A stretch of 64,000 bases of DNA from Rothia aeria. Lineage in GTDB: Bacteria > Actinomycetota > Actinomycetes > Actinomycetales > Micrococcaceae. Positions within the stretch are counted from its first letter, which is position 1. Each line of letters opens with the position of its first letter. A program made the position numbers and the translations under genes. Of the stretch, positions 1 through 64,000 are shown piece by piece. Location: positions 1,178,001 through 1,242,000 of the forward strand of contig AP017895.1 of NCBI GenBank assembly GCA_002355935.1. The letters run 5' to 3'. Below the pieces are notes generated by a model. That model was not told the origin of the DNA and did no database searches. It saw only the letters and a list, made by a program, of their open reading frames with translations.

Positions 1-541
1 GCAGGGCCGCCACGATGTCCCCGTTATCGGCGGTGTGCTGTTCGCGAACCACCACCCAATCGCCGTCACAGATGGCGGCGTCGATCATCGAATCTCCTTT
101 GACGCGCAGCATAAAGAGCTTGCCGCTGCCAACCAGCTGTTTGGGGAGGGAAAGCACATCCTCAACGGATTGCTCTGCCGTGATGGGCCCGCCTGCCGCT
201 ATGCGGCCTACCAGGGGGATAGGCACCATATCCTCGTCGCTGACTTCAAAGGTAGGCAGTTCCGGAACTTTGGGCGCTTGGGTATTGGCACGTTGTTCGG
301 AGTTTCCTGAGGCGTCCAGCACCTCAATTGCTCGCGGCAGTTTAGGGTCACGGCGAATATAGCCCATTTTCTCAAGTCGCCCCAGCTGGTGCGTCACCGA
401 CGAGAGGGATGCAAGGCCCACCATATCGCCGATTTGGCGCATTGATGGGGGATATCCTTTCTGCTCAATCTCGGTGCGAATAGCGTCCAAAATTTTCTGT
501 TGGCGCGGAGTTAGGGCCGGGCGTGGGGTCTCGGGTGCCAT
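1..541 (-). CDS. lexA: LexA SOS repressor (3' end beyond window)
   Basis: Transcriptional repressor of the SOS regulon; it binds operators as a dimer and cleaves itself when RecA is activated. The visible 180 codons begin at the ATG at 541. They show an N-terminal winged helix-turn-helix (residues 1-70, [20 protein letters not shown]), the self-cleavage site RIAAGG (Ala116-Gly117) and the catalytic Ser151 in GDSMIDA. The catalytic Lys and the C-terminus lie off the left edge. It is divergent from the LysM gene, the usual actinobacterial arrangement. A possible half operator GAAC lies at 631-634, but no convincing full box is seen directly before lexA. Confidence 0.96.
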
Positions 542-731
542 GGGTGCCTTCTTTCCTAGACTGCGGCGCCTGCTGAAGCGACTGGTATGTGCGGCGTAGC
601 GCCAATGGAACGATCGTTGATCCTATTTTAGAACAAACTTCCTCAAAAACCAAACATTTATTCTAGATTTCCCGTGAAACTTCGAAGAAATTTTTAGTAC
701 ACATCTACTAGAATTTGGAATAGAGATTCGA

Positions 732-765
732 TATACTCGGTTCTACCTAAGGAACACATCTTCGA
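732..765 (+). promoter_or_regulatory. -10 element and LexA-box-like operator before the LysM gene
   Basis: TATACT at 732-737 is a good -10 hexamer, with no clear -35. Just downstream, 752-765 reads GAACACATCTTCGA, one base from the actinobacterial SOS core GAACACATGTTCGA. Its position between a probable start point near 744 and the gene fits repression by LexA, which is encoded divergently next door. Inference from motif and context only. Confidence 0.55.
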
Positions 766-781
766 AAGCAGAGGTTTGCTC

Positions 782-1471
782 ATGATTGCTCATACATCCA
801 GTGCATGTGTGCAGAGTCTTGCTGATAGCCCGCGTCCGAAGAAACGGGATGATTCGTTACTCGTCCCATCACCACATCAACACCTTTATGACAACCAGCC
901 AGTGAAAGGACTCGTTATGGATACCCAGGCAAGCCCCGCTATTCCTTCCGGTCTAACGGTTATTCACCCCGCCCGACGTAAATCATCGGCGGCCGTGCGA
1001 CGGCTGGCTCGGGAACGCCAACAGGCTGAACGGGCACGTTCCACGCACCGCGGCGGTTCGGCTGAGAACCCGGCTCAACAGATCTCAGTGACTCAATCAC
1101 CGCGTGACACTCGAGTACCTCAGCAGCAGTCTGGCGGGCGTATCTTTTCGCCCATTAAATATATTCACAGTCGTTTGGGCCGCAGGGGTATGCTCCTGCT
1201 GGGGCTGCCGTTGCTCACACTTGCGGCCCTCATTGTGCTTGGCGCCATCACCCTATTAGCGCCCCAGGGCGCACAGGCTGGAACATCACAACAGACTACG
1301 GCAGTTACTAAGGTGGTTACTGTCAAAGCAGAGCAAACCCTATGGGATATTGCTCATGAGGCGGACCCTGAGACAGACCCTCGGGACACGATTGTGCGCA
1401 TCATTAAACTGAATGATTTACAGAACACCAAGCTTCAGGCTGGTCAACGGCTGGAGGTTCCTGCACGGTAA
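782..1471 (+). CDS. LysM-domain membrane protein, probable SOS-induced cell division regulator
   Basis: About 229 residues: a basic, disordered N-terminus, one membrane segment in the middle (GMLLLGLPLLTLAALIVLG) and a C-terminal LysM-like peptidoglycan-binding domain (VKAEQTLWDIAHEADPETD). LysM membrane proteins beside lexA in other actinobacteria (Rv2719c/ChiZ of Mycobacterium, DivS of Corynebacterium) are SOS-induced and delay septation; that role is inferred here from position, architecture and the LexA-box-like site. Two starts are possible: ATG 782 with AGAGG seven bases upstream, or ATG 917 with AAAGGA at 905-910. I list the longer form; the first 45 codons are not clearly coding. Confidence 0.8.
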   Translation: MIAHTSSACVQSLADSPRPKKRDDSLLVPSPHQHLYDNQPVKGLVMDTQASPAIPSGLTVIHPARRKSSAAVRRLARERQQAERARSTHRGGSAENPAQQISVTQSPRDTRVPQQQSGGRIFSPIKYIHSRLGRRGMLLLGLPLLTLAALIVLGAITLLAPQGAQAGTSQQTTAVTKVVTVKAEQTLWDIAHEADPETDPRDTIVRIIKLNDLQNTKLQAGQRLEVPAR

Positions 1472-1590
1472 ATAGTGGCTATGCGAAACATATTTTGTGG
1501 GTCGGGTGTGCAATAGCACCGTCTCAAAAGACCCTGTACCCTAGAAGTTGTGGGTTCAGTGCCTATGGTACAAAGCGATGAATCGGAGGA

Positions 1591-2289
1591 ATGATGGCGC
1601 AGGAACAACCGGTCGTTGCGATCCTGGGGGAGCCTGGCACGTTCGGGGAACTAGCACAGGCTCTTGGACGCGCAGGGGCGCAGGTTCTTGTCACTAAAAC
1701 CTCTAATGAATTGTTGGACGCTGATGGCATGATTATTCCTGGCCATACAAGCTCTATTGAGACTTATCGCACGGTGCAGTCTTTCGATGCTGAACGTGTG
1801 GTGGGGCGTCGTGTGGCTGGGGGACGTCCAGTGCTTTTTGCGGGGGCAGCTTTTGGCATGTTGTTCGAGACAATGGACGATACGACTTCAGCCGGTGCCG
1901 TCGAAGTTAAAGGTATGGGGGAGTGGCCCGGGCATGCCTGTAAGCTCGCTGCTGCTGGTGCCCCTCTCGGTGTACAACAGCTGGTGCCCGCACAAGAAAG
2001 TTCCCTGCTTCATAATCTGCCTGGAGCGCTGCGGTACAAGGCTGAAGACGGCGTGCTGCGGTGGGAGTTTGAGCAAAATATTGACTATATGAGAGCTCCT
2101 GCGGTGAGCTGGACACAGACTACGCCGCCGTACATTGCGGCGGTTGAGAATGGCCCGCTAACAGCAGTGCAGTTTTGTCCTATTGCATCGGGAGAGCCCG
2201 GTGAGGAGTTCATGCGCCGGTGGGTTGCCTCATTACCTGTGACGGGGCGGATGTCAGTAGTGGTTGAGAACAACGTTGAGGAGAATTAG
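1591..2289 (+). CDS. HisH-like class I glutamine amidotransferase, catalytic residues lost
   Basis: 232 residues, start ATG 1591 behind GGAGG. The fold follows HisH, the glutaminase subunit of imidazole glycerol phosphate synthase, and the gene sits where hisH sits in Micrococcaceae, upstream of a small membrane protein and priA. However, the nucleophile region GICVGMQ has become AGAAFGM with Gly85 in place of Cys, and the His-Pro-Glu motif VQFHPE has become VQFCPI (Cys196, Ile198). All three members of the Cys-His-Glu triad are therefore absent by gapless alignment, while the flanking residues RPVL and LFE remain. No hisF, hisB or hisC is present nearby. It cannot be a normal glutaminase; it may be a decaying relic or a repurposed pseudoenzyme. 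The reading frame is intact. Confidence 0.8.
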   Translation: MMAQEQPVVAILGEPGTFGELAQALGRAGAQVLVTKTSNELLDADGMIIPGHTSSIETYRTVQSFDAERVVGRRVAGGRPVLFAGAAFGMLFETMDDTTSAGAVEVKGMGEWPGHACKLAAAGAPLGVQQLVPAQESSLLHNLPGALRYKAEDGVLRWEFEQNIDYMRAPAVSWTQTTPPYIAAVENGPLTAVQFCPIASGEPGEEFMRRWVASLPVTGRMSVVVENNVEEN

Positions 2290-2295
2290 TCGTCC

Positions 2296-2469
2296 ATGAA
2301 CCCAATGTATTCCGGTCTGATACTCATGACTGTGGGAGCCTTCTTCGCGGGTGGGGGAATATCGTTTCGTAAGCAGAAATTACCGTTAGTTGCGCAGGTT
2401 ATTATGTGGCTTATCGCTCTGGCGCTTTTTGGGTACGGGGCGTATGTAGCTTTTACTTTTGGGTCATAA
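2296..2469 (+). CDS. small two-helix membrane protein
   Basis: 57 residues, ATG 2296 to TAA 2469, six bases after the HisH-like gene. Two hydrophobic segments (MYSGLILMTVGAFFAGGGI and VAQVIMWLIALALFGYGAYV) are separated by a short basic loop (RKQK). A small membrane protein of this kind lies between hisH and priA in related Micrococcaceae (from memory). Its stop lies in the ribosome-binding region of priA, so the two are probably translated together. Function unknown. Confidence 0.75.
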   Translation: MNPMYSGLILMTVGAFFAGGGISFRKQKLPLVAQVIMWLIALALFGYGAYVAFTFGS

Positions 2470-2479
2470 GGGGCTGCTT

Positions 2480-3313
2480 ATGCACTCTCAGCATTTGGGG
2501 AAGCTTCAGCTGCTTCCCGCTGTTGATATTTCTGAAGGGCGGGCTGTACGTCCGGTGGGCGGGCAGCTGTTGGGCACTTCGCAGAGCATTGATCCCGTGG
2601 CGGCCGCCATTACCTGGGGTGAGGCCGGTGCTGAGTGGATTCACCTGGTAGATCTTGATTTGGCTTTTGGCCGCGGCACTAATACTTCTGTGCTGGAACA
2701 GGTCATAGATGAGGTGCGGGATAGAACCTCCAACCGTATAAAGATTCAGGTAAGCGGCGGCATTAAAGATCACCGCAGCATTGAGTTGGCTCTTAGTTTG
2801 AGACCAGATCGTATTAATGTCACCTCAGCGGCACTGGCACAGCCCAGTTGGCTTGAACAAGTTCTTGAGGAACATGGCGAACTACTGGCCCTTGGGGTTG
2901 ATGTCCGTGATGGTGTGGTGGTTGCCCGCGGCACCGATTGGCGGGGAGACGCATTGGATGCGAGTATCATGTGGCTTGAGCGTGCGGGAGCTCAACGGTA
3001 TGTTGTTACTGATGTGAGCCGTGACGGGGCGTTATCTGGGCCAGGCCTTGAGCCGCTGCAACACGTGTTGGCGCTGACCGGGAAACCGGTGATAGCTTCT
3101 GGCGGGGTGGCAAGCCTTAATGATATTCGTGTGCTGCGTGGTATGACAGCCCAGGGGCTGGAGGCCTTGGTGCTGGGCAAAGCCCTTTACACAGGACGCT
3201 TTACCCTTGAGCAGGCGCTACAGGTGGCACACGGTACTGCGGAAGGTGTTAGTGTGCAGGAACAACTGGCGTGGAAACCGCCAACAGAACAGGCAGAAAG
3301 CAGCGGCGAATGA
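2480..3313 (+). CDS. priA: PriA, phosphoribosyl isomerase A (HisA/TrpF family)
   Basis: A (beta/alpha)8 isomerase that in actinobacteria performs both the HisA step of histidine synthesis and the TrpF step of tryptophan synthesis. 277 residues from ATG 2480 (AAGGGG at 2468-2473). Catalytic aspartates are kept: Asp16 in LLPAVD and Asp178 in VVTDVSRDG. Arg24 of RAVR is also kept. The substrate loop that reads RGRGW in M. tuberculosis PriA reads ARGTDW here, SGGIRDD is SGGIKDH, and KDGTLGGPN is RDGALSGPG. With the neighbouring HisH-like protein dead and no hisF, the enzyme may now serve mainly one pathway. The C-terminal 25 residues are an extra tail. TGA overlaps the ATG of the next gene. Confidence 0.92.
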   Translation: MHSQHLGKLQLLPAVDISEGRAVRPVGGQLLGTSQSIDPVAAAITWGEAGAEWIHLVDLDLAFGRGTNTSVLEQVIDEVRDRTSNRIKIQVSGGIKDHRSIELALSLRPDRINVTSAALAQPSWLEQVLEEHGELLALGVDVRDGVVVARGTDWRGDALDASIMWLERAGAQRYVVTDVSRDGALSGPGLEPLQHVLALTGKPVIASGGVASLNDIRVLRGMTAQGLEALVLGKALYTGRFTLEQALQVAHGTAEGVSVQEQLAWKPPTEQAESSGE

Positions 3314-4203
3314 GCGACGGAGGGAATCACCAACACCACGGTCCCCTGAGTCTTCACGGCAGGCTCCCGGCCCATATTGCTGCACAGCTACGTAGCGCCG
3401 GTCGTAAGACGGACACTGGAGGCCAGCCATGGAAAGGTCGCAACCTTGGCGATGGCACCTCACAGACCCACCAGTTTTATGGGGATAACGGGCTGACAGA
3501 ACCTGCCCTTGGTGCAGCATTGAAAGCATTTGCAGCGGGTGAGGCGAATGAAACAGCAGTAGTGGATGCTCTTCGTGAGGCCCGGGTATTTGTTCCTGTG
3601 GTAGCACAGCTATCTCAGGTACATCTTACAGCTGAGGGGCTGGTCTCAGACAAAGAAACAGATATGGCGCTGGTGAGTATTCAATCACCAGATGGCCGTA
3701 GGGCATTGCCTGTTTTTACCTGTGTGGACTATTTGACGCAGTGGCACGCCCAGGCGCGTCCTGTGGCTGCCTCGATGCGTAAAACATCGTTGAGCGCGGT
3801 GGAAGATAATAATCAGCTGATCGTGGTGAACCCGGGGCAAGACCCCACATTTGTGGTGCGTCGACCGGCGATTTGGGCTATTGCTAAAGAACAACCGTGG
3901 GTGCCGTCATACAACCACGAGGCGGTCTCCCAGGACGTGCGTCAACTTATTCGCCTGATGCCTCAGGTTGAGGATGTGCAGTTAGCGGCAGCGGCGGGGG
4001 CTGACTCTCGTTCTGCTAAGGGGCGTATTCTGGCAGGGGGCGGTCATGGGCCAGAACTTGAGATAACGCTGGTGCTGAAACCAGGTATGACCCGGGAACA
4101 ACTGGACACTACTATCACTGATTTTCAGCAGCGGCTTGCCGCTAGCGAGGTTATCTCGGAGCTAGTGGATTCGGTGCAGATAAAACTTTCACAGGCTTCA
4201 TAG
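3310..4203 (+). CDS. SseB-family protein
   Basis: 297 residues from ATG 3310, overlapping the priA stop as ATGA, so translationally coupled. The middle carries the SseB N-terminal-type domain (residues about 65-190, VDALREARVFVPVVAQLS and RALPVFTCVDYLTQW), followed by a C-terminal domain ending near VDSVQIKLSQ. SseB follows priA in many Micrococcaceae. The molecular function in actinobacteria is not established. The gene ends three bases before the GTG of the next open frame. Confidence 0.85.
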   Translation: MSDGGNHQHHGPLSLHGRLPAHIAAQLRSAGRKTDTGGQPWKGRNLGDGTSQTHQFYGDNGLTEPALGAALKAFAAGEANETAVVDALREARVFVPVVAQLSQVHLTAEGLVSDKETDMALVSIQSPDGRRALPVFTCVDYLTQWHAQARPVAASMRKTSLSAVEDNNQLIVVNPGQDPTFVVRRPAIWAIAKEQPWVPSYNHEAVSQDVRQLIRLMPQVEDVQLAAAAGADSRSAKGRILAGGGHGPELEITLVLKPGMTREQLDTTITDFQQRLAASEVISELVDSVQIKLSQAS

Positions 4204-4206
4204 ATA

Positions 4207-4641
4207 GTGGCTGCTGTGTTGGTTAAGGCGAGCGGCGTTACATCATTACCAGTGTTTAGTGTTTCAGAATTCTTGGCGTGTGGCACATTCTTCCGTGGCG
4301 TTAGTTCGGAAACACATGTTGTTAGGCTTCTGCAGCAACAATGTGACCGCTCATGTGGGACTGGTGTACCCATGTACTACTTCGATTATGCAGGGTACAG
4401 TATTGAGTTCATCTGCGGTGAAGATACTTATCGTCCCAAAGGCGAGCAGATTGAGGTGTATGCTCCGGAGCTGGTGCTAGATGCGGCTTTGTGCTCCATC
4501 CTAACGGTTGAAAAATTTAACCTCAGCCCTTTAAAAAATGCAGCCATTGAGGAGTATTCGGATGGGGACGAGTATGTGATTTTTCTGAGAAATGGGCTGA
4601 ACCTGTATTACCTCTCTAACGGTGAGCAAAGTTTTTCTTAG
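4207..4641 (+). CDS. hypothetical protein, possible small immunity-like domain
   Basis: 144 residues from GTG 4207, directly after the SseB gene; an alternative start is ATG 4372. I do not recognise a named family. The order FFRGVSSETHVVRLL, then YYFDYAGYSIEFIC, then a C-terminal strand-rich part (YVIFLRNGLNLYYL) recalls small SmpA-like or immunity-type domains of the form 'RGV...VV.LLG.P...YDYG...EF', but this is recollection only. Two Cys flank a Gly-rich turn. It sits at the border of the AT-rich island and is itself less GC-rich than SseB. The N-terminal 25 residues are doubtful and may hide a lost base. Confidence 0.5.
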   Translation: MAAVLVKASGVTSLPVFSVSEFLACGTFFRGVSSETHVVRLLQQQCDRSCGTGVPMYYFDYAGYSIEFICGEDTYRPKGEQIEVYAPELVLDAALCSILTVEKFNLSPLKNAAIEEYSDGDEYVIFLRNGLNLYYLSNGEQSFS

Positions 4642-4699
4642 CAAAAATAATAAGCCAGCACGAGCCATCCCGTATTCTGGTGAGAAAAACAATGGCCTC

Positions 4700-4720
4700 T
4701 GCCCGGTAGCACTGCCGGGT
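4700..4720 (+). terminator. hairpin after the 4207-4641 gene
   Basis: CCCGG and CCGGG separated by a short loop in GCCCGGTAGCACTGCCGGGT. There is no clear T-run, so it is a weak terminator candidate for the priA-sseB transcript. Confidence 0.35.
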
Positions 4721-4831
4721 GAGATTTACGTATAGTGGTGCTCCACAGCTCACAAGGGTGAATATATTTATTATCTAATTAAATAATTAATGAGTGGAAC
4801 AAAGGAGTTTGGTACGTATAGGCTGCACTTG

Positions 4832-5427
4832 CTAATCCATTAAATCTGGAGTCATCCTGATAAAGCAATCATATAAATTTTTACCGATTAGATAGATATT
4901 TTGTAATTTTACTTCTTCAGGCATCGGTACACCAAAATCATCAATATAATCCTCTTCATCCCACTCATTTTCATGATCCCAGTAGAAAATTTGCCCAATT
5001 CTTTCCCCTTGGGTGCATAGACATATTAAGTCACCGAACTCATTACTTGATATTGGTAGAAAGTTATCCGGTATTCTATTTTATATATTTTAAGTCTTTC
5101 GCTCATCGGGGAGAGTTGTCCACCACCCTTAACAGGTGCTATAAAAAATCCTAACCCGCCGCCACCCCATGCAATATTACCTCCAACAGGAGGAATAGCA
5201 TCATCCGGGTAACAATATTCAGGAAGGTTGCTGTATGGCGTTAATTTATATTCTTTTATAAATCCCGTTTCCGCACCATATAATTCAAGGTAATCTAAAT
5301 AGTCAGCAAATTCTTCTCTAGTAATGTCTAAAAATTCAGACATTGTTTCTCGAAGGGTAGGGGCTAGCGGTTCAGATGTAAACCTTGCGACTCCACCCAT
5401 TTCTTCAACTAAATTTTTAATCCTCAT
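4832..5427 (-). CDS. SUKH (SMI1/KNR4)-family protein, one-base frameshift
   Basis: Adding one A to the four-A run near 5090 joins the frame starting at ATG 5427 to the frame ending at TAG 4832 and gives 198 residues. Features of the SUKH superfamily are visible: an N-terminal helix with TREEFADYLDYLELYG, a PYSNLPEY segment, the central Gly-rich strand GGNIAWGGGGLGFF, then PISSNEFGDLICLC followed by ERIGQIFYWDHENEWDEED and a final ENLYDCF-like helix (KNLYDCFIRM). SUKH proteins are common immunity proteins against polymorphic toxins. No toxin gene lies beside it. The AT content is much higher than in flanking genes, suggesting horizontal origin. Confidence 0.82.
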
Positions 5428-5773
5428 TTTAGTATCTCTTTCGATGATTATACTCAAAGATAAATACTGTAACACCGGGGTGAAGCATCTGTATACCAGT
5501 AATGCTTCAAAGGCGATCTTTGATCTGATTACGTTTACCGTATAATATTTCAAAATTATAGCTCAGCGTCGCCTCTATGTAAAGATATTAATTTTCAATC
5601 TACCGTGAAGAAATAATTTTACATCTTTAATTCTGGAATTTATGTAGACATCAATAATTCCCCCTCCTCTAAATATTTAATTCAAATATTAAAATATTTC
5701 TTCTCATAAGAAATACTTATGCCATTTGCCATAATAATAAAAGAAGAAGATTCTAAATCGGTATTATTAAATC
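5428..5773. other. AT-rich intergenic stretch in the island
   Basis: 346 bases with no gene I can support. The minus-strand frame upstream of the SUKH start stays open to 5553 but has no protein-like character. Scattered short open frames may be decayed coding sequence. The SUKH promoter should lie here; no clear hexamers are seen. Confidence 0.5.
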
Positions 5774-6064
5774 TTAGGAAAAATGATTTTCTTGTTCCAT
5801 GGGCAGATAGGTATATTCTTTACTGCTAATAATTTCTGCAGCAGTAGTGTTATTGTCGATATCTATAGTCCATGTTAAACTTCCGGATAAATATTTAGTG
5901 TTGTATAGGTCAATATTATAATTGAGATAGTAACTTGGATCGTAGCTGGCAATAATATTTAATTTGGTAAAATCAAATGAAGTGACTTGAAAATCCAGCC
6001 AGTCAAAATTTGTTTTTATATGATTATTAAATGTTGCTATTTCATGCTCTATAGATTTTTTCAT
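5774..6064 (-). CDS. hypothetical small acidic protein of the AT-rich island
   Basis: 96 residues from ATG 6064. Rich in Tyr, Asn, Asp and Ile, with alternating strand-like segments (FDWLDFQVTSFDFTKLNIIA, YYLNYNIDLYNTKYL, LTWTIDIDNN) and no membrane segment, so it is probably cytoplasmic. Family not recognised. Size, composition and place among immunity-like genes suggest a small immunity or antidote-type protein, but that is inference. The C-terminus is abrupt (MEQENHFS) and may reflect truncation. Confidence 0.55.
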   Translation of the reverse strand: MKKSIEHEIATFNNHIKTNFDWLDFQVTSFDFTKLNIIASYDPSYYLNYNIDLYNTKYLSGSLTWTIDIDNNTTAAEIISSKEYTYLPMEQENHFS

Positions 6065-6075
6065 TCTTTAAATCC

Positions 6076-6225
6076 CTACTGTGCAGTCACCGTTTCGCAT
6101 GCATAGACCCATTCTTGCATATCGTCTACTTTTGAACGAAGTCATTCCCTAAAAGTTTTGTTGTTGCTACAGCCTGAAACCTTCAGAAGTCCATATGTGG
6201 TATCAGCAGTGATATTGCGAGCTGA
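6076..6225 (-). pseudogene. short coding remnant with internal TGA
   Basis: Fifty codons bounded by TAG at 6076-6078 and two TAGs at 6226-6231. The frame reads ADTTYGLLKVSGCSNNKTFR, then E, then a TGA (where Trp would fit), then LRSKVDDMQEWVYACETV. The same frame before and after the stop looks protein-like and is more GC-rich than its neighbours. Probably the decayed end of an older gene; family not recognised. Confidence 0.3.
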
Positions 6226-6260
6226 CTACTAACCCCGTTCTGCAGGCTGCAACTTGCTGT

Positions 6261-6949
6261 TTAGGCCAAATATTTAATATAACCTTCTGGGTATTTACCC
6301 TCCCATGTATAGGGGAAATAACCTTTTAGGTAACATTTCGCCAGTGAATCAATAAAATAGTCAACTTTATCAAAGGCATAATGTTTTATAAGTATTTCTG
6401 CATCACGCATTACCTCGTCTATAAAATAAGTATAAATATTATTTTCTGCACCTAAACCAGTAAGCTTTTTATCTATCGAAGCAAGTGTTTTGTCAAGAGA
6501 CAGACCTATCTTGTCCTTATTACCTGAAGAAAAATATATTTTATTAATATTTTTCATATATTTATCTTTTAAATTCCCATAATATTTCTTGTCAGGTAGA
6601 CGCTCTGAGAGTTTAATACCTTCAACGGGTTTTTCTAGATCAAGAGTCAGGAAAATATTTTCAATATACTCTATGCCATTTTCCTTTACGGCAACCTCTT
6701 CTTCAAGGGGAAGGTTTTTAATACACTGTGAAAAATATGTGAGAAGCTGGGCTTGATTATCCAGCAAGCTGTTCATTTCTACAATCAGGCCTGATCGCCA
6801 GTTGGGGACTAGTGATACGAATAAATCAATTATTTCTCTTTTTGTAATACGCTGATATTTGAGTCTGTAATACTTTTAAAGATTAGGTTCTGTGCCTTTC
6901 CTACCTCATTTACTCTGATGTATTTCTTAATTATCTCTAATTTATTCAT
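6261..6949 (-). CDS. hypothetical protein, possible immunity protein, one-base frameshift
   Basis: ATG 6949 follows a good ribosome site (AGAGGA). Adding one A to the AAAA run near 6878 fuses the N-terminal frame (MNKLEIIKKYIRVNEVGKAQ) with YYRLKYQRITKREIIDLF and the long C-terminal frame, giving 229 residues ending at 6261. The protein is helical and Lys-rich, with no membrane segment. The C-terminus YFPYTWEGKYPEGYIKYLA resembles the 'G.FPCGW.G.FPEGKL' ending that I recall from several cytoplasmic immunity-type proteins. Family name not known. Very AT-rich compared with the core genome. Confidence 0.65.
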
Positions 6950-7157
6950 TTTACTATCCTCTGATTTGATATGTCGGAACTATTTATTAAATTTTAACAG
7001 GAAGTGCAGAGCTCTGGTGTTGCCCGTTAAGTCTATCCAGCTGCAGTAGCTGGCGGTACAGGGTGTACTATCGTTGCACATTCTATGAATAGTCTGGTGA
7101 CGTTTTGAACGATAGGCCGTTTGAGCTACATATTATCCGTAATATATCACTCATAAT

Positions 7158-7624
7158 TTATTGAGAATCAATCCAGTGATTTTTAATTAACCAATGTTTT
7201 AAATCATCCATGAAATAAGGGTTTATATCCCTTAGGGATGGAAATCTTTTTCATATTTTTTCATGGCTTTTGGAAAAAAATTATAAAACTCTTGGCCTAT
7301 TATTTTACGCTGTGCAGGAACGTTGTTTATATAGGGTTTGTAATCTATTTCTTGTGTGACAATGTCTATATATATAAAATTATCACTTGAATAGTATCTG
7401 GCACCGGATTTCCATCCGCTCCAACTGTCTAAACATCTCACGCAAATCCCTATATTTACGGGAAAATTACTAAATTTATTGATTATCTTTTCTATTCCCT
7501 CTAGTTCTTCCCTGAGCTGTGAAACATGAGTCCAAGAAGGAGAGTCTGAAGTTGTCTTAAATTCCACGATAAATAATCTTTTATGGATTGCACTTGTTGC
7601 TGAAGAGATACTTGTGCGGGGCAA
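7158..7624 (-). CDS. hypothetical protein of the AT-rich island, frameshifted near its end
   Basis: The frame from ATG 7624 stops at 7232 as read. Adding one C to the CCC run near 7236 continues it through RDINPYFMDDLKHWLIKNHW to TAA at 7158, about 155 residues. Central features are LFIVEFKTTSDSPSWTHVSQ, an amphipathic helix LREELEGIEKIINKF and a Trp/Tyr-rich patch (CLDSWSGWKSGARYY). Family unknown. The start is uncertain: the first 15 residues come from a more GC-rich stretch at the island edge and may be a fusion to foreign sequence. Confidence 0.55.
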
Positions 7625-7714
7625 CCGCTCGTGTGGAATGCCCCGCGCTTAGAGATATAGGTAACGCAGCGACTGCTGGTTCTGGGTTGAGGTGTTATAA
7701 CATGCTGCGCAGAC

Positions 7715-8137
7715 TTAGCAGACCGGTCCAGTGAACTTTTCTCCAGGGCCCTGGCCAGGTTCGTCAGGGATAGGGGACGCTTCACGGAATGCCAACTGTA
7801 ATGTGCGTAGCCCGTCGCGTAGAGGTGCGGCGTGCTGTGAGCCTATTTCGGGTGCAGCGGCTGTAATAAAGCCTGCAAGTGCTGTGATGAGTTTCCGAGC
7901 CTCGTCAAGATCTTTGAGGTCCTCAGCGTTCTGTTCGGCACCTAATCCGCATTTGATAGCGGCGGCGCTCATCAGGTGAACGGCTGCGGCGCCAATAATT
8001 TCGATGGCTGGAACATCCGCGATGTCGCGCATTTGGGCGTTGAGGGCTTCAAGCTGTTCGGCGTCCAAATCTGTGTGTCCGTGTACCGGTTTGCCGTGCT
8101 CCGCCTCGAATGTAAACTTCTGTGTTTCGTTAGTCAT
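7715..8137 (-). CDS. DUF1844-family protein
   Basis: 140 residues from ATG 8137 (MTNETQKFTFEAEHGKPV). The DUF1844 core is clear: IEIIGAAAVHLMSAAAIKCG, then a conserved acidic DLKDLDEARKLITALAGF helix and a C-terminal LRDGLRTLQLAFREAS. It commonly lies beside sseB and infC in Micrococcaceae, so it marks the return to core genome after the AT-rich island. Helical, probably cytoplasmic; function not established. The frame stays open upstream to 8488, but that part is not protein-like and is excluded. Confidence 0.85.
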   Translation of the reverse strand: MTNETQKFTFEAEHGKPVHGHTDLDAEQLEALNAQMRDIADVPAIEIIGAAAVHLMSAAAIKCGLGAEQNAEDLKDLDEARKLITALAGFITAAAPEIGSQHAAPLRDGLRTLQLAFREASPIPDEPGQGPGEKFTGPVC

Positions 8138-8423
8138 GCCTCTAAGAATCTCATAGTTCACAGGGTTTATAAAAGAAATATAGGTCTCTACAGCTCCGCG
8201 CTGTGATGGCAGGTGATGCGGGGCAGAACTGGTACTTAGGGGAATCAGGGTGTTGCGCACGAAAGCAGCCAGCGGTTCCCTTGTATTAGGCGGCAGCATG
8301 GGGTAAACTCTTGTACTGTTTGCAAGTGGATTGTACTCCCACCCGCATTCACCGGTTCGTACAGTCACCGTAGCGTGGCTAAAGGGACAAAAGTCACTAA
8401 GACTACGGTGGTCGGGTTTTAGA

Positions 8424-8476
8424 ACGACCAACCGGTCGTAAGTGTAGCCTCCGCTTGTGACATGCGGGGGCTTTTT
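8424..8476 (+). promoter_or_regulatory. infC leader with attenuator-like terminator
   Basis: Two hairpins precede infC. The first is ACGACC (8424-8429) with GGTCGT (8434-8439). The second is CCTCCGC (8448-8454) with GCGGGGG (8464-8470, one G-T pair), followed at once by CTTTTT, a textbook intrinsic terminator on the plus strand. The upstream gene is divergent, so this terminator can only act on the infC leader transcript. It therefore looks like a transcription attenuator; the rest of the 394-base gap (8138-8531) shows nothing else clear. Confidence 0.6.
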
Positions 8477-8531
8477 AGTTCCCGTCAACGGATATATTCA
8501 CGGGGAAACCCACTATGTACAGGAGTTAGTC

Positions 8532-9179
8532 ATTAGCGAACCGCGCATTAATGATCGAATCCGTGTTCCGGAGGTCCGACTTGTTGGCCCCGGCGGTGAA
8601 CAGGTAGGCGTCGTGCCTTTGGCCGATGCCCTGCGCCTTGCAGAGGACGCTGAACTTGACTTGGTCGAGGTAGCGCCGAACGCAAAACCGCCAGTATGCA
8701 AGCTGATGGACTACGGCAAATACAAGTACGAAGCGGCTGTTAAAGCCCGTGAGTCCCGCAAGAAGCAGGTTAAAGCCGTTCTGAAGGAAATCCGTTTCCG
8801 GCTGAAGATTGATACCCATGACTACGAAACCAAAGTGGGGCACGCACGTCGTTTCCTTTCTGGCGGTGACAAAGTCAAGGCAATGATTCAGTTCCGCGGT
8901 CGTGAACAGCAGCGCCCCGAGATGGGTGTGCGTCTACTGGAACGCTTGGCCGAAGAGCTGGCTGAGGTGAGTACTGTTGAGTCTCGCCCCCGCCAAGACG
9001 GCCGTAACATGGTGATGGTGCTGGCTCCGCTACGCGGTAAGGCAGAAGTACGCCGTGGACAGGGCGGCGGTGGACGCAAGGGTCGTGAACGTATTGATAC
9101 GACCAAGGCAGAGCCTGTAACGAACTCGCTGGCGGACGCAATGCCCGCCGAGTTGAAAGCGCAGGCTTCCGCAGAATAG
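8532..9179 (+). CDS. infC: translation initiation factor IF-3, ATT start
   Basis: IF-3 binds the 30S subunit, prevents premature 50S joining and checks the start codon. The conserved N-terminus [18 protein letters not shown] is preceded by ATT at 8532 with AGGAG at 8521-8525, six bases upstream; no ATG or GTG fits. An AUU start is the known device by which IF-3 represses its own translation. 215 residues: the N-domain, a Lys-rich linker ([16 protein letters not shown]) and the C-domain ([31 protein letters not shown]), then a Gly/Arg and Ala/Glu-rich tail. First gene of infC-rpmI-rplT. Confidence 0.95.
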
Positions 9180-9346
9180 AATTCGGTGGGAACACCCCGC
9201 TGGCGCATACATGCGGCGGGGCTATAGTCCTGCGGGTTCTGAGGTATGAATCCTCACTATTTCCGTACCGTGGGGAAAGTGTCCCTTTCCTCAGTAAAAC
9301 TACCCTGTGCGTATGTGCGGGGGTGATTGTAAGGAGAACGGCAGCT

Positions 9347-9541
9347 ATGCCGAAGCAGAAGACCCACTCTGGTGCTAAGAAGCGCTTCAAGCTCACCGGC
9401 AGCGGCAAGGTTAAGCGCCAGCAGGCGAACCGCCGCCACTACCTGGAGCACAAGTCCTCCCGTCTGACCCGTCGTCTGGCATCCGACCAGATCGTGACCG
9501 GTGGTCAGGCAAAGGTTGTCAAGAAGATGCTGGGTAAGTAG
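9347..9541 (+). CDS. rpmI: ribosomal protein L35
   Basis: 64 residues, full length for L35, from ATG 9347 with AAGGAG ten bases upstream. Typical sequence: [20 protein letters not shown] and a basic C-terminal half ending VVKKMLGK. A structural protein of the 50S subunit. Second gene of the infC operon. Confidence 0.97.
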
Positions 9542-9653
9542 GCTACCGCTTACTTCTCGCTAGAGGCGGGTGCATTCCCGCACCGACGATGAAAGACTCG
9601 CTCCTACAGGCTGGTTCTGAGGCCTTGTAGGACATAAGACGAAGGAGACACAC

Positions 9654-10037
9654 GTGGCACGTGTGAAGCGCGCGGTTAACGCGCACAAGAAGCGCCGTAC
9701 TATTCTCGACCGAGCATCCGGCTACCGCGGTCAGCGTTCGCGCCTGTACCGTAAGGCTAAGGAACAGGTCACCCACTCGCTCGTTTACAGCTACGACCAC
9801 CGTCGTAAGAAGAAGGGCGATTTCCGCCGTCTGTGGATTCAGCGCATTAACGCTGCATCCCGTGCGCAGGGTTTGACCTACAACCGTTTCATTCAGGGGC
9901 TCAAAGCTGCTGGTGTTGAGGTTGACCGTCGTATGCTCGCTGAGCTGGCCGTAAACGATACCGCAGCGTTTAACGCCCTGGTTGAGATTGCCAAAAACAA
10001 CCTGCCTGAGGACACCTCCGCGCCGAAGGCTGCATAA
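9654..10037 (+). CDS. rplT: ribosomal protein L20
   Basis: 127 residues from GTG 9654 ([15 protein letters not shown]) behind GAAGGAG. L20 binds 23S rRNA early in 50S assembly and in other bacteria represses its own operon by binding leader RNA. Conserved [17 protein letters not shown] and [13 protein letters not shown] are present. The short hairpin CCTACAGG/CCTTGTAGG just upstream (about 9602-9631) could matter for coupling to rpmI. Confidence 0.97.
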
Positions 10038-10082
10038 AAACAGTTGTTACCCCCCGTCATGTGCGGGGTAATTAAGAGCTTG

Positions 10083-10119
10083 AACGGCTGCCGCATATTG
10101 TATGCGGCAGCCGTTTTGC
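10083..10119 (+). terminator. intrinsic terminator of infC-rpmI-rplT
   Basis: A perfect 15-base stem, AACGGCTGCCGCATA (10083-10097) with TATGCGGCAGCCGTT (10101-10115), three-base loop, followed by TTG. A smaller ACCCC/GGGGT hairpin precedes it. Confidence 0.85.
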
Positions 10120-10190
10120 TGTACTGTGCCTTCCCGAAAGCATCGCGGAAGTGACGGGCATTGGGAGGGCTTTGCCTGTACTCTTGAAGA

Positions 10191-11129
10191 GTGAGTTTTC
10201 TTGAACGAATCAGTTCCCCAGTGATTATGTCGAACCCTCAGGCCGATCGTGTGCGTGATATTGCGAAGCTACGCACCCGTGCTGGCCGTAAACGGGGACA
10301 GTTTTTGGTTGAGGGCCCGCAGGCTGTTCGTGAAGCGCTGCATGCGCACCTGCGCCGCCCGGTGCTGGATGCAGTATACGTGACGGAAGAGGCGTTCGAC
10401 CGCCACCCCGACATTGCCGAGCTATTAGAAGAGGTGCACGGCACACCCACACCCGAGCAGGGGCGCCGTGTTTTTATGCGTGTGGTGACGGACGACGTAC
10501 TGCAAGCGATGGCCGATGCTCTCACTCCTCAAGGTATTATTGCGGTGTCGTTTAAACTGGATGCCCCTGCCGGACGACTGTGGGGTGAGGGGGCGCTGAA
10601 CCCGCGTCTTATTGCGGTGCTTTCACGTGTACAAGATCCGGGAAACGCTGGTACGATCCTGCGGGTGGCTGATGCCGCGGGGGCTGATTTGGTGGTGGCG
10701 TCAAAGGGCACAGTGGATTTATATAACCCGAAGACAGTGCGGGCAACAGCCGGTTCGCTATTCCATGTGCCGCTGATTCAGGGTGTTGATCTTGAAGATT
10801 TTGCGGAGGACGCCAAATCTCAGGGAATGACGGTTTTGGCCGCTGACGGGTACGGTACGGTGGATCTGCAACAACTGGTGGAGTACTCTCTGGCACGCCC
10901 CGCTAATATCGAGACGCCCGTTCCGGCCGGGGTGAAAGGCTCATTCAACTTATCGAAACCAACTGTGTGGTTGTTTGGGAATGAGGCACAGGGGCTTAAC
11001 AGCGAGGAAAAAGCGGCGTCGTCAATGCGCGTGGCGGTTCCTGTCTATGGGGCGGCTGAATCTTTGAACGTGGGCACAGCGGCGGCCGTGTGCCTGTACG
11101 CCTCGGCGATGGCGCAGAACCGCCCCTAG
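10191..11129 (+). CDS. TrmH/SpoU-family RNA 2'-O-methyltransferase
   Basis: 312 residues from GTG 10191. It transfers a methyl group from S-adenosylmethionine to a ribose 2'-OH of rRNA or tRNA. An N-terminal substrate-binding domain (GQFLVEGPQAVREAL) precedes the SPOUT knot motifs: VQDPGNAGTILRVADAAG, WLFGNEAQGL and VPVYGAAESLNVGTAAAVCL. All three motifs are intact. It commonly follows rplT in actinobacteria. The exact RNA target cannot be told from sequence. Confidence 0.92.
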   Translation: MSFLERISSPVIMSNPQADRVRDIAKLRTRAGRKRGQFLVEGPQAVREALHAHLRRPVLDAVYVTEEAFDRHPDIAELLEEVHGTPTPEQGRRVFMRVVTDDVLQAMADALTPQGIIAVSFKLDAPAGRLWGEGALNPRLIAVLSRVQDPGNAGTILRVADAAGADLVVASKGTVDLYNPKTVRATAGSLFHVPLIQGVDLEDFAEDAKSQGMTVLAADGYGTVDLQQLVEYSLARPANIETPVPAGVKGSFNLSKPTVWLFGNEAQGLNSEEKAASSMRVAVPVYGAAESLNVGTAAAVCLYASAMAQNRP

Positions 11130-11180
11130 TGAGCGGCATGTATTTAAGTTTTGTTCTGACTGACCGATAGATGGAGAGCT

Positions 11181-12108
11181 ATGTCTGCCAATTCTAGTCA
11201 TTCCGGTTCCGGCGCGATTATTGCGGCGCTCGTGGCAAACCTGGGCATTGCGGTGCTGAAATTTGTGGCGTTTATTCTAACTCGTTCTTCTTCAATGCTC
11301 GCCGAAGCCATTCACTCGGTGGCAGATTCAGGGAACCAGCTTCTTCTGCTAGTGGGCGGGAAAGTATCCCAGCGTGCCGCTGACGAAGAGCACCCATTCG
11401 GGTATGGCCGTAACCGCTATATTTACGCGTTTATTGTGTCGATTATTATCTTTGCCCTAGGTGGGCTGTTTGCCCTGTATGAGGGGTACGAGAAATGGCA
11501 CGACCCGCATGGCATTACCGAGTGGCAATGGGTTCCGGTGGCTGTGCTGGTGGGCGCCATTCTTCTTGAAGGCAACTCATTCCGTGTAGCGGTCAAAGAA
11601 TCCCGCGAACTGAAGGGAACACAAGGGTGGTTCCGGTTTTTGCGCACCTCAAAAACCCAGAGCTTCCAGTGCTTTTGTTGGAGGATGCAGGCGCCCTTTT
11701 GGGCCTGATTCTGGCGCTCCTTGGGGTGAGCATGACCCTGCTGACTGGTAACGGGCTGTGGGATGCTGCCGGTACTCTGGCGATCGGGGTGCTGCTGGTG
11801 GTTATTGCCGTGTTTTTGGCTTCCGAAATGAAGTCGCTGATCCTGGGGAGGCAGCAACTCCCGAGGATCTGGCGAAGATCCGCGCGGCTATTGAGAACGG
11901 TGATTCTGACCGACTAATCCATATTAAGACCGTTCATTTGGGGCCCGAGGAAATTTTGGTGGCGGCTAAGATCCGCATCCACGATGCTGATACTGGTATT
12001 ACTGTGGCAAACGAGATTGACGAGGCGGAGGCACGGATCCGTGAGGCTGTTCCGGCGGCCCGGGTAATTTATTTGGAACCGGATGTTTATCGTCCTGCGG
12101 AGGCATAG
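11181..12108 (+). CDS. cation diffusion facilitator transporter, two one-base frameshifts
   Basis: Membrane exporter of divalent metals (zinc, iron, cobalt or manganese) by proton exchange. ATG 11181. The N-terminal membrane helices contain AEAIHSVADSGNQ and an HPFGYGR motif, typical of the family. As read the frame breaks twice: one A is missing in the run at about 11648, and one G in the run at about 11849. Restoring both gives 309 residues with continuous helices (LPVLLLEDAGALLGLILALL) and a cytoplasmic C-terminal domain (EEILVAAKIRIHDADTGI). The next gene begins five bases after the stop. Confidence 0.88.
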
Positions 12109-12112
12109 AAGC

Positions 12113-12562
12113 ATGATGACGCATTACCCTGTGCAGGTGGTGGGCGCGGCAATTTTCGATTCGCTTCAGTCTCCTACCCGGCTGTTGGTTGCCAGGCGGT
12201 CAGCGCCTGAAGCATTAGCCGGGTTGTGGGAATTCCCCGGCGGGAAGGTTGAGCCGGGGGAGTCCTGCGAAAAAGCGCTCGCCCGTGAGCTTGCGGAAGA
12301 GCTGGGCGTGCAGGTTCAGCTGGGGCAGGAACTTACGGGGCCGCACCCCCAGGGCTGGGTGCTGAACAATAATGCGGCGATGAGGGTTTTCTTTGCAGAA
12401 CTCACGTTGGGTGAGCCTCACCCTTTGCAGGACCATAGCGAGCTGCGGTGGCTTCCGCTGGGGTCTGACCATAATGTCTCAGCAGTGCTGAGTTTGGAGT
12501 GGATTCCTGCAGATTATCCGATTGTGGAGGCTTTATTGGCGGCGGTACATGCCGTTGGTTAG
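12113..12562 (+). CDS. MutT-like NUDIX hydrolase
   Basis: 149 residues from ATG 12113. The NUDIX box is complete (GGKVEPGESCEKALARELAE followed by ELGV), and the N-terminal strands carry a MutT-style VVGAAI. The WEFPGGK context and small size point to sanitation of oxidised nucleotides such as 8-oxo-dGTP, though substrate cannot be fixed from sequence. Five bases from the cation transporter, probably the same transcript. Confidence 0.88.
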   Translation: MMTHYPVQVVGAAIFDSLQSPTRLLVARRSAPEALAGLWEFPGGKVEPGESCEKALARELAEELGVQVQLGQELTGPHPQGWVLNNNAAMRVFFAELTLGEPHPLQDHSELRWLPLGSDHNVSAVLSLEWIPADYPIVEALLAAVHAVG

Positions 12563-12910
12563 GTTTTTTATTCCAGCGAGCTGGTGTGTTCTGTCAAATT
12601 GTTACGTCGGTTAGCTGTTTTTCCTGCGAAACTGCGGTCAGCAAGCTTGCCCTCGACTGGGGAACGGAAACGTAACAGTATTCAAAAATACATCTTTCTA
12701 TAGGTAACTTTCCTTTATTTTAAGGGGTCTATTAAAGGTAGTATGAATTATTATGCTGACGGAATGTAGCTAAAAGACAGTCACAGCCGAATCTGTCACC
12801 GGAGGCAAAAAAGTGTGTGTAGTGACACATCTCAGCTTGGGAGTCGTGGCACATGGATACTTTAGAGTGTTAATTAGAGAAGGAAACTCTAACGTTATGG
12901 TGATAAAGCT
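12563..12910 (+). promoter_or_regulatory. efeU: efe operon control region with DtxR/IdeR-like iron box
   Basis: 348 bases without a gene. At 12699-12717 lies TATAGGTAACTTTCCTTTA, a 19-base imperfect palindrome (7 of 9 half-site positions pair) close to the actinobacterial iron box TTAGGTTAGGCTAACCTAA. A second inverted repeat, TTAGAGT (12862-12868) and ACTCTAA (12886-12892), lies just before the start. A five-codon ATG frame (12897-12914) overlaps the efeU ATG and may be chance. Confidence 0.5.
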
Positions 12911-13855
12911 ATGAACTTTTGGGCCGCATTTACAGGCAACTTCCTTATCGGGCTGCGCGAAGGCTTAGAGGCTGCACTTGTGGTCGGTATCCTCATCGCG
13001 TATATCCATAAAACTCAACGAACCCACCTCCTTCCCAAAGTCTGGGCGGGAGTAGCCTTTGCGGTCGTGGTATCACTAGGATTTGGGGCACTTCTCACCT
13101 ACGGCCCTAAAACCCTCACCTTCGAAGCTCAGGAAGCAATTGGCGGTTCGCTCTCAATCATCGCGGTCGGTTTCGTCACCTGGATGATTTTCTGGATGGC
13201 AGAGAACGCCCGCGCGCTTTCCACGGAACTGCACACTAAGCTCGACGCGGTGCAGGGCAGCACCTGGGCGGTCGTTCTTCTCGCAGCCCTCTCCGTTGGG
13301 CGTGAAGGGCTGGAAACCACCCTATTTATCTGGTCGGCAACACAAGCCGCAACCGCAGAGCAGGACTCTGCCGATTCCGCACTGCCCGTTTATGGGGCGC
13401 TTACTGGAATCATCGTTGCAGTACTCCTCGCGTGGGCTATGATGCGCGGCATTATGAAAATTAACCTCGCCAAATTCTTCACCTGGACTGGTGCGTTCCT
13501 CATTATTATCGCCGCAGGTGTACTTTCCTACGGGCTGCATGACCTGCAGGAAGCAAATATTCTCCCCGGGATCAACAACATTGTTTTTGAATCCTACAAA
13601 TACATTGACCCCGGCAGTTTCCTCGGCACTATGCTAAAAGCGGTCTTTAACCTTTCAAGCACTACCACCTGGATTGAAGCCATTGCCTGGGTGCTGTACG
13701 TCGGTATTATCATGACCCTTTTCTTCCGGGTGCAATTGCGCCACCGTCGCGTGCGCCAAAGCAGTGCGCCTAAGAATGTTGCCGCTGCGGCGAACAGTAC
13801 CCCTGAAAATGGCGGTACTACTACAACACAGCCGCTATCTAACGGTACCCCCTAG
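12911..13855 (+). CDS. efeU: EfeU iron permease (FTR1 family)
   Basis: 314 residues, seven predicted membrane helices. The two iron-binding REGLE motifs of the FTR1/OFeT family are present: GLREGLEAALVVG near the N-terminus and VGREGLETTLFIW after helix four. It carries ferric or ferrous iron across the membrane together with EfeO and EfeB. A cytoplasmic Ser/Thr/Asn-rich tail ends the protein. First gene of efeUOB; the ribosome site before ATG 12911 is weak. Confidence 0.95.
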   Translation: MNFWAAFTGNFLIGLREGLEAALVVGILIAYIHKTQRTHLLPKVWAGVAFAVVVSLGFGALLTYGPKTLTFEAQEAIGGSLSIIAVGFVTWMIFWMAENARALSTELHTKLDAVQGSTWAVVLLAALSVGREGLETTLFIWSATQAATAEQDSADSALPVYGALTGIIVAVLLAWAMMRGIMKINLAKFFTWTGAFLIIIAAGVLSYGLHDLQEANILPGINNIVFESYKYIDPGSFLGTMLKAVFNLSSTTTWIEAIAWVLYVGIIMTLFFRVQLRHRRVRQSSAPKNVAAAANSTPENGGTTTTQPLSNGTP

Positions 13856-13890
13856 ATTTTCCCCTGTCCCCAAACAAAGGAAAACACACT

Positions 13891-15341
13891 ATGCGAAAGT
13901 CACTTGTTTCCGCAGGCGCCCTGCTGTCGGTTAGCGCCATCCTGCTGACTGGTTGCACCGACAACCCGAAGAATAATGCTAGTTCCTCGAACTCCTCAGG
14001 CGGCACCTCAAACGACGGTAATATTTCTGTTACCTCAACTGATACCGCCTGCAAACTATCAACCACCGAAACCAAGGCCGGTAAGGTTACCTTTAAGGTC
14101 AAGAACGAAGGTACCAAGGTTACTGAGTTCTATGTGCTTGGTTCTGACGGATTGCGCATTATCTCAGAGGTCGAGAACATCGGCCCCAACCTCACCCGTG
14201 AGCTGGTGGTTGATCTGCCCGAGGGGTCCTACAAGACCGCCTGCAAACCGGGTATGGTCGGTGACGGCATTCAGGGAGACTTTAAGGTCACCAAGAACGA
14301 GAACGCTAAACCCGTGGCTGAGGACATACAGAAGCTACGCGATACCGCCTCCACCCAGTACGCCTCGTATGTGAAAGACCAAGTTGAGTCTCTGCAAACC
14401 AAGACCGAAGAGTTCGCAAAGCTCTACGCAGAGGGCAAGACCGAAGAAGCTAAAGCCAAGTACGCTCTCGCCCGCATTCACTACGAACGTATCGAACCTG
14501 TAGCGGAAAAGTACGGCACCTCCCTTGACCAGAACCTGGACGCCCGCGAGGCTGACCTGCAGGAAGGCAAGATCAGCGAGTGGAGCGGCTGGCACAAGAT
14601 CGAGAAGGATCTGTGGCAGCCCAAGGCCGATAAGAATGACGGTAAGGAGTACACCCCCTCACGCAGGATGAGCGGAAGAAAGTCGCAGACCAGCTGGTCA
14701 AGGACACCAAAGAACTGTACGACCATGTGCACTCCGAGAAGTTCGCGCAAGAGCTGAAGGTTGATGACATCACCAACGGCGCGAAAGAACTGCTGGACGA
14801 GATCGTACACACCAAGACCACCGGTGAGGAAGAAAACTGGTCGCACACCGACCTCTACGATTTCCAAGGCAATATTGACGGCGCTAAGGTTGCCTACGAA
14901 AACGTACGCCCCATCCTTGAGAAGAAGAATGGCAAGCTCTCCAAGAATATTGAGAGCAAGTTCGCGGCTGTGCAGACTCTGCTCGATAAGCATAAGAGCG
15001 GTGACGACTTCAAATCCTACAAGGAGCTCAGCGAAACTGAGGTACGTGAGCTTTCTGACGCGGTGGGTGCACTCGCTGAGCCGCTCTCCGAGCTGACGGC
15101 TGCTGTTGTTGACGAAACCGGCAATGACACGTCCACCGAGAATGAATCAGCGGGTGCTTCTGCATCGGCTTCAGCCTCGGCGGGGGCATCACATAGTGCG
15201 GGTGCCTCAGGTTCAGCTTCTGCTGGGGCATCAGGTTCAGCCTCGGCTACCGGTAGCTCTGGCGCATCAGCAGGGTCCTCGGCATCAGCAGGGTCTACCT
15301 CAGACGATTCGAGCGCCAGCGCGGCAGGCTCAGCCCAGTAA
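13891..15341 (+). CDS. efeO: EfeO iron-binding lipoprotein, one-base frameshift, Ser/Ala/Gly tail
   Basis: Surface lipoprotein that delivers iron to EfeU. ATG 13891; lipobox LLTGC near residue 22, then a Ser/Asn linker, a cupredoxin-like domain (VKNEGTKVTEFYVLG, Cys residues in ACKLS and TACKPGM), and the M75 imelysin-like domain with the metal motif HYERIEPVAE. One C is missing from the CCCCC run at about 14659; restoring it gives 484 residues. The last 70 codons are a low-complexity Ser-Ala-Gly repeat (SASAGASGSASAGASGSA) absent from standard EfeO, perhaps a cell-wall spacer. Confidence 0.93.
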
Positions 15342-15381
15342 CTACAACGGGTACGCAGTTTAGACAGAGCCAGCACTGACG

Positions 15382-15426
15382 ACCCCAGCGGGGTGCAGAA
15401 AATCCCACACCACACCCCGCTGGGGT
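15382..15426 (+). terminator. hairpin between efeO and efeB
   Basis: ACCCCAGCGGGGTG (15382-15395) pairs perfectly with CACCCCGCTGGGGT (15413-15426), 14 pairs and no T-run. It sits 70 bases before efeB, so it more likely tunes transcript stability or partial termination inside the operon than ends it. Confidence 0.6.
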
Positions 15427-15499
15427 AAGCCGATAACACCGCATCAACACACACGCATGGCCCGTATTCCATAACTGAAACCCATTAGGGAGAAACCAC

Positions 15500-16816
15500 A
15501 TGCGCGAAGAAAATTACCCGGTGCCCCCAACAGATCAGGACACCACACCGCACGGAACTAACCGTCGTGCCCTCCTAACCGGTACCGCACTGACTGCTGT
15601 TGGTATTGCCGCAGCAGGTACACTCGCCAGCTGCGCTACCGAGCAGAAGCAGAACGACAGTAAAGATAATAAGAGTCAGGAGGTGAAAGATACCCACTCT
15701 TTCTTTGGGGAGCACCAGAGCGGCATTTCCACCGAAGTGCAGGATCGTATGTACTTTGTGGCTCTCACCCTCAAAACAACCGATAAAGAAGAAATCAAGA
15801 AACTTTTTAAAGACTGGACTGCCGCTTCCCAAAAGCTCATGGCTGGTGAAGTTGTGGGGGATGTCTCCACTTATGAGGCCCCGCCGAAGGACACGGGAGA
15901 AGCCTACGATCTTTCTGCCGCGCATCTGACTCTCACCTTTGGGCTCGGCCGGTCGTTCTTTGTCGATAAGGATAATAAGGACCGTTTTGGGTTTAAAGAT
16001 AAGCTGCCTGCTGCGCTCGTCAATATCCCTAAAATGTCCGGTGATGCCCTTGACGATAAACGCAGCGGCGGGGACCTGTGCATTCAGGCGTGTGCCGATG
16101 ACCCACAGGTGGCCTTCCACGCCATCCGTAATTTAATCCGTATTGCTGCGGGCCGGGCCGTGGTGCACTGGAGCCAGCTAGGGTTTGGGCGCACCGCATC
16201 GACTTCTACGAGTCAGGTGACGGCACGTAACCTTTTCGGTTTCAAAGACGGTACGAACAACCTCAAAATCCAAGAGCCGGAGCTGCTGAAGAAACATGTG
16301 TGGGCTTCCTCCGAGAACTCTGAGGGAAACCCCGACTGGATGAACGGCGGCACCTACCTCGCAGCACGCCGCATCCGCATGATTATTGAAACGTGGGACC
16401 GGTCCCGCCTGCATGAGCAAGAAGATATTATTGGGCGCACTAAAGTATCAGGCGCGCCGCTCTCAGGCGGAGAGGAATTTACCACCCCAGATTTCAATAT
16501 GAAGGGTAAAAACGGCCCTATCATTCCCGATGATTCGCATATGCGGCTCATGCACCCGAACCAAAATAATGGTGTTCAGATGCTACGCCGCGGGTTTAAC
16601 TACACGGATGGCTCCGACGGACTTGGACACCTGGATGCTGGGCTGTTCTTTATAGCGTTCGTCTGTGACCCGCGCACCCACTTCATCCCGCTTCTAGATA
16701 CCATGACCCAGTCCGATGCGCTCAGTGAGTATCTTAAACACACCGGCAGCGCCGTTTTTGCGGTACCTCCCGGTATTAAAGACGAGAACGATTTTATCGC
16801 TTCTGGGTTGTTCTAA
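15500..16816 (+). CDS. efeB: EfeB DyP-type haem peroxidase, Tat-exported, possible lipoprotein
   Basis: 438 residues from ATG 15500. A twin-arginine signal (TNRRALLTGTALTAVG) ends in LASC, a lipobox-like site, so the enzyme may be exported folded and then lipid-anchored. Conserved DyP features: the GFKDGTNN motif with the distal Asp, the proximal haem His in DDSHMRLMHP, and the Arg of MLRRGFNYTDG. It oxidises substrates with peroxide at the cell surface and supports ferrous iron or haem-iron use by EfeUO. Frame intact. Confidence 0.95.
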   Translation: MREENYPVPPTDQDTTPHGTNRRALLTGTALTAVGIAAAGTLASCATEQKQNDSKDNKSQEVKDTHSFFGEHQSGISTEVQDRMYFVALTLKTTDKEEIKKLFKDWTAASQKLMAGEVVGDVSTYEAPPKDTGEAYDLSAAHLTLTFGLGRSFFVDKDNKDRFGFKDKLPAALVNIPKMSGDALDDKRSGGDLCIQACADDPQVAFHAIRNLIRIAAGRAVVHWSQLGFGRTASTSTSQVTARNLFGFKDGTNNLKIQEPELLKKHVWASSENSEGNPDWMNGGTYLAARRIRMIIETWDRSRLHEQEDIIGRTKVSGAPLSGGEEFTTPDFNMKGKNGPIIPDDSHMRLMHPNQNNGVQMLRRGFNYTDGSDGLGHLDAGLFFIAFVCDPRTHFIPLLDTMTQSDALSEYLKHTGSAVFAVPPGIKDENDFIASGLF

Positions 16817-16838
16817 ACCGCTGAGTATGCTTCTGATG

Positions 16839-16870
16839 GGCGCCCGGTACCAAGACGGTATCCGGGCGCT
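16839..16870 (+). terminator. hairpin after efeB
   Basis: GCGCCCGGTAC and GTATCCGGGCGC form a strong stem with a short loop. No T-run follows. The remaining stretch to 17109 contains a second GGCGGTG/CACCGCC repeat and no gene. Confidence 0.5.
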
Positions 16871-17109
16871 TAGGGGTCAGCGGTGTTTCGATAACCGTGG
16901 TCTGAACTATTGGGTTCTTCAGGACTTTATCGGGCATGGGAAAGGGGAGGAACTTCGTACTAAGGCATTTTAAAACAGTGATGTGGTATGCCTTGGCGGC
17001 GCGGTTTATTGTGATGTTCGGCTGAAAACCTTCGGCGGTGCGCGTCTAATTTGACTGCCACACCGCCAACGGTACTATTGAGTTAAAAATCACATACATA
17101 TGGGAGACA

Positions 17110-17634
17110 ATGATGACTGCTCAACCCCCCTCGTACGACCCGCAGAATTTTAGGAGCGACGCCGTTCCTTCTGATACGCAAGCCATTTATATTCAAGAAG
17201 GCGGAGACTCTGCAAGCAACCTTTTTAATCTGCCTTCTAAACATCCTAAAATTCTTCGTCTACAAGAAATTATGATTGTGTCGGCGATTATCTGTTTTAT
17301 TCATGGGCTCATCTCGGCATTTGCGCCGGGTAACGCTAAACCTCTTGAGGGACTGCCTGAATTCGGGGTTGCTGGCGGCATTGGGTTGCTTGTTGTTTCG
17401 GCTGCCGTTTATCTCACCGTCTATTTCATGGTGCAAAACGGTAACCGGCTGGGCCTGACAATTGGGCTTATCTTCGCAATTTTGGGCGGGCTGATCGCTA
17501 TTATGTCCCTTCTAGGTAACATTCTTGATACTCAACGCTACGGTTTTGTGCCGCTCTACGCTGGCTGGTTTATTGCCAATGTTCTGTGGATTCGCGCCGC
17601 TTTCGACCCGGCAGTGAAAGCTGCTCTCAAGTAG
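17110..17634 (+). CDS. hypothetical four-helix membrane protein
   Basis: 174 residues from ATG 17110 behind GGGAGA. A soluble N-terminus of about 55 residues is followed by four hydrophobic helices (IMIVSAIICFIHGLISAF, IGLLVVSAAVYLTVYFMV, LGLTIGLIFAILGGLIAIMS, FVPLYAGWFIANVLWI). No catalytic motif or named family recognised. Single-gene unit between the efe operon and pheS. Confidence 0.75.
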   Translation: MMTAQPPSYDPQNFRSDAVPSDTQAIYIQEGGDSASNLFNLPSKHPKILRLQEIMIVSAIICFIHGLISAFAPGNAKPLEGLPEFGVAGGIGLLVVSAAVYLTVYFMVQNGNRLGLTIGLIFAILGGLIAIMSLLGNILDTQRYGFVPLYAGWFIANVLWIRAAFDPAVKAALK

Positions 17635-17676
17635 GTTTCCGTAACTTTTCGGCTGCACCGCGAAAGTAGCCTGCAA

Positions 17677-17713
17677 AACCGGCCGCACCCCGCCAACTGG
17701 GATGCGGCCGGTT
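17677..17713 (+). terminator. terminator between the membrane protein and pheS
   Basis: AACCGGCCGCACCC and GGGATGCGGCCGGTT form a long stem around an eight-base loop, followed by CCTATAT. Probably ends the 17110 transcript. Confidence 0.6.
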
Positions 17714-17866
17714 CCTATATGTACTCTTCGTGCTGCAAAGCAGAAACGTGAGAGGGGCAAACGGTGAAAGAGCCCTCCAACTGCACTAAAATAGTAAGGA
17801 TGGGCAGGCCCCTCAAACTTGTAGGGTGCGCCCCTAACCTCAGGAAGAACGCAGAGAAGAGTAGCA

Positions 17867-18994
17867 ATGACCGATCCCGTGCAGGAGACCGAGAACGTGC
17901 CTGAATCGGCGCATACCCTCGCCAGCATCGCACAGATTCTCAATGAAAACCCCGAAAGTGGGCTTGAGATTGTGCGCGCCGCCTTTGACGCTGAGCGCGA
18001 GCGCGCACTGACCGCCCTCCGCGAACGTGCCAAAGATTTTGAATCGCTTAAAACGGTGCGCCTAGGCTTTTTCGGTGATAAGGGGAGCATGAGCTTGGCA
18101 AACAAGCAAATGCGTGACCTTCAGAATCAGCACAAGGGACCCGTGGGGAAACTGCTGGGGCAGGCACGTGCGGCGCTCACCGAGGCTATTGAGGCGCGTA
18201 CTGCTGAACTGGAGGCCGAGCGCGAGGCGCGCATCCTAGAGGAAGAAGCAGTTGATGTGACAGCGGCTTCAGCGCGGCGTTCGCTGGGTGGGCGGCATCC
18301 TGTGGCGCTCATGCAGGAAAAACTCACCGATATCTTCGTAGGTATGGGCTGGGAAGTCGCTGATGGGCCGGAGCTGGAATCTGAGTGGTACAACTTTGAT
18401 GCCCTGAATATTAAGCCTGACCACCCGGCACGCGATATGCAAGACACCTTCTATATCGAGCCACGAGAGGCACATTTGGTACTGCGCACCCACACCTCCC
18501 CGGTGCAGATGCGCGCCATGCTTACCCGTGAGCTGCCGTTATACGTTGTGTGCCCCGGTCAGGTGTACCGTACAGATGAGCTGGACGCCACACACACACC
18601 CGTATTCCATCAGATTGAGGGGCTTGCGGTTGATAAAGGCCTGACGATGGCTGATATGAAAGGCACTCTGGAGTATATGGCCCGCGCCATGTTTGGTGAG
18701 GAAGCTAGGATTCGTTTGCGCCCGAACTTCTTTCCCTTCACCGAGCCTTCCGCTGAGCTAGATTTGTGGCACCCGAACGCCAAGGGTGGCCCGCAATGGA
18801 TTGAATGGGGCGGTTGCGGCATGGTAAACCCCAATGTGTTGCGTGCGGCCGGGATCGACCCCGAAATATATTCGGGGTTCGCCTTCGGCATGGGTATTGA
18901 ACGTACCCTTATGTTCCGTAATAACGTCCCCGATATGCATGACATGATTGAGGGCGACATTCGTTTCTCTGAGCAGTTCGGGATGGAGATTTAA
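17867..18994 (+). CDS. pheS: phenylalanine-tRNA ligase alpha subunit
   Basis: 375 residues from ATG 17867. An N-terminal coiled coil (residues about 30-120) binds tRNA-Phe; the class II catalytic core holds motif 2 (VYRTDELDATHTPVFHQIEG) and motif 3 (GFAFGMGIERTLMFR). It works as an alpha2-beta2 tetramer with PheT, whose ATG follows four bases after this stop. Frame intact and full length. Confidence 0.97.
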   Translation: MTDPVQETENVPESAHTLASIAQILNENPESGLEIVRAAFDAERERALTALRERAKDFESLKTVRLGFFGDKGSMSLANKQMRDLQNQHKGPVGKLLGQARAALTEAIEARTAELEAEREARILEEEAVDVTAASARRSLGGRHPVALMQEKLTDIFVGMGWEVADGPELESEWYNFDALNIKPDHPARDMQDTFYIEPREAHLVLRTHTSPVQMRAMLTRELPLYVVCPGQVYRTDELDATHTPVFHQIEGLAVDKGLTMADMKGTLEYMARAMFGEEARIRLRPNFFPFTEPSAELDLWHPNAKGGPQWIEWGGCGMVNPNVLRAAGIDPEIYSGFAFGMGIERTLMFRNNVPDMHDMIEGDIRFSEQFGMEI

Positions 18995-18998
18995 AACA

Positions 18999-21549
18999 AT
19001 GCGAGTACCCCTATCATGGTTGCGTGAGTTCGCGCCTGTTCCTGAGGACGCGACGGCTGAAGACGTACTGGACACCCTCGTGAAGGTTGGGCTGGAAGAG
19101 GAGGCTGTGCACCGTCCGGCCGATGAGATCTCTGGCCCTATTGTGGTCGGTCAGGTGCTCTCGATAGAACCTGAGACGCATTCTAACGGTAAGACTGTGA
19201 ACTGGTGCCAGGTGCGTGTTGTTCCTGAGGGCAGCAGCAGACTCTCACCGGTAAAGGTATCGAAGAATCCGGTGTGCAGGGCATTATCTGTGGCGCCCAC
19301 AACTTCAAGGTCGGCGACAAAGTTGTGGTGACCCTCCCCGGTGCCGTCCTACCCGGAAATTTCGCTATTACCGCCCGTAAAACCTATGGGCACAAGTCTG
19401 CTGGTATGATTGCCTCCACCCGCGAGCTGGGTATTGGTGAGGACCACGGGGGTATTTTGGTGCTCTCCACCCTGGGACTCGATCCGGAACTTGGGTCAGA
19501 TGCGCTGGAGCTTTTGGGTCTGTATGACGAAGCAGCCGAGGTTAATGTGACTCCTGATCGCGGATATGCGTTTTCGATTCGCGGTATTGCCCGTGAATAC
19601 GCGCATGCGACCGGAACTTCTTTCAACGATTTTGTTCTGGAATACGGCGCTCGCGCCCCCAAAGCGAACTCCGAAGGCATTCCGGTACGCCTGGAAGATT
19701 CTGCACCAATTCACGAGAACCCTGCAACCATACGCTTCGTCATGCGCCGGGTTAATGGTGTGGATGCGACCGCGCCGGTACCCACGTGGATGGCTTCGCG
19801 TTTGCGTTTAGCGGGCGTGCGTTCTATCTCGCTGCCGGTAGATATTTCCAATTACGTGATGCTTGAGACCGGTCAGCCGTTGCACTTCTATGATGCCGAT
19901 AAGGTACAGGGAGAAATCGTGGTGCGCCGAGCAGTCGCAGGGGAGAAGCTGACGACTTTGGACGGCGTTGAACGCGATCTGCATCCAGAGGACATCGTGA
20001 TTACCGATGATTCCGGCGTTATCGGTCTTGCTGGTGTCATGGGCGGTGCTTCTACCGAGGTTACGGCTGAGACGAAGAATATTCTGATTGAAGCGGCGCG
20101 TTTCGATGAAGTATCTATTGCGCGTACTGCCCGCCGCCATAAGCTGATTTCTGAGGCTTCGAAGCGGTTTGAGCGTGGGGTAGACCCACAGATTCAGCAG
20201 GCGGCAGCGCAGCGGGCGGTCGAGCTACTGACTCAGCTGGCCGGTGGTACAGCTGATGCTGGGGTGACCGATGCGGCTCTGCCGTATCACCCCGTAGTAA
20301 TTGATCTGCCTTCCGGGTACACCGCTGGCCGTATCGGTGTGGACTACTCACAGGAGCAGATTGTTGCGTGCCTGAGTGAGATCGGGTGCGACGTTGAAAA
20401 AACTGGGAACGGTTATTCTGTGACGGTTCCTTCGTGGCGTACCGACCTGCTGGCGAAAGAGGACTTGACGGAGGAGATCGCCCGGATCGACGGGTACGAT
20501 AAGATTCCTTCGTCTTTGCCGGTGGCACCAGCCGGGCGCGGGTACACCCCGAGCAGTCGATGCGCCGCCGTGTTGTGGACGCACTTGCCGCGTCCGGTAT
20601 GACTGAAGTTTTTGCGTACCCGTTTGTTTCAGCGGATGAAAACGCCCGCTGGGTTGCACCTGTGGCGGGGGAGCAGGTCGCTTCGGTGCGTCTGGTAAAC
20701 CCGATTTCTTCAGCGCAGGGGTGGATGCGCCGCTCGCTGCTGCCGGGGCTGGTAGGGGTGCTGAAGCGTAATCTTTCGCGTGGGTTTAAGAACCTGGCGA
20801 TTTTCGAGGCTGGACGTGTGTTTATTCCGCGCCCCCAGCACGGCTCGGCATTGAAACCGCCCTTGGGGCAGCGCCCCAGTGATGAAGTGTTGGCTGAGCT
20901 AAACGCCGGTATTCCCGAACAACCAATTCATATGGGTGGCTTGTTCACCGGCGCTGAACACGACCCGATGCCAGGCACGCAGGCACGCCCCTATGATTGG
21001 CGCGATGCATTGGATGCGGTGCGTCTGATTGCTGATGCTGTGGGCGTGGAACTGGTGATCGTGCAGGGCACACACCAGGCGTTCCATCCAGGGCGTACTG
21101 CGCGCCTGTGCACCGTTGAAGGCGAGACGGTCGGGTTTGCTGGTGAGCTTCATCCTAAGCTTTTGCAGACTGAGAACTTACCTGAACGTACCTGTGCGTT
21201 CGAGCTGGATTTCACTGCCCTATTGGATGTGAAAGCCCCTGCGCCGCAGGCAGCCCCGATATACGGCTTCCCCGCCGCCACCCAGGACGTTGCTCTGCTG
21301 GTGGATGCGTCGGTACCTGTCGCCGAGGTTTCTCGTGCGCTGCGTGAGGGCGCTGGCGAGCTTTTGGAGGATATTAGGGTGTTTGACGATTACCGCGGTG
21401 CGGGTATTGAGCCGGGGAAGAAGTCCTTAGCATTTGCGCTTCGGTTCCGCGCTCCTGACCGCACCCTAACGGCTGAAGAGGCAAGTGCGTCCCGTGAGGC
21501 GGCGGTAGCTGTTGCGACGGAACGTTTCGGTGCTGTAGCGCGCGTATAG
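18999..21549 (+). CDS. pheT: phenylalanine-tRNA ligase beta subunit, two one-base frameshifts
   Basis: Starts ATG 18999 (MRVPLSWLREFAPVPED). As read the frame breaks twice: one G missing near 19227 and one C missing near 20551. With both restored it is 850 residues, the normal size. Domain order is standard: EMAP-like tRNA-binding domain (SNGKTVNWCQVRVV), B3/B4 editing domain (FVMRRVNGVDATAPVPTWMA), B5, catalytic-like core, and a C-terminal anticodon-binding FDX-ACB domain (DDYRGAGIEPGKKSLAFALR). It is essential, so real disruption is implausible. Confidence 0.95.
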
Positions 21550-21756
21550 GACTGATTTCGGTGCTGCTGACGGGGCGGGGGAGCGGTTGCTCGCCCGCCC
21601 CATTGTCTGGTGCAGGGTCGTTACAACGTATATTTGTTGTTAGATATGCATAATTTATACCTTTGATGGAATTAAAGTTTTGGGCCGCGTCGGCTTTCTC
21701 AAATGCGTTGTAGACCGGTACCCTAGACCGTAGAGAAAATACTAGGAGACACATTC

Positions 21757-22532
21757 ATGGCTGAACGAGAATACGAGCACGAAGAATACGACGAAGTAGA
21801 CGGCGAATACATCGAAGATATCGACGGCGGCGAAGAAGTCGTTGACGAAGATTTTTTGATGAGGATGATGAAGTCGAGGAAGTAGACTCGGAATTCTTCG
21901 AGATGCACGGGGATGAGGAATACGAGGAATATTCAGAGAACCGCGCTAGCGTGAGCTGGGGCGCGGTGCTGAGTGTTGTTGCGGCTCTTATCCTGGCTGT
22001 TGCTCTGTGCGTTGTGGGTGGTCGGGCGTTGTTTGCGGCGCAGCAGGATACCGGTATTACCGGTAAAACGTGGGTGATAGAGGGTTCTTTTGTCGATGTT
22101 ACCCCCGACCTGGAAACGAAAGATAATGTGGCCCGTTATAAGGGCACTTTGCCGGTTGATGAGCGTATTGATGGGAAAACATATCGTTCGAATCTGAAAG
22201 ACCGTCAGAAAGTAAGCCGGGGTGAGGAGATTGAATTCCGTGGCTCTCAGACCGGTATGGTTTCCTCTGACTTCCCGCGTGAAGTGAGCGCGTTGTTGGT
22301 CGAAACTGGAGATAACCAGCTTGAGGTAATTCGCACTGGTGAAAAGGGCAGCCTGCATGAAGTAGATGAGGGTACCGTGGGCCGACAGAAACTGATTGGG
22401 TGGGCCAGCTTTATTGGTGCTTTGCTTGTTCTCATTGGTGGCGGTTATGTGGGTGTTATTTTGACTCGACGCGCTCGACAGCAAGCTCTTGAAAGTGAAT
22501 ATGAGGGTGAAGAAGATCTTGAACTCGATTAA
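21757..22532 (+). CDS. membrane protein with acidic N-terminus, one-base frameshift
   Basis: ATG 21757 behind AGGAG. One T is missing in the run at 21851-21856; restoring it joins the acidic N-terminus (MAEREYEHEEYDEVDGEYIE) to the membrane part and gives 258 residues. About 60 residues rich in Glu, Asp and Tyr precede a first helix (VLSVVAALILAVALCVVGG), an extracytoplasmic strand-rich domain with ITGKTWVIEGSFVDVTP, and a second helix (LIGWASFIGALLVLIGGGYV), then an acidic tail. Family not recognised. Confidence 0.75.
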
Positions 22533-22560
22533 CCTTTAGAGTTGGCTCATATTGAGTTTT

Positions 22561-22609
22561 AGAGGCGGGTATCTGCGGCTGTTGAATGCCGCTGATATCC
22601 GTCTCTTTT
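22561..22609 (+). terminator. terminator after the acidic membrane protein
   Basis: AGAGGCGGGTATCTGCGGC pairs with GCCGCTGATATCCGTCTCT, ending in TTTT. The following stretch to 22860 is AT-rich and holds the argR promoter and leader; no clear ARG box is seen. Confidence 0.75.
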
Positions 22610-22860
22610 CGTTACCCCTATCAATAATGGTGGTGAATAACACATAAATTTTGTTAGTGTGGATTGACAAGGAGAAAATAGAAAATATTTGAGTTTTTCA
22701 CCCTAAATCTTTTTAAATTATTCTTCGCATAATACCTATTTTGAGCGAATATTTATGTGTGCGTGTATTATCTTTATGGAGGAGATTTTGCCGCCCGGTA
22801 ACCTTCCGGTGTTCCGACGGCTGTACCTCCACGATAATGACCGAAGGAAGAAGAAGAGAC

Positions 22861-23346
22861 ATGCCTTTCCCCTCGACCAAAATCGCGCGTCAGGCTCGCA
22901 TCGTTGAGCTGCTGCAAACCCGACGCGTACGTTCTCAGGCCGAATTGGCGCAGTACCTCATTGATGATGGTATGAAAGTCACCCAAGCTACTCTATCCCG
23001 TGACCTTGTTGAGATCGGTGCCGAGGGCATCCGTGATGAAGGCTCCGGGCTAATTTACGCAGTTCCGAATTACCCTGCCCGGCGCGGTGGGGGAGAAACC
23101 CCGGATGCGCGTATGATTTCTCTGTTCAAAGAACTGCTGATTACAGCTGAAGGATCTGGTAATACAACTATCCTTCGTACACCACCGGGGGCGGCACAGT
23201 TTTTGGCTTCCTCCATTGATCAGAGCGGTTTAGAAGCTATTTTAGGGACCATCGCTGGGGACGATACCGTTATGGTGGTAACACGTGACCCCTCGGGCGG
23301 TCAGGAACTTGCTGAAAGCTTCCTTGCCTGGTCGGCAGGTCAGTAG
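22861..23346 (+). CDS. argR: arginine repressor ArgR
   Basis: 161 residues from ATG 22861. An N-terminal winged helix (RIVELLQTRRVRSQAELAQY, then VTQATLSRDLVEIGA, the recognition helix) is followed by the arginine-binding hexamerisation domain (GNTTILRTPPGAAQFLA, LGTIAGDDTVMVVTRD). In relatives argR lies in argCJBDF-R-GH right after pheST; here it stands alone with no arginine synthesis gene nearby. It may control arginine catabolism, uptake or genes elsewhere. An in-frame open stretch upstream (22741-22860) is not credible coding. Confidence 0.92.
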   Translation: MPFPSTKIARQARIVELLQTRRVRSQAELAQYLIDDGMKVTQATLSRDLVEIGAEGIRDEGSGLIYAVPNYPARRGGGETPDARMISLFKELLITAEGSGNTTILRTPPGAAQFLASSIDQSGLEAILGTIAGDDTVMVVTRDPSGGQELAESFLAWSAGQ

Positions 23347-23382
23347 CTTTAAGAGTTTCAGGTAGAGAGCTAGTAGTATCAG

Positions 23383-23417
23383 CGGAGCCGCCGAACAATG
23401 GGTGTTCGGCGGCTCCG
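23383..23417. terminator. bidirectional terminator between argR and the ankyrin gene
   Basis: GGAGCCGCCGAAC (23384-23396) pairs perfectly with GTTCGGCGGCTCC (23404-23416) around a seven-base loop, placed between convergent genes. Confidence 0.7.
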
Positions 23418-23453
23418 GTGCACTTTGAGGGACTGGCTCTTCTTATGAACAGT

Positions 23454-23870
23454 CTAATTAGCAAGTAGCTTCTGCATGCTTGGCAGATCAAAGAACTGTG
23501 CCACCTGGGCAGGGGTTTGTGTGCCGAGGTGAGGGTCAGCACCTGCTTTTAGCAGCGCCTGTGCGATGGGCTCATTATCGCGGAATACGGCGCATACAAG
23601 CGCGGTTTGTCCCCTGTCGTTGAGGCGGTTCAGATCAGCTCCGGCATCAATGAGGATGCGTACCATGTCTTCGTGTTCGTGGTAGGCGGCGAGAATAAGT
23701 AGGGTATCGCCGTTAGAGTTGGTGAGATTCACGGGTATACCTTGGTCAAGGAGTGAGGTGAGCGCTAGGGGCTTATTGTCGCGCACAAGGTCAAAGATTG
23801 AGTTGAGAAAATCAAGGTCTTGACTGGTGAGGTGTGTATCTTGAGAAGGTTGGGGTATTTGTGTGTTCAT
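23454..23870 (-). CDS. ankyrin-repeat protein
   Basis: 138 residues from ATG 23870 (GGAAGAG upstream). Three to four ankyrin repeats: ALTSLLDQGIPVNLTNSNGD, TLLILAAYHEHEDMVRILID, AGADLNRLNDRGQTALVCAV, then AQALLKAGADPHLGTQTPAQ. Soluble, probably a protein-binding adaptor. In some bacteria such proteins accompany catalases, but none is nearby here. Convergent with argR. Confidence 0.85.
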   Translation of the reverse strand: MNTQIPQPSQDTHLTSQDLDFLNSIFDLVRDNKPLALTSLLDQGIPVNLTNSNGDTLLILAAYHEHEDMVRILIDAGADLNRLNDRGQTALVCAVFRDNEPIAQALLKAGADPHLGTQTPAQVAQFFDLPSMQKLLAN

Positions 23871-24120
23871 GGTTTCTCTTCCCTAATAGGGCGATTTATC
23901 GGTGTGGTACGGGGGAGTCTGCGCTCAAAGTACTTATTGTGAATTACTAAAAATATTGAAAAATGATTTTATCATAATAAGAAGAACGGGGAGGTGTCTC
24001 GGGGCCAGCCGCAGCCTCCCAAACGAGCCATGTAAAGGACTAAAATAGTGAGAACGTGCTGCACTATCTTATGCACCCCCATCAGGCGCATCTCATGACC
24101 CCTGCCCGCAAGGACATTAC

Positions 24121-25790
24121 ATGCCAACTAGCGAACCCCAACACCAACAACACTTCGCTGCACCCGCCGAGACGCGGAAAGACTCACACACGCACCTTCC
24201 CACAGTCGTGCCACAGCCACGCAATAATATCGCTGCCCTTTTAGCCGACAAAGCCCACAATAACGACACGGCACTCATTGTCCCCAGCGCTGCCGGTGGG
24301 GTAACCCATATTAGCTACCGTGAACTAGCTCAGGCAGCCGCCCGCGTACAAGACTACCTGCAGGGTATTGGTGTACGTGAAGGCGACCGCGTCGCACTTT
24401 CACTTCCCAACGTTCCCCTTATGCCCGCTATCTACTATGGTGTCCTTGCCGCAGGCGCTATCTGTGTACCGCTGAATCCGTTACTGAGCGCGGCCGAGCT
24501 GGAACACCACATTCAAGACAGCACAGCAAAAGTCCTCTTCGCCTGGGAGGGCACAAGGCTAGCCGAAGAAGCCCCACGTATTCCCCACATTGAGCGAGGC
24601 ACTCTGCGCCTTGAAATACTTCGCGCGGTCACAGGCCAAGGCCCAGAAACCTGTTTCGCTCCTTTTCATATGAGCCCACCTGATAGCACCCAAGCGGTAC
24701 TCACTCCATTACCGGTCTGTGGGGCAGATCCCGCGCTTATCCTCTACACCTCAGGAACCACCGGAAAGCCTAAAGGTGCCACTTTAACTCACGCAAATAT
24801 CCTCAGTAACGCACATAGCTGCGCGGAGGTTTTCGAGTTCACTAACGCAGACATCATCTTTGGTGGGCTGCCGCTTTTTCATGCCTTCGGACAAACCGTG
24901 TCCATGAACGCCACATTTAGTGCAGGAGCCGCCGTTGCCCTTTTGCCTCGGTTCACTCCCACTGACGCGCTGTATCTCATTGAGCAGGCCCACGTGAGCG
25001 TACTCGCGGCGGTACCCAGCATGTACCTAGCGCTCGCCGATGTTCTTGAGTCTAATCCCGAAAGCTCAGCGTGCTTGAGGGGCGTATCCGTTTCGGTATA
25101 TCCGGTGGGTCACCTCTGCCGGAACCGGCGCATCGGAGATTTGAGAAACTGATCTCCTGCCCCATCTATGAGGGGTACGGACTGAGCGAAACGTCGCCGG
25201 TGGTCTGCTTTAATCGGTCGCAGTTTGGCCTGATAATCGGGTCGGTGGGGCGTGTGCTGCCCGGGGTGCGGATACAGGTACGCAAGCAGGACGGAACCCC
25301 AGCGCCCACCGGAGAGGCCGGGCAGCTCTGGATCTCGGGAGAAAACGTGATGGCAGGGTACTGGGAAAACCCAGAAGCCACAGAACAGGCTTTCGACGGT
25401 TCGTGGTTCGCCTCCGGCGATATTGCCAGTATCGACGCAGATAACAATATTTATATTCTTGACCGTATTAAAGATATGGTGCTGCGCAACGGTTACTCAG
25501 TGTACCCGCGAGAAATTGAAGATGTGCTCTACGCGCACCCTCAAGTGCGTACCGCCGCCGTGGTGGGAGTCCCCGACGAGCGGGTGGGAGAAGAAATCCT
25601 AGCGGTCATTCTTCCGCGTGAGGCCACAAATACCTCTCATCTGGAACATGAGTTAGACAGCTTGGCCCGCACCCACTTAGCAGCGTATAAGCACCCACGC
25701 CGCTACCTTTTTGTGAACGAGTTACCGTTAGGGCCAACCGGTAAAATACTCAAACGTGAGTTGCGGGCCGCCTTGGGACTCACCGAATAA
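24121..25790 (+). CDS. AMP-forming acyl-CoA ligase, one-base frameshift
   Basis: Activates a carboxylic (probably fatty) acid with ATP to form acyl-AMP and then acyl-CoA. ATG 24121; one G is missing from the GGGG run near 25080, and restoring it gives 556 residues. Adenylation motifs are all present: LILYTSGTTGKPKGATLTH (A3), YGLSETSPVV (A5), WFASGDIASIDADNNIYILD (A7), and the C-terminal Lys in GPTGKILKREL (A10). Chain-length preference cannot be told. Stands alone. Confidence 0.92.
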
Positions 25791-25911
25791 AAGCGAGGTG
25801 CCGCTAAAACAGAGTAGAATTCTGTAGGCTACATTAGCACCATGCCCCCGACTAAATGGGGTTGCACAGACACCTTGGATGCACAGCATCCGCCACCGGA
25901 AAGCGAGATAT

Positions 25912-26457
25912 ATGAGCGTCACCGAGCCTGCCCCCATGCAGCAGATCGTACCTGATGCGTGCACAACCATTGAGAATTATCCGCACGAGGGTATCCTTTT
26001 CTACGATGTGACCACGCTTTTTGCCAATGCCGAGGTATTCAAACAATGCATTGATGAGTTGGCCCGCCGGTTTGAAGGTACCTATGATGTGGTGGCCGGT
26101 GTTGAGGCGCGTGGTTTTTTGTTAGCATCAGCGCTTGCCTACGCCACGGGTAAAGGGATTATGACGGTGCGTAAGGCAGGTAAACTGCCGCGCGAGACAT
26201 TCCGCGAAGAGTACTCCCTAGAGTATGGTACGGCGGCCGTTGAGATTCACTGCAATGATTTCCCAACGGGTACTCGGGTGCTTTTATTGGATGATATTTT
26301 AGCCACCGGAGGTACCCTGGTAGCTGCAGCGAAGCTGGTGGAGCGGGCACAGCTGCAGGTGGCTGGTATTGGTGTGCTCCTTGAGCTTGATGGCTTGGGC
26401 GGTCGTACCGCGCTTGAGTCGTACCATGTTGAGAGCCTTAGCGCGGTCACTGAGTAA
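25912..26457 (+). CDS. apt: adenine phosphoribosyltransferase
   Basis: 181 residues from ATG 25912. Converts adenine and PRPP to AMP in purine salvage. Type I phosphoribosyltransferase features: the early PHEGILFYDVTTLF segment, VVAGVEARGFLLASALA, GIMTVRKAGKLPRET and the PRPP loop VLLLDDILATGGT. Full length, frame intact. Confidence 0.95.
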   Translation: MSVTEPAPMQQIVPDACTTIENYPHEGILFYDVTTLFANAEVFKQCIDELARRFEGTYDVVAGVEARGFLLASALAYATGKGIMTVRKAGKLPRETFREEYSLEYGTAAVEIHCNDFPTGTRVLLLDDILATGGTLVAAAKLVERAQLQVAGIGVLLELDGLGGRTALESYHVESLSAVTE

Positions 26458-26542
26458 TTCTTCACTCACATTTTTGGGTTTTAGCTTAGGGTAAGTTTCC
26501 CACTCCTGTGTGAACCCTGTAAAATAGTTCACCGTATTTTCG

Positions 26543-26580
26543 ATACCGCCCGGCGGTTCTCGCCCGGGCGGTATTACTGT
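26543..26580 (+). terminator. terminator after apt
   Basis: ATACCGCCCGG (26543-26553) pairs perfectly with CCGGGCGGTAT (26564-26574). It lies just before the ribosome site of the helicase gene. Confidence 0.65.
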
Positions 26581-26595
26581 TCTAAGGAGCCGCAT

Positions 26596-28899
26596 TTGTC
26601 CGCAGATGACCAGCAGTACGCGAATGTAGAAGAGGCGGAACGCCGCAGGGAGCGGGTTTTCGCGGAGCAGCTCAACCTTGAGCGTGACTATGTTTCACGC
26701 CTGTATTCTCGTCTTGATACTTTGCGGCAAGAGACTGAGCAGAAGCTCGCGCAGGTGCGGAAAAACCAGGCAGTGGGTGGGCACCAGAACCGGTCGGAAC
26801 GGGACTCATTTGCGGCCCACTATGAGGACCGTCTAGCGCAGCTTAACGCGGTAGATGCGCGGTTGGCGTTTGGTCGTTTAGATATGAGCCGCGGGGGCGA
26901 GGATGTGACCCGCTATATTGGGCGGCTGGGGATTACTGATGAGCAGCAGAACCGCCTGTTAATGGATTGGCGTGCCCCGGAAGCGGGAACTTTTTACCAG
27001 GCAACAGCGTTCACACCAATGGGGGTGCGTCGTCGTCGCCATCTCATGCTTGAAGGCCGCACCGTGGTGAACCTTGAAGATGAAGTATTTGACCCAGCCA
27101 TGCTGCAGGATTCAGGTGAGTTACATGGCGAGGGTGCACTGCTGGCTGCGCTCAATCAGAAGCGTACGGGGCGCATGAATGATATTGTGGCGACTATTCA
27201 GGCTGAGCAGGATGCGATTATCCGCTCGGACCTGGCGGGCGTGCGCGTGGTGCAGGGCGGGCCGGGAACAGGTAAAACGGCAGTTGCTCTGCATCGTGCC
27301 GCATACCTGCTATACACGAATCGTGAGCGTCTCGCTAAGGCAGGCGTGCTGGTAGTGGGCCCCTCGAATTCGTTTATGTGGTATATCGAACGTGTGCTGC
27401 CTTCCTTGGGGGAGACAGGCGTGGTGATGGCATCGTTGGCGACCTTGTACCCGGGCTTACAGGCTGTGGCCGAGAAGAGCCGTAAAGCTGCTGCTTTAAA
27501 AGGTGAGCTGCGTATGGTGAAAGTGATTGAGCGTGCGGTTGCTGATCGGCAGAAGGTGCCGCAAGAGGCGCAGCAGCTTAACGTTGAGGGTACTGATGTT
27601 GAGCTGACTCCTGAGATGGTGCGTTCTGCCCGTGCTCGGGCTAGGGCCACAGGTAAGCCGCATAATGAGGCACGTGAGACATTCGTAAAAATACTGCTTC
27701 GTGAGCTGACCACTGCATTGGATGAGCAGTTGAATAAGGCGGCGGGCAGGGTAGTGGAACGCCCATATTTGCAGGATGATGTGCGCGGCAGTTTGGATGT
27801 GCGCCGTGCCCTTAATCTGGCGTGGATGCCGCTTTCTCCCGAAACGTTGGTGCGTTCTCTTTTTTCGAAACAGCACTATCTGATATCTGCGACACCTGAT
27901 TTTACGGAACAGGAGCGGGCCCTTCTAGCACGTGAGGCTGATGCTCCTTTCACCGAGGCGGATGTGCCGCTGCTGGATGAAGCAGCCGAACTGCTGGGCG
28001 ATTTTTCGAAGGTGACAGGCGCAGCGGCGGCGGCTCGCGCGGCGGCTGAGCATCAGGCGAACCTGGAGAACGCCGCTAAGGCACTGGAGAATGTGCATCA
28101 GTCTCTTGCCGATGTCGGGGCTGACGGAGTGGTCACTGCGGAGCAGATTGCAGCGATGAATGAGACTGTGCGTGAGCGCATGACAGCTGCGGCTGCGGCC
28201 CAATCTGATCGTACGTGGGCGTATGGGCATATTGTGGTGGATGAGGCTCAGGAACTTTCACCCATGCAGTGGCGTCTGCTAATGCGCCGGTGCCCCATGA
28301 AGTCTTTGACGGTAGTGGGGGATATTGCTCAGGCTTCTTCAGCAGCCGCGGCTTCTTCCTGGGAACAGGCACTTGAGCCATTTGTGGGGGAGCGTTTTAC
28401 GCTTGATGAGCTGACGATTAACTACCGCACCCCGGCACAGATTTCTGATGCTGCTGTTGCTGTGGCCCGATCGGCTGGTTATGAGGTGTCAGCCCCGCGT
28501 GCAGTGCGTCAGGGTGACTGGGGGCCGCAGGTTCACCATGTTCCTGCGGAGCGTGTGGTGGCTGAGACGGTGTCTGTTGTGAACCGCGAGGTTGAGCACA
28601 GCGGCGGGGCACTGATTGGGGTTATCTGCCCACCAGATGAGTATATTGCGGTGGCACAGGCTGTGGGGCGGGCACACGCCGGGCGTACCGGTACCGCGCA
28701 GGACGCTCTTGAGAATCAGGTTCTAGTGCTCACCCCGTGGGAGGCAAAGGGGCTTGAATTTGATGTTGTGGTTATTGTTGAGCCGCAGCGTCTTATTGAT
28801 GATGCGCTCGGGGCTGTGGGGGATTTATATGTGTCGATGACTCGGCCCACTCAGCGTTTGCATCTGGTAGGTGATCGTATGCCTGAGGGGCTTGAATAG
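26596..28899 (+). CDS. helD: HelD-like UvrD/Rep-family helicase
   Basis: 767 residues from TTG 26596 with AAGGAG six bases upstream. An N-terminal coiled coil (EEAERRRERVFAEQLNLERD) precedes a superfamily 1 motor: Walker A GGPGTGKTAVALHR, Walker B VVDEAQELSP, and the last motif LTPWEAKGLEFDVVVIVEP. Coiled coil plus SF1 motor without standard UvrD 2B architecture fits HelD, which releases stalled RNA polymerase and in actinobacteria can affect rifamycin tolerance. The exact role is inferred. Downstream of the TAG the same frame stays open 42 more codons. Confidence 0.88.
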   Translation: MSADDQQYANVEEAERRRERVFAEQLNLERDYVSRLYSRLDTLRQETEQKLAQVRKNQAVGGHQNRSERDSFAAHYEDRLAQLNAVDARLAFGRLDMSRGGEDVTRYIGRLGITDEQQNRLLMDWRAPEAGTFYQATAFTPMGVRRRRHLMLEGRTVVNLEDEVFDPAMLQDSGELHGEGALLAALNQKRTGRMNDIVATIQAEQDAIIRSDLAGVRVVQGGPGTGKTAVALHRAAYLLYTNRERLAKAGVLVVGPSNSFMWYIERVLPSLGETGVVMASLATLYPGLQAVAEKSRKAAALKGELRMVKVIERAVADRQKVPQEAQQLNVEGTDVELTPEMVRSARARARATGKPHNEARETFVKILLRELTTALDEQLNKAAGRVVERPYLQDDVRGSLDVRRALNLAWMPLSPETLVRSLFSKQHYLISATPDFTEQERALLAREADAPFTEADVPLLDEAAELLGDFSKVTGAAAAARAAAEHQANLENAAKALENVHQSLADVGADGVVTAEQIAAMNETVRERMTAAAAAQSDRTWAYGHIVVDEAQELSPMQWRLLMRRCPMKSLTVVGDIAQASSAAAASSWEQALEPFVGERFTLDELTINYRTPAQISDAAVAVARSAGYEVSAPRAVRQGDWGPQVHHVPAERVVAETVSVVNREVEHSGGALIGVICPPDEYIAVAQAVGRAHAGRTGTAQDALENQVLVLTPWEAKGLEFDVVVIVEPQRLIDDALGAVGDLYVSMTRPTQRLHLVGDRMPEGLE

Positions 28900-29082
28900 A
28901 ACCCGCTTGGGTCTGAACTGCTTAAAAGTCTGCGCGTAGCAGCAGCTGTGAGGCTGGGTAAGCGGGATGTTGAGAAAGCGCGTGCTCGGTTGCTACCTGC
29001 TAGGCTTAACCCTGTGTAAATCCTCTTGTGTTGCATCCGCTACCTGCGGCACGCAACCTCGACCCGTATGAAACGGAGAACC

Positions 29083-30386
29083 ATGTCTGCCGACATCCTC
29101 AATGCGCAGCATAATGACGATACTTTTGAGAACATTTGGCAGGAGCTCAAGTGGCGCGGTCTTGTGCACGTGAGCACTGATGAGGAGGCGCTGGAGAAAG
29201 CGCTGAGCAGCGAGACTGTAACGTTCTATACCGGTTACGATCCTACCGCCGCGTCTTTGCATCTGGGGCACCTCGTGCAGCTATTGGTGATGCGTCGTTT
29301 GCAGCTTGCCGGGCATAAGCCGATTGGTTTGGTGGGTGGTTTTACGGGATTGATTGGTGATCCTCGTCAGACGTCAGAGCGTGTGCTTAATTCCCGTGAA
29401 GTTGTTGCTGGGTGGGTTGATTCGTTGCGTTCCCAGATTGAGCGGTTTCTCTCGTTTGAGGGAGAGAACGGCGCCCGGATGGTGAATAACTTGGACTGGG
29501 GCGGGCAGCTTTCCGCTATTGATTTCTTGCGTGATGTTGGTAAGCATTTCCGTGTGGGAACTATGGTGAAGAAGGAAATCGTTGCTAAACGCCTGAACTC
29601 AGAAGAGGGTATTTCTTACACCGAGTTTTCATACCAGATTTTGCAGGGGCTGGATTACCTTGAGCTTAATCGTCAGTACGGGTGTGCCCTGCAAACCGGT
29701 GGCTCTGATCAGTGGGGTAATCTCACCAGCGGTACTGAGCTGATTCGTAAGGTTGAGGGTAAAACCGTTCACGCTATTGGAACTCCACTGATTACCAATT
29801 CCGATGGCACGAAGTTTGGTAAGAGCGAAGGCAACGCAATTTGGCTGAATCCTCAGATGTGCTCACCCTATGCCTTCTACCAGTTCTGGCTTAATACCGC
29901 TGATGCTGATGTGGTGGACCGTTTGAAGGTCTTTACTTTCTTGACTCGTGCCGAGATTGGCGAATACGAGCATAAGGTTGAAACGGAAGCGTATAAACGT
30001 GAGGCTCAGAAACGACTCGCCTATGAGGTGACAGCTCTTGTGCATGGTGTTGAGGCTACACATCAGGCTATTGCGGCTTCGGAAGCTCTTTTTGGTAAAG
30101 GTGATTTTGCGGCTTTGGATGAAAGCACTCTTCAAGCGGTGATGAGTGAACTGCCTTCAGTTGAGCTCTCTTCAGATCAGCTGGATTTGATTACGGTGCT
30201 TACGGAGCTTGGTTTTGCTTCTTCCAAATCTGAAGCACGCCGCATTTTGAAAGAAGGCGGCGCCTCGGTTAACGGGGCGAAGGTTCAGGGGAGGGGGCCG
30301 TGATTACAGCTGAGCAGTTGCTTCACGGTAAGTACGCGATTGTGCGTCGTGGTAAGAAAAACCAGGGTGCTATTACGGTCGTATAG
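29083..30386 (+). CDS. tyrS: tyrosine-tRNA ligase, one-base frameshift near the 3' end
   Basis: ATG 29083 behind CGGAGAA. The class I signature is HLGHL and the KMSKS-like loop is KFGKS. The tyrosine pocket YTGYDPTAASLHLGH and the GGSDQWGNLTSG motif are present. One G is missing near 30288; restoring it continues the C-terminal S4 domain (ITAEQLLHGKYAIVRRGKKN) to TAG at 30384-30386, 434 residues. Essential, so the break is an error. Confidence 0.95.
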
Positions 30387-31049
30387 AGATTTTGACTGTA
30401 GACATTGAAGGGGTTTACTGCACAGCTTGTGCAGTAAACCCCCTTCTTTTACTGCCGCGGGTAAAACGTGGGTGAAGACGCCATAGGCGCGAATGCGCTG
30501 CCATACCGGTAATTACCCTTAGGGAAGGGCCCTGCCGCACCCAGATACCAGAGTGCTGAAAAATTTTTGTGAGAATTTTTAACGGTCCAACAGGCCAGCA
30601 GTTCCGCGTGTTTTCAAGGAACTCTGAGGTGTGCGGGCCTCCGTATAGCTTGTTTACCCCCCAATACAGGCATATTTGTGTTGCAGAACACTCTAATCCG
30701 GGTTGCGTGTTGTGTGGGGGGTGTGTATAGTTGTATGAGTCGCCGCGGCGAGGGGCCCTGAAGGGGTGCTGTTGATGTTGTGGTTGGCTCTGAATGATGA
30801 CTGTCTGGGGGCTTCTGCGTGCCTGTTGTGGGTGTGTGGTGGTGTCCTGGGGTGGTGTGTTGTTTGAGAACTCAATAGTGTGCTTTTTGGTTTCGAGCAA
30901 ATTGTTTTTGTTTGGAAATGTGATACCAATTATTTTATTTATTTTTGATTGATGACCGTTTGTGGTTTCAATTGTGTCAGCGTGGATCGTGCACCCCCGT
31001 GTACGGTTTGTGTTGGTGTTTGAGATCGGGTTGTCAGGCTTTTTGTTTT
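30387..31049 (+). promoter_or_regulatory. tyrS terminator, rRNA promoter and leader
   Basis: Terminator first: GAAGGGGTTTACTGCAC (30407-30423) with its complement at 30429-30446 and TTTT. Then an rRNA promoter: TTGCGT (30703-30708), 17 bases, TATAGT (30726-30731). The long leader carries TGTTGTTTGAGAACT at 30858-30872, repeated in the 16S-23S spacer at 32779-32793, probably part of the antitermination or processing region. Open frames in this G/T-rich leader are not genes. Confidence 0.7.
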
Positions 31050-35986
<4,937 letters not shown>

Positions 35987-36080
35987 ATAGTCATTTTTGT
36001 GTGTTTGTGTTCACTGTACAGTTTTGAGGCAACAAACCATTCTTTACGGGGGTAATCCCCGTGAAGGTGTTGTTGTGTGG

Positions 36081-36201
36081 TTTTGCGGTGGTGATAGCCG
36101 GGGGAAACGCTCAGTCTCCTTTTCGAACCTGGTTGCTAAGCCCTGTGGTGTTGATGGTACTGCATCTTGGTGGGTGTGGGAGAGTAGATGGCTGCCGCAA
36201 T
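36081..36201 (+). rRNA. rrf: 5S ribosomal RNA
   Basis: About 121 bases, from the TTTTGCGG stem through GGGGGAAACGCTCAGTC and GATGGTACTGCAT to CCGCAA, matching micrococcal 5S layout. Ends approximate. Confidence 0.88.
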
Positions 36202-36532
36202 TTTTTTGTGAGTGGGGGTCCCCTGTGTGGGGGCCCTCTCTTTTTTGTGCCCCTAAGGGGGTGCGTGTGTGGGGTTTTGGTTTTAGTGGGGGTGTGCTGC
36301 GTGTGTGGGGGTGTTTGGGGTCTACACAAAAAAGCCAGAGCATTTTTGTTGTTCAGTGCTTGAACCATACTATGCACTAGGCAGCCCGAGTAGGTTGTTG
36401 ACGGGGTATATCTCGAAGAAGTATTCACCTTATGGGACCTCAGGTGCACATTCACCCAGTCTGTAATAGACTATAACGGAGTAATAGTGCGCCTATAACC
36501 CTGAAATGGCGTATCCCGCCCCAAGGAGCTTC
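36202..36532 (+). terminator. rRNA operon terminator and following spacer
   Basis: A T-run directly after 5S, then a GAGTGGG/CCCTCTC stem ending in TTTTTT near 36242 forms the operon terminator. The following G/T-rich stretch has no gene. A TTGACG -35-like hexamer lies at 36398-36403, a possible start for the next transcript. Confidence 0.55.
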
Positions 36533-37799
36533 ATGTCTGAGAAACCCCGCCGCACATCCAACGCATCTGGCGATAATCGTCCCATGTACAAAGGTAACCG
36601 TACTGAAAAATCACGCGGTAAAAAAGGTGGCTACAAAGGTAAAGGGTTTAAAGACAACCGCCGGGATGGTAAGGGATACGATCGTAATGGAGCCTCCGGC
36701 CGCGGCGATAAAAAATTCAACCGAAATCACCAATCAAGCCAGCGTTCCAGCACTCGCAGGCAGCACAGTTCAGAAGACATGCCTCAAGAAGATGTGCGCA
36801 CTATTGGAGGGCGCGCAGGGTACCGGCCCTCAAAAGCGAAAGCCCCTGAAATTGATAATGATGTTACTGGGCGGGAACTAGATGGGGCCACCAACCGCCA
36901 GCTGCGAGCCCTAGAACCTCGTAACGCCGAAACTGTGGCAAAGCACCTTGTTATGGCCGGGCGCTACCTCGATATTGACCCTCAGTTCGCCCTTGAGCAC
37001 GCTATTGCAGCCTCACGGAGCGCTGGGCGCATCGCCGCAGTACGCGAAGCCGTGGGTGTTACTGCATATGTGGCCGAAGAGTACGAGACCGCGCTGCGGG
37101 AGCTGCGCACCCACCGGCGAATCAGCGGATCCAATGAGCATCTTGCACTGCTGGTCGACTGCGAACGCGCTCTGAATAGGCTCCCTAAAGCACTTGAAAT
37201 GCTTAACGAAGCACAACGCGAAGACCTACCAACAGCGGTACGGGTGGAATTGGCAATCGTCGAATCGGGCATCTACATCGATCAAGGCAAAAATCTCAGG
37301 CCATTGCTGTATTACGTATCCCTCAGCTTGACCCTAAACGTGCCTATCACTATAGCCCCCGCCTATTCACTGCTTATGCGGCTGCCCTCGCTAATGCAGG
37401 GAAAAACAGGAAGCACAGCGGTGGGAACGACTGGCCCACATGGCTGAAGCAGCTCTGGGACAAGGCGACTATGCCGAACCCGAAATTTTCGACATCTATG
37501 GGGAATCGGATCTTCTGGAACCCGAAGAAAACCCCGCAACTGACGAACAACCAGATAGTGTAGAAACCGCTGATCTTTCCGAACAAGAGGAAGCGAAAAC
37601 TACCTCAGAAAATACCGGTGTAAAAGAAACAGAGGCTAGTACTGATGAGCTGCATGGGGAGAATGCCCCAAATGTTGCGGACGAGGAGTCCGAAGAAGAC
37701 AGCATCATTGACGTTGCGGAATCTGCGGAGAACAAGGTAAAGACCAACCAGGATACCCTCAACTCTGTGCGAGCACAGCAACAAACGGAACCTCAGTAA
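36533..37799 (+). CDS. TPR-like protein with basic N- and acidic C-terminus, two one-base frameshifts
   Basis: ATG 36533 after AAGGAG. One A missing near 37291 and one G near 37414; restoring both gives 422 residues. The first 110 residues are Lys/Arg/Gly/Asn-rich and look nucleic-acid binding (KKGGYKGKGFKDNRRDGKGY). The middle is helical repeats of TPR type (AVREAVGVTAYVAEEYETAL, AYHYSPRLFTAYAAALANAG after correction). The last 115 residues are Glu/Asp-rich and disordered. A TPR protein stands here between tyrS and the HAD phosphatase in relatives. Function unknown. Confidence 0.8.
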
Positions 37800-37894
37800 G
37801 AAACCGGCTCTTCAACTAACCCTGCAAAATAGCTGTAGAACCTATCCCCAACCCGCCTACAGTACTCCGGAGGGAAACCCCTGAAAGGTGCACC

Positions 37895-38959
37895 ATGAGT
37901 GAAACCCTGCTCAGCGGCTACGACGCGCTGCTATCTGACCTAGACGGCGTGGTGTACGCTGGTCCTTTCGCCATACCCGGCGCCACCGAAGCGCTCAACC
38001 GTGCCGAAGACAGCGGTACCCCCGTGGTATTCGTGACTAATAATGCATCCCGTTCTGTGGACTCAGTCGCTGAACACCTACGCGAATTAGGCGTGAAAAC
38101 CCGTGCCGACCGTGTGGTCAGCTCCGCTCAAGCTAGTGCAGCTCTTCTCGCGCAGCAGCTACCCGCAGGGGCGAATGTGCTCGTGACAGGCACAGACGCC
38201 CTCGCCAACTGTGTGCGGGAGGCCGGGCTCACCCCCGTACGGTCACAGCACGAAAACCCGGTAGCGGTTGTTCAAGGATTCAACCCACGCCTCATCTGGG
38301 AAGATCTGGCAGAGGCATCCTACACTCTTGTCGACGAACAGGTGCTATGGGTGGCGACTAATACCGATAAAACCATCCCCAAAGAACGCGGCCAAGCGCC
38401 CGGAAACGGGACTCTCGTCGCTGCTGTAGCGACCGCTACAGGACGTACTCCACAGGTGGCGGGTAAGCCTGAGGCAGCAATTTTTGAAACAGCGGCCGCA
38501 TCGGTTAAAGCTCAGAAACCAGTGGTGGTCGGCGACCGGCTTGATACCGATATTCTGGGCGCGAACCGCGCCGGTATGCACGGGGCGATAGTACTCACCG
38601 GGGTACAAACCTACGCCGATGTGATTGCAGCTGTACCTGACCAGCGGCCAGTCTACATCCTGCGCACCCTTGACGACTTCTTTGCTCCCTACCCGAATAT
38701 TGAGGTGGTGTTTGAAGGGTACGAGACCGCAGCCTACGGCCCCCGCTGGCAGGCAAATGTTCGTGGAGAACACATTCAGCTCACGGCCCCTGAAGGATTC
38801 AGCACGACTGCTGCGCATAAAAACTTTGCTGGAAGCGACGATGAAGCAGAAGCCTGGCGTGTAGCATGTGCCGCGTGGTGGGCTGCCCATCCCGATCGGG
38901 GAGGGATGCCCGAAGTACACGGGTTACCCAATGCGAGCGGTTCCGAGGGAGCCTCATGA
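37895..38959 (+). CDS. HAD-superfamily IIA hydrolase (NagD-like phosphatase)
   Basis: 354 residues from ATG 37895. HAD motifs: DALLSDLDGVVYAG (nucleophile Asp), VVFVTNNASR, AGKPEAAIFE (Lys) and VVVGDRLDTDILGANRAGM. Type IIA cap between motifs. Likely a small-molecule phosphatase; in relatives it heads a group with tlyA, nadK and recN. The TGA overlaps the next ATG. An extra C-terminal segment of about 100 residues (PNIEVVFEGYETAAYGPRWQ onward) is specific to this group. Confidence 0.9.
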   Translation: MSETLLSGYDALLSDLDGVVYAGPFAIPGATEALNRAEDSGTPVVFVTNNASRSVDSVAEHLRELGVKTRADRVVSSAQASAALLAQQLPAGANVLVTGTDALANCVREAGLTPVRSQHENPVAVVQGFNPRLIWEDLAEASYTLVDEQVLWVATNTDKTIPKERGQAPGNGTLVAAVATATGRTPQVAGKPEAAIFETAAASVKAQKPVVVGDRLDTDILGANRAGMHGAIVLTGVQTYADVIAAVPDQRPVYILRTLDDFFAPYPNIEVVFEGYETAAYGPRWQANVRGEHIQLTAPEGFSTTAAHKNFAGSDDEAEAWRVACAAWWAAHPDRGGMPEVHGLPNASGSEGAS

Positions 38960-39147
38960 GCGAAAAAAGCACCGGTGCTGAACTAACCCTAGAAAACGGC
39001 CCTGAAACACTGTTGAGTGATGAGGAACGCGCGGAGTATGAAGCCTTCGAAGAGAAGCTGGCCGCAGCACTCGCCCTAGATCCTTTGGAACGCATTAACG
39101 CCTATGGGAAACTCGTGGAAAAACTCACCGCTGAACTCGAAAGCTGA
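38956..39147 (+). CDS. small acidic protein
   Basis: 63 residues from ATG 38956, overlapping the phosphatase stop as ATGA. Mostly helical and acidic (LLSDEERAEYEAFEEKLAAA), ending five bases before tlyA. A small protein of this kind is usual at this place in Micrococcaceae. Function unknown. Confidence 0.75.
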   Translation: MSEKSTGAELTLENGPETLLSDEERAEYEAFEEKLAAALALDPLERINAYGKLVEKLTAELES

Positions 39148-39152
39148 GCAGC

Positions 39153-39890
39153 GTGCGGTTAGACAAGTACCTCGCCCACAACGGGCTAGCAACCTCCCGC
39201 ACACTTGCTGCAAAACTTATTGCTGCCGGTGCTGTGAGCCTCAACGGTAAACCTGTTCGTAAAGCATCCCTGGACGTGACACCAGGCGATAACGTGCAGG
39301 TGCATCGTAGCGAACTCACTGAATATGTAAGCCGGGCGGGGCACAAACTGGCGGGGGCCCTGAATGCATTCCCGCAGGTGCAGGTGAGCGGTAAACGCTG
39401 CTTAGATGCAGGGGCCTCAACCGGTGGATTCACTGATGTACTCTTACGCGCCGGCGCTGCTCACGTTGCCGCAGTAGATGTGGGCCATAATCAGCTGGTG
39501 CAGCAGCTGCGGGATGACGCACGGGTAAGCGTCTATGAAGGGCTGAACGTGCGCTACCTGAAGCCTGCTGATATTGGCGGGCAGGTTGATGTGACAGTTG
39601 GAGACCTGTCGTTTATTTCCCTCACTCTCGTCATGCGCCCCTTAGCGGAGGCAACAGTACCCGGCGGAGACCTGCTGCTAATGGTGAAACCCCAATTTGA
39701 GGTAGGAAAACACCGTATCGGTAAGGGCGGGGTAGTAGTCGACGCGCAGGCCCGTGCGGAGGCTGTGCAGGTTGTGCAGAACTCGGCGCGCGAGTGCGGT
39801 TTAACGGTGCGTGCCACCTCCCCGAGCCCGTTACCCGGGCAGGATGGAAATAAAGAATACTTTCTGTGGTGCACCAAACCGATGCGCTAA
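39153..39890 (+). CDS. tlyA: TlyA-family rRNA 2'-O-methyltransferase
   Basis: 245 residues from GTG 39153. An N-terminal S4 RNA-binding domain (MRLDKYLAHNGLATSRTLAA) is followed by an FtsJ-like methyltransferase: SAM site CLDAGASTGGFTDVLLRAGA, VDVTVGDLSFISLT and MVKPQFEVGK with the catalytic Lys. TlyA methylates 16S and 23S rRNA and its loss gives capreomycin/viomycin resistance in mycobacteria. Slightly shorter than the mycobacterial protein, but all motifs are present. Confidence 0.93.
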   Translation: MRLDKYLAHNGLATSRTLAAKLIAAGAVSLNGKPVRKASLDVTPGDNVQVHRSELTEYVSRAGHKLAGALNAFPQVQVSGKRCLDAGASTGGFTDVLLRAGAAHVAAVDVGHNQLVQQLRDDARVSVYEGLNVRYLKPADIGGQVDVTVGDLSFISLTLVMRPLAEATVPGGDLLLMVKPQFEVGKHRIGKGGVVVDAQARAEAVQVVQNSARECGLTVRATSPSPLPGQDGNKEYFLWCTKPMR

Positions 39891-40002
39891 AAACAACAAC
39901 TCTTATCGAAAAAATTTTCTAGAATTTGTATTCGTATTATTATTTTTTCGGGTAGACTTAGGAAAGATACCGCGCAGGGCAAAATATCTGAAAGGGATGT
40001 AC

Positions 40003-40921
40003 ATGGCAGAGGCAGAAAGCCGTAAAATCCTGGTGTTCGCCCACACCGGACGTAAAGAGGCACGTGAGGCTGCCCGCCAAGCGTGCACACAGCTGTATCG
40101 TGCGGGGCTCACCCCGGTCATGAACCGTTCAGATCTTGAGACCCTTACCGAAAACTGGGCGGATCCCGTGCCCGTGCAAGTGGTACACGAAAGCGTACCG
40201 CTCATTGATATTGAGCTGGGGGTAGTGCTTGGGGGTGACGGGTCGATTCTGCGTGCGGCAGAGATGGTACGCCGCACCACTATTCCGCTGGTCGGGGTGA
40301 ATCTCGGACACGTGGGATTCCTCGCAGAATCTGAAGAAAGCGACCTAGGGGAGACCGTTGAGCGTATCGTAAGCGGAGAGTACACCGTTGAAGAGCGCAT
40401 GGCGATCGAGGTTGAAGTCTGGCATGAGAGCAAACGGGTGCACACCGACTGGGCGTTAAACGAGGTCAGCGTCGAAAAAGGCAACCGCGAAAAAATGATC
40501 GAAGTCATCATTGAAGTGGACCGAAAACCCCTGAGCACCTTCGGATGTGACGGGGTGGTAATGGGCACCCCCACCGGTTCCACCGCGTACGCATTCTCGG
40601 GGGCGGACCTGTTGTCTGGCCGGAGGTAGAAGCAATACTCATGGTGCCGCTTTCAGCACACGCCCTATTCGCCAGGCCACTCGTCGCGGCCCCACCTCAA
40701 TGGTTGCAGTCGAGATGATGCCTGGTAACGGCGCATCCGGGGTGCTGTGGTGCGATGGGCGCCGTACCGTGGATTTACGCCCCGGCTCGCGGATTGAGGT
40801 ACGCAAATCAGAGAAACCGGTGCTGCTGGCCCGTATTCACCCGGCTCCGTTCTCTGAACGGATTGTCCGTAAATTTGAGCTGCCTATCCGCGGCTGGCGT
40901 GGCCCCCAGCATCAAAGCTAA
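40003..40921 (+). CDS. nadK: NAD kinase, two one-base frameshifts
   Basis: Phosphorylates NAD to NADP. ATG 40003 behind AAAGGG. The GGDGS motif ([14 protein letters not shown]), [10 protein letters not shown] and the NE motif ([10 protein letters not shown]) are present, followed by [17 protein letters not shown]. As read the frame stops at 40629 because one G is missing near 40600; one C is missing near 40693. Restored, the protein continues through [19 protein letters not shown] to [10 protein letters not shown], 306 residues. Essential gene, so the breaks are errors. Confidence 0.95.
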
Positions 40922-41001
40922 ACCCCTCGCTATTTTTACTGTTGCACCCAGCGCCGGAATACCACGGTGAATCCCAGAACCTGAGTAGATGAGGACCTTG
41001 C

Positions 41002-42707
41002 GTGATTGAAGAAATCCATATTCGTGACTTGGGCGTTATCACCGATGCGCGCCTGCCCCTACAGCCCGGGCTGTCAGTACTTACAGGTGAGACAGGGGCC
41101 GGTAAAACGATGGTTGTGACCGCTCTTGGGATGCTTCTCGGCGCCCGAAGCGACGCCTCTAGTGTGCGCAGCGGCGCTAAGAGTGCCCTCGCAGAGGCTG
41201 TGGTGCGCCTTCCCCATAACCACCCGGCCCTTACTCTCGCGCAGGATGCCGGTGGGTCGGTAGAAGAACTTGACGGTGAGCAAAGCGAGCTGCTGCTGGC
41301 GCGCACCGTGAACGCTTCGGGGCGTTCCCGTGCCCATATTGGTGGGTGCTCCGCCCCTATCGGCACCCTTGCAGATATTGGGCACACCCTTGTTGCGGTG
41401 CACGGACAATCCGACCAGCTGCGCCTCAAATCCGCTGCCGCTCAACGGCACGCCCTCGACTCGTATGCAGGCGAGGCCCTCACACGTCTGCTGGGGGAGT
41501 ACCGCACCACCTATGACCGTTACCGCGCTGCCGCTGCCGAGCTTAAAGAAGTACGCGAAAACTCTCGCGCCCGCGCCTTGGAGGCACAAACTCTGCGCGG
41601 GGCGCTCGAGGAAATCGATAGTGTGGACCCGCAGGAGGGTGAAGATACCGCGCTTAAAGCTGAAAGTCTTAAGCTCATGAATGTTGAGGCGCTGCGTATC
41701 GCCGCCGCCACGGCTTCGGGGCGCTGGCAGGCAGCGAATACACTGAAGGGGACGAGACGAACGTGCTGGGTCTGCTTGATACTGCCCGAGGGGCCCTGCA
41801 GCACCAAGCCGAGGCCGACGAAGAATTGGCCTCACTCGCTCACCGTTTGAACGAAGTGCTGATCCTTAGCACCGACATTTCATCTGATCTCGCCTCTTAC
41901 ACGGCCTCCCTCGACGGAGAAAGCCCTGAACGGCTTGCACACGTGCAGAACCGCCTGGCGCAGCTGAAAAACCTCACCCGAAAATACGGTGCAGATATTA
42001 CCGAGGTACTTGACTGGGCGCAGGCATCCCGCGCCCGCCTGAATACTCTTATCGACGACCCCACCCGTCAAGAAAACTTAGAAGCCGAGCTGGTCACTTT
42101 ACGCCAGAAGCTTGGGGAACAGTCGCAGACGCTTCTGGAAGCCCGCCGGGGCGCCGCCCGAACACTGGCCGAGGCTGTCAGCGAAGAACTTACTGCACTC
42201 GCCATGCCCAACGCCTCCCTCATCGTGGAAGTTTCCGAGGCAGAGAAGTTCTCACCCTACGGTAAGGACACCGTCACCTTCATGCTTGCCCCGCACAAAA
42301 ATGCAGCCCCGCGTCCGCTGGGTAAAGGTGCCTCCGGTGGTGAGCTTTCCCGCGTGATGCTGGCCCTTGAGGTGGTGCTGGCTGAGGTGGACCCTGTACC
42401 CACCTTCATCTTTGATGAGGTGGACTCCGGGGTGGGCGGTAAAGCGGCCATTGAAATCGGCAGGCGCCTTGCGATGCTCGCCCAACACGTGCAGGTGCTG
42501 GTGGTAACCCACCTGCCGCAGGTGGCTGCGTTCGCTGACCAGCATATTCTGGTGCTCAAAAACGATGATGCTTCGCTCTCAAAAGTGCAGGTGCTCACCG
42601 ATGAGCAGAGGGTAGTTGAACTTGCCCGGATGCTCGCCGGACACGACCAATCGGAGGCGGCTCAAGAGCACGCCCGCGAACTATTGCACGCTGGTGGTCA
42701 GCTGTAA
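41002..42707 (+). CDS. recN: DNA repair ATPase RecN, one-base frameshift
   Basis: SMC-like ATPase for double-strand-break repair. GTG 41002 with GAGGA six bases upstream. Walker [16 protein letters not shown], signature [17 protein letters not shown] and Walker [14 protein letters not shown] are intact, with coiled coils between. One G is missing near 41743; restoring it gives 568 residues. No LexA box seen upstream. Follows nadK as in many Gram-positive bacteria. Confidence 0.95.
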
Positions 42708-42828
42708 AGAAGAACCATGCACCCATAGTAGGTTCGGCAGGCGGCGTTTGACCACCCAGTATTTGGCGGTTGTGTGGGTATTCTTGGCGGGTTATTACAC
42801 TGCGCCCTATTGGATAAGAAAGAAGAAA

Positions 42829-44523
42829 ATGGTAAGCTTGAATTCCGTGGTGAATGAAAATATGAGCGCATCCGGCGCGTCTTCCAACGGCAAAGTAACC
42901 CGTCAAATCTTCGTAACCGGCGGTGTTGCGTCTTCTCTAGGCAAAGGCCTTTCAGCATCTTCTCTGGGGCAGCTTCTGCGCTCACGCGGTCTTTCTGTGA
43001 CTATGCAGAAGTTCGACCCCTACCTAAACGTTGACCCCGGAACCATGAACCCGTTCCAGCACGGTGAGGTATTCGTGACTGATGATGGGGCGGAAACCGA
43101 CCTCGACATCGGGCACTACGAGCGTTTCCTGGACGAGAACCTTGACCAGTCCGCGAACGTGACTACCGGTCAGGTGTACTCGTCGGTGATCGCCAAAGAA
43201 CGCCGCGGCGAATACTTGGGTGATACGGTGCAGGTGATTCCACACATCACCAACGAGATTAAGGCGCGTATGCGTTACGCTGCCGAGATTGATAACGCCC
43301 CGGACATTATTATTACCGAAATCGGCGGTACCGTTGGTGATATTGAGTCCCTGCCATTTATGGAAGCCGCGCGGCAGGTGCGCCGCGATGTGGGGCGTCA
43401 GAACGTGTTTTTCCTGCACGTCTCCCTGGTGCCGTTTATTGGTCCATCTGGCGAGCTTAAAACCAAGCCCACCCAGCATTCAGTCGCCTCTCTGCGGGGT
43501 TTGGGGATTCAACCCGACGGGCTGATTCTCCGCTGCGAGCGTGACGTGCCAGCCTCACACCGGGCGAAGATCGGTAACGCCTGCGACGTGGATGTGGACG
43601 CCGTCATTTCGTGCCCCGACGCGCCGAGCATCTACGATATCCCCAAAACTCTGCACGGGCAGAAGCTGGACGACTATATCCTTGATTACTTTGGGCTTGA
43701 GGCCCCCGACCCCGATTTCACCCAGTGGGATCGTGTGTTAGGCGCCGTGCACAACCCTAATACTGATGTGAAGGTCGCGCTCGTTGGCAAATATATTGAC
43801 CTGCCCGATGCCTACCTTTCCGTCTCTGAGGCCCTGCGCGCTGGCGGCTTCGCCAATAATGTGAAGGTCAAGATTAACTGGGTGGCGGCAGATTTGTGCT
43901 CCACCGATGAGGACGCCGAAAAGCACTTGGGTGACATGGACGCTATCCTGGTGCCCGGTGGGTTTGGCATCCGCGGCCTTGACGGCAAGATCGGTGCGCT
44001 CAAATACGCTCGTGAGCATAAAATTCCCACGCTAGGAATCTGCCTGGGGCTGCAATCTATGGTGATCGAGTATGCGCGTAATGTGCTTGGGCTATCTGAG
44101 GCCTCCTCGACTGAGTTTGACCCGGACACCACCGAGCCGGTGATCGCCACCATTGAGGAGCAGAAACAGTTCGTGCACGGTGCTGGGGATCTTGGCGGTA
44201 CCATGCGTCTGGGCCTGTACCCTGCGAACCTGGTTCCCGGCTCTCAGGTTGCTAAGGCGTACGGTGCTACTGAGGTCGCTGAGCGGCACCGCCACCGCTA
44301 TGAGGTAAACAATGAGTACCGTGGACGGCTTGAAGACGCGGGGCTGAGGATCTCGGGCACCTCACCCGACTCCTCACTGGTGGAGTATGTGGAACTGCCC
44401 GCCGAGACGCACCCCTACTATGTGGCGACTCAGGCGCACCCCGAATACCGTTCCCGCCCGACCCGCCCGCACCCGCTCTTTGCGGGCCTTATTGAGGCGG
44501 CACTGGCACAACGCGATATGTAA
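42829..44523 (+). CDS. pyrG: CTP synthase
   Basis: Makes CTP from UTP, ATP and glutamine. Synthetase domain: [20 protein letters not shown], then [17 protein letters not shown]. Glutaminase domain: [16 protein letters not shown] with the nucleophile Cys, and [10 protein letters not shown] with the catalytic His-Glu. The start is uncertain between ATG 42829 (preceded by AGAAAGAAGAA) and ATG 42862 ([15 protein letters not shown]). Frame intact. Confidence 0.95.
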
Positions 44524-44720
44524 CGGCTAAGGCAGCAACACCACGAGGCGGGGCCTGTTACATACTTTGGTGAAGGCTCCGCCTCGTGCCGGTCTGGTGC
44601 GGATAACTGTGATGGGCGTGTGATGCAGGGATGTTCAGTGTCATTCGCTAAAACCTCCGGCTGTCTGTGCCCTGACGCTGCACCGGGTACCCGCCTGGAA
44701 TCCACGTTAGAATGGGGGAT

Positions 44721-45422
44721 ATGAGCACCAAACCGGCGGCATCATCGCTTAACCCAGAATACGCAGATATTGTTGACACTCCCTCTTTGCGGGAAGTTAC
44801 CTCCCGCGAACATAAATACTGCGGGCATGTGCTCGATGTGACCGTTGAAAAATACTTGCTGAGTCCCCACGGGCCGGAACTGACCCGCGACGTTGTGGGT
44901 ATGCCGGGTGCTGTTGCCGTGGCCACCCTTGATGAACACGACCGTATTCTGCTGCTTAACCAGTACCGCCACCCGGTGCGCATGAACCTGTGGGAGGTAC
45001 CCGCTGGGCTTCTCGACATTGAGGGGGAAGACCCACTGGCGGCGGCCCAACGTGAGCTTGCAGAGGAAGCCGACTTAGAAGCTAAGACCTGGCACACTCT
45101 TATCGACTACTACACCACCCCGGGTGGGGCCGACGAGGCGGGCCGAATCTACCTGGCGCGGGGTCTGCGCCGCATTCCAGAAGGGCAACGCATCCCGCGC
45201 GGGGAAGAAGAAGCCGAGATCACCTACCGGTGGGTTCCTCTTGACGCTGCCGTACAGCTGGTGCTGGCAGGGCACATCCATAACGGGTTAGCGAACCAGG
45301 CGATTATGGCGGCTTACGTTGCATCCCAGGTGGGGTTTGCCAACCTGCGCTCGGCCACCGATAGCTGGGATTTTCACCCTTATCTGGGCGGGCGGCGCAC
45401 CCGGTACCGGAATGTTCACTAA
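44721..45422 (+). CDS. NUDIX hydrolase, ADP-ribose pyrophosphatase type
   Basis: 233 residues; ATG 44721 is preferred because GGGGG at 44714-44718 serves as its ribosome site (ATG 44712 is the alternative). WEVPAGLLDIEGEDPLAAAQ then RELAEEADL forms the NUDIX box, and YTTPGGADEAGRIYLARGL is typical of ADP-ribose pyrophosphatases. It lies between pyrG and xerD, the common actinobacterial order. Confidence 0.9.
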   Translation: MSTKPAASSLNPEYADIVDTPSLREVTSREHKYCGHVLDVTVEKYLLSPHGPELTRDVVGMPGAVAVATLDEHDRILLLNQYRHPVRMNLWEVPAGLLDIEGEDPLAAAQRELAEEADLEAKTWHTLIDYYTTPGGADEAGRIYLARGLRRIPEGQRIPRGEEEAEITYRWVPLDAAVQLVLAGHIHNGLANQAIMAAYVASQVGFANLRSATDSWDFHPYLGGRRTRYRNVH

Positions 45423-45431
45423 AACTGTGCG

Positions 45432-46591
45432 ATGGTGTCTCCTGTGACTGGGCGCTCTTCCCGCAGCCACACCCGGCCCACCCCACTGCAGGCTGGTGTA
45501 GAACAGTACCTTACCTATTTACGTGTTGAAAAAGGCAGCAGCGACAATACGATACTTTCATACACGCGCGATTTGCGCCGCTACAGTGCGTACCTTGCCA
45601 CGCGCGGTATTATCGCTCCCGAGCGCATCCGCACCGCTGATGTGCGTGCGTTTATGCGGGAACTCGCTAACCCCACCGTTCCACTGCCCGAGCCGCAGAC
45701 AGCGCAAGACCGTAAAGCCGCTGAGCAGGACGCTCATGATGCCCTTGCCGCAACGATTTATGCGGGTGATAAAGCATCTGCTGCGCCCCCGCCGCACAAT
45801 TCGCTCAGTGCACCAGCGGGGCAAATTCTGCCAGTTCCGCTGGGTCCTAACTCTATTGCCCGCACTATGGCAGCGGTGCGGGGCGCGCACGCTTTCTGGC
45901 ATAGTTCCCGCACCACTGACACCGACCCGGCGGCGGCGGTGAAGCCTCCCAAAAACGTCAAACGGTTACCTAAGGCTGTCACTGTTGAGCAGATGCAGCG
46001 GCTTCTTGCGGTTCCGTCCCTGGAGACCCCTACCGGTTTGCGGGACCGGGCGATCTTGGAATTTTTGTATGCCACGGGTGCGCGCGTCAGTGAGATGCTA
46101 GCCGCTGATATAGACGATGTGCACCTGGGGGAGAGCACCACCGATGAGCACGGTGAAACTGTTACTCTACCCGGGTATGTGCGGCTATTCGGTAAAGGGG
46201 GGAAAGAGCGGCTGGTTCCGGTGGGGTCGTATGCGCAGCGGGCCCTTCAGAACTATCTGGTGCGTGCCCGCCCCGTATTTGCCGCACATGGTAAAGGTAC
46301 CGCCGCGCTATTCCTCAATGGGCGCGGTAGCCGCCTGGGTCGGCAGGGTGCGTGGCTGATTCTTAAAAGCGCCGCCGAGCAGGCGGGGCTAACCCAGGAT
46401 TTTTCGCCTCACTCAATGCGGCATTCTTTTGCTACACACCTGCTGCAGGGCGGGGCCGATATTCGGGTGGTGCAGGAACTTTTGGGCCACGCTTCTATTG
46501 CCACCACCCAGGTGTATACCAGGGTGAGCCCCGAGGGATGATGGAGGTGTACCGGATGGCGCATCCGCGAGCCAACTACCCCACACGGTAG
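45432..46591 (+). CDS. xerD: XerD tyrosine recombinase with a 60-residue insertion, one-base frameshift
   Basis: Resolves chromosome dimers at dif with XerC and FtsK. ATG 45432. The N-terminal SAM-like domain (VEQYLTYLRVEKGSSDNTIL) is interrupted at about residues 81-140 by an Ala/Pro/Gln-rich segment not found in ordinary XerD. The catalytic domain is complete: Arg in TGARVSEML, HSMRHSFATHLL, LLGHASIATTQVYTRVSPE with the Tyr nucleophile. One G is missing at about 46537; restored, the protein ends MMEVYRMAHPRANYPTR at 46591, 386 residues. Confidence 0.9.
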
Positions 46592-46907
46592 GAAATGTAT
46601 GCGTGCGCCTTGGTGCACTGTACCCATCCGCTGCGCCGGTTCGCGCGCAAGGCTACCGAAAGATTCTGCGGTGCGCAAAATCATGTGTAATATTTATTCT
46701 TCGTGTTACAAAAATGTAAAAAATGTGTTTCTCCGTGTAAAACCCACCAAACCCACTAGGGTGGCCCGGTAGTATCGTGACTATCGCCGAATCGGCCGCG
46801 CCCAACCGCAACTATCCCAGAGCGTGGCCGTTCATGAGATTAAAGGCTATCTCAGGCGGTGCAGACGCACAGTATCGTGCGTGCTCCGAACGGAAGGGAT
46901 ACATGTT
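46592..46907. other. intergenic region before the symporter
   Basis: 316 bases. A GC-rich first third, then an AT-rich block (46682-46745) likely to hold the symporter promoter; no clear hexamers. No gene seen. Confidence 0.5.
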
Positions 46908-48368
46908 ATGAGCACGGCATCAGCCCACAACTCATCACCCAAAAAAACGGTAGAAAAGAAGCCGTTCTATAAAGACCCCACCCACATGCTGTACCTCTCG
47001 GTGATTGCTGCCGTCATTATCGGCTGCGTGCTGGGGCTGACCGCGCCGGGCTTCGCTAAAGGTCTGGCGCCCATCGGTACCGGGTTTATCGCGCTCATTA
47101 AAATGATGATCGCCCCCGTCATTTTCTGCACCATCGTCCTCGGGGTCGGCTCCATCGCAAAAGCTGCGACCGTGGGGAAAGTGGGCGGTATGGCACTGCT
47201 GTATTTTGTGCTCATGAGCACCTTTGCGCTCGGTATTGGTCTAGTGGTTGGCAATATTATTGAGCCCGGCAGCGCCCTGCACTACGACCCTGCCACCACT
47301 AAATACACCCTCCCCAACAACAGCAGCGGGAGCCATGGCGGGGGAGATACCGTGAGCTTTCTGCTGGGCATTATCCCCACCTCCCTGCTTTCTGCACTGA
47401 CAAACGACAACATTCTGCAGACCCTGTTTGTGGCTCTGCTGATGGGTTTTGCGCTGCAGAAAATGGGCCCGGTCGGCCAGCCCATCCTAAAATTCCTCAC
47501 CTACTGCCAAGCGCTGGTGTTCCGCCTGCTCATGATGATTATGTGGCTGGCACCGCTGGGGGCGTTGGGTGCTATTGCAGCGGTTGTTGGGTCCACCGGG
47601 CTGCAGGCAATCTCGTCCATGTTCGTGCTCATGGCCGCTTTCTATATCACCTGCATCCTATTTGTCGTGGTGGTGCTGGGCAGCATCCTTAAACTGTTCG
47701 CAGGGGTGAACATTTTTAGCCTGCTGAAATATTTGGCGCGGGAATACCTGCTAATCTTCTCCACTTCCTCTTCCGAGGCGGCTTTGCCGCGGCTGATCGC
47801 TAAAATGGAGCACCTTGGCGTCTCAAAACCCGTAGTGGGTGTGGTTGTGCCCACCGGGTACTCCTTTAACCTGGACGGTACCGCTATCTACCTGACCATG
47901 AGTGCACTATTCGTGGCTGAGGCGATGGGCACCCCACTGGCGTTGGGTGAGCAGCTTTCTCTGTTGGTTTTCATGATTATTGCTTCAAAGGGCGCCGCTG
48001 GGGTCTCGGGTGCGGGTATCGCTACCCTGGCTGGTGGTCTGCAGTCGCACCGCCCTGACCTTGTGAACGGTGTGGGGCTGATTGTGGGTATTGACCGTTT
48101 CATGTCTGAGGCGCGCGCCGTTACGAACTTTACCGGCAACGCTGTGGCAACTGTGCTCATGGGTAAAGCCGTTAAAGAGATCGACATGGACAGGGTGCGT
48201 TCCGTCCTAAAAGGCGAACTTCCCTTTGATGAGAACACCATGGGGGATGCCTTACACGGCGACCAGTACGTGGATGATGCGGTGGCTCAGAAATCGCCAA
48301 CCAAACAGATTCCCGTTGTGCCGCCCGAGAACATAAAACCGCGCACGCATATCGACTCTGGGCAGTAG
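46908..48368 (+). CDS. dicarboxylate/amino acid:cation symporter (DAACS family)
   Basis: 486 residues from ATG 46908 behind GGAAGGGA. Imports C4-dicarboxylates or acidic amino acids with sodium or protons. Family hallmarks: FSTSSSEAALPRLIAKME (serine-rich hairpin), VVPTGYSFNLDGTAIYLTM, and SGAGIATLAGGL plus the late GIDRFMSEARAVTNFTGNA. Eight membrane helices and two hairpins. It sits between xerD and parA, genes that are adjacent in many actinobacteria. Confidence 0.92.
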   Translation: MSTASAHNSSPKKTVEKKPFYKDPTHMLYLSVIAAVIIGCVLGLTAPGFAKGLAPIGTGFIALIKMMIAPVIFCTIVLGVGSIAKAATVGKVGGMALLYFVLMSTFALGIGLVVGNIIEPGSALHYDPATTKYTLPNNSSGSHGGGDTVSFLLGIIPTSLLSALTNDNILQTLFVALLMGFALQKMGPVGQPILKFLTYCQALVFRLLMMIMWLAPLGALGAIAAVVGSTGLQAISSMFVLMAAFYITCILFVVVVLGSILKLFAGVNIFSLLKYLAREYLLIFSTSSSEAALPRLIAKMEHLGVSKPVVGVVVPTGYSFNLDGTAIYLTMSALFVAEAMGTPLALGEQLSLLVFMIIASKGAAGVSGAGIATLAGGLQSHRPDLVNGVGLIVGIDRFMSEARAVTNFTGNAVATVLMGKAVKEIDMDRVRSVLKGELPFDENTMGDALHGDQYVDDAVAQKSPTKQIPVVPPENIKPRTHIDSGQ

Positions 48369-48401
48369 CAGAGAGTTTGAACGCATCCGTTCAACCTCAA
48401 C

Positions 48402-48451
48402 CGCCCCGTACCCCTGAGTTCCACCTCACGTTTAGGCTCTGGGATACGGGG
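48402..48451 (+). terminator. terminator after the symporter
   Basis: GCCCCGTA with TACGGGGC, and an inner CCTGAG/CTCTGG, form a long stem. No T-run; moderate support. Confidence 0.5.
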
Positions 48452-48505
48452 CAAATACTGTAACCTTATAATCAACAGTAAATTTCGCACACGAAGGTGA
48501 CATAG

Positions 48506-49366
48506 TTGACTGAAGCACCGGAACAAGAACTCGGGCCCACCGGCCGCCCCCTCCGCGAATACCCCGACCCCGCGCCCATACAACAGCACGGTCCCGCGCG
48601 CATCATCTCGATGGTGAACCAGAAGGGTGGGGTGGGCAAGACCACCTCAACCATTAATCTTGGCGCGGCCCTTGCTGAATGCGGGCGTAAAGTTTTACTC
48701 GTGGATTTTGACCCGCAGGGCGCGCTCTCTGCGGGATTCGGTGCGAACCCGCACGAGCTGGACTTGACCGTCTATAACGTCATGATGGACCGCAAGGTAG
48801 ACATTAAAGACGTCATCCAAGGCACCGGTGTTGAGAACGTAGACCTGCTCCCGGCGAATATTGACTTGTCCGCAGCTGAGGTGCTGCTGGTGAACGAGGT
48901 GGCTCGTGAGCAGGTGCTGGCCTCTGCGCTCCGTAAAGTTCGCGACGAGTACGACGTAATCCTCATTGACTGCCAGCCTTCCCTGGGACTGCTTACTGTG
49001 AACGCTCTCACCGCCTCCGACGGCGTGATTATTCCCCTCATCTGCGAGTTTTTCGCCCTGCGTGCTGTCGCGTTGCTGAACGACTCAATCCAGAAAGTGC
49101 AGGATAGGCTCAACCCCGACCTGGACATTGTTGGCGTACTTGCCACCATGTTTGATGCACGCACCACCCACTCCAAAGAGGTACTGGCACGCATTATCGA
49201 CGCATTCGGCGATAAGGTGTTCGACACCGTCATTAAACGCACCGTTAAATTCCCGGATGCGACCGTCTCATTTGAGCCGATCCTGAACTACGCCACCAAC
49301 CACCCAGGCGCACAGGCGTACCGGCAGGTGGCGCGTGAGCTGATCTATAAGGGCGGCGCACCCTAG
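48506..49366 (+). CDS. parA: ParA-family ATPase
   Basis: 286 residues from TTG 48506 with GAAGGTG upstream. Deviant Walker A KGGVGKTTSTINLGAA, Walker A' VLLVDFDPQGALSAG, and a Walker B region VILIDCQPSLGLLTVNAL. No ParB neighbour; this ParA sits with scpA and scpB as in many actinobacteria, pointing to chromosome organisation with the condensin-like SMC-ScpAB complex. Confidence 0.93.
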   Translation: MTEAPEQELGPTGRPLREYPDPAPIQQHGPARIISMVNQKGGVGKTTSTINLGAALAECGRKVLLVDFDPQGALSAGFGANPHELDLTVYNVMMDRKVDIKDVIQGTGVENVDLLPANIDLSAAEVLLVNEVAREQVLASALRKVRDEYDVILIDCQPSLGLLTVNALTASDGVIIPLICEFFALRAVALLNDSIQKVQDRLNPDLDIVGVLATMFDARTTHSKEVLARIIDAFGDKVFDTVIKRTVKFPDATVSFEPILNYATNHPGAQAYRQVARELIYKGGAP

Positions 49367-49621
49367 CCCTGGATGTGTTTCCCCAATACGTACGCGGATG
49401 CTGTAGCACGGTGCGGGACTGCACCGGGTACGGCGTCCGCGTTTTCACCGGGGTACCGGCGGACCGCTGTTGAGGCTGGGGCCGCCTGCCGCAGTGCCGT
49501 GTTGTTTAGCCTCCGCTGGACCCGGTAAAATATGTGACGTTAGGTTTGCCCCTGTAGTTACAGGTGGCGTGCACCTGCCCTAAGTATTTTGAAGCATCCA
49601 AGAATGGAGCATAGGTCACCC

Positions 49622-50587
49622 ATGACCGAAACCGTCGCTGCCGAGAGGGTACCGACACCGACTGGGCCAAACAGCCCTACACCCCCGGTGCCAGGTGCCG
49701 GGTTCACTCTCACACTCACTAATTTTGAGGGCCCCTTTGATCTGCTGTTGACCCTCATATCGCGCCGTAAACTCGATATTACAGATATCGCGCTCGCTGA
49801 AGTTACCGACGAGTTCATCGCCTACCTGCATGCCCTCTACGAGCATGGCACCGCCGAGGCGCTGGATGAGGCGAGTGACTTTATGGTAACTGCCGCAACA
49901 CTGCTTGAGTTAAAGGCTGCTCGTCTGCTGCCGCACCATAATGATCCGCTGCAACAGGATGTTGCACTTGTAGAGGCCCGTGACTTGCTGTTTGCACGGC
50001 TCCTGCAGTACCGCGCCTACCGTGAAGTTGCCGCTATTTTTGCTGCACGCTGGCAGGCGGAAAATCAGCGGTTTGCCCGCACCGTGGCCCTAGAGCCGGT
50101 TTTTGCGAAGGCACTTCCGGAGCTTGTGTTTGAGGAAGGGCCCGAGGAATTCGCACGTATCGCTGCGGCGGCGTTCGCACCTAAAACTCGTCCCGCTGAA
50201 CCGGAGCCAGAGGTAATTGTTGAAGAACTCAACGAACACCTGCACGTTTCCACCACCACTATAGCCGCTGAGGAACGCACTATTTTAGATGCGCTCCTAG
50301 CGGGTGCACCTGCGGTACGGTCGGTGCGGTTCAGCGAGCTTGTGCGCGGGGCCGGTGAGCTTGAGACGGCAGTAGTGCGTTTTTTGGCATTACTGGAACT
50401 CTATAAAGAGGGGGCGGTGACCCTCAACCAGGACGCGCCTCTGGGAGAGATTTCGGTGAGCACAACCGCATTGTCCCGCGATTTTGTGCCCCACGACCCG
50501 GCCGACTCTACAATGGCAGGCAGCGAGACCGTACCCGCCGTAGCGGCGCCTGAGCTGCAGGCACACCCTGGGAAAGGGGAAGCATGA
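49622..50587 (+). CDS. scpA: ScpA segregation and condensation protein
   Basis: 321 residues from ATG 49622. Kleisin subunit of SMC. After a Pro-rich N-terminus comes the N-terminal SMC-binding domain (NFEGPFDLLLTLISRRKLDI, FMVTAATLLELKAARLL) and the C-terminal winged helix (RFLALLELYKEGAVTLNQD). Its stop overlaps the scpB start as ATGA. Confidence 0.92.
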   Translation: MTETVAAERVPTPTGPNSPTPPVPGAGFTLTLTNFEGPFDLLLTLISRRKLDITDIALAEVTDEFIAYLHALYEHGTAEALDEASDFMVTAATLLELKAARLLPHHNDPLQQDVALVEARDLLFARLLQYRAYREVAAIFAARWQAENQRFARTVALEPVFAKALPELVFEEGPEEFARIAAAAFAPKTRPAEPEPEVIVEELNEHLHVSTTTIAAEERTILDALLAGAPAVRSVRFSELVRGAGELETAVVRFLALLELYKEGAVTLNQDAPLGEISVSTTALSRDFVPHDPADSTMAGSETVPAVAAPELQAHPGKGEA

Positions 50588-51501
50588 ACACTAGCGCCAC
50601 CGGCGGTAACCGTTTTGAGGACGAATTTACCGAATCAGACCTGAATATTGTGAACCTTGGGTATTGGGACCCCGGATCCGATACGGAAATAGCGCCGGAC
50701 ATCGAGCAAGAAGGCACAGCGAGCGGTGCTGACGCACCAGAACCCAACAACACTGTGGAGACACCGCCCCAGAGCAAAGGGCTTACAGTATCTAGCCTCC
50801 CCGATAAGGACGCAAACAAGACCCCGTCAGGGCAGCGAGCGCCCCGGCGCCCCAGCGGCCGAACCATGGGTGCTGCTGCTGTTGATGCTGAGGACGAGTT
50901 TTCCCGCGTGGAGCGTATACCGGGCGGGGTGAAAGCAGCGATTGAGGCTGTCTTAGCGGTCGCTGACGCCCCGGTGAGTGTGCGTGAGCTATCGGCTGCG
51001 CTGATCGTGAATGAGCGGGCGGTGGAGGCTGCCTTAGACGAACTGTACCGTGAATATAACGGGGACGAATCAGACTACGGTGATGATGGGCCTTCTCGGG
51101 AGCCGAGAGGTTTTGAACTGCGCCGGGTAGGGGGCGGCTGGCGTTTGTACTCTCGTGCCGATTTTGCGCCCTGGGTGGCCCGGTTTGTGACCCGCAGCCA
51201 GAGCGCCACATTGAGCAAATCGGCGTTTGAGACGTTGGCTGTGATCGCGTATCAGCAGCCGGTTACCCGGGCTCGTGTTGCAGCGGTGCGCGGCGTGAAT
51301 GCTGATGCCGCGGTGCGGCAGCTGGTGCACCGCCAGTTGGTGCGTGAGGCTGGTAAGGAAGAAGGTACAGGGGCGGCCCTGTATGAGACGACTGAGCTTC
51401 TGCTGGCGAAACTGGGGTTGGACTCGTTGGATGAGCTGCCGGAGCTTGCCCCGTTTTTGCCGGATGATACGGAGGCGGCACTTTTGGCAGATGATGCGTA
51501 G
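50584..51501 (+). CDS. scpB: ScpB segregation and condensation protein
   Basis: 305 residues from ATG 50584, coupled to scpA. The first 110 residues are an acidic, Pro/Gln-rich disordered extension. The ScpB core follows: tandem winged helices with VKAAIEAVLAVADAPVSVRE and SKSAFETLAVIAYQQPVTRA and RQLVHRQLVREAGKEEGTGA. Binds ScpA in the SMC complex. Confidence 0.92.
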   Translation: MNTSATGGNRFEDEFTESDLNIVNLGYWDPGSDTEIAPDIEQEGTASGADAPEPNNTVETPPQSKGLTVSSLPDKDANKTPSGQRAPRRPSGRTMGAAAVDAEDEFSRVERIPGGVKAAIEAVLAVADAPVSVRELSAALIVNERAVEAALDELYREYNGDESDYGDDGPSREPRGFELRRVGGGWRLYSRADFAPWVARFVTRSQSATLSKSAFETLAVIAYQQPVTRARVAAVRGVNADAAVRQLVHRQLVREAGKEEGTGAALYETTELLLAKLGLDSLDELPELAPFLPDDTEAALLADDA

Positions 51502-51639
51502 ATACTTATAACGGGCTCCGCAGATGGGTAATGCGTGTAATACTTCAGGCCCAGGGGAGTGCTGCTGAACGTGCGGGCAGTGAGCTCGGGATATAACAGA
51601 TAAATTGTAGAAAATACTGACAGGATATTAGGAAAACTG

Positions 51640-52697
51640 ATGGCATACGGAAAGAATAATTCCCGCCCGGACATACGGGCGGTTCCAAGGGCGCGGGCCC
51701 GCAAGGCGGTGGCCGCAAGGCTAAGGGGGGCGCCCCCAAAAACTCGAAGTATGGCGCCTCACAGGCTGGCGCTTCCAGGGGCAAAGGCAAGGGGAAAGGT
51801 AAGTACTCTGAGCTACCTAAGCGTGAACGCCGGGCACCGGGCCGCCCGTACCGTTCGGGGGAGGCGTTTGCGCATGAGCGCGGCGAGTACCGGGCCAACA
51901 AATGGGCGGGGCCGCATCGCCCACGACGTCCGCGTGCTGCGCCGGTGGATCATTTCGATTTTTATGACGAGAACGGTGTGCGTCTGCAGAAGCTAATGGC
52001 CCAGGCCGGGGTGGCATCACGCCGTGTGTGTGAGCAGATGATCACCGAAGGGCGGGTCACTGTTAATGGTGAGGCCGTGACCGAGCTAGGGGTGCGTGTG
52101 AACCCTGCGGATGTTGTGGTTCAGGTGGATGGTATGACCGTGCAGACGAACGATAAGCTCGTGTACATGGCATTTAATAAGCCTGCCGGGGTTGTTTCAA
52201 CAATGGAAGACCCCGATGGCCGCCCCTGCATTAAAGATTTTTTGCGGTCTTCAATGACGGAGCGGGTGTTCCATGTGGGTCGTTTGGATGTTGAGACTGA
52301 GGGGCTGCTGCTGCTGACGAATGATGGTGAGCTGGCGAATCGGCTGACGCACCCCTCCTACGAGGTGCCTAAAACATACCTGGTGCAGGTGCGTGGCCCG
52401 GTTGAGTCGGGCGTGGGTGCGCAGCTGAAAAAGGGTGTGCGTCTTGAGGATGGCGTGTCTCGTGTTGATTCGTTTAAGCTGGTGGATTCGGCCCCGGGGC
52501 ATGTGCTGATTGAGGTGAGTATCCATTCGGGGAAGAACCGTATTGTGCGCCGCCTGTTTGAGGCTGTGGGGTACCCGGTGGAGAAGCTGGTGCGTGTTGA
52601 GATGGGCCCGGTACGTATTGGGTCGCAGAAGCAGGGTACGGTGCGTAACCTGTCGAAGGTTGAGATCGGGCATCTACTGGCAAGCGTGGACATGTAA
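51640..52697 (+). CDS. rluB: RluB-family 23S rRNA pseudouridine synthase, one-base frameshift
   Basis: ATG 51640. One G is missing near 51670; restored, a 100-residue Gly/Lys-rich basic tail leads into the S4 domain (RLQKLMAQAGVASRRVCEQM) and the catalytic domain with GRLDVETEGLLLLTNDGELA (Asp nucleophile) and the late SGKNRIVRRLFEAVGYPVEK. 352 residues. Follows scpB as usual. TAA overlaps the tyrA ATG (TAATG). Confidence 0.92.
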
Positions 52698-53831
52698 TGG
52701 GTTCTCAGGATATTTCCCCGGTGCTTACCGGCCCGGTGCTGGTGATCGGCACGGGCTTGTTGGGGGCATCTATCGGGTTGGGCTTGCGTGCCGCAGGAGT
52801 GCCGGTGTACTTGCAGGATATTTCGCCTACCGTGGAGGCGGTCGCTGAGGATATTGGTGCGGGTACCCGTTGGTCCTCTCTTGGGGAAGCTAAACGTGCC
52901 TCATGCGCGCCGCAGCTGGTGCTGGTGGCGGCCCCGCCGGACGTGGCTGGTGACCTGTGCGTGCAGGCACTCAATACATATGCGCCGCACGGGGATTACC
53001 CGGGGCCACCGTCACTGATATTGCTTCGGTGAAGTCTTTGCCGCTGCGGCAGGTGCTTGAGTCGGGGGCTGATGCTTCACGTTATGTGGGGTCGCACCCG
53101 ATGGCGGGGCGGGAGAAGTCCGGTCCGGTTGCTGCACGCGGAGAGCTGTTTCAGGCCCGACCCTGGATTATTTGTGAGCATGAGGCTGCCCGCGCTGAGT
53201 GCGTGAAACTGGTGCGGGCTTTAGCGGTTGAGCTGGGGGCTATTGTGACCGCCTTGAGTGCGTCTGAGCATGATGAGACGGTGGCGCTCATCTCGCATGT
53301 GCCGCAGGCGGTGAGTTCTTTACTTGCCACCCGCCTGCAGCACACACCGTTATATGCGCTGTCGCTGGCGGGGCAGGGCCTGCGTGATACGGTGCGTATC
53401 GCGGGGAGTGACCCGCGCCTGTGGGTGCAGATTTTCGCGGCGAATGCGGAGCCTATGGTGCGTACACTCTATGGTATACGTCAGGATCTGGACCGTCTGA
53501 TTGCTACACTTGAGAACCCTACCGCCCCCGGCGCTCGCCTGGATTTGGCGCAGCTAATGAGTGAGGGGAACGCGGGGTGGCTCGCATCCCCGGTAAACAT
53601 GGTACGGTGCCGACCGCATTTGCCACGCTCACGGTGTTGGTGGATGATACCCCTGGGTCTTTGGCGCGGCTGCTGGCCGATATTGGTGAGCTGGGTGTGA
53701 ATGTGGAAGATCTGCGTCTGGAACATTCAACCGGGGCAGATGTAGGCATGGCCGAGTTGTCGGTGAGCCCCGCTAAACATGATGAGCTGGTGACCGGACT
53801 GACCGAACGGGGCTGGAAGGTCGTCACCTAG
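52697..53831 (+). CDS. tyrA: prephenate dehydrogenase with ACT domain, two one-base frameshifts
   Basis: Makes 4-hydroxyphenylpyruvate for tyrosine. ATG 52697. NAD-binding motif VLVIGTGLLGASIGLGLRA, then VTDIASVKSLPL, SRYVGSHPMAGREKSG and SEHDETVALISHVPQAVS with the catalytic His. One G is missing near 52999 and one near 53576; restored, 378 residues with a C-terminal ACT domain (TLTVLVDDTPGSLARLLADI) for tyrosine feedback. Confidence 0.93.
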
Positions 53832-53933
53832 TGGGTGGGGTGTCCCAATGTTTGCGGGGAGGAATAAACGCCCCAATCCCGTATGCTAAAAGCAGGTAAG
53901 TACCTGCGCATCACCATATGAAAGCGAATAAGC

Positions 53934-54644
53934 ATGCATGAGAAACCTAAGTTAACGATTGCTATTGATGGCCCTTCCGGGTCTGGAAAGTCTTCAGTCT
54001 CAAAAGAGGTGGCGCGTCATTTTGGGTTGGCGTATCTTGACACCGGCGCCATGTACCGTGCGGCAACCTGGTATGTGCTGGAGCGGGGGATTGACCTGGC
54101 TGACGCTGAGGCTATCTCCCAGGCGGTGGTTGAGATGCCGTTGGTGTTTGGCACCAATATTAAGGAAGAAGAGATCCTGATTGGCTCTACCGATGTGCGT
54201 GAGCAGATCCGCTCTGAGCGGGTTTCGGCGGCGGTCTCAGCTGTGGCGTCCGTCCCGGCGGTACGTGAGCACCTGATCGGGTTGCAGAGATGGGCCATTG
54301 GGCACGCCGTGAATGGTATTGTCGCCGAGGGGCGTGATATTACCACTGTGGTGGCCCCGGACGCGGATGCGCGTATCTTGCTGACTGCTTCGGAAGAGGT
54401 GCGTATGGCCCGCCGCGGCCTGGAAAATACTGAGAAGTCGGGTTCTGCGGGCGATTTGACGCAGCAGATCTCTGAGCGTGACGCCAAAGACTCGAAGGTT
54501 AATAATTTTATGCAGGCCGCAGCTGGTGTTGAGCTGATTGATAGCTCCGAACTGGACTTTAACGCCACCGTTTCGGCTGTGATTAATGCGGTAAACGCGC
54601 AGGTGAAAGCAAAACGCGGGGATAACCCACGCAGCAGTACGTAA
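53934..54644 (+). CDS. cmk: cytidylate kinase
   Basis: 236 residues from ATG 53934. Walker A IAIDGPSGSGKSSVSKEVAR, the YLDTGAMYRAATW segment, GIVAEGRDITTVVAPDADAR and the lid Arg residues (RMARRGLENTEK). Phosphorylates CMP and dCMP. Frame intact. Precedes der as usual. Confidence 0.95.
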   Translation: MHEKPKLTIAIDGPSGSGKSSVSKEVARHFGLAYLDTGAMYRAATWYVLERGIDLADAEAISQAVVEMPLVFGTNIKEEEILIGSTDVREQIRSERVSAAVSAVASVPAVREHLIGLQRWAIGHAVNGIVAEGRDITTVVAPDADARILLTASEEVRMARRGLENTEKSGSAGDLTQQISERDAKDSKVNNFMQAAAGVELIDSSELDFNATVSAVINAVNAQVKAKRGDNPRSST

Positions 54645-54729
54645 TGTGCGAACAGCCTGGCTCCCAGGCTCCTAGTGGGACCCTTATGGGAAGTGGTTCG
54701 GGTGTTTGCAGTGTAGAAAGGGGACGCGC

Positions 54730-56316
54730 ATGGCTGAGAACGATGCTATCCGCGATGACTACGAAGACAAATATTTAGGCGGCGGTGAGGATGATGTCAC
54801 CGAGCGTCTAGCTGATATTGACGATGAGACCGCCGAGGCACGTGCACAGGCTCTTCTGGAGGGGCTTGAGGACTATGATCTTGATGAGGAAGATCGTGCG
54901 CTCTTGGGTGCCTGGGGTTTTGAGCTTGACGAGGAAGAAGAACAGCTTGCTGACCCGGTGGTAGCGATCGTGGGGCGCCCCAATGTGGGGAAGTCCACGA
55001 TTATTAACCGTATTTGGGTCGGCGTGAGGCCGTGGTGGAGGATAAGCCGGGGTGACCCGCGACCGTGTCTCCTATAAAGCTGAATGGTTGGACAAACGTT
55101 TCACCCTTGTTGATACTGGCGGCTGGGAATCTGATGCACGCGGTATTGACGCCCAGGTGGCGGATCAGGCGGAAATCGCGGTTGAGCAGGCCGACGTTGT
55201 TATTCTTGTGGTGGACGCGCGCGTGGGTATTACCGCCTCGGATGAGCAGATTGTGCGCATGCTCCGGCGCGTGAAGAAACCCATTATCCTGATGGCCAAT
55301 AAGATTGATGACGCTCACCTGGAACCGGAGATTTATAACCTGTGGTCGCTGGGAATGGGGCAGCCTTTCCCGGTTTCGGGTTTGCACGGTCGTGGCCTTG
55401 CGGATGCCCTTGACGAACTTCTAGAGGTCATGCCCGAGCACTCCCAGTATGCGCAGCCGGATGCGCTGGGTGGGCCGCGCCGTGTGGCGCTGATTGGTCG
55501 CCCCAACGTGGGTAAATCCTCGCTGCTGAATAAGTTGGCTGGTTCTGAACGTGCGGTTGTGAATGACCTTGCGGGTACTACGCGTGACCCTATTGATGAG
55601 GTTATTGAGCTGGGCGGTTACCCGTGGCGGTTTATTGATACGGCGGGTATTCGCCGCCGCCAGCATATGGCGAAGGGGGCAGAGTTTTATTCTTCGCTTC
55701 GCACTCAGACAGCTCTGGAACGCTCCGAGGTCGCGGTTGTACTTCTGGACGTGTCTGAGCCGCTGAGTGAGCAGGACGTGCGTATTATTCAGACCGCTAT
55801 CGATTCCGGTCGTGCAATGGTGCTGGCTTTCAACAAGTGGGACACCCTTGATGAGGAACGCCGCGAGATGCTCGAACGTGAAATTGACCGCGACCTGGCG
55901 CACGTGAAGTGGGCTCCGCGCGTGAATATTTCGGCGAAAACCGGCTGGCATAAAGATAAACTGGTGCCCGCCCTGGAACGCTCGCTGGAGTCCTGGGATT
56001 CGCGTATCCCAACGGGGCGGCTGAACGCTTTCTTAGGGGAGCTGGCTGCGGCGCATCCTCATCCTTTGCGTGGTGGTAAGCAGCCGCGTATTCTTTTCGG
56101 CACGCAGGTGTCGTCGCGCCCGCCGAAGTTTGTGCTTTTCACAACCGGGTTCTTAGACCCGGGGTATCGGCGTTTTATTACGCGCCGCCTGCGTGAAACT
56201 TTCGAGTTCACGGGCACGCCGATCGAAATTTCGATGCGCGTGCGTGAACGCCGCTCCTTGGGGAACGTCAGGGCGGTAAGACGAAGAAGAAGGGGAAGAG
56301 CACCCGCAAACGGTAG
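54730..56316 (+). CDS. der: ribosome-assembly GTPase Der (EngA), three one-base frameshifts
   Basis: Double-GTPase factor for 50S maturation. ATG 54730 behind AAAGGGG. An acidic N-terminal extension of about 75 residues is followed by two G domains: [16 protein letters not shown] and, near 55490, [18 protein letters not shown] with [16 protein letters not shown]. Three bases are missing: a T near 55013, a G near 55049 and a C near 56268. Restored, it has 529 residues ending in a Lys-rich tail at 56316; the open frame beyond is an artefact. Confidence 0.95.
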
Positions 56317-56520
56317 TCCCTGCCCCGTGGCGTACTGGGTGCCTTGTGGTGGTCTCGAAGAAGCCGCTGCGAGGCGCCCGTGCTGGCATGGTGACCCCTT
56401 ATGTGAGCAGCTGAGAACGGTAGCGCAAAAATTTCTGTTCCTTAGTCTGTGCCAAGTTGCACGGGGTAAAAACCTGGGGTATAGTTTATCGAGTGTTCAG
56501 GGAGGGTTCCCCGGAATCAT

Positions 56521-56593
56521 CGGGTTGTGGCGCAGCTTGGTAGCGCACTTGACTGGGGTCAAGGGGTCGCAGGTTCAAATCCTGTCAACCCGA
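56521..56593 (+). tRNA. tRNA-Pro (GGG), one base short in the anticodon loop
   Basis: Acceptor stem CGGGTTG/CAACCCG, D arm GCGC/GCGC, anticodon stem CTTGA/TCAAG, T arm with TTCAAAT. The anticodon loop as read is CTGGGG, six bases; a normal loop is CTGGGGG with anticodon GGG. One G is probably lost to homopolymer undercalling. Confidence 0.92.
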
Positions 56594-56600
56594 CGCAGAA

Positions 56601-56639
56601 AACGCTCTAATCGGTAGAACTATCGGTTGGGGCGTTTTG
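56601..56639 (+). terminator. terminator after tRNA-Pro
   Basis: AACGCTCTAA (56601-56610) pairs with TTGGGGCGTT (56627-56636), then TTGT. Confidence 0.6.
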
Positions 56640-56736
56640 TTGTATCTGGTATTGTGCATCATAAGTTACTGGTTTTGGCGGTTGACACAATGTACGTGAC
56701 CGCAGGCTAGCTATGACCGGAAGGCAGCGGTGCAGA

Positions 56737-57297
56737 ATGCAGAAACTGTATAAGTTACTCGCCATGGTTGATGATGCCCTGATCGCCCCGGGTGCAACGA
56801 ATACTGAACGCTTACTGGGTTACGGAGCCGGTGTTTGCGGTGCTATTTTTGCGGGAACAACCGGTGCGCTGCAGGGCATTTCAGGCTTCGGGATTGTCCT
56901 GCTGATTGTGGGCGGCTTCGACCTTTTCGGGGGAGCAGTTGTGAACGCAACCCCAGCGTGTTCACGGCGTTTCCACACGGGGAAACGATCCCGCGGGTCT
57001 GCTTTGGGGTTTATTGCCAGGCATATTCATACGCTGGTGTTAGCGGCCGTGCTGCCCACTGTAATGCCGTGGGCAACAGCCATTGTCGCCTATGCGGGTG
57101 TTCTACTGGCCGCAGCGCTTATCGTCTCTGTCCGCAGTCAGTACCGACCGCCGGTAGCGTTTGGGCTTGCCGTCGTCCTCATCGCTATCTGCCTCGCGAT
57201 ACAGCCGCTAAGCCCCGCCGCAGTATGGGTAATCCCCGTCTTGGTTATTAAGCTGCTGCTCTCACATCTTTTACCGCACCCAACCAACGAGCTATAA
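56737..57297 (+). CDS. hypothetical membrane protein
   Basis: 186 residues from ATG 56737 (GGAAGG upstream; ATG 56713 is possible). Four or five hydrophobic helices (GAGVCGAIFAGTTGALQGIS, GFGIVLLIVGGFDLFGGAVV, AVLPTVMPWATAIVAYAGVL, FGLAVVLIAICLAIQPL). No named family recognised. Confidence 0.7.
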   Translation: MQKLYKLLAMVDDALIAPGATNTERLLGYGAGVCGAIFAGTTGALQGISGFGIVLLIVGGFDLFGGAVVNATPACSRRFHTGKRSRGSALGFIARHIHTLVLAAVLPTVMPWATAIVAYAGVLLAAALIVSVRSQYRPPVAFGLAVVLIAICLAIQPLSPAAVWVIPVLVIKLLLSHLLPHPTNEL

Positions 57298-57434
57298 GCA
57301 CAAGGCGCAGAAGAGCCCTAGCAATAACAGAAAATTTCACTCTAATAACAGGCAGCGACTTTAGCAGCCTCACGTGAGCGAATGCCGCTTATGCCTTCAT
57401 CGTTGTCTCGCCGGCGGCACCGCGTAATGGTGAG

Positions 57435-58076
57435 TTAGCTGCCGCCGCTGGTAATAACAGCATCGCGGCCAATCCACTCAGCATCGAGGGCGGCACGGTA
57501 CATAAAATGGCCCACATCGGCGCGGCTCACCTTTAGTACCGCGGAATTCATGGAAATATTCTCTCCCACACGGTAAGTGTCGGTGGCTGGGCCGTTTGTT
57601 AGAGCGGTAGGGTACACGATGGTGTAGTCCAAGTCGCTGGCGCGGAGCAGCTTTTCTGCCTCAGCCTTATTCGCATAAATATTGCGCAGTATTGTCTTAT
57701 ACACCGCTTTCTGGCTGAAGGTGGCCGAATCGTAGGTGTGCGCAACACCGAAAGACGATAACCACACCAGGCGGTGAACACCGGTGGCAGATGCCGCCTG
57801 CAGAATCGCCAAGATGGCGTCCGTAAAAAGGTTCTCCGCCCGCAGGGCTTTACCACGGCCTAGAGCGGAGATGATGACGTCCTGCCCGTCCATGGCTTTC
57901 GTTAGGTCCTCAGCTGAGGTGGCATCACCGCGAACAACCTTCACCTGCTGCCCGAACTGTTCCAGCGTTTCGGGGTGCCGGGCTAAGGCGGTGACGGTAT
58001 CCCCATGTTCCAGGGCTTGCTGAAGCACTTGTTGTCCAGTGGGGCCGCTGGCTCCAAGTAAAAGGATATTCATCAT
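57435..58076 (-). CDS. NAD(P)-binding oxidoreductase, atypical SDR
   Basis: 213 residues from ATG 58076 behind GGGAGGAA. Rossmann motif LLLGASGPTGQQVLQQALEH at the very N-terminus, VVRGDATSAEDL and VHRLVWLSSFGVAHTY. Lacks the classical YxxxK pair, so it belongs with the NmrA/BVR-B-like atypical SDRs (NAD(P)H-binding). Substrate unknown. Confidence 0.85.
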   Translation of the reverse strand: MMNILLLGASGPTGQQVLQQALEHGDTVTALARHPETLEQFGQQVKVVRGDATSAEDLTKAMDGQDVIISALGRGKALRAENLFTDAILAILQAASATGVHRLVWLSSFGVAHTYDSATFSQKAVYKTILRNIYANKAEAEKLLRASDLDYTIVYPTALTNGPATDTYRVGENISMNSAVLKVSRADVGHFMYRAALDAEWIGRDAVITSGGS

Positions 58077-58555
58077 TATTCCTCCCAGGCGGTATAGGCG
58101 CGCTCTGACAACATCTGCGAGTTTACTTAACAATGGTAGTAAAGTTCATGTAGAAGATAAATGTTTTAGGCGCACGGAATCTGCCCCCAAGTAATAGCCC
58201 TAAAGGCCGTTGATCTGTCTGGATATCCAACATGTTGAGGCGGTTAGCCAAATAATAACGCGGAGCGCAGTGAAATCTTCAGGTTGTGATGCAACTATGA
58301 TGTTTCAGTCTTTAGGTGGGGATATTTGCGAACAAGTTGTCATGAAGTGGTACATTCATAAGTGGGACGGGGAACACATAAGCCACCGTAACCATCTGGC
58401 AGGCAGGTTTAGCGTTTTCTCCGTTTGAAAACACATCAATATGCTGCCGCCAAACCCACAGAAACGCAATACTACCGGTAAGGCGCTCGCTGAGGGAACG
58501 ACGGCACAGCCCGCATAGAACCACTGCGGGCGCACTGCCGGAAGGACACACCCTC
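58077..58555. other. divergent promoter region before the first lactate permease
   Basis: 479 bases, no credible gene. A hairpin CCCGCA (58510-58515) with TGCGGG (58525-58530) lies in the leader 26 bases before the permease start. No operator of a known regulator recognised. Confidence 0.45.
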
Positions 58556-60217
58556 ATGTGGCAACAGGTATACGACCCGTTACATTCCACCGTGCTATCA
58601 GCCCTCGTTGCGGCCATACCCATTATTTTCTTCCTACTGGGTCTTACCGTACTTAAACTTAGCGGCATTAAAGCGGCAGTCATTGCCCTGGTTCTAGCTC
58701 TGGGCATCGGAATCCTCGTCTTCGGGCTGCCAGCAGGTGCCGGGGCGGGTTCGATCCTTTACGGTTTCTTAGCTGGCATGTGGCCTATTGGGTGGATTGT
58801 GCTCATGGCCGTGTGGCTCTACCGCATTAGCGTGCGCGCCGGGAACTTCGACATCGTCCGTTCCTCCATCTCAGCTATCTCAACAGACCAGCGCATCCAG
58901 ATGCTGCTGATTGCGTTTTGCTTCGGTGGGTTCTTGGAAGGGGCCGCCGGGTTCGGTATTCCCATCGCCATCTGCGCCGCGCTGCTGGTGAGCCTGGGGT
59001 TCAACCCGCTCAAAGCCTCCATGCTGGCGTTGGTTGCAAACGTCGCTTCCGGGGCGTACGGGGCCATCGGTATTCCTGTCAGCACCGGTGCCGAGAAAGG
59101 CAGTATTCCCCTTGCTGAACTATCAGCAGATATGATCCCTGTGTTGCAGATTTTTGCGCTTCTTACCCCTGTGCTCCTTGTGGTGATCCAAGACGGGCTG
59201 CGCGGTTTACGCGAAACAGGTCTGGTAGCGCTCATTGTCGGTGCCGTGTACTCCGGCGGACAGTCGCTACTGCTACAGGTGCTGGGCAACCCCGAACTGG
59301 TCGATGTGATCCCGCCGCTGCTGGCGCTTGTGGCGCTCGCACTAATAATGCGTGTGTGGCAGCCCAAAAATACTTACCGTGAACCTACCGCTCCCACACT
59401 CGAAGAGGTACAAGAGCAGGGGGCAGTGAAGCACACCGCCGGGGAGATCCTAAACGCCTGGAGCCCGTTCGTATACCTCTCCGTCGTTATTCTCTTGTGG
59501 TCCACCGTCCTCAAGCCGGTATTTGCTAAAGCCACCAAACCGGGGGAGAGCGACGGGCTGCTAGGATTCACCAATATCCCTGTTAATATTCCCGGTGTGC
59601 ACAAGGCAATAGCGCAGGCAGCCCCTATCGTTCATGAACCCACCCCTGTGAAGGCTGTGTTTACCTGGAACATTTTGGGGGCATCCGGCACCGCGATTCT
59701 GGTGGCCGTCGTTATTACCGTGCTGTTCTCCAAGATCAGTTGGAAGGCCGCGTTCGAAGAACTCGGCGGCACCTGGAAACAGCTGCAAACTCCCATCATT
59801 ATGATTTGCCTGGTCATGTCCTTAGCGAATGTGATGAACTACGCCGGAATGATCTCTTCCATCGCGCTGGCGGTGGCGGCCGCAGGTGCCGTGTTCCCGC
59901 TCCTATCACCCATTATTGGCTGGATTGGTGTGTTCGTGACCGGCTCCGTGGTGAACAACAACATCCTCTTCGCCGGTCTGCAATCAACCACCGCACACCA
60001 GATCGGTGTGAACCCCACTCTGTTGGTGGCTGCCAACACCTCTGGTGGTGTGATGGCAAAAATTGTTTCGCCCCAGTCAATTGCTATCGCTGCGGCCGCA
60101 GTGAACAGCGCCGGGCAGGAATCGAAGATTACCTCCATGTCCATTAAATACAGTGCAGGGCTGCTGATCGTTCTGTGCGTGTGGGTGTACCTACTCTCAC
60201 TGGTGATGACGCACTAA
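58556..60217 (+). CDS. lctP: L-lactate permease, first copy
   Basis: 553 residues from ATG 58556 behind GGAAGGA. LctP-family proton symporter for L-lactate (and glycolate), about 12-14 helices. Conserved stretches include FLEGAAGFGIPIAICAALLV and the C-terminal VSPQSIAIAAAAVNSAGQES. Tandem with a second copy of exactly equal length and 2,057-base offset. No lactate dehydrogenase gene nearby. Confidence 0.93.
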   Translation: MWQQVYDPLHSTVLSALVAAIPIIFFLLGLTVLKLSGIKAAVIALVLALGIGILVFGLPAGAGAGSILYGFLAGMWPIGWIVLMAVWLYRISVRAGNFDIVRSSISAISTDQRIQMLLIAFCFGGFLEGAAGFGIPIAICAALLVSLGFNPLKASMLALVANVASGAYGAIGIPVSTGAEKGSIPLAELSADMIPVLQIFALLTPVLLVVIQDGLRGLRETGLVALIVGAVYSGGQSLLLQVLGNPELVDVIPPLLALVALALIMRVWQPKNTYREPTAPTLEEVQEQGAVKHTAGEILNAWSPFVYLSVVILLWSTVLKPVFAKATKPGESDGLLGFTNIPVNIPGVHKAIAQAAPIVHEPTPVKAVFTWNILGASGTAILVAVVITVLFSKISWKAAFEELGGTWKQLQTPIIMICLVMSLANVMNYAGMISSIALAVAAAGAVFPLLSPIIGWIGVFVTGSVVNNNILFAGLQSTTAHQIGVNPTLLVAANTSGGVMAKIVSPQSIAIAAAAVNSAGQESKITSMSIKYSAGLLIVLCVWVYLLSLVMTH

Positions 60218-60612
60218 TCACCTCGGGCAGTTTCAACTCACATACCACCATAGCAGCCACTACAACCGGCGGGTTCCGCAACGGAAATAACCGAGCGGAA
60301 CCCGCCAGTTTCATGTGTCTACACCGCAAGTCAGTGCCGCCTCATATGAGTCACTCCCCGCACTCATGGTACTTTTGAAAAGAAAAGGTTGTGTGTACCC
60401 TTATTAGTCTCACATGTCCACGTCTCACTACAGCAATGGGTACAGAGCGGGAATAACACCGGTACACACCACTGTTATATACACACAAATACAGATAAAA
60501 CGCACGATGCCGCCCACACACCTGCCACACCAGTAGCAGGAACCGTGGCGGCATCACATCGTGAAATACCGAGCGGGAGCACACACAGCACCGCCGGGAA
60601 GGACTAAAACTT
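60218..60612 (+). promoter_or_regulatory. region between the permeases: terminator and nested inverted repeat
   Basis: GGCGGGTTCCGC (60268-60279) with GCGGAACCCGCC (60295-60306) probably ends the first transcript. Before the second gene, GATGCCGCC (60506-60514) with GGCGGCATC (60547-60555) encloses CCTGC (60521-60525) with GCAGG (60536-60540), a nested hairpin in the leader. No gene in this gap. Confidence 0.6.
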
Positions 60613-62274
60613 ATGTGGCAACAGGTCTATGACCCACTCCACTCGACTGTGCTTTCGGCACTGGTCGCAGCGGCGCCCATCATCCTTTTCTTACTGAGCC
60701 TTACCGTTTTCAAACTCACCGGCATTAAGTCTGCGCTCCTCTCGTTGGCGGCTGCGTTGGGTATCGGTATCTTCGTGTTTGGCCTGCCTGTCAGTGCTGG
60801 GGCGGGTTCGATCCTTTACGGTTTCTTAGCTGGCATGTGGCCTATTGGGTGGATTGTGCTCATGGCCGTGTGGCTGTACCGCATTAGCGTGCGCGCTGGG
60901 AATTTCGATATTGTGCGCTCATCGGTGTCGGCAATATCCACCGATCAGCGCATCCAGATGCTGCTGATAGCGTTCTGTTTTGGCGGGTTCTTGGAAGGGG
61001 CCGCGGGGTTCGGTATTCCCATTGCTATTGCGGCGGCGCTGCTGGTGAACCTGGGCTTCAACCCGCTCAAAGCCTCCATGTTCGCACTTATCGCTAACGC
61101 CGCCTCAGGGGCTTATGGCGCTATTGGTATCCCGGTCACTACTGCCGCCAACTACGGAAACATTGATCTAGCAGGTCTATCCATAGATATTGTTCCGGTA
61201 CTGCAGATTTTCTCAATGCTTATCCCCGTGCTCATGGTCGCCATTCAAGACGGGGTGCGTGGTGTGCGTGAAGTTGGGCCTGTTGCCTTGCTTATTGGTG
61301 CAGTGTTCTCTGGTGGGCAGTCAGCGATTCTGTTCTTCCTTGGCAGTCCCGAGCTGGTGGATATTATTCCGCCGCTGCTGGCGCTTGTGGTGCTTGCGTT
61401 AATGATGCGCGTGTGGCAGCCCAAAAATATTTACCGTGAGCCTACCGCTCCCACCCTTGAAGAGGTACAAGAGCAGGGAGCAGTCAAGCACACTGCTGGG
61501 GAGATCCTAAATGCTTGGAGTCCCTTCGTGTACTTATCGGTTGCCATCCTGCTGTGGTCTACCGCCCTCAAACCGGTATTTGCTAAAGCTGTTAAACCGG
61601 GGGAGAGCGACGGGCTATTGGGGTTCTCCACCATTCTGTTTAACATCCCCGGCGTGCATGGGGTAATTGAGCAGGCTGCCCCTATCGTCACTAAGCCCAC
61701 CCCTGTGAAGGCTGTGTTTACCTGGAATATTTTGGGGGCCTCCGGCACCGCGATTCTAGTGGCGGTGCTGGTGACCGTGTTGTTCTCTAAAATTAGTTGG
61801 AAGGCTGCGTTTGAGGAACTTGGCGGCACCTGGAAACAGTTATGGCTTCCTATCCTCATGATCTGCTTGGTGATGGCCCTGGCGAATGTGATGAACTACG
61901 CTGGGATGATTTCCTCTATCGCACTTGCGGCCTCAGCTGCGGGCGCGTTCTTCCCGCTTATTTCGCCAGTAATCGGCTGGATTGGTGTGTTCGTGACCGG
62001 ATCAGTAACAAACAATAACGTGCTGTTCGCCGGTTTGCAGTCTGCGACCGCGCATCAGATTAATGTGAATCCCACTCTGCTGGTGGCCTCGAACACTGCG
62101 GGCGGTGTGATGGGTAAGATCGTTTCGCCTCAGTCGATTGCTATTGCTGCGGCTGCTGTGAATAGTGCTGGGCAGGAATCGAAGATTACCTCCATGTCTA
62201 TTAAATACAGTGCTATTCTGCTGGTTTTGGTATGCGTGTGGGTGTACCTACTCTCACTGGTGATGGCCCGCTAA
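60613..62274 (+). CDS. lctP: L-lactate permease, second copy
   Basis: 553 residues from ATG 60613 behind GGGAAGGA. Same family and motifs as the first copy, with no length differences. Identity is patchy: 77 bases (60799-60875) are identical to 58742-58818, whereas residues 195-225 and 335-350 differ more. This mosaic suggests gene conversion after tandem duplication. It has its own leader hairpin, so the two may be expressed under different conditions. Confidence 0.93.
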   Translation: MWQQVYDPLHSTVLSALVAAAPIILFLLSLTVFKLTGIKSALLSLAAALGIGIFVFGLPVSAGAGSILYGFLAGMWPIGWIVLMAVWLYRISVRAGNFDIVRSSVSAISTDQRIQMLLIAFCFGGFLEGAAGFGIPIAIAAALLVNLGFNPLKASMFALIANAASGAYGAIGIPVTTAANYGNIDLAGLSIDIVPVLQIFSMLIPVLMVAIQDGVRGVREVGPVALLIGAVFSGGQSAILFFLGSPELVDIIPPLLALVVLALMMRVWQPKNIYREPTAPTLEEVQEQGAVKHTAGEILNAWSPFVYLSVAILLWSTALKPVFAKAVKPGESDGLLGFSTILFNIPGVHGVIEQAAPIVTKPTPVKAVFTWNILGASGTAILVAVLVTVLFSKISWKAAFEELGGTWKQLWLPILMICLVMALANVMNYAGMISSIALAASAAGAFFPLISPVIGWIGVFVTGSVTNNNVLFAGLQSATAHQINVNPTLLVASNTAGGVMGKIVSPQSIAIAAAAVNSAGQESKITSMSIKYSAILLVLVCVWVYLLSLVMAR

Positions 62275-62455
62275 AGAGCTCCTTGCTCTTCGTCCAATAC
62301 CTGTTGTCCGGCTCATCGGTACAGCGAGAAACCGAACAGGCACGTGGTGAGGCGAAGTATGTGCGTTATAAGTTACGGGCATGTATCTTCACTGGTCTGA
62401 GGGAGTAAAATTGTTCCTGTTTACCGATTGACACTACAGCAAGGAGAAGAACTTT

Positions 62456-62848
62456 ATGCCAGCTATGCTGACCGTAGTCACCGTGTTCGCGTTTGTGGCA
62501 ATTGCCATTCACGTGTATATCTGGATTCTTGAATCGTTTCTGTGGACCAAGCCAAAAGGCCGTGAAGTGTTCAATATGAGCGAGGAGTTCGCGGAGTCTA
62601 CAAAAGATATGGCGGCAAACCAGGGGCTGTATAACCTGATGCTGGCTTGGGTTGCTGCCACCGGCCTGCTCGCTTTCTGGTTTGGTGGGCTCCCGCAGGT
62701 GGGTATCGCCCTCATGTTTGCTGGTTTGGGGTCGATGGCTGTAGCTGGTATTTACCTGTTTCTCACCTCAAAAGACAAGCGTAAGCCCGCGCTCATCCAA
62801 TTTACCCCGCCGCTGCTGGCGCTGATTTTCCTGCTGGTGGTGATCTAG
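62456..62848 (+). CDS. DUF1304-family membrane protein
   Basis: 130 residues from ATG 62456 behind AAGGAGA. Four helices with family marks: HVYIWILESFLWTKP, ANQGLYNLMLAWVAATGLL and a final FTPPLLALIFLLVVI. Function of DUF1304 proteins is unknown. Confidence 0.85.
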   Translation: MPAMLTVVTVFAFVAIAIHVYIWILESFLWTKPKGREVFNMSEEFAESTKDMAANQGLYNLMLAWVAATGLLAFWFGGLPQVGIALMFAGLGSMAVAGIYLFLTSKDKRKPALIQFTPPLLALIFLLVVI

Positions 62849-62867
62849 CCTCAGAGGTTTTTAATAG

Positions 62868-62913
62868 GATGCGCCCGCACCCGCGTATTGTAATACGCTG
62901 GTGCGGGCGCATC
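62868..62913 (+). terminator. terminator after the DUF1304 gene
   Basis: GATGCGCCCGCACC pairs with GGTGCGGGCGCATC, extended by GCGTAT/ATACGC around TGTA, a near-perfect 20-pair stem followed by TTACTGTTT. Confidence 0.8.
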
Positions 62914-63006
62914 TTACTGTTTGCGTCATTCTATTGTGCGGTGTTTTCTGAGAAAAGTGTGAGGCGCCCGGTAGGGAGAGGTAACATAACCCCAAATATG
63001 AGGGGG

Positions 63007-63693
63007 CTAAAGTGCCTTGGGGGAGGGCAGGAGCCTGCCGTTTTCGTCGAAAAGCCCCATGACGCCCCTGCGATGAGAATCCAGCAGGTGCGCATCCACC
63101 ATACCGATAGCGCACATGAGCGCGTAACAGCTGGTGGGCCCTAAAAATTTTCCGCCCAGTTTCTTAAAAGCCTTCGCCATAGCAGCGGACACGTCGTCCT
63201 GGGCGGGGACCTCGCTAAGTTCACGCGGGGTAATGGTGCGTTCGGGGAGGAAAGACCAAATGAAGGCTGGCAGCCCGGGCTCAACCCACTGACCATTTGG
63301 CAGATAAAAGCCAGCCAGCGAGGTGTCCCCAGCAGCCGCACGGTCACGCAGCTCGATGGTTAATAGCGCGTTAGAAATAGTAGCCTGTATTTTCAGGCGG
63401 TTGCGGATAATGCGCTCATCCTGCAACAGTCGTTCCACATCGTCGTTAGTGAACTTTACCAGAGCGTCCGGGACAAAATTTGCGAACAGTTCACGGAACG
63501 CCGGGCGCTTCACAAGAACCGTGTACCACGAGAGACCCGACTGGAAGCCTTCAAGGCAGACCCGTTCAAGCATTCCGCGTTCATCGGTAACGGGCACACC
63601 CCACTCGGTATCGTAGTAGTCACGTTCCAGATCGTTACGAACCCACGCGGGGTACTTCTCACGGGGCGCGTGATCCCCGGTGCCTATAGCCAT
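63007..63693 (-). CDS. tag: DNA-3-methyladenine glycosylase I, zinc ligands largely absent
   Basis: 228 residues from ATG 63693 (GGGGAG upstream). Removes 3-methyladenine from DNA. Family body is clear: EWGVPVTDERGMLERVCLEG, FQSGLSWYTVLVKRPAF, FKKLGGKFLGPTSCYALMCA and GMVDAH. In E. coli Tag zinc is held by Cys4, His17, His175 and Cys179. Here the N-terminal Cys is absent (KYPAW), YHD is YYD, and only the His in DAHLLDSHRR remains, with Ser in place of the last Cys. Frame intact. Confidence 0.9.
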   Translation of the reverse strand: MAIGTGDHAPREKYPAWVRNDLERDYYDTEWGVPVTDERGMLERVCLEGFQSGLSWYTVLVKRPAFRELFANFVPDALVKFTNDDVERLLQDERIIRNRLKIQATISNALLTIELRDRAAAGDTSLAGFYLPNGQWVEPGLPAFIWSFLPERTITPRELSEVPAQDDVSAAMAKAFKKLGGKFLGPTSCYALMCAIGMVDAHLLDSHRRGVMGLFDENGRLLPSPKAL

Positions 63694-63794
63694 GACTCTC
63701 CCCATCATCGAAAGTATCTATTGGAACAGCGCGTAGCTCTCAAATATACCAGTCTTTATCGGAAAAATATGGTGGAAAATTGGTGAGCACAACA

Positions 63795-64000
63795 CTAAAA
63801 CAACCGCCCGCTACGTATATCTTTAGGCTCTTCACGATCCAATAACCAACGTTTACGGTCAAGGCCTCCAGCGTATCCGGTGAGCTTCCCACCCGCACCG
63901 AGCACCCGGTGGCAAGGAATAATGATCGCGATTTTATTGTGACCAACTGCCTGCCCAACAGCCTGGGCGGGCGCACCAGGGCCAACCATCCGCGAGATTT
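63795..64000 (-). CDS. ogt: O6-alkylguanine-DNA alkyltransferase, C-terminal part
   Basis: Only the last 67 codons are inside the window; the frame is open to the right edge. The suicide Cys motif [10 protein letters not shown] is followed by [19 protein letters not shown], the usual C-terminus. It transfers alkyl groups from O6-guanine to its own Cys. Together with tag it forms an alkylation-repair pair on the minus strand. Confidence 0.92.

Follow-up and report, generated by a model that had tools for sequence, protein, structure and literature searches.

Upstream of infC-rpmI-rplT in the Actinomycetia: a likely transcription attenuator and divergent homologue of the Firmicutes L20 leader

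The window analysed here, by which we mean the whole 64-kb stretch of DNA, carries infC, rpmI and rplT on its plus strand, and the leader region lies between infC and a DUF1844 gene on the minus strand, so that the neighbour of infC is divergent as stated in an earlier note made from the sequence alone. The genes and the elements between them are the following:

7715 to 8137, minus strand: DUF1844 gene, divergent neighbour of infC, with its ATG at 8137
8281 to 8309, plus strand: predicted promoter, read from the sequence (TTGTAT 8281-8286, 17 nt, TAAACT 8304-8309)
8424 to 8439, plus strand: hairpin of ACGACC (8424-8429) and GGTCGT (8434-8439), present, not a conserved part
8446 to 8476, plus strand: terminator with stem 8446-8454/8464-8472 and T-run 8472-8476, found in 30/30 of the genus set
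8532 to 9179, plus strand: infC (IF3), AUU start codon with AGGAG ahead (PF05198, PF00707)
9347 to 9541, plus strand: rpmI (bL35; PF01632)
9654 to 10037, plus strand: rplT (bL20, the likely ligand; PF00453)

The closest named locus is that of Rothia mucilaginosa, whose IF3 is 96% identical. Comparisons within the genus were made on 30 leaders (L001-L030), a set that includes the window as well as some near-identical members and that represents the loci given for 30 of the 34 genus genomes with infC. The infC starts that were located are AUU or AUC with a Shine-Dalgarno sequence upstream, and the totals of 107/107 and 292/297 for ATT or ATC are not free counts, since the later start finders required Ile or an AT-codon. 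Patterns for rpmI and rplT follow downstream of infC in 73 of the 80 named loci; three of the other seven are cut loci and four are without the rpmI pattern only. Just upstream of the infC Shine-Dalgarno sequence of the window lies a small GGG-GAAA-CCC hairpin (8502-8511, plus strand), and GGG-loop-CCC is present within the last 50 nt before infC in 30/30 genus leaders; it has perhaps a role in translation or processing.

Transcription from the predicted promoter is expected to start near 8315-8318, just upstream of 8323. In the genus set a TANNNT box precedes the leader motif described below in 30/30 leaders, the chance of TANNNT in random 24-nt windows of these regions being 22%, and TTG is found at promoter spacing in 25/30. 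The predicted promoter has 7/12 consensus matches and is for this reason absent from a 9-of-12 promoter scan. If it is the promoter used, the terminator sits within the transcribed leader; further infC promoters are mentioned for Streptomyces in passages of PMC5472188.

The plus-strand intrinsic terminator that had been proposed upstream of infC is readily seen in the sequence. AGCCTCCGC (8446-8454) and GCGGGGGCT (8464-8472) enclose a 9-nt loop and form a stem of nine pairs, one of them G-U, with a hairpin energy of -16.9 kcal/mol. The T-run at 8472-8476 stands as first described, its first T doubling as the last paired base, whereas the stem had been placed at 8448-8470 and the distance to infC given as 56 bases; the stem is that of 8446-8454 with 8464-8472, and 55 bases separate the end of the T-run at 8476 from the infC ATT at 8532-8534. 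The 5'-arm pattern is kept in 30/30 genus leaders, each time with a T-run behind it whose end lies 52-61 nt upstream of infC (the hairpins themselves were read by eye), which rules out a chance hairpin and bears out the terminator. The folded leader is more stable than dinucleotide shuffles, with z -2.34 (4/200 equally good) and z -2.71 (3/200). A simple terminator scan of 7000-11000 on both strands returned three hits, under the chance mean of 4.3, and passed over the terminator at 8446-8476 because its 9-nt loop exceeds the permitted loop size of 3-8. A match of 8430-8476 to the rdlD antitoxin (22.9 bits, cut-off 50) was rejected as chance similarity of a terminator. The ACGACC/GGTCGT hairpin, suspected earlier of belonging to the switch, is absent from relatives in the genus alignment and was dropped in that role; the strand engaged in the switch is 8323-8330, outside the stretch to which the earlier note referred.

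Ahead of the terminator the leader contains a conserved domain, 8323-8417 in the window, of the form CAAGYGGAG-n-CUCCCACC...GGU. It is laid out as AAGN, a helix P2 (GGAG/CUCC), one C and a helix P3 (ACCNN...NNGGU), and it appears in the leader alignments as CAAGYGGA...TCCCACCYG...CGGGT at the leader start. Its parts, together with the strand of the terminator that is complementary to its 5' end, are located in the window as follows:

8315 to 8429, plus strand: leader domain with P2 and P3, found with model R1 at 29.1 bits and E 5.6e-4 in the 64 kb window (the training rows left the window out and included its genus relatives L016 and L018)
8323 to 8330, plus strand: motif CAAGUGGA, either the AA dimer plus 5' strand of P2 or the 5' strand of the antiterminator
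8328 to 8339, plus strand: P2 hairpin, GGA/UCC, 8328-8330 with 8337-8339, from the sequence; its pairs covary in 61 class leaders
8341 to 8417, plus strand: P3, ACCCG 8341-8345 with CGGGU 8413-8417, from R1, sequence and covariation
8450 to 8457, plus strand: UCCGCUUG, 3' strand of the antiterminator within the terminator 5' arm and loop, pairing with 8323-8330

In the window P2 has three pairs and is shorter than the usual GGAG/CUCC, and P3 in this genome carries a long inner hairpin. The pattern CAAGYGGAN{4,16}YCCCACC occurs once in the window (0.01 expected) and once in the 2.59 Mb genome, at the infC leader, with none in the reversed control; across 29 genomes 21 match, with a few of the matches elsewhere and some hits in the reversed control as well. 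At its position the motif CAAGUGGA is present in 30/30 genus leaders. The class was sampled in 68 of 73 genera, four being not among the matches listed and one having a start that was not located, and further families were then added. Of 269 non-redundant regions upstream of infC, 267 contain a loose form of the motif, compared with 12/269 reverse complements and 6, 11 and 9 in shuffles, and 207/269 satisfy a full rule that requires four pairs in P2 and five in P3 (reverse complements 0; shuffles 0, 0 and 2), the window falling outside this rule with its P2 of three pairs. Among the 269 regions the loose motif is absent only from L045 and L046, both Nesterenkonia, where a loss of the attenuator is possible.

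Aligning the leader in search of covarying stems had been suggested as a check in the earlier note, and across the class the helices do covary. In an alignment of 61 compact leaders (A1), P2 and P3 pair in 94.8% of cells and the covariation score is 0.310, compared with 0.164 (sd 0.009) for shuffles and 0.051-0.118 for slid controls; for P2 and the outer part of P3 these counts favour the structure, because the 61 rows were hand-picked from 147 compact leaders that had passed a scripted filter for five outer P3 pairs including GGT and a minimum of 3/4 P2 pairs. The inner P3 helix (columns 40-44 with 56-60), on which rows were not selected, has 48 cells changed on both sides and 88.2% paired. 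Searches of 56 genomes, one per genus, with R1 yielded a single hit at E<=0.1 in each of 49, always 118-251 nt ahead of an IF3_N match; 25 of these 49 genomes gave no training row. The seven misses include the window's own genome, perhaps owing to its long P3.

The earlier note had likened the leader to the one through which L20 acts in Bacillus, and this likeness has become one of homology through intermediates. RF00558 (L20_leader), with a curated cut-off of 58.7 bits, matches neither the window nor any of 20 Actinomycetia loci at E<=10, and it has no match in the 19 genomes of the relatives set, the control giving matches in 4/14 genomes with B. subtilis included. In L300, from another class of the phylum, RF00558 matches with 65.6 bits and thus above the cut-off, about 50 nt upstream of the IF3_N match. 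It further matches at E<=1, below the cut-off, 11 of 20 infC leaders of other classes that were hand-picked by eye from 40 (best 40.0 bits, E 3.7e-5), and at E<=1 two of the other 20 loci of those classes, L300 and L318. From the opposite side, R1 gives weak hits at E<=1 in 12 of 41 loci of other classes (best 19.2 bits, E 0.018), and its start lies 3 bases from the RF00558 match in L311, L321 and L334, which is the offset implied by both models; L323 differs. A second model, R2, was made from 19 leaders of other classes (alignment A2, with 19 rows from the 25/39 loci that passed a pairing filter, which biases the A2 test and not the R2 searches). In a search set of the window and 46 of the 80 named Actinomycetia loci it obtained 25 hits at E<=1, of which 24 fall on the infC motif (best E 1.6e-5), the window being without a hit at E<=1.

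PMC7247131 states the L20 signature to be an AA dimer together with two consecutive G-C pairs. The window has both, and in A1 the AA occurs in 61/61 and the pairs in 61/61 and 60/61 rows; the invariance of AAG, CACC and GGU in A1 is partly due to selection because the search patterns demanded these letters. The window also contains the RF00558 core AAG-N-P2-C-ACC-P3-GGU, with a P2 of only three pairs, in the same placement in the infC-rpmI-rplT leader as for RF00558 (Pfam matches on the three genes), and common descent is indicated by L300, the other-class matches and the R2 hits in register. Because homology via intermediates, the same layout and the L20 signature coincide, the leader is, as judged from sequence comparison, a distant and divergent homologue of the L20 leader and not a member of RF00558 as modelled. 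Mimicry of 23S rRNA was considered on a part of the window's own 23S; fragments such as AAG recur, which proves nothing. Two further matches were observed near infC in these searches: L300 has a T-box leader match at 342-575 (92.3 bits, cut-off 93) on the infC strand, downstream of infC, and L308, from another class, has a cspA thermoregulator match at 1-272 upstream of infC (38.8 bits, E 3.7e-7), which is cut at its 5' end, is below the cut-off of 78 and overlaps the end of a cold-shock-like gene by eye.

The homology bears directly on the identity of the ligand. The same attenuator could respond to IF3 or L35, or to another factor, instead of L20; both proteins are encoded in the operon, and IF3 already regulates infC through its AUU/AUC start in E. 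coli and Streptomyces (ATC in Streptomyces), as described in passages of PMC5472188. We regard this reading as unlikely in view of the homology between the core and the L20 leader, and because the AA dimer with two consecutive G-C pairs is the stated L20 signature. With L20 as the putative ligand of the attenuator, L20-dependent attenuation and IF3-dependent initiation would act in series.

The two ends of the leader can be connected by a second, competing pairing. The duplex of 8323-8330 with 8450-8457 comprises 8 bp, one of them U-G, at -10.1 kcal/mol, and pairing of UCCGCUUG with CAAGUGGA would account for the conservation of the terminator loop. The calculated fold energies of the window are -56.8 kcal/mol for the terminator form (P2+P3) and -54.8 kcal/mol for the antiterminator form, with an unconstrained best of -57.4 kcal/mol, and the window RNA cut at 8462, before the terminator 3' arm, folds as antiterminator. 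According to this model read-through would be the default, and a ligand holding P2 would cause termination.

Whether the pairing is kept by compensating changes can be read at position 5 of the motif in a leave-one-out test, in which the partner window was set on the other eight positions and the facing base was then read. Eight of 267 leaders were dropped for having no terminator and 51/259 for a low score, leaving 208/259 usable, and the associated Fisher values ignore relatedness. C faces G in 77/91 and A in 3/91, T faces G in 43/73 and A in 12/73, and A faces T in 36/44, compared with only 10/164 for C and T. With both-sided changes among C-G, U-G, U-A and A-U, the antiterminator pairing covaries across the class. 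The A-U cases come in 35/36 from one family (f3) and in one from Brevibacterium (L102), and the U-A cases from Psychromicrobium, Yaniella, Enteractinococcus, Cellulomonas, Isoptericola and others; the independent events are therefore few, yet more than one. Scored against their own terminators, the motifs reach a sum of 3195 compared with 2837 (sd 36) for permuted motifs, 0/1000 permutations being as high, and the own terminator scores higher than the terminator after rplT of the same locus in 55/62, with 2 tied and 5 lower. The result is weaker against shuffles of the own arm (mean z 1.74; 126/259 above the 95th percentile). The complementarity is not universal, 72/259 leaders scoring below 10; the terminator finder chose a wrong hairpin in some rows, and some leaders of family f4 have no clear terminator. 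In family f7, L111 and L123, which are taken for mycobacteria, lack a complement of the 5' motif (low score). In L130 and L133 the terminator reads GGCCCTGC..GCAGGGC ahead of a T-run, and by eye it contains no complement of the 5' motif. All four keep the 5' domain motif, and their antiterminator must therefore differ.

The 72/259 leaders with no good antiterminator partner would fit a long leader whose terminator is partly leaky and not regulated, the conserved domain then serving RNA stability or processing. We consider this improbable, given that 5' motif and terminator arm covary and that two mutually exclusive folds are near equal in energy.

A short leader RNA, which the earlier note had named as the telling observation, appears to be on record in Streptomyces. 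The leader of L160, taken for a Streptomyces on account of this match, is hit by RF02830 (Scr1601) with 171 bits; the match has the orientation of infC, begins 5' of the motif and runs into the terminator T-run (match end 355; T-run 351-356; infC 443). RF02830 does not match the window, and among 20 loci only L160 is over the cut-off (L199 22.4 bits). IF-3 is SCO1600 according to an excerpt of PMC6344877, and PMC8388888, in the part concerned, reports confirmed expression of scr1601 in S. coelicolor and a homologue found in a UTR of S. ambofaciens. Most simply, Scr1601, which Rfam files as an sRNA gene, can be read as the infC leader after termination, since its match in L160 ends in the T-run. 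Taken at face value, this filing and the confirmed expression would speak for an independent trans-acting small RNA that lies before infC by chance. We hold this to be very improbable: 49/49 hits of R1 lie before infC on the same strand, the domain is homologous to a cis leader and the S. ambofaciens homologue is located in a UTR. Ribosome-mediated attenuation through a leader peptide, for which a short GTG-initiated frame from 8327 was noticed by eye in the window, is hardly conceivable and was rejected, as its GTG would exist only where the motif reads AAGTGG, position 5 being T in 86/267 and C in 125/267.

We thus consider it likely that the region is a 5' leader which attenuates transcription of infC-rpmI-rplT and which is a divergent homologue of the Firmicutes L20 leader; the attenuator-like character ascribed to it at the outset is backed by the TANNNT box in 30/30 genus leaders, the covarying structure and the antiterminator. 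The attenuator is approximately 160 nt long and ends at the terminator. In the mechanism that we propose, the RNA would begin just upstream of 8323 and the emerging motif CAAGUGGA (8323-8330) would pair with UCCGCUUG (8450-8457), a pairing that would block the 5' arm of the terminator and allow the polymerase to read into the operon. Free L20, when in excess, would bind the AA dimer and the P2/P3 domain and keep the motif in P2, whereupon the terminator at 8446-8476 could form and the operon would be shut; binding would in this way raise termination. As to origin, we see about an even chance that the L20 leader already existed before Firmicutes and Actinobacteriota diverged (or passed between them at an early time), that the Actinomycetia rewired its output such that the strand to which the ligand binds, CAAGNGGAG, became the antiterminator through pairing with the terminator arm, and that the attenuator is near class-wide with Scr1601 as its product.

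A survey of 2013 (PMC3766115), in the sections considered here, confined L20 leaders to Firmicutes and Thermotogales, included Corynebacteriaceae and Mycobacteriaceae in its set, and suggested re-examining lineages seemingly without such leaders. Among the open-licence papers listed, as far as their passages go, none describes an infC or L20 leader in Actinomycetia; PMC4128351 concerns genes whose 5' UTR attenuation is common to M. marinum and M. bovis, of which infC may be one, and PMC13236596 gives predicted attenuators. Three things seem to be new: a divergent variant found throughout the class, the rewiring of its antiterminator, and an account of what Scr1601 is. If the proposed reading is true, it fills the gap of L20 leaders for a large, medically and industrially important class, and an unrecognised attenuator controls IF3, L35 and L20 almost class-wide, in Streptomyces and mycobacteria as well. 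A filed sRNA, Scr1601, would become an explained attenuator product, and the leader would offer a model for a binding domain that is kept while the expression platform is rewired.

Among known systems the actinobacterial leader is closest to RF00558, with which it has in common the operon, the order AAG-N-P2-C-RCC-P3-GGY and a terminator before infC; the logic of the B. subtilis-type infC leader is likewise attenuation according to parts of PMC10931766 and PMC4538822. In contrast to RF00558, P2 and P3 of the actinobacterial leader are GC-rich, and the switch appears to be wired differently: in our own reading of the printed RF00558 consensus, the terminator arm carries a GCGGG that is complementary to CCCGC of the P2 loop, whereas in the actinobacterial leader AAG and the 5' strand of P2 pair with the terminator arm. 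With the L20 leaders of gamma- and deltaproteobacteria it shares the AA dimer and the two G-C pairs, as far as they are treated in the part of PMC7247131 available; unlike the actinobacterial leader, these have other scaffolds, and control in E. coli is translational, as outlined in a portion of PMC10931766.
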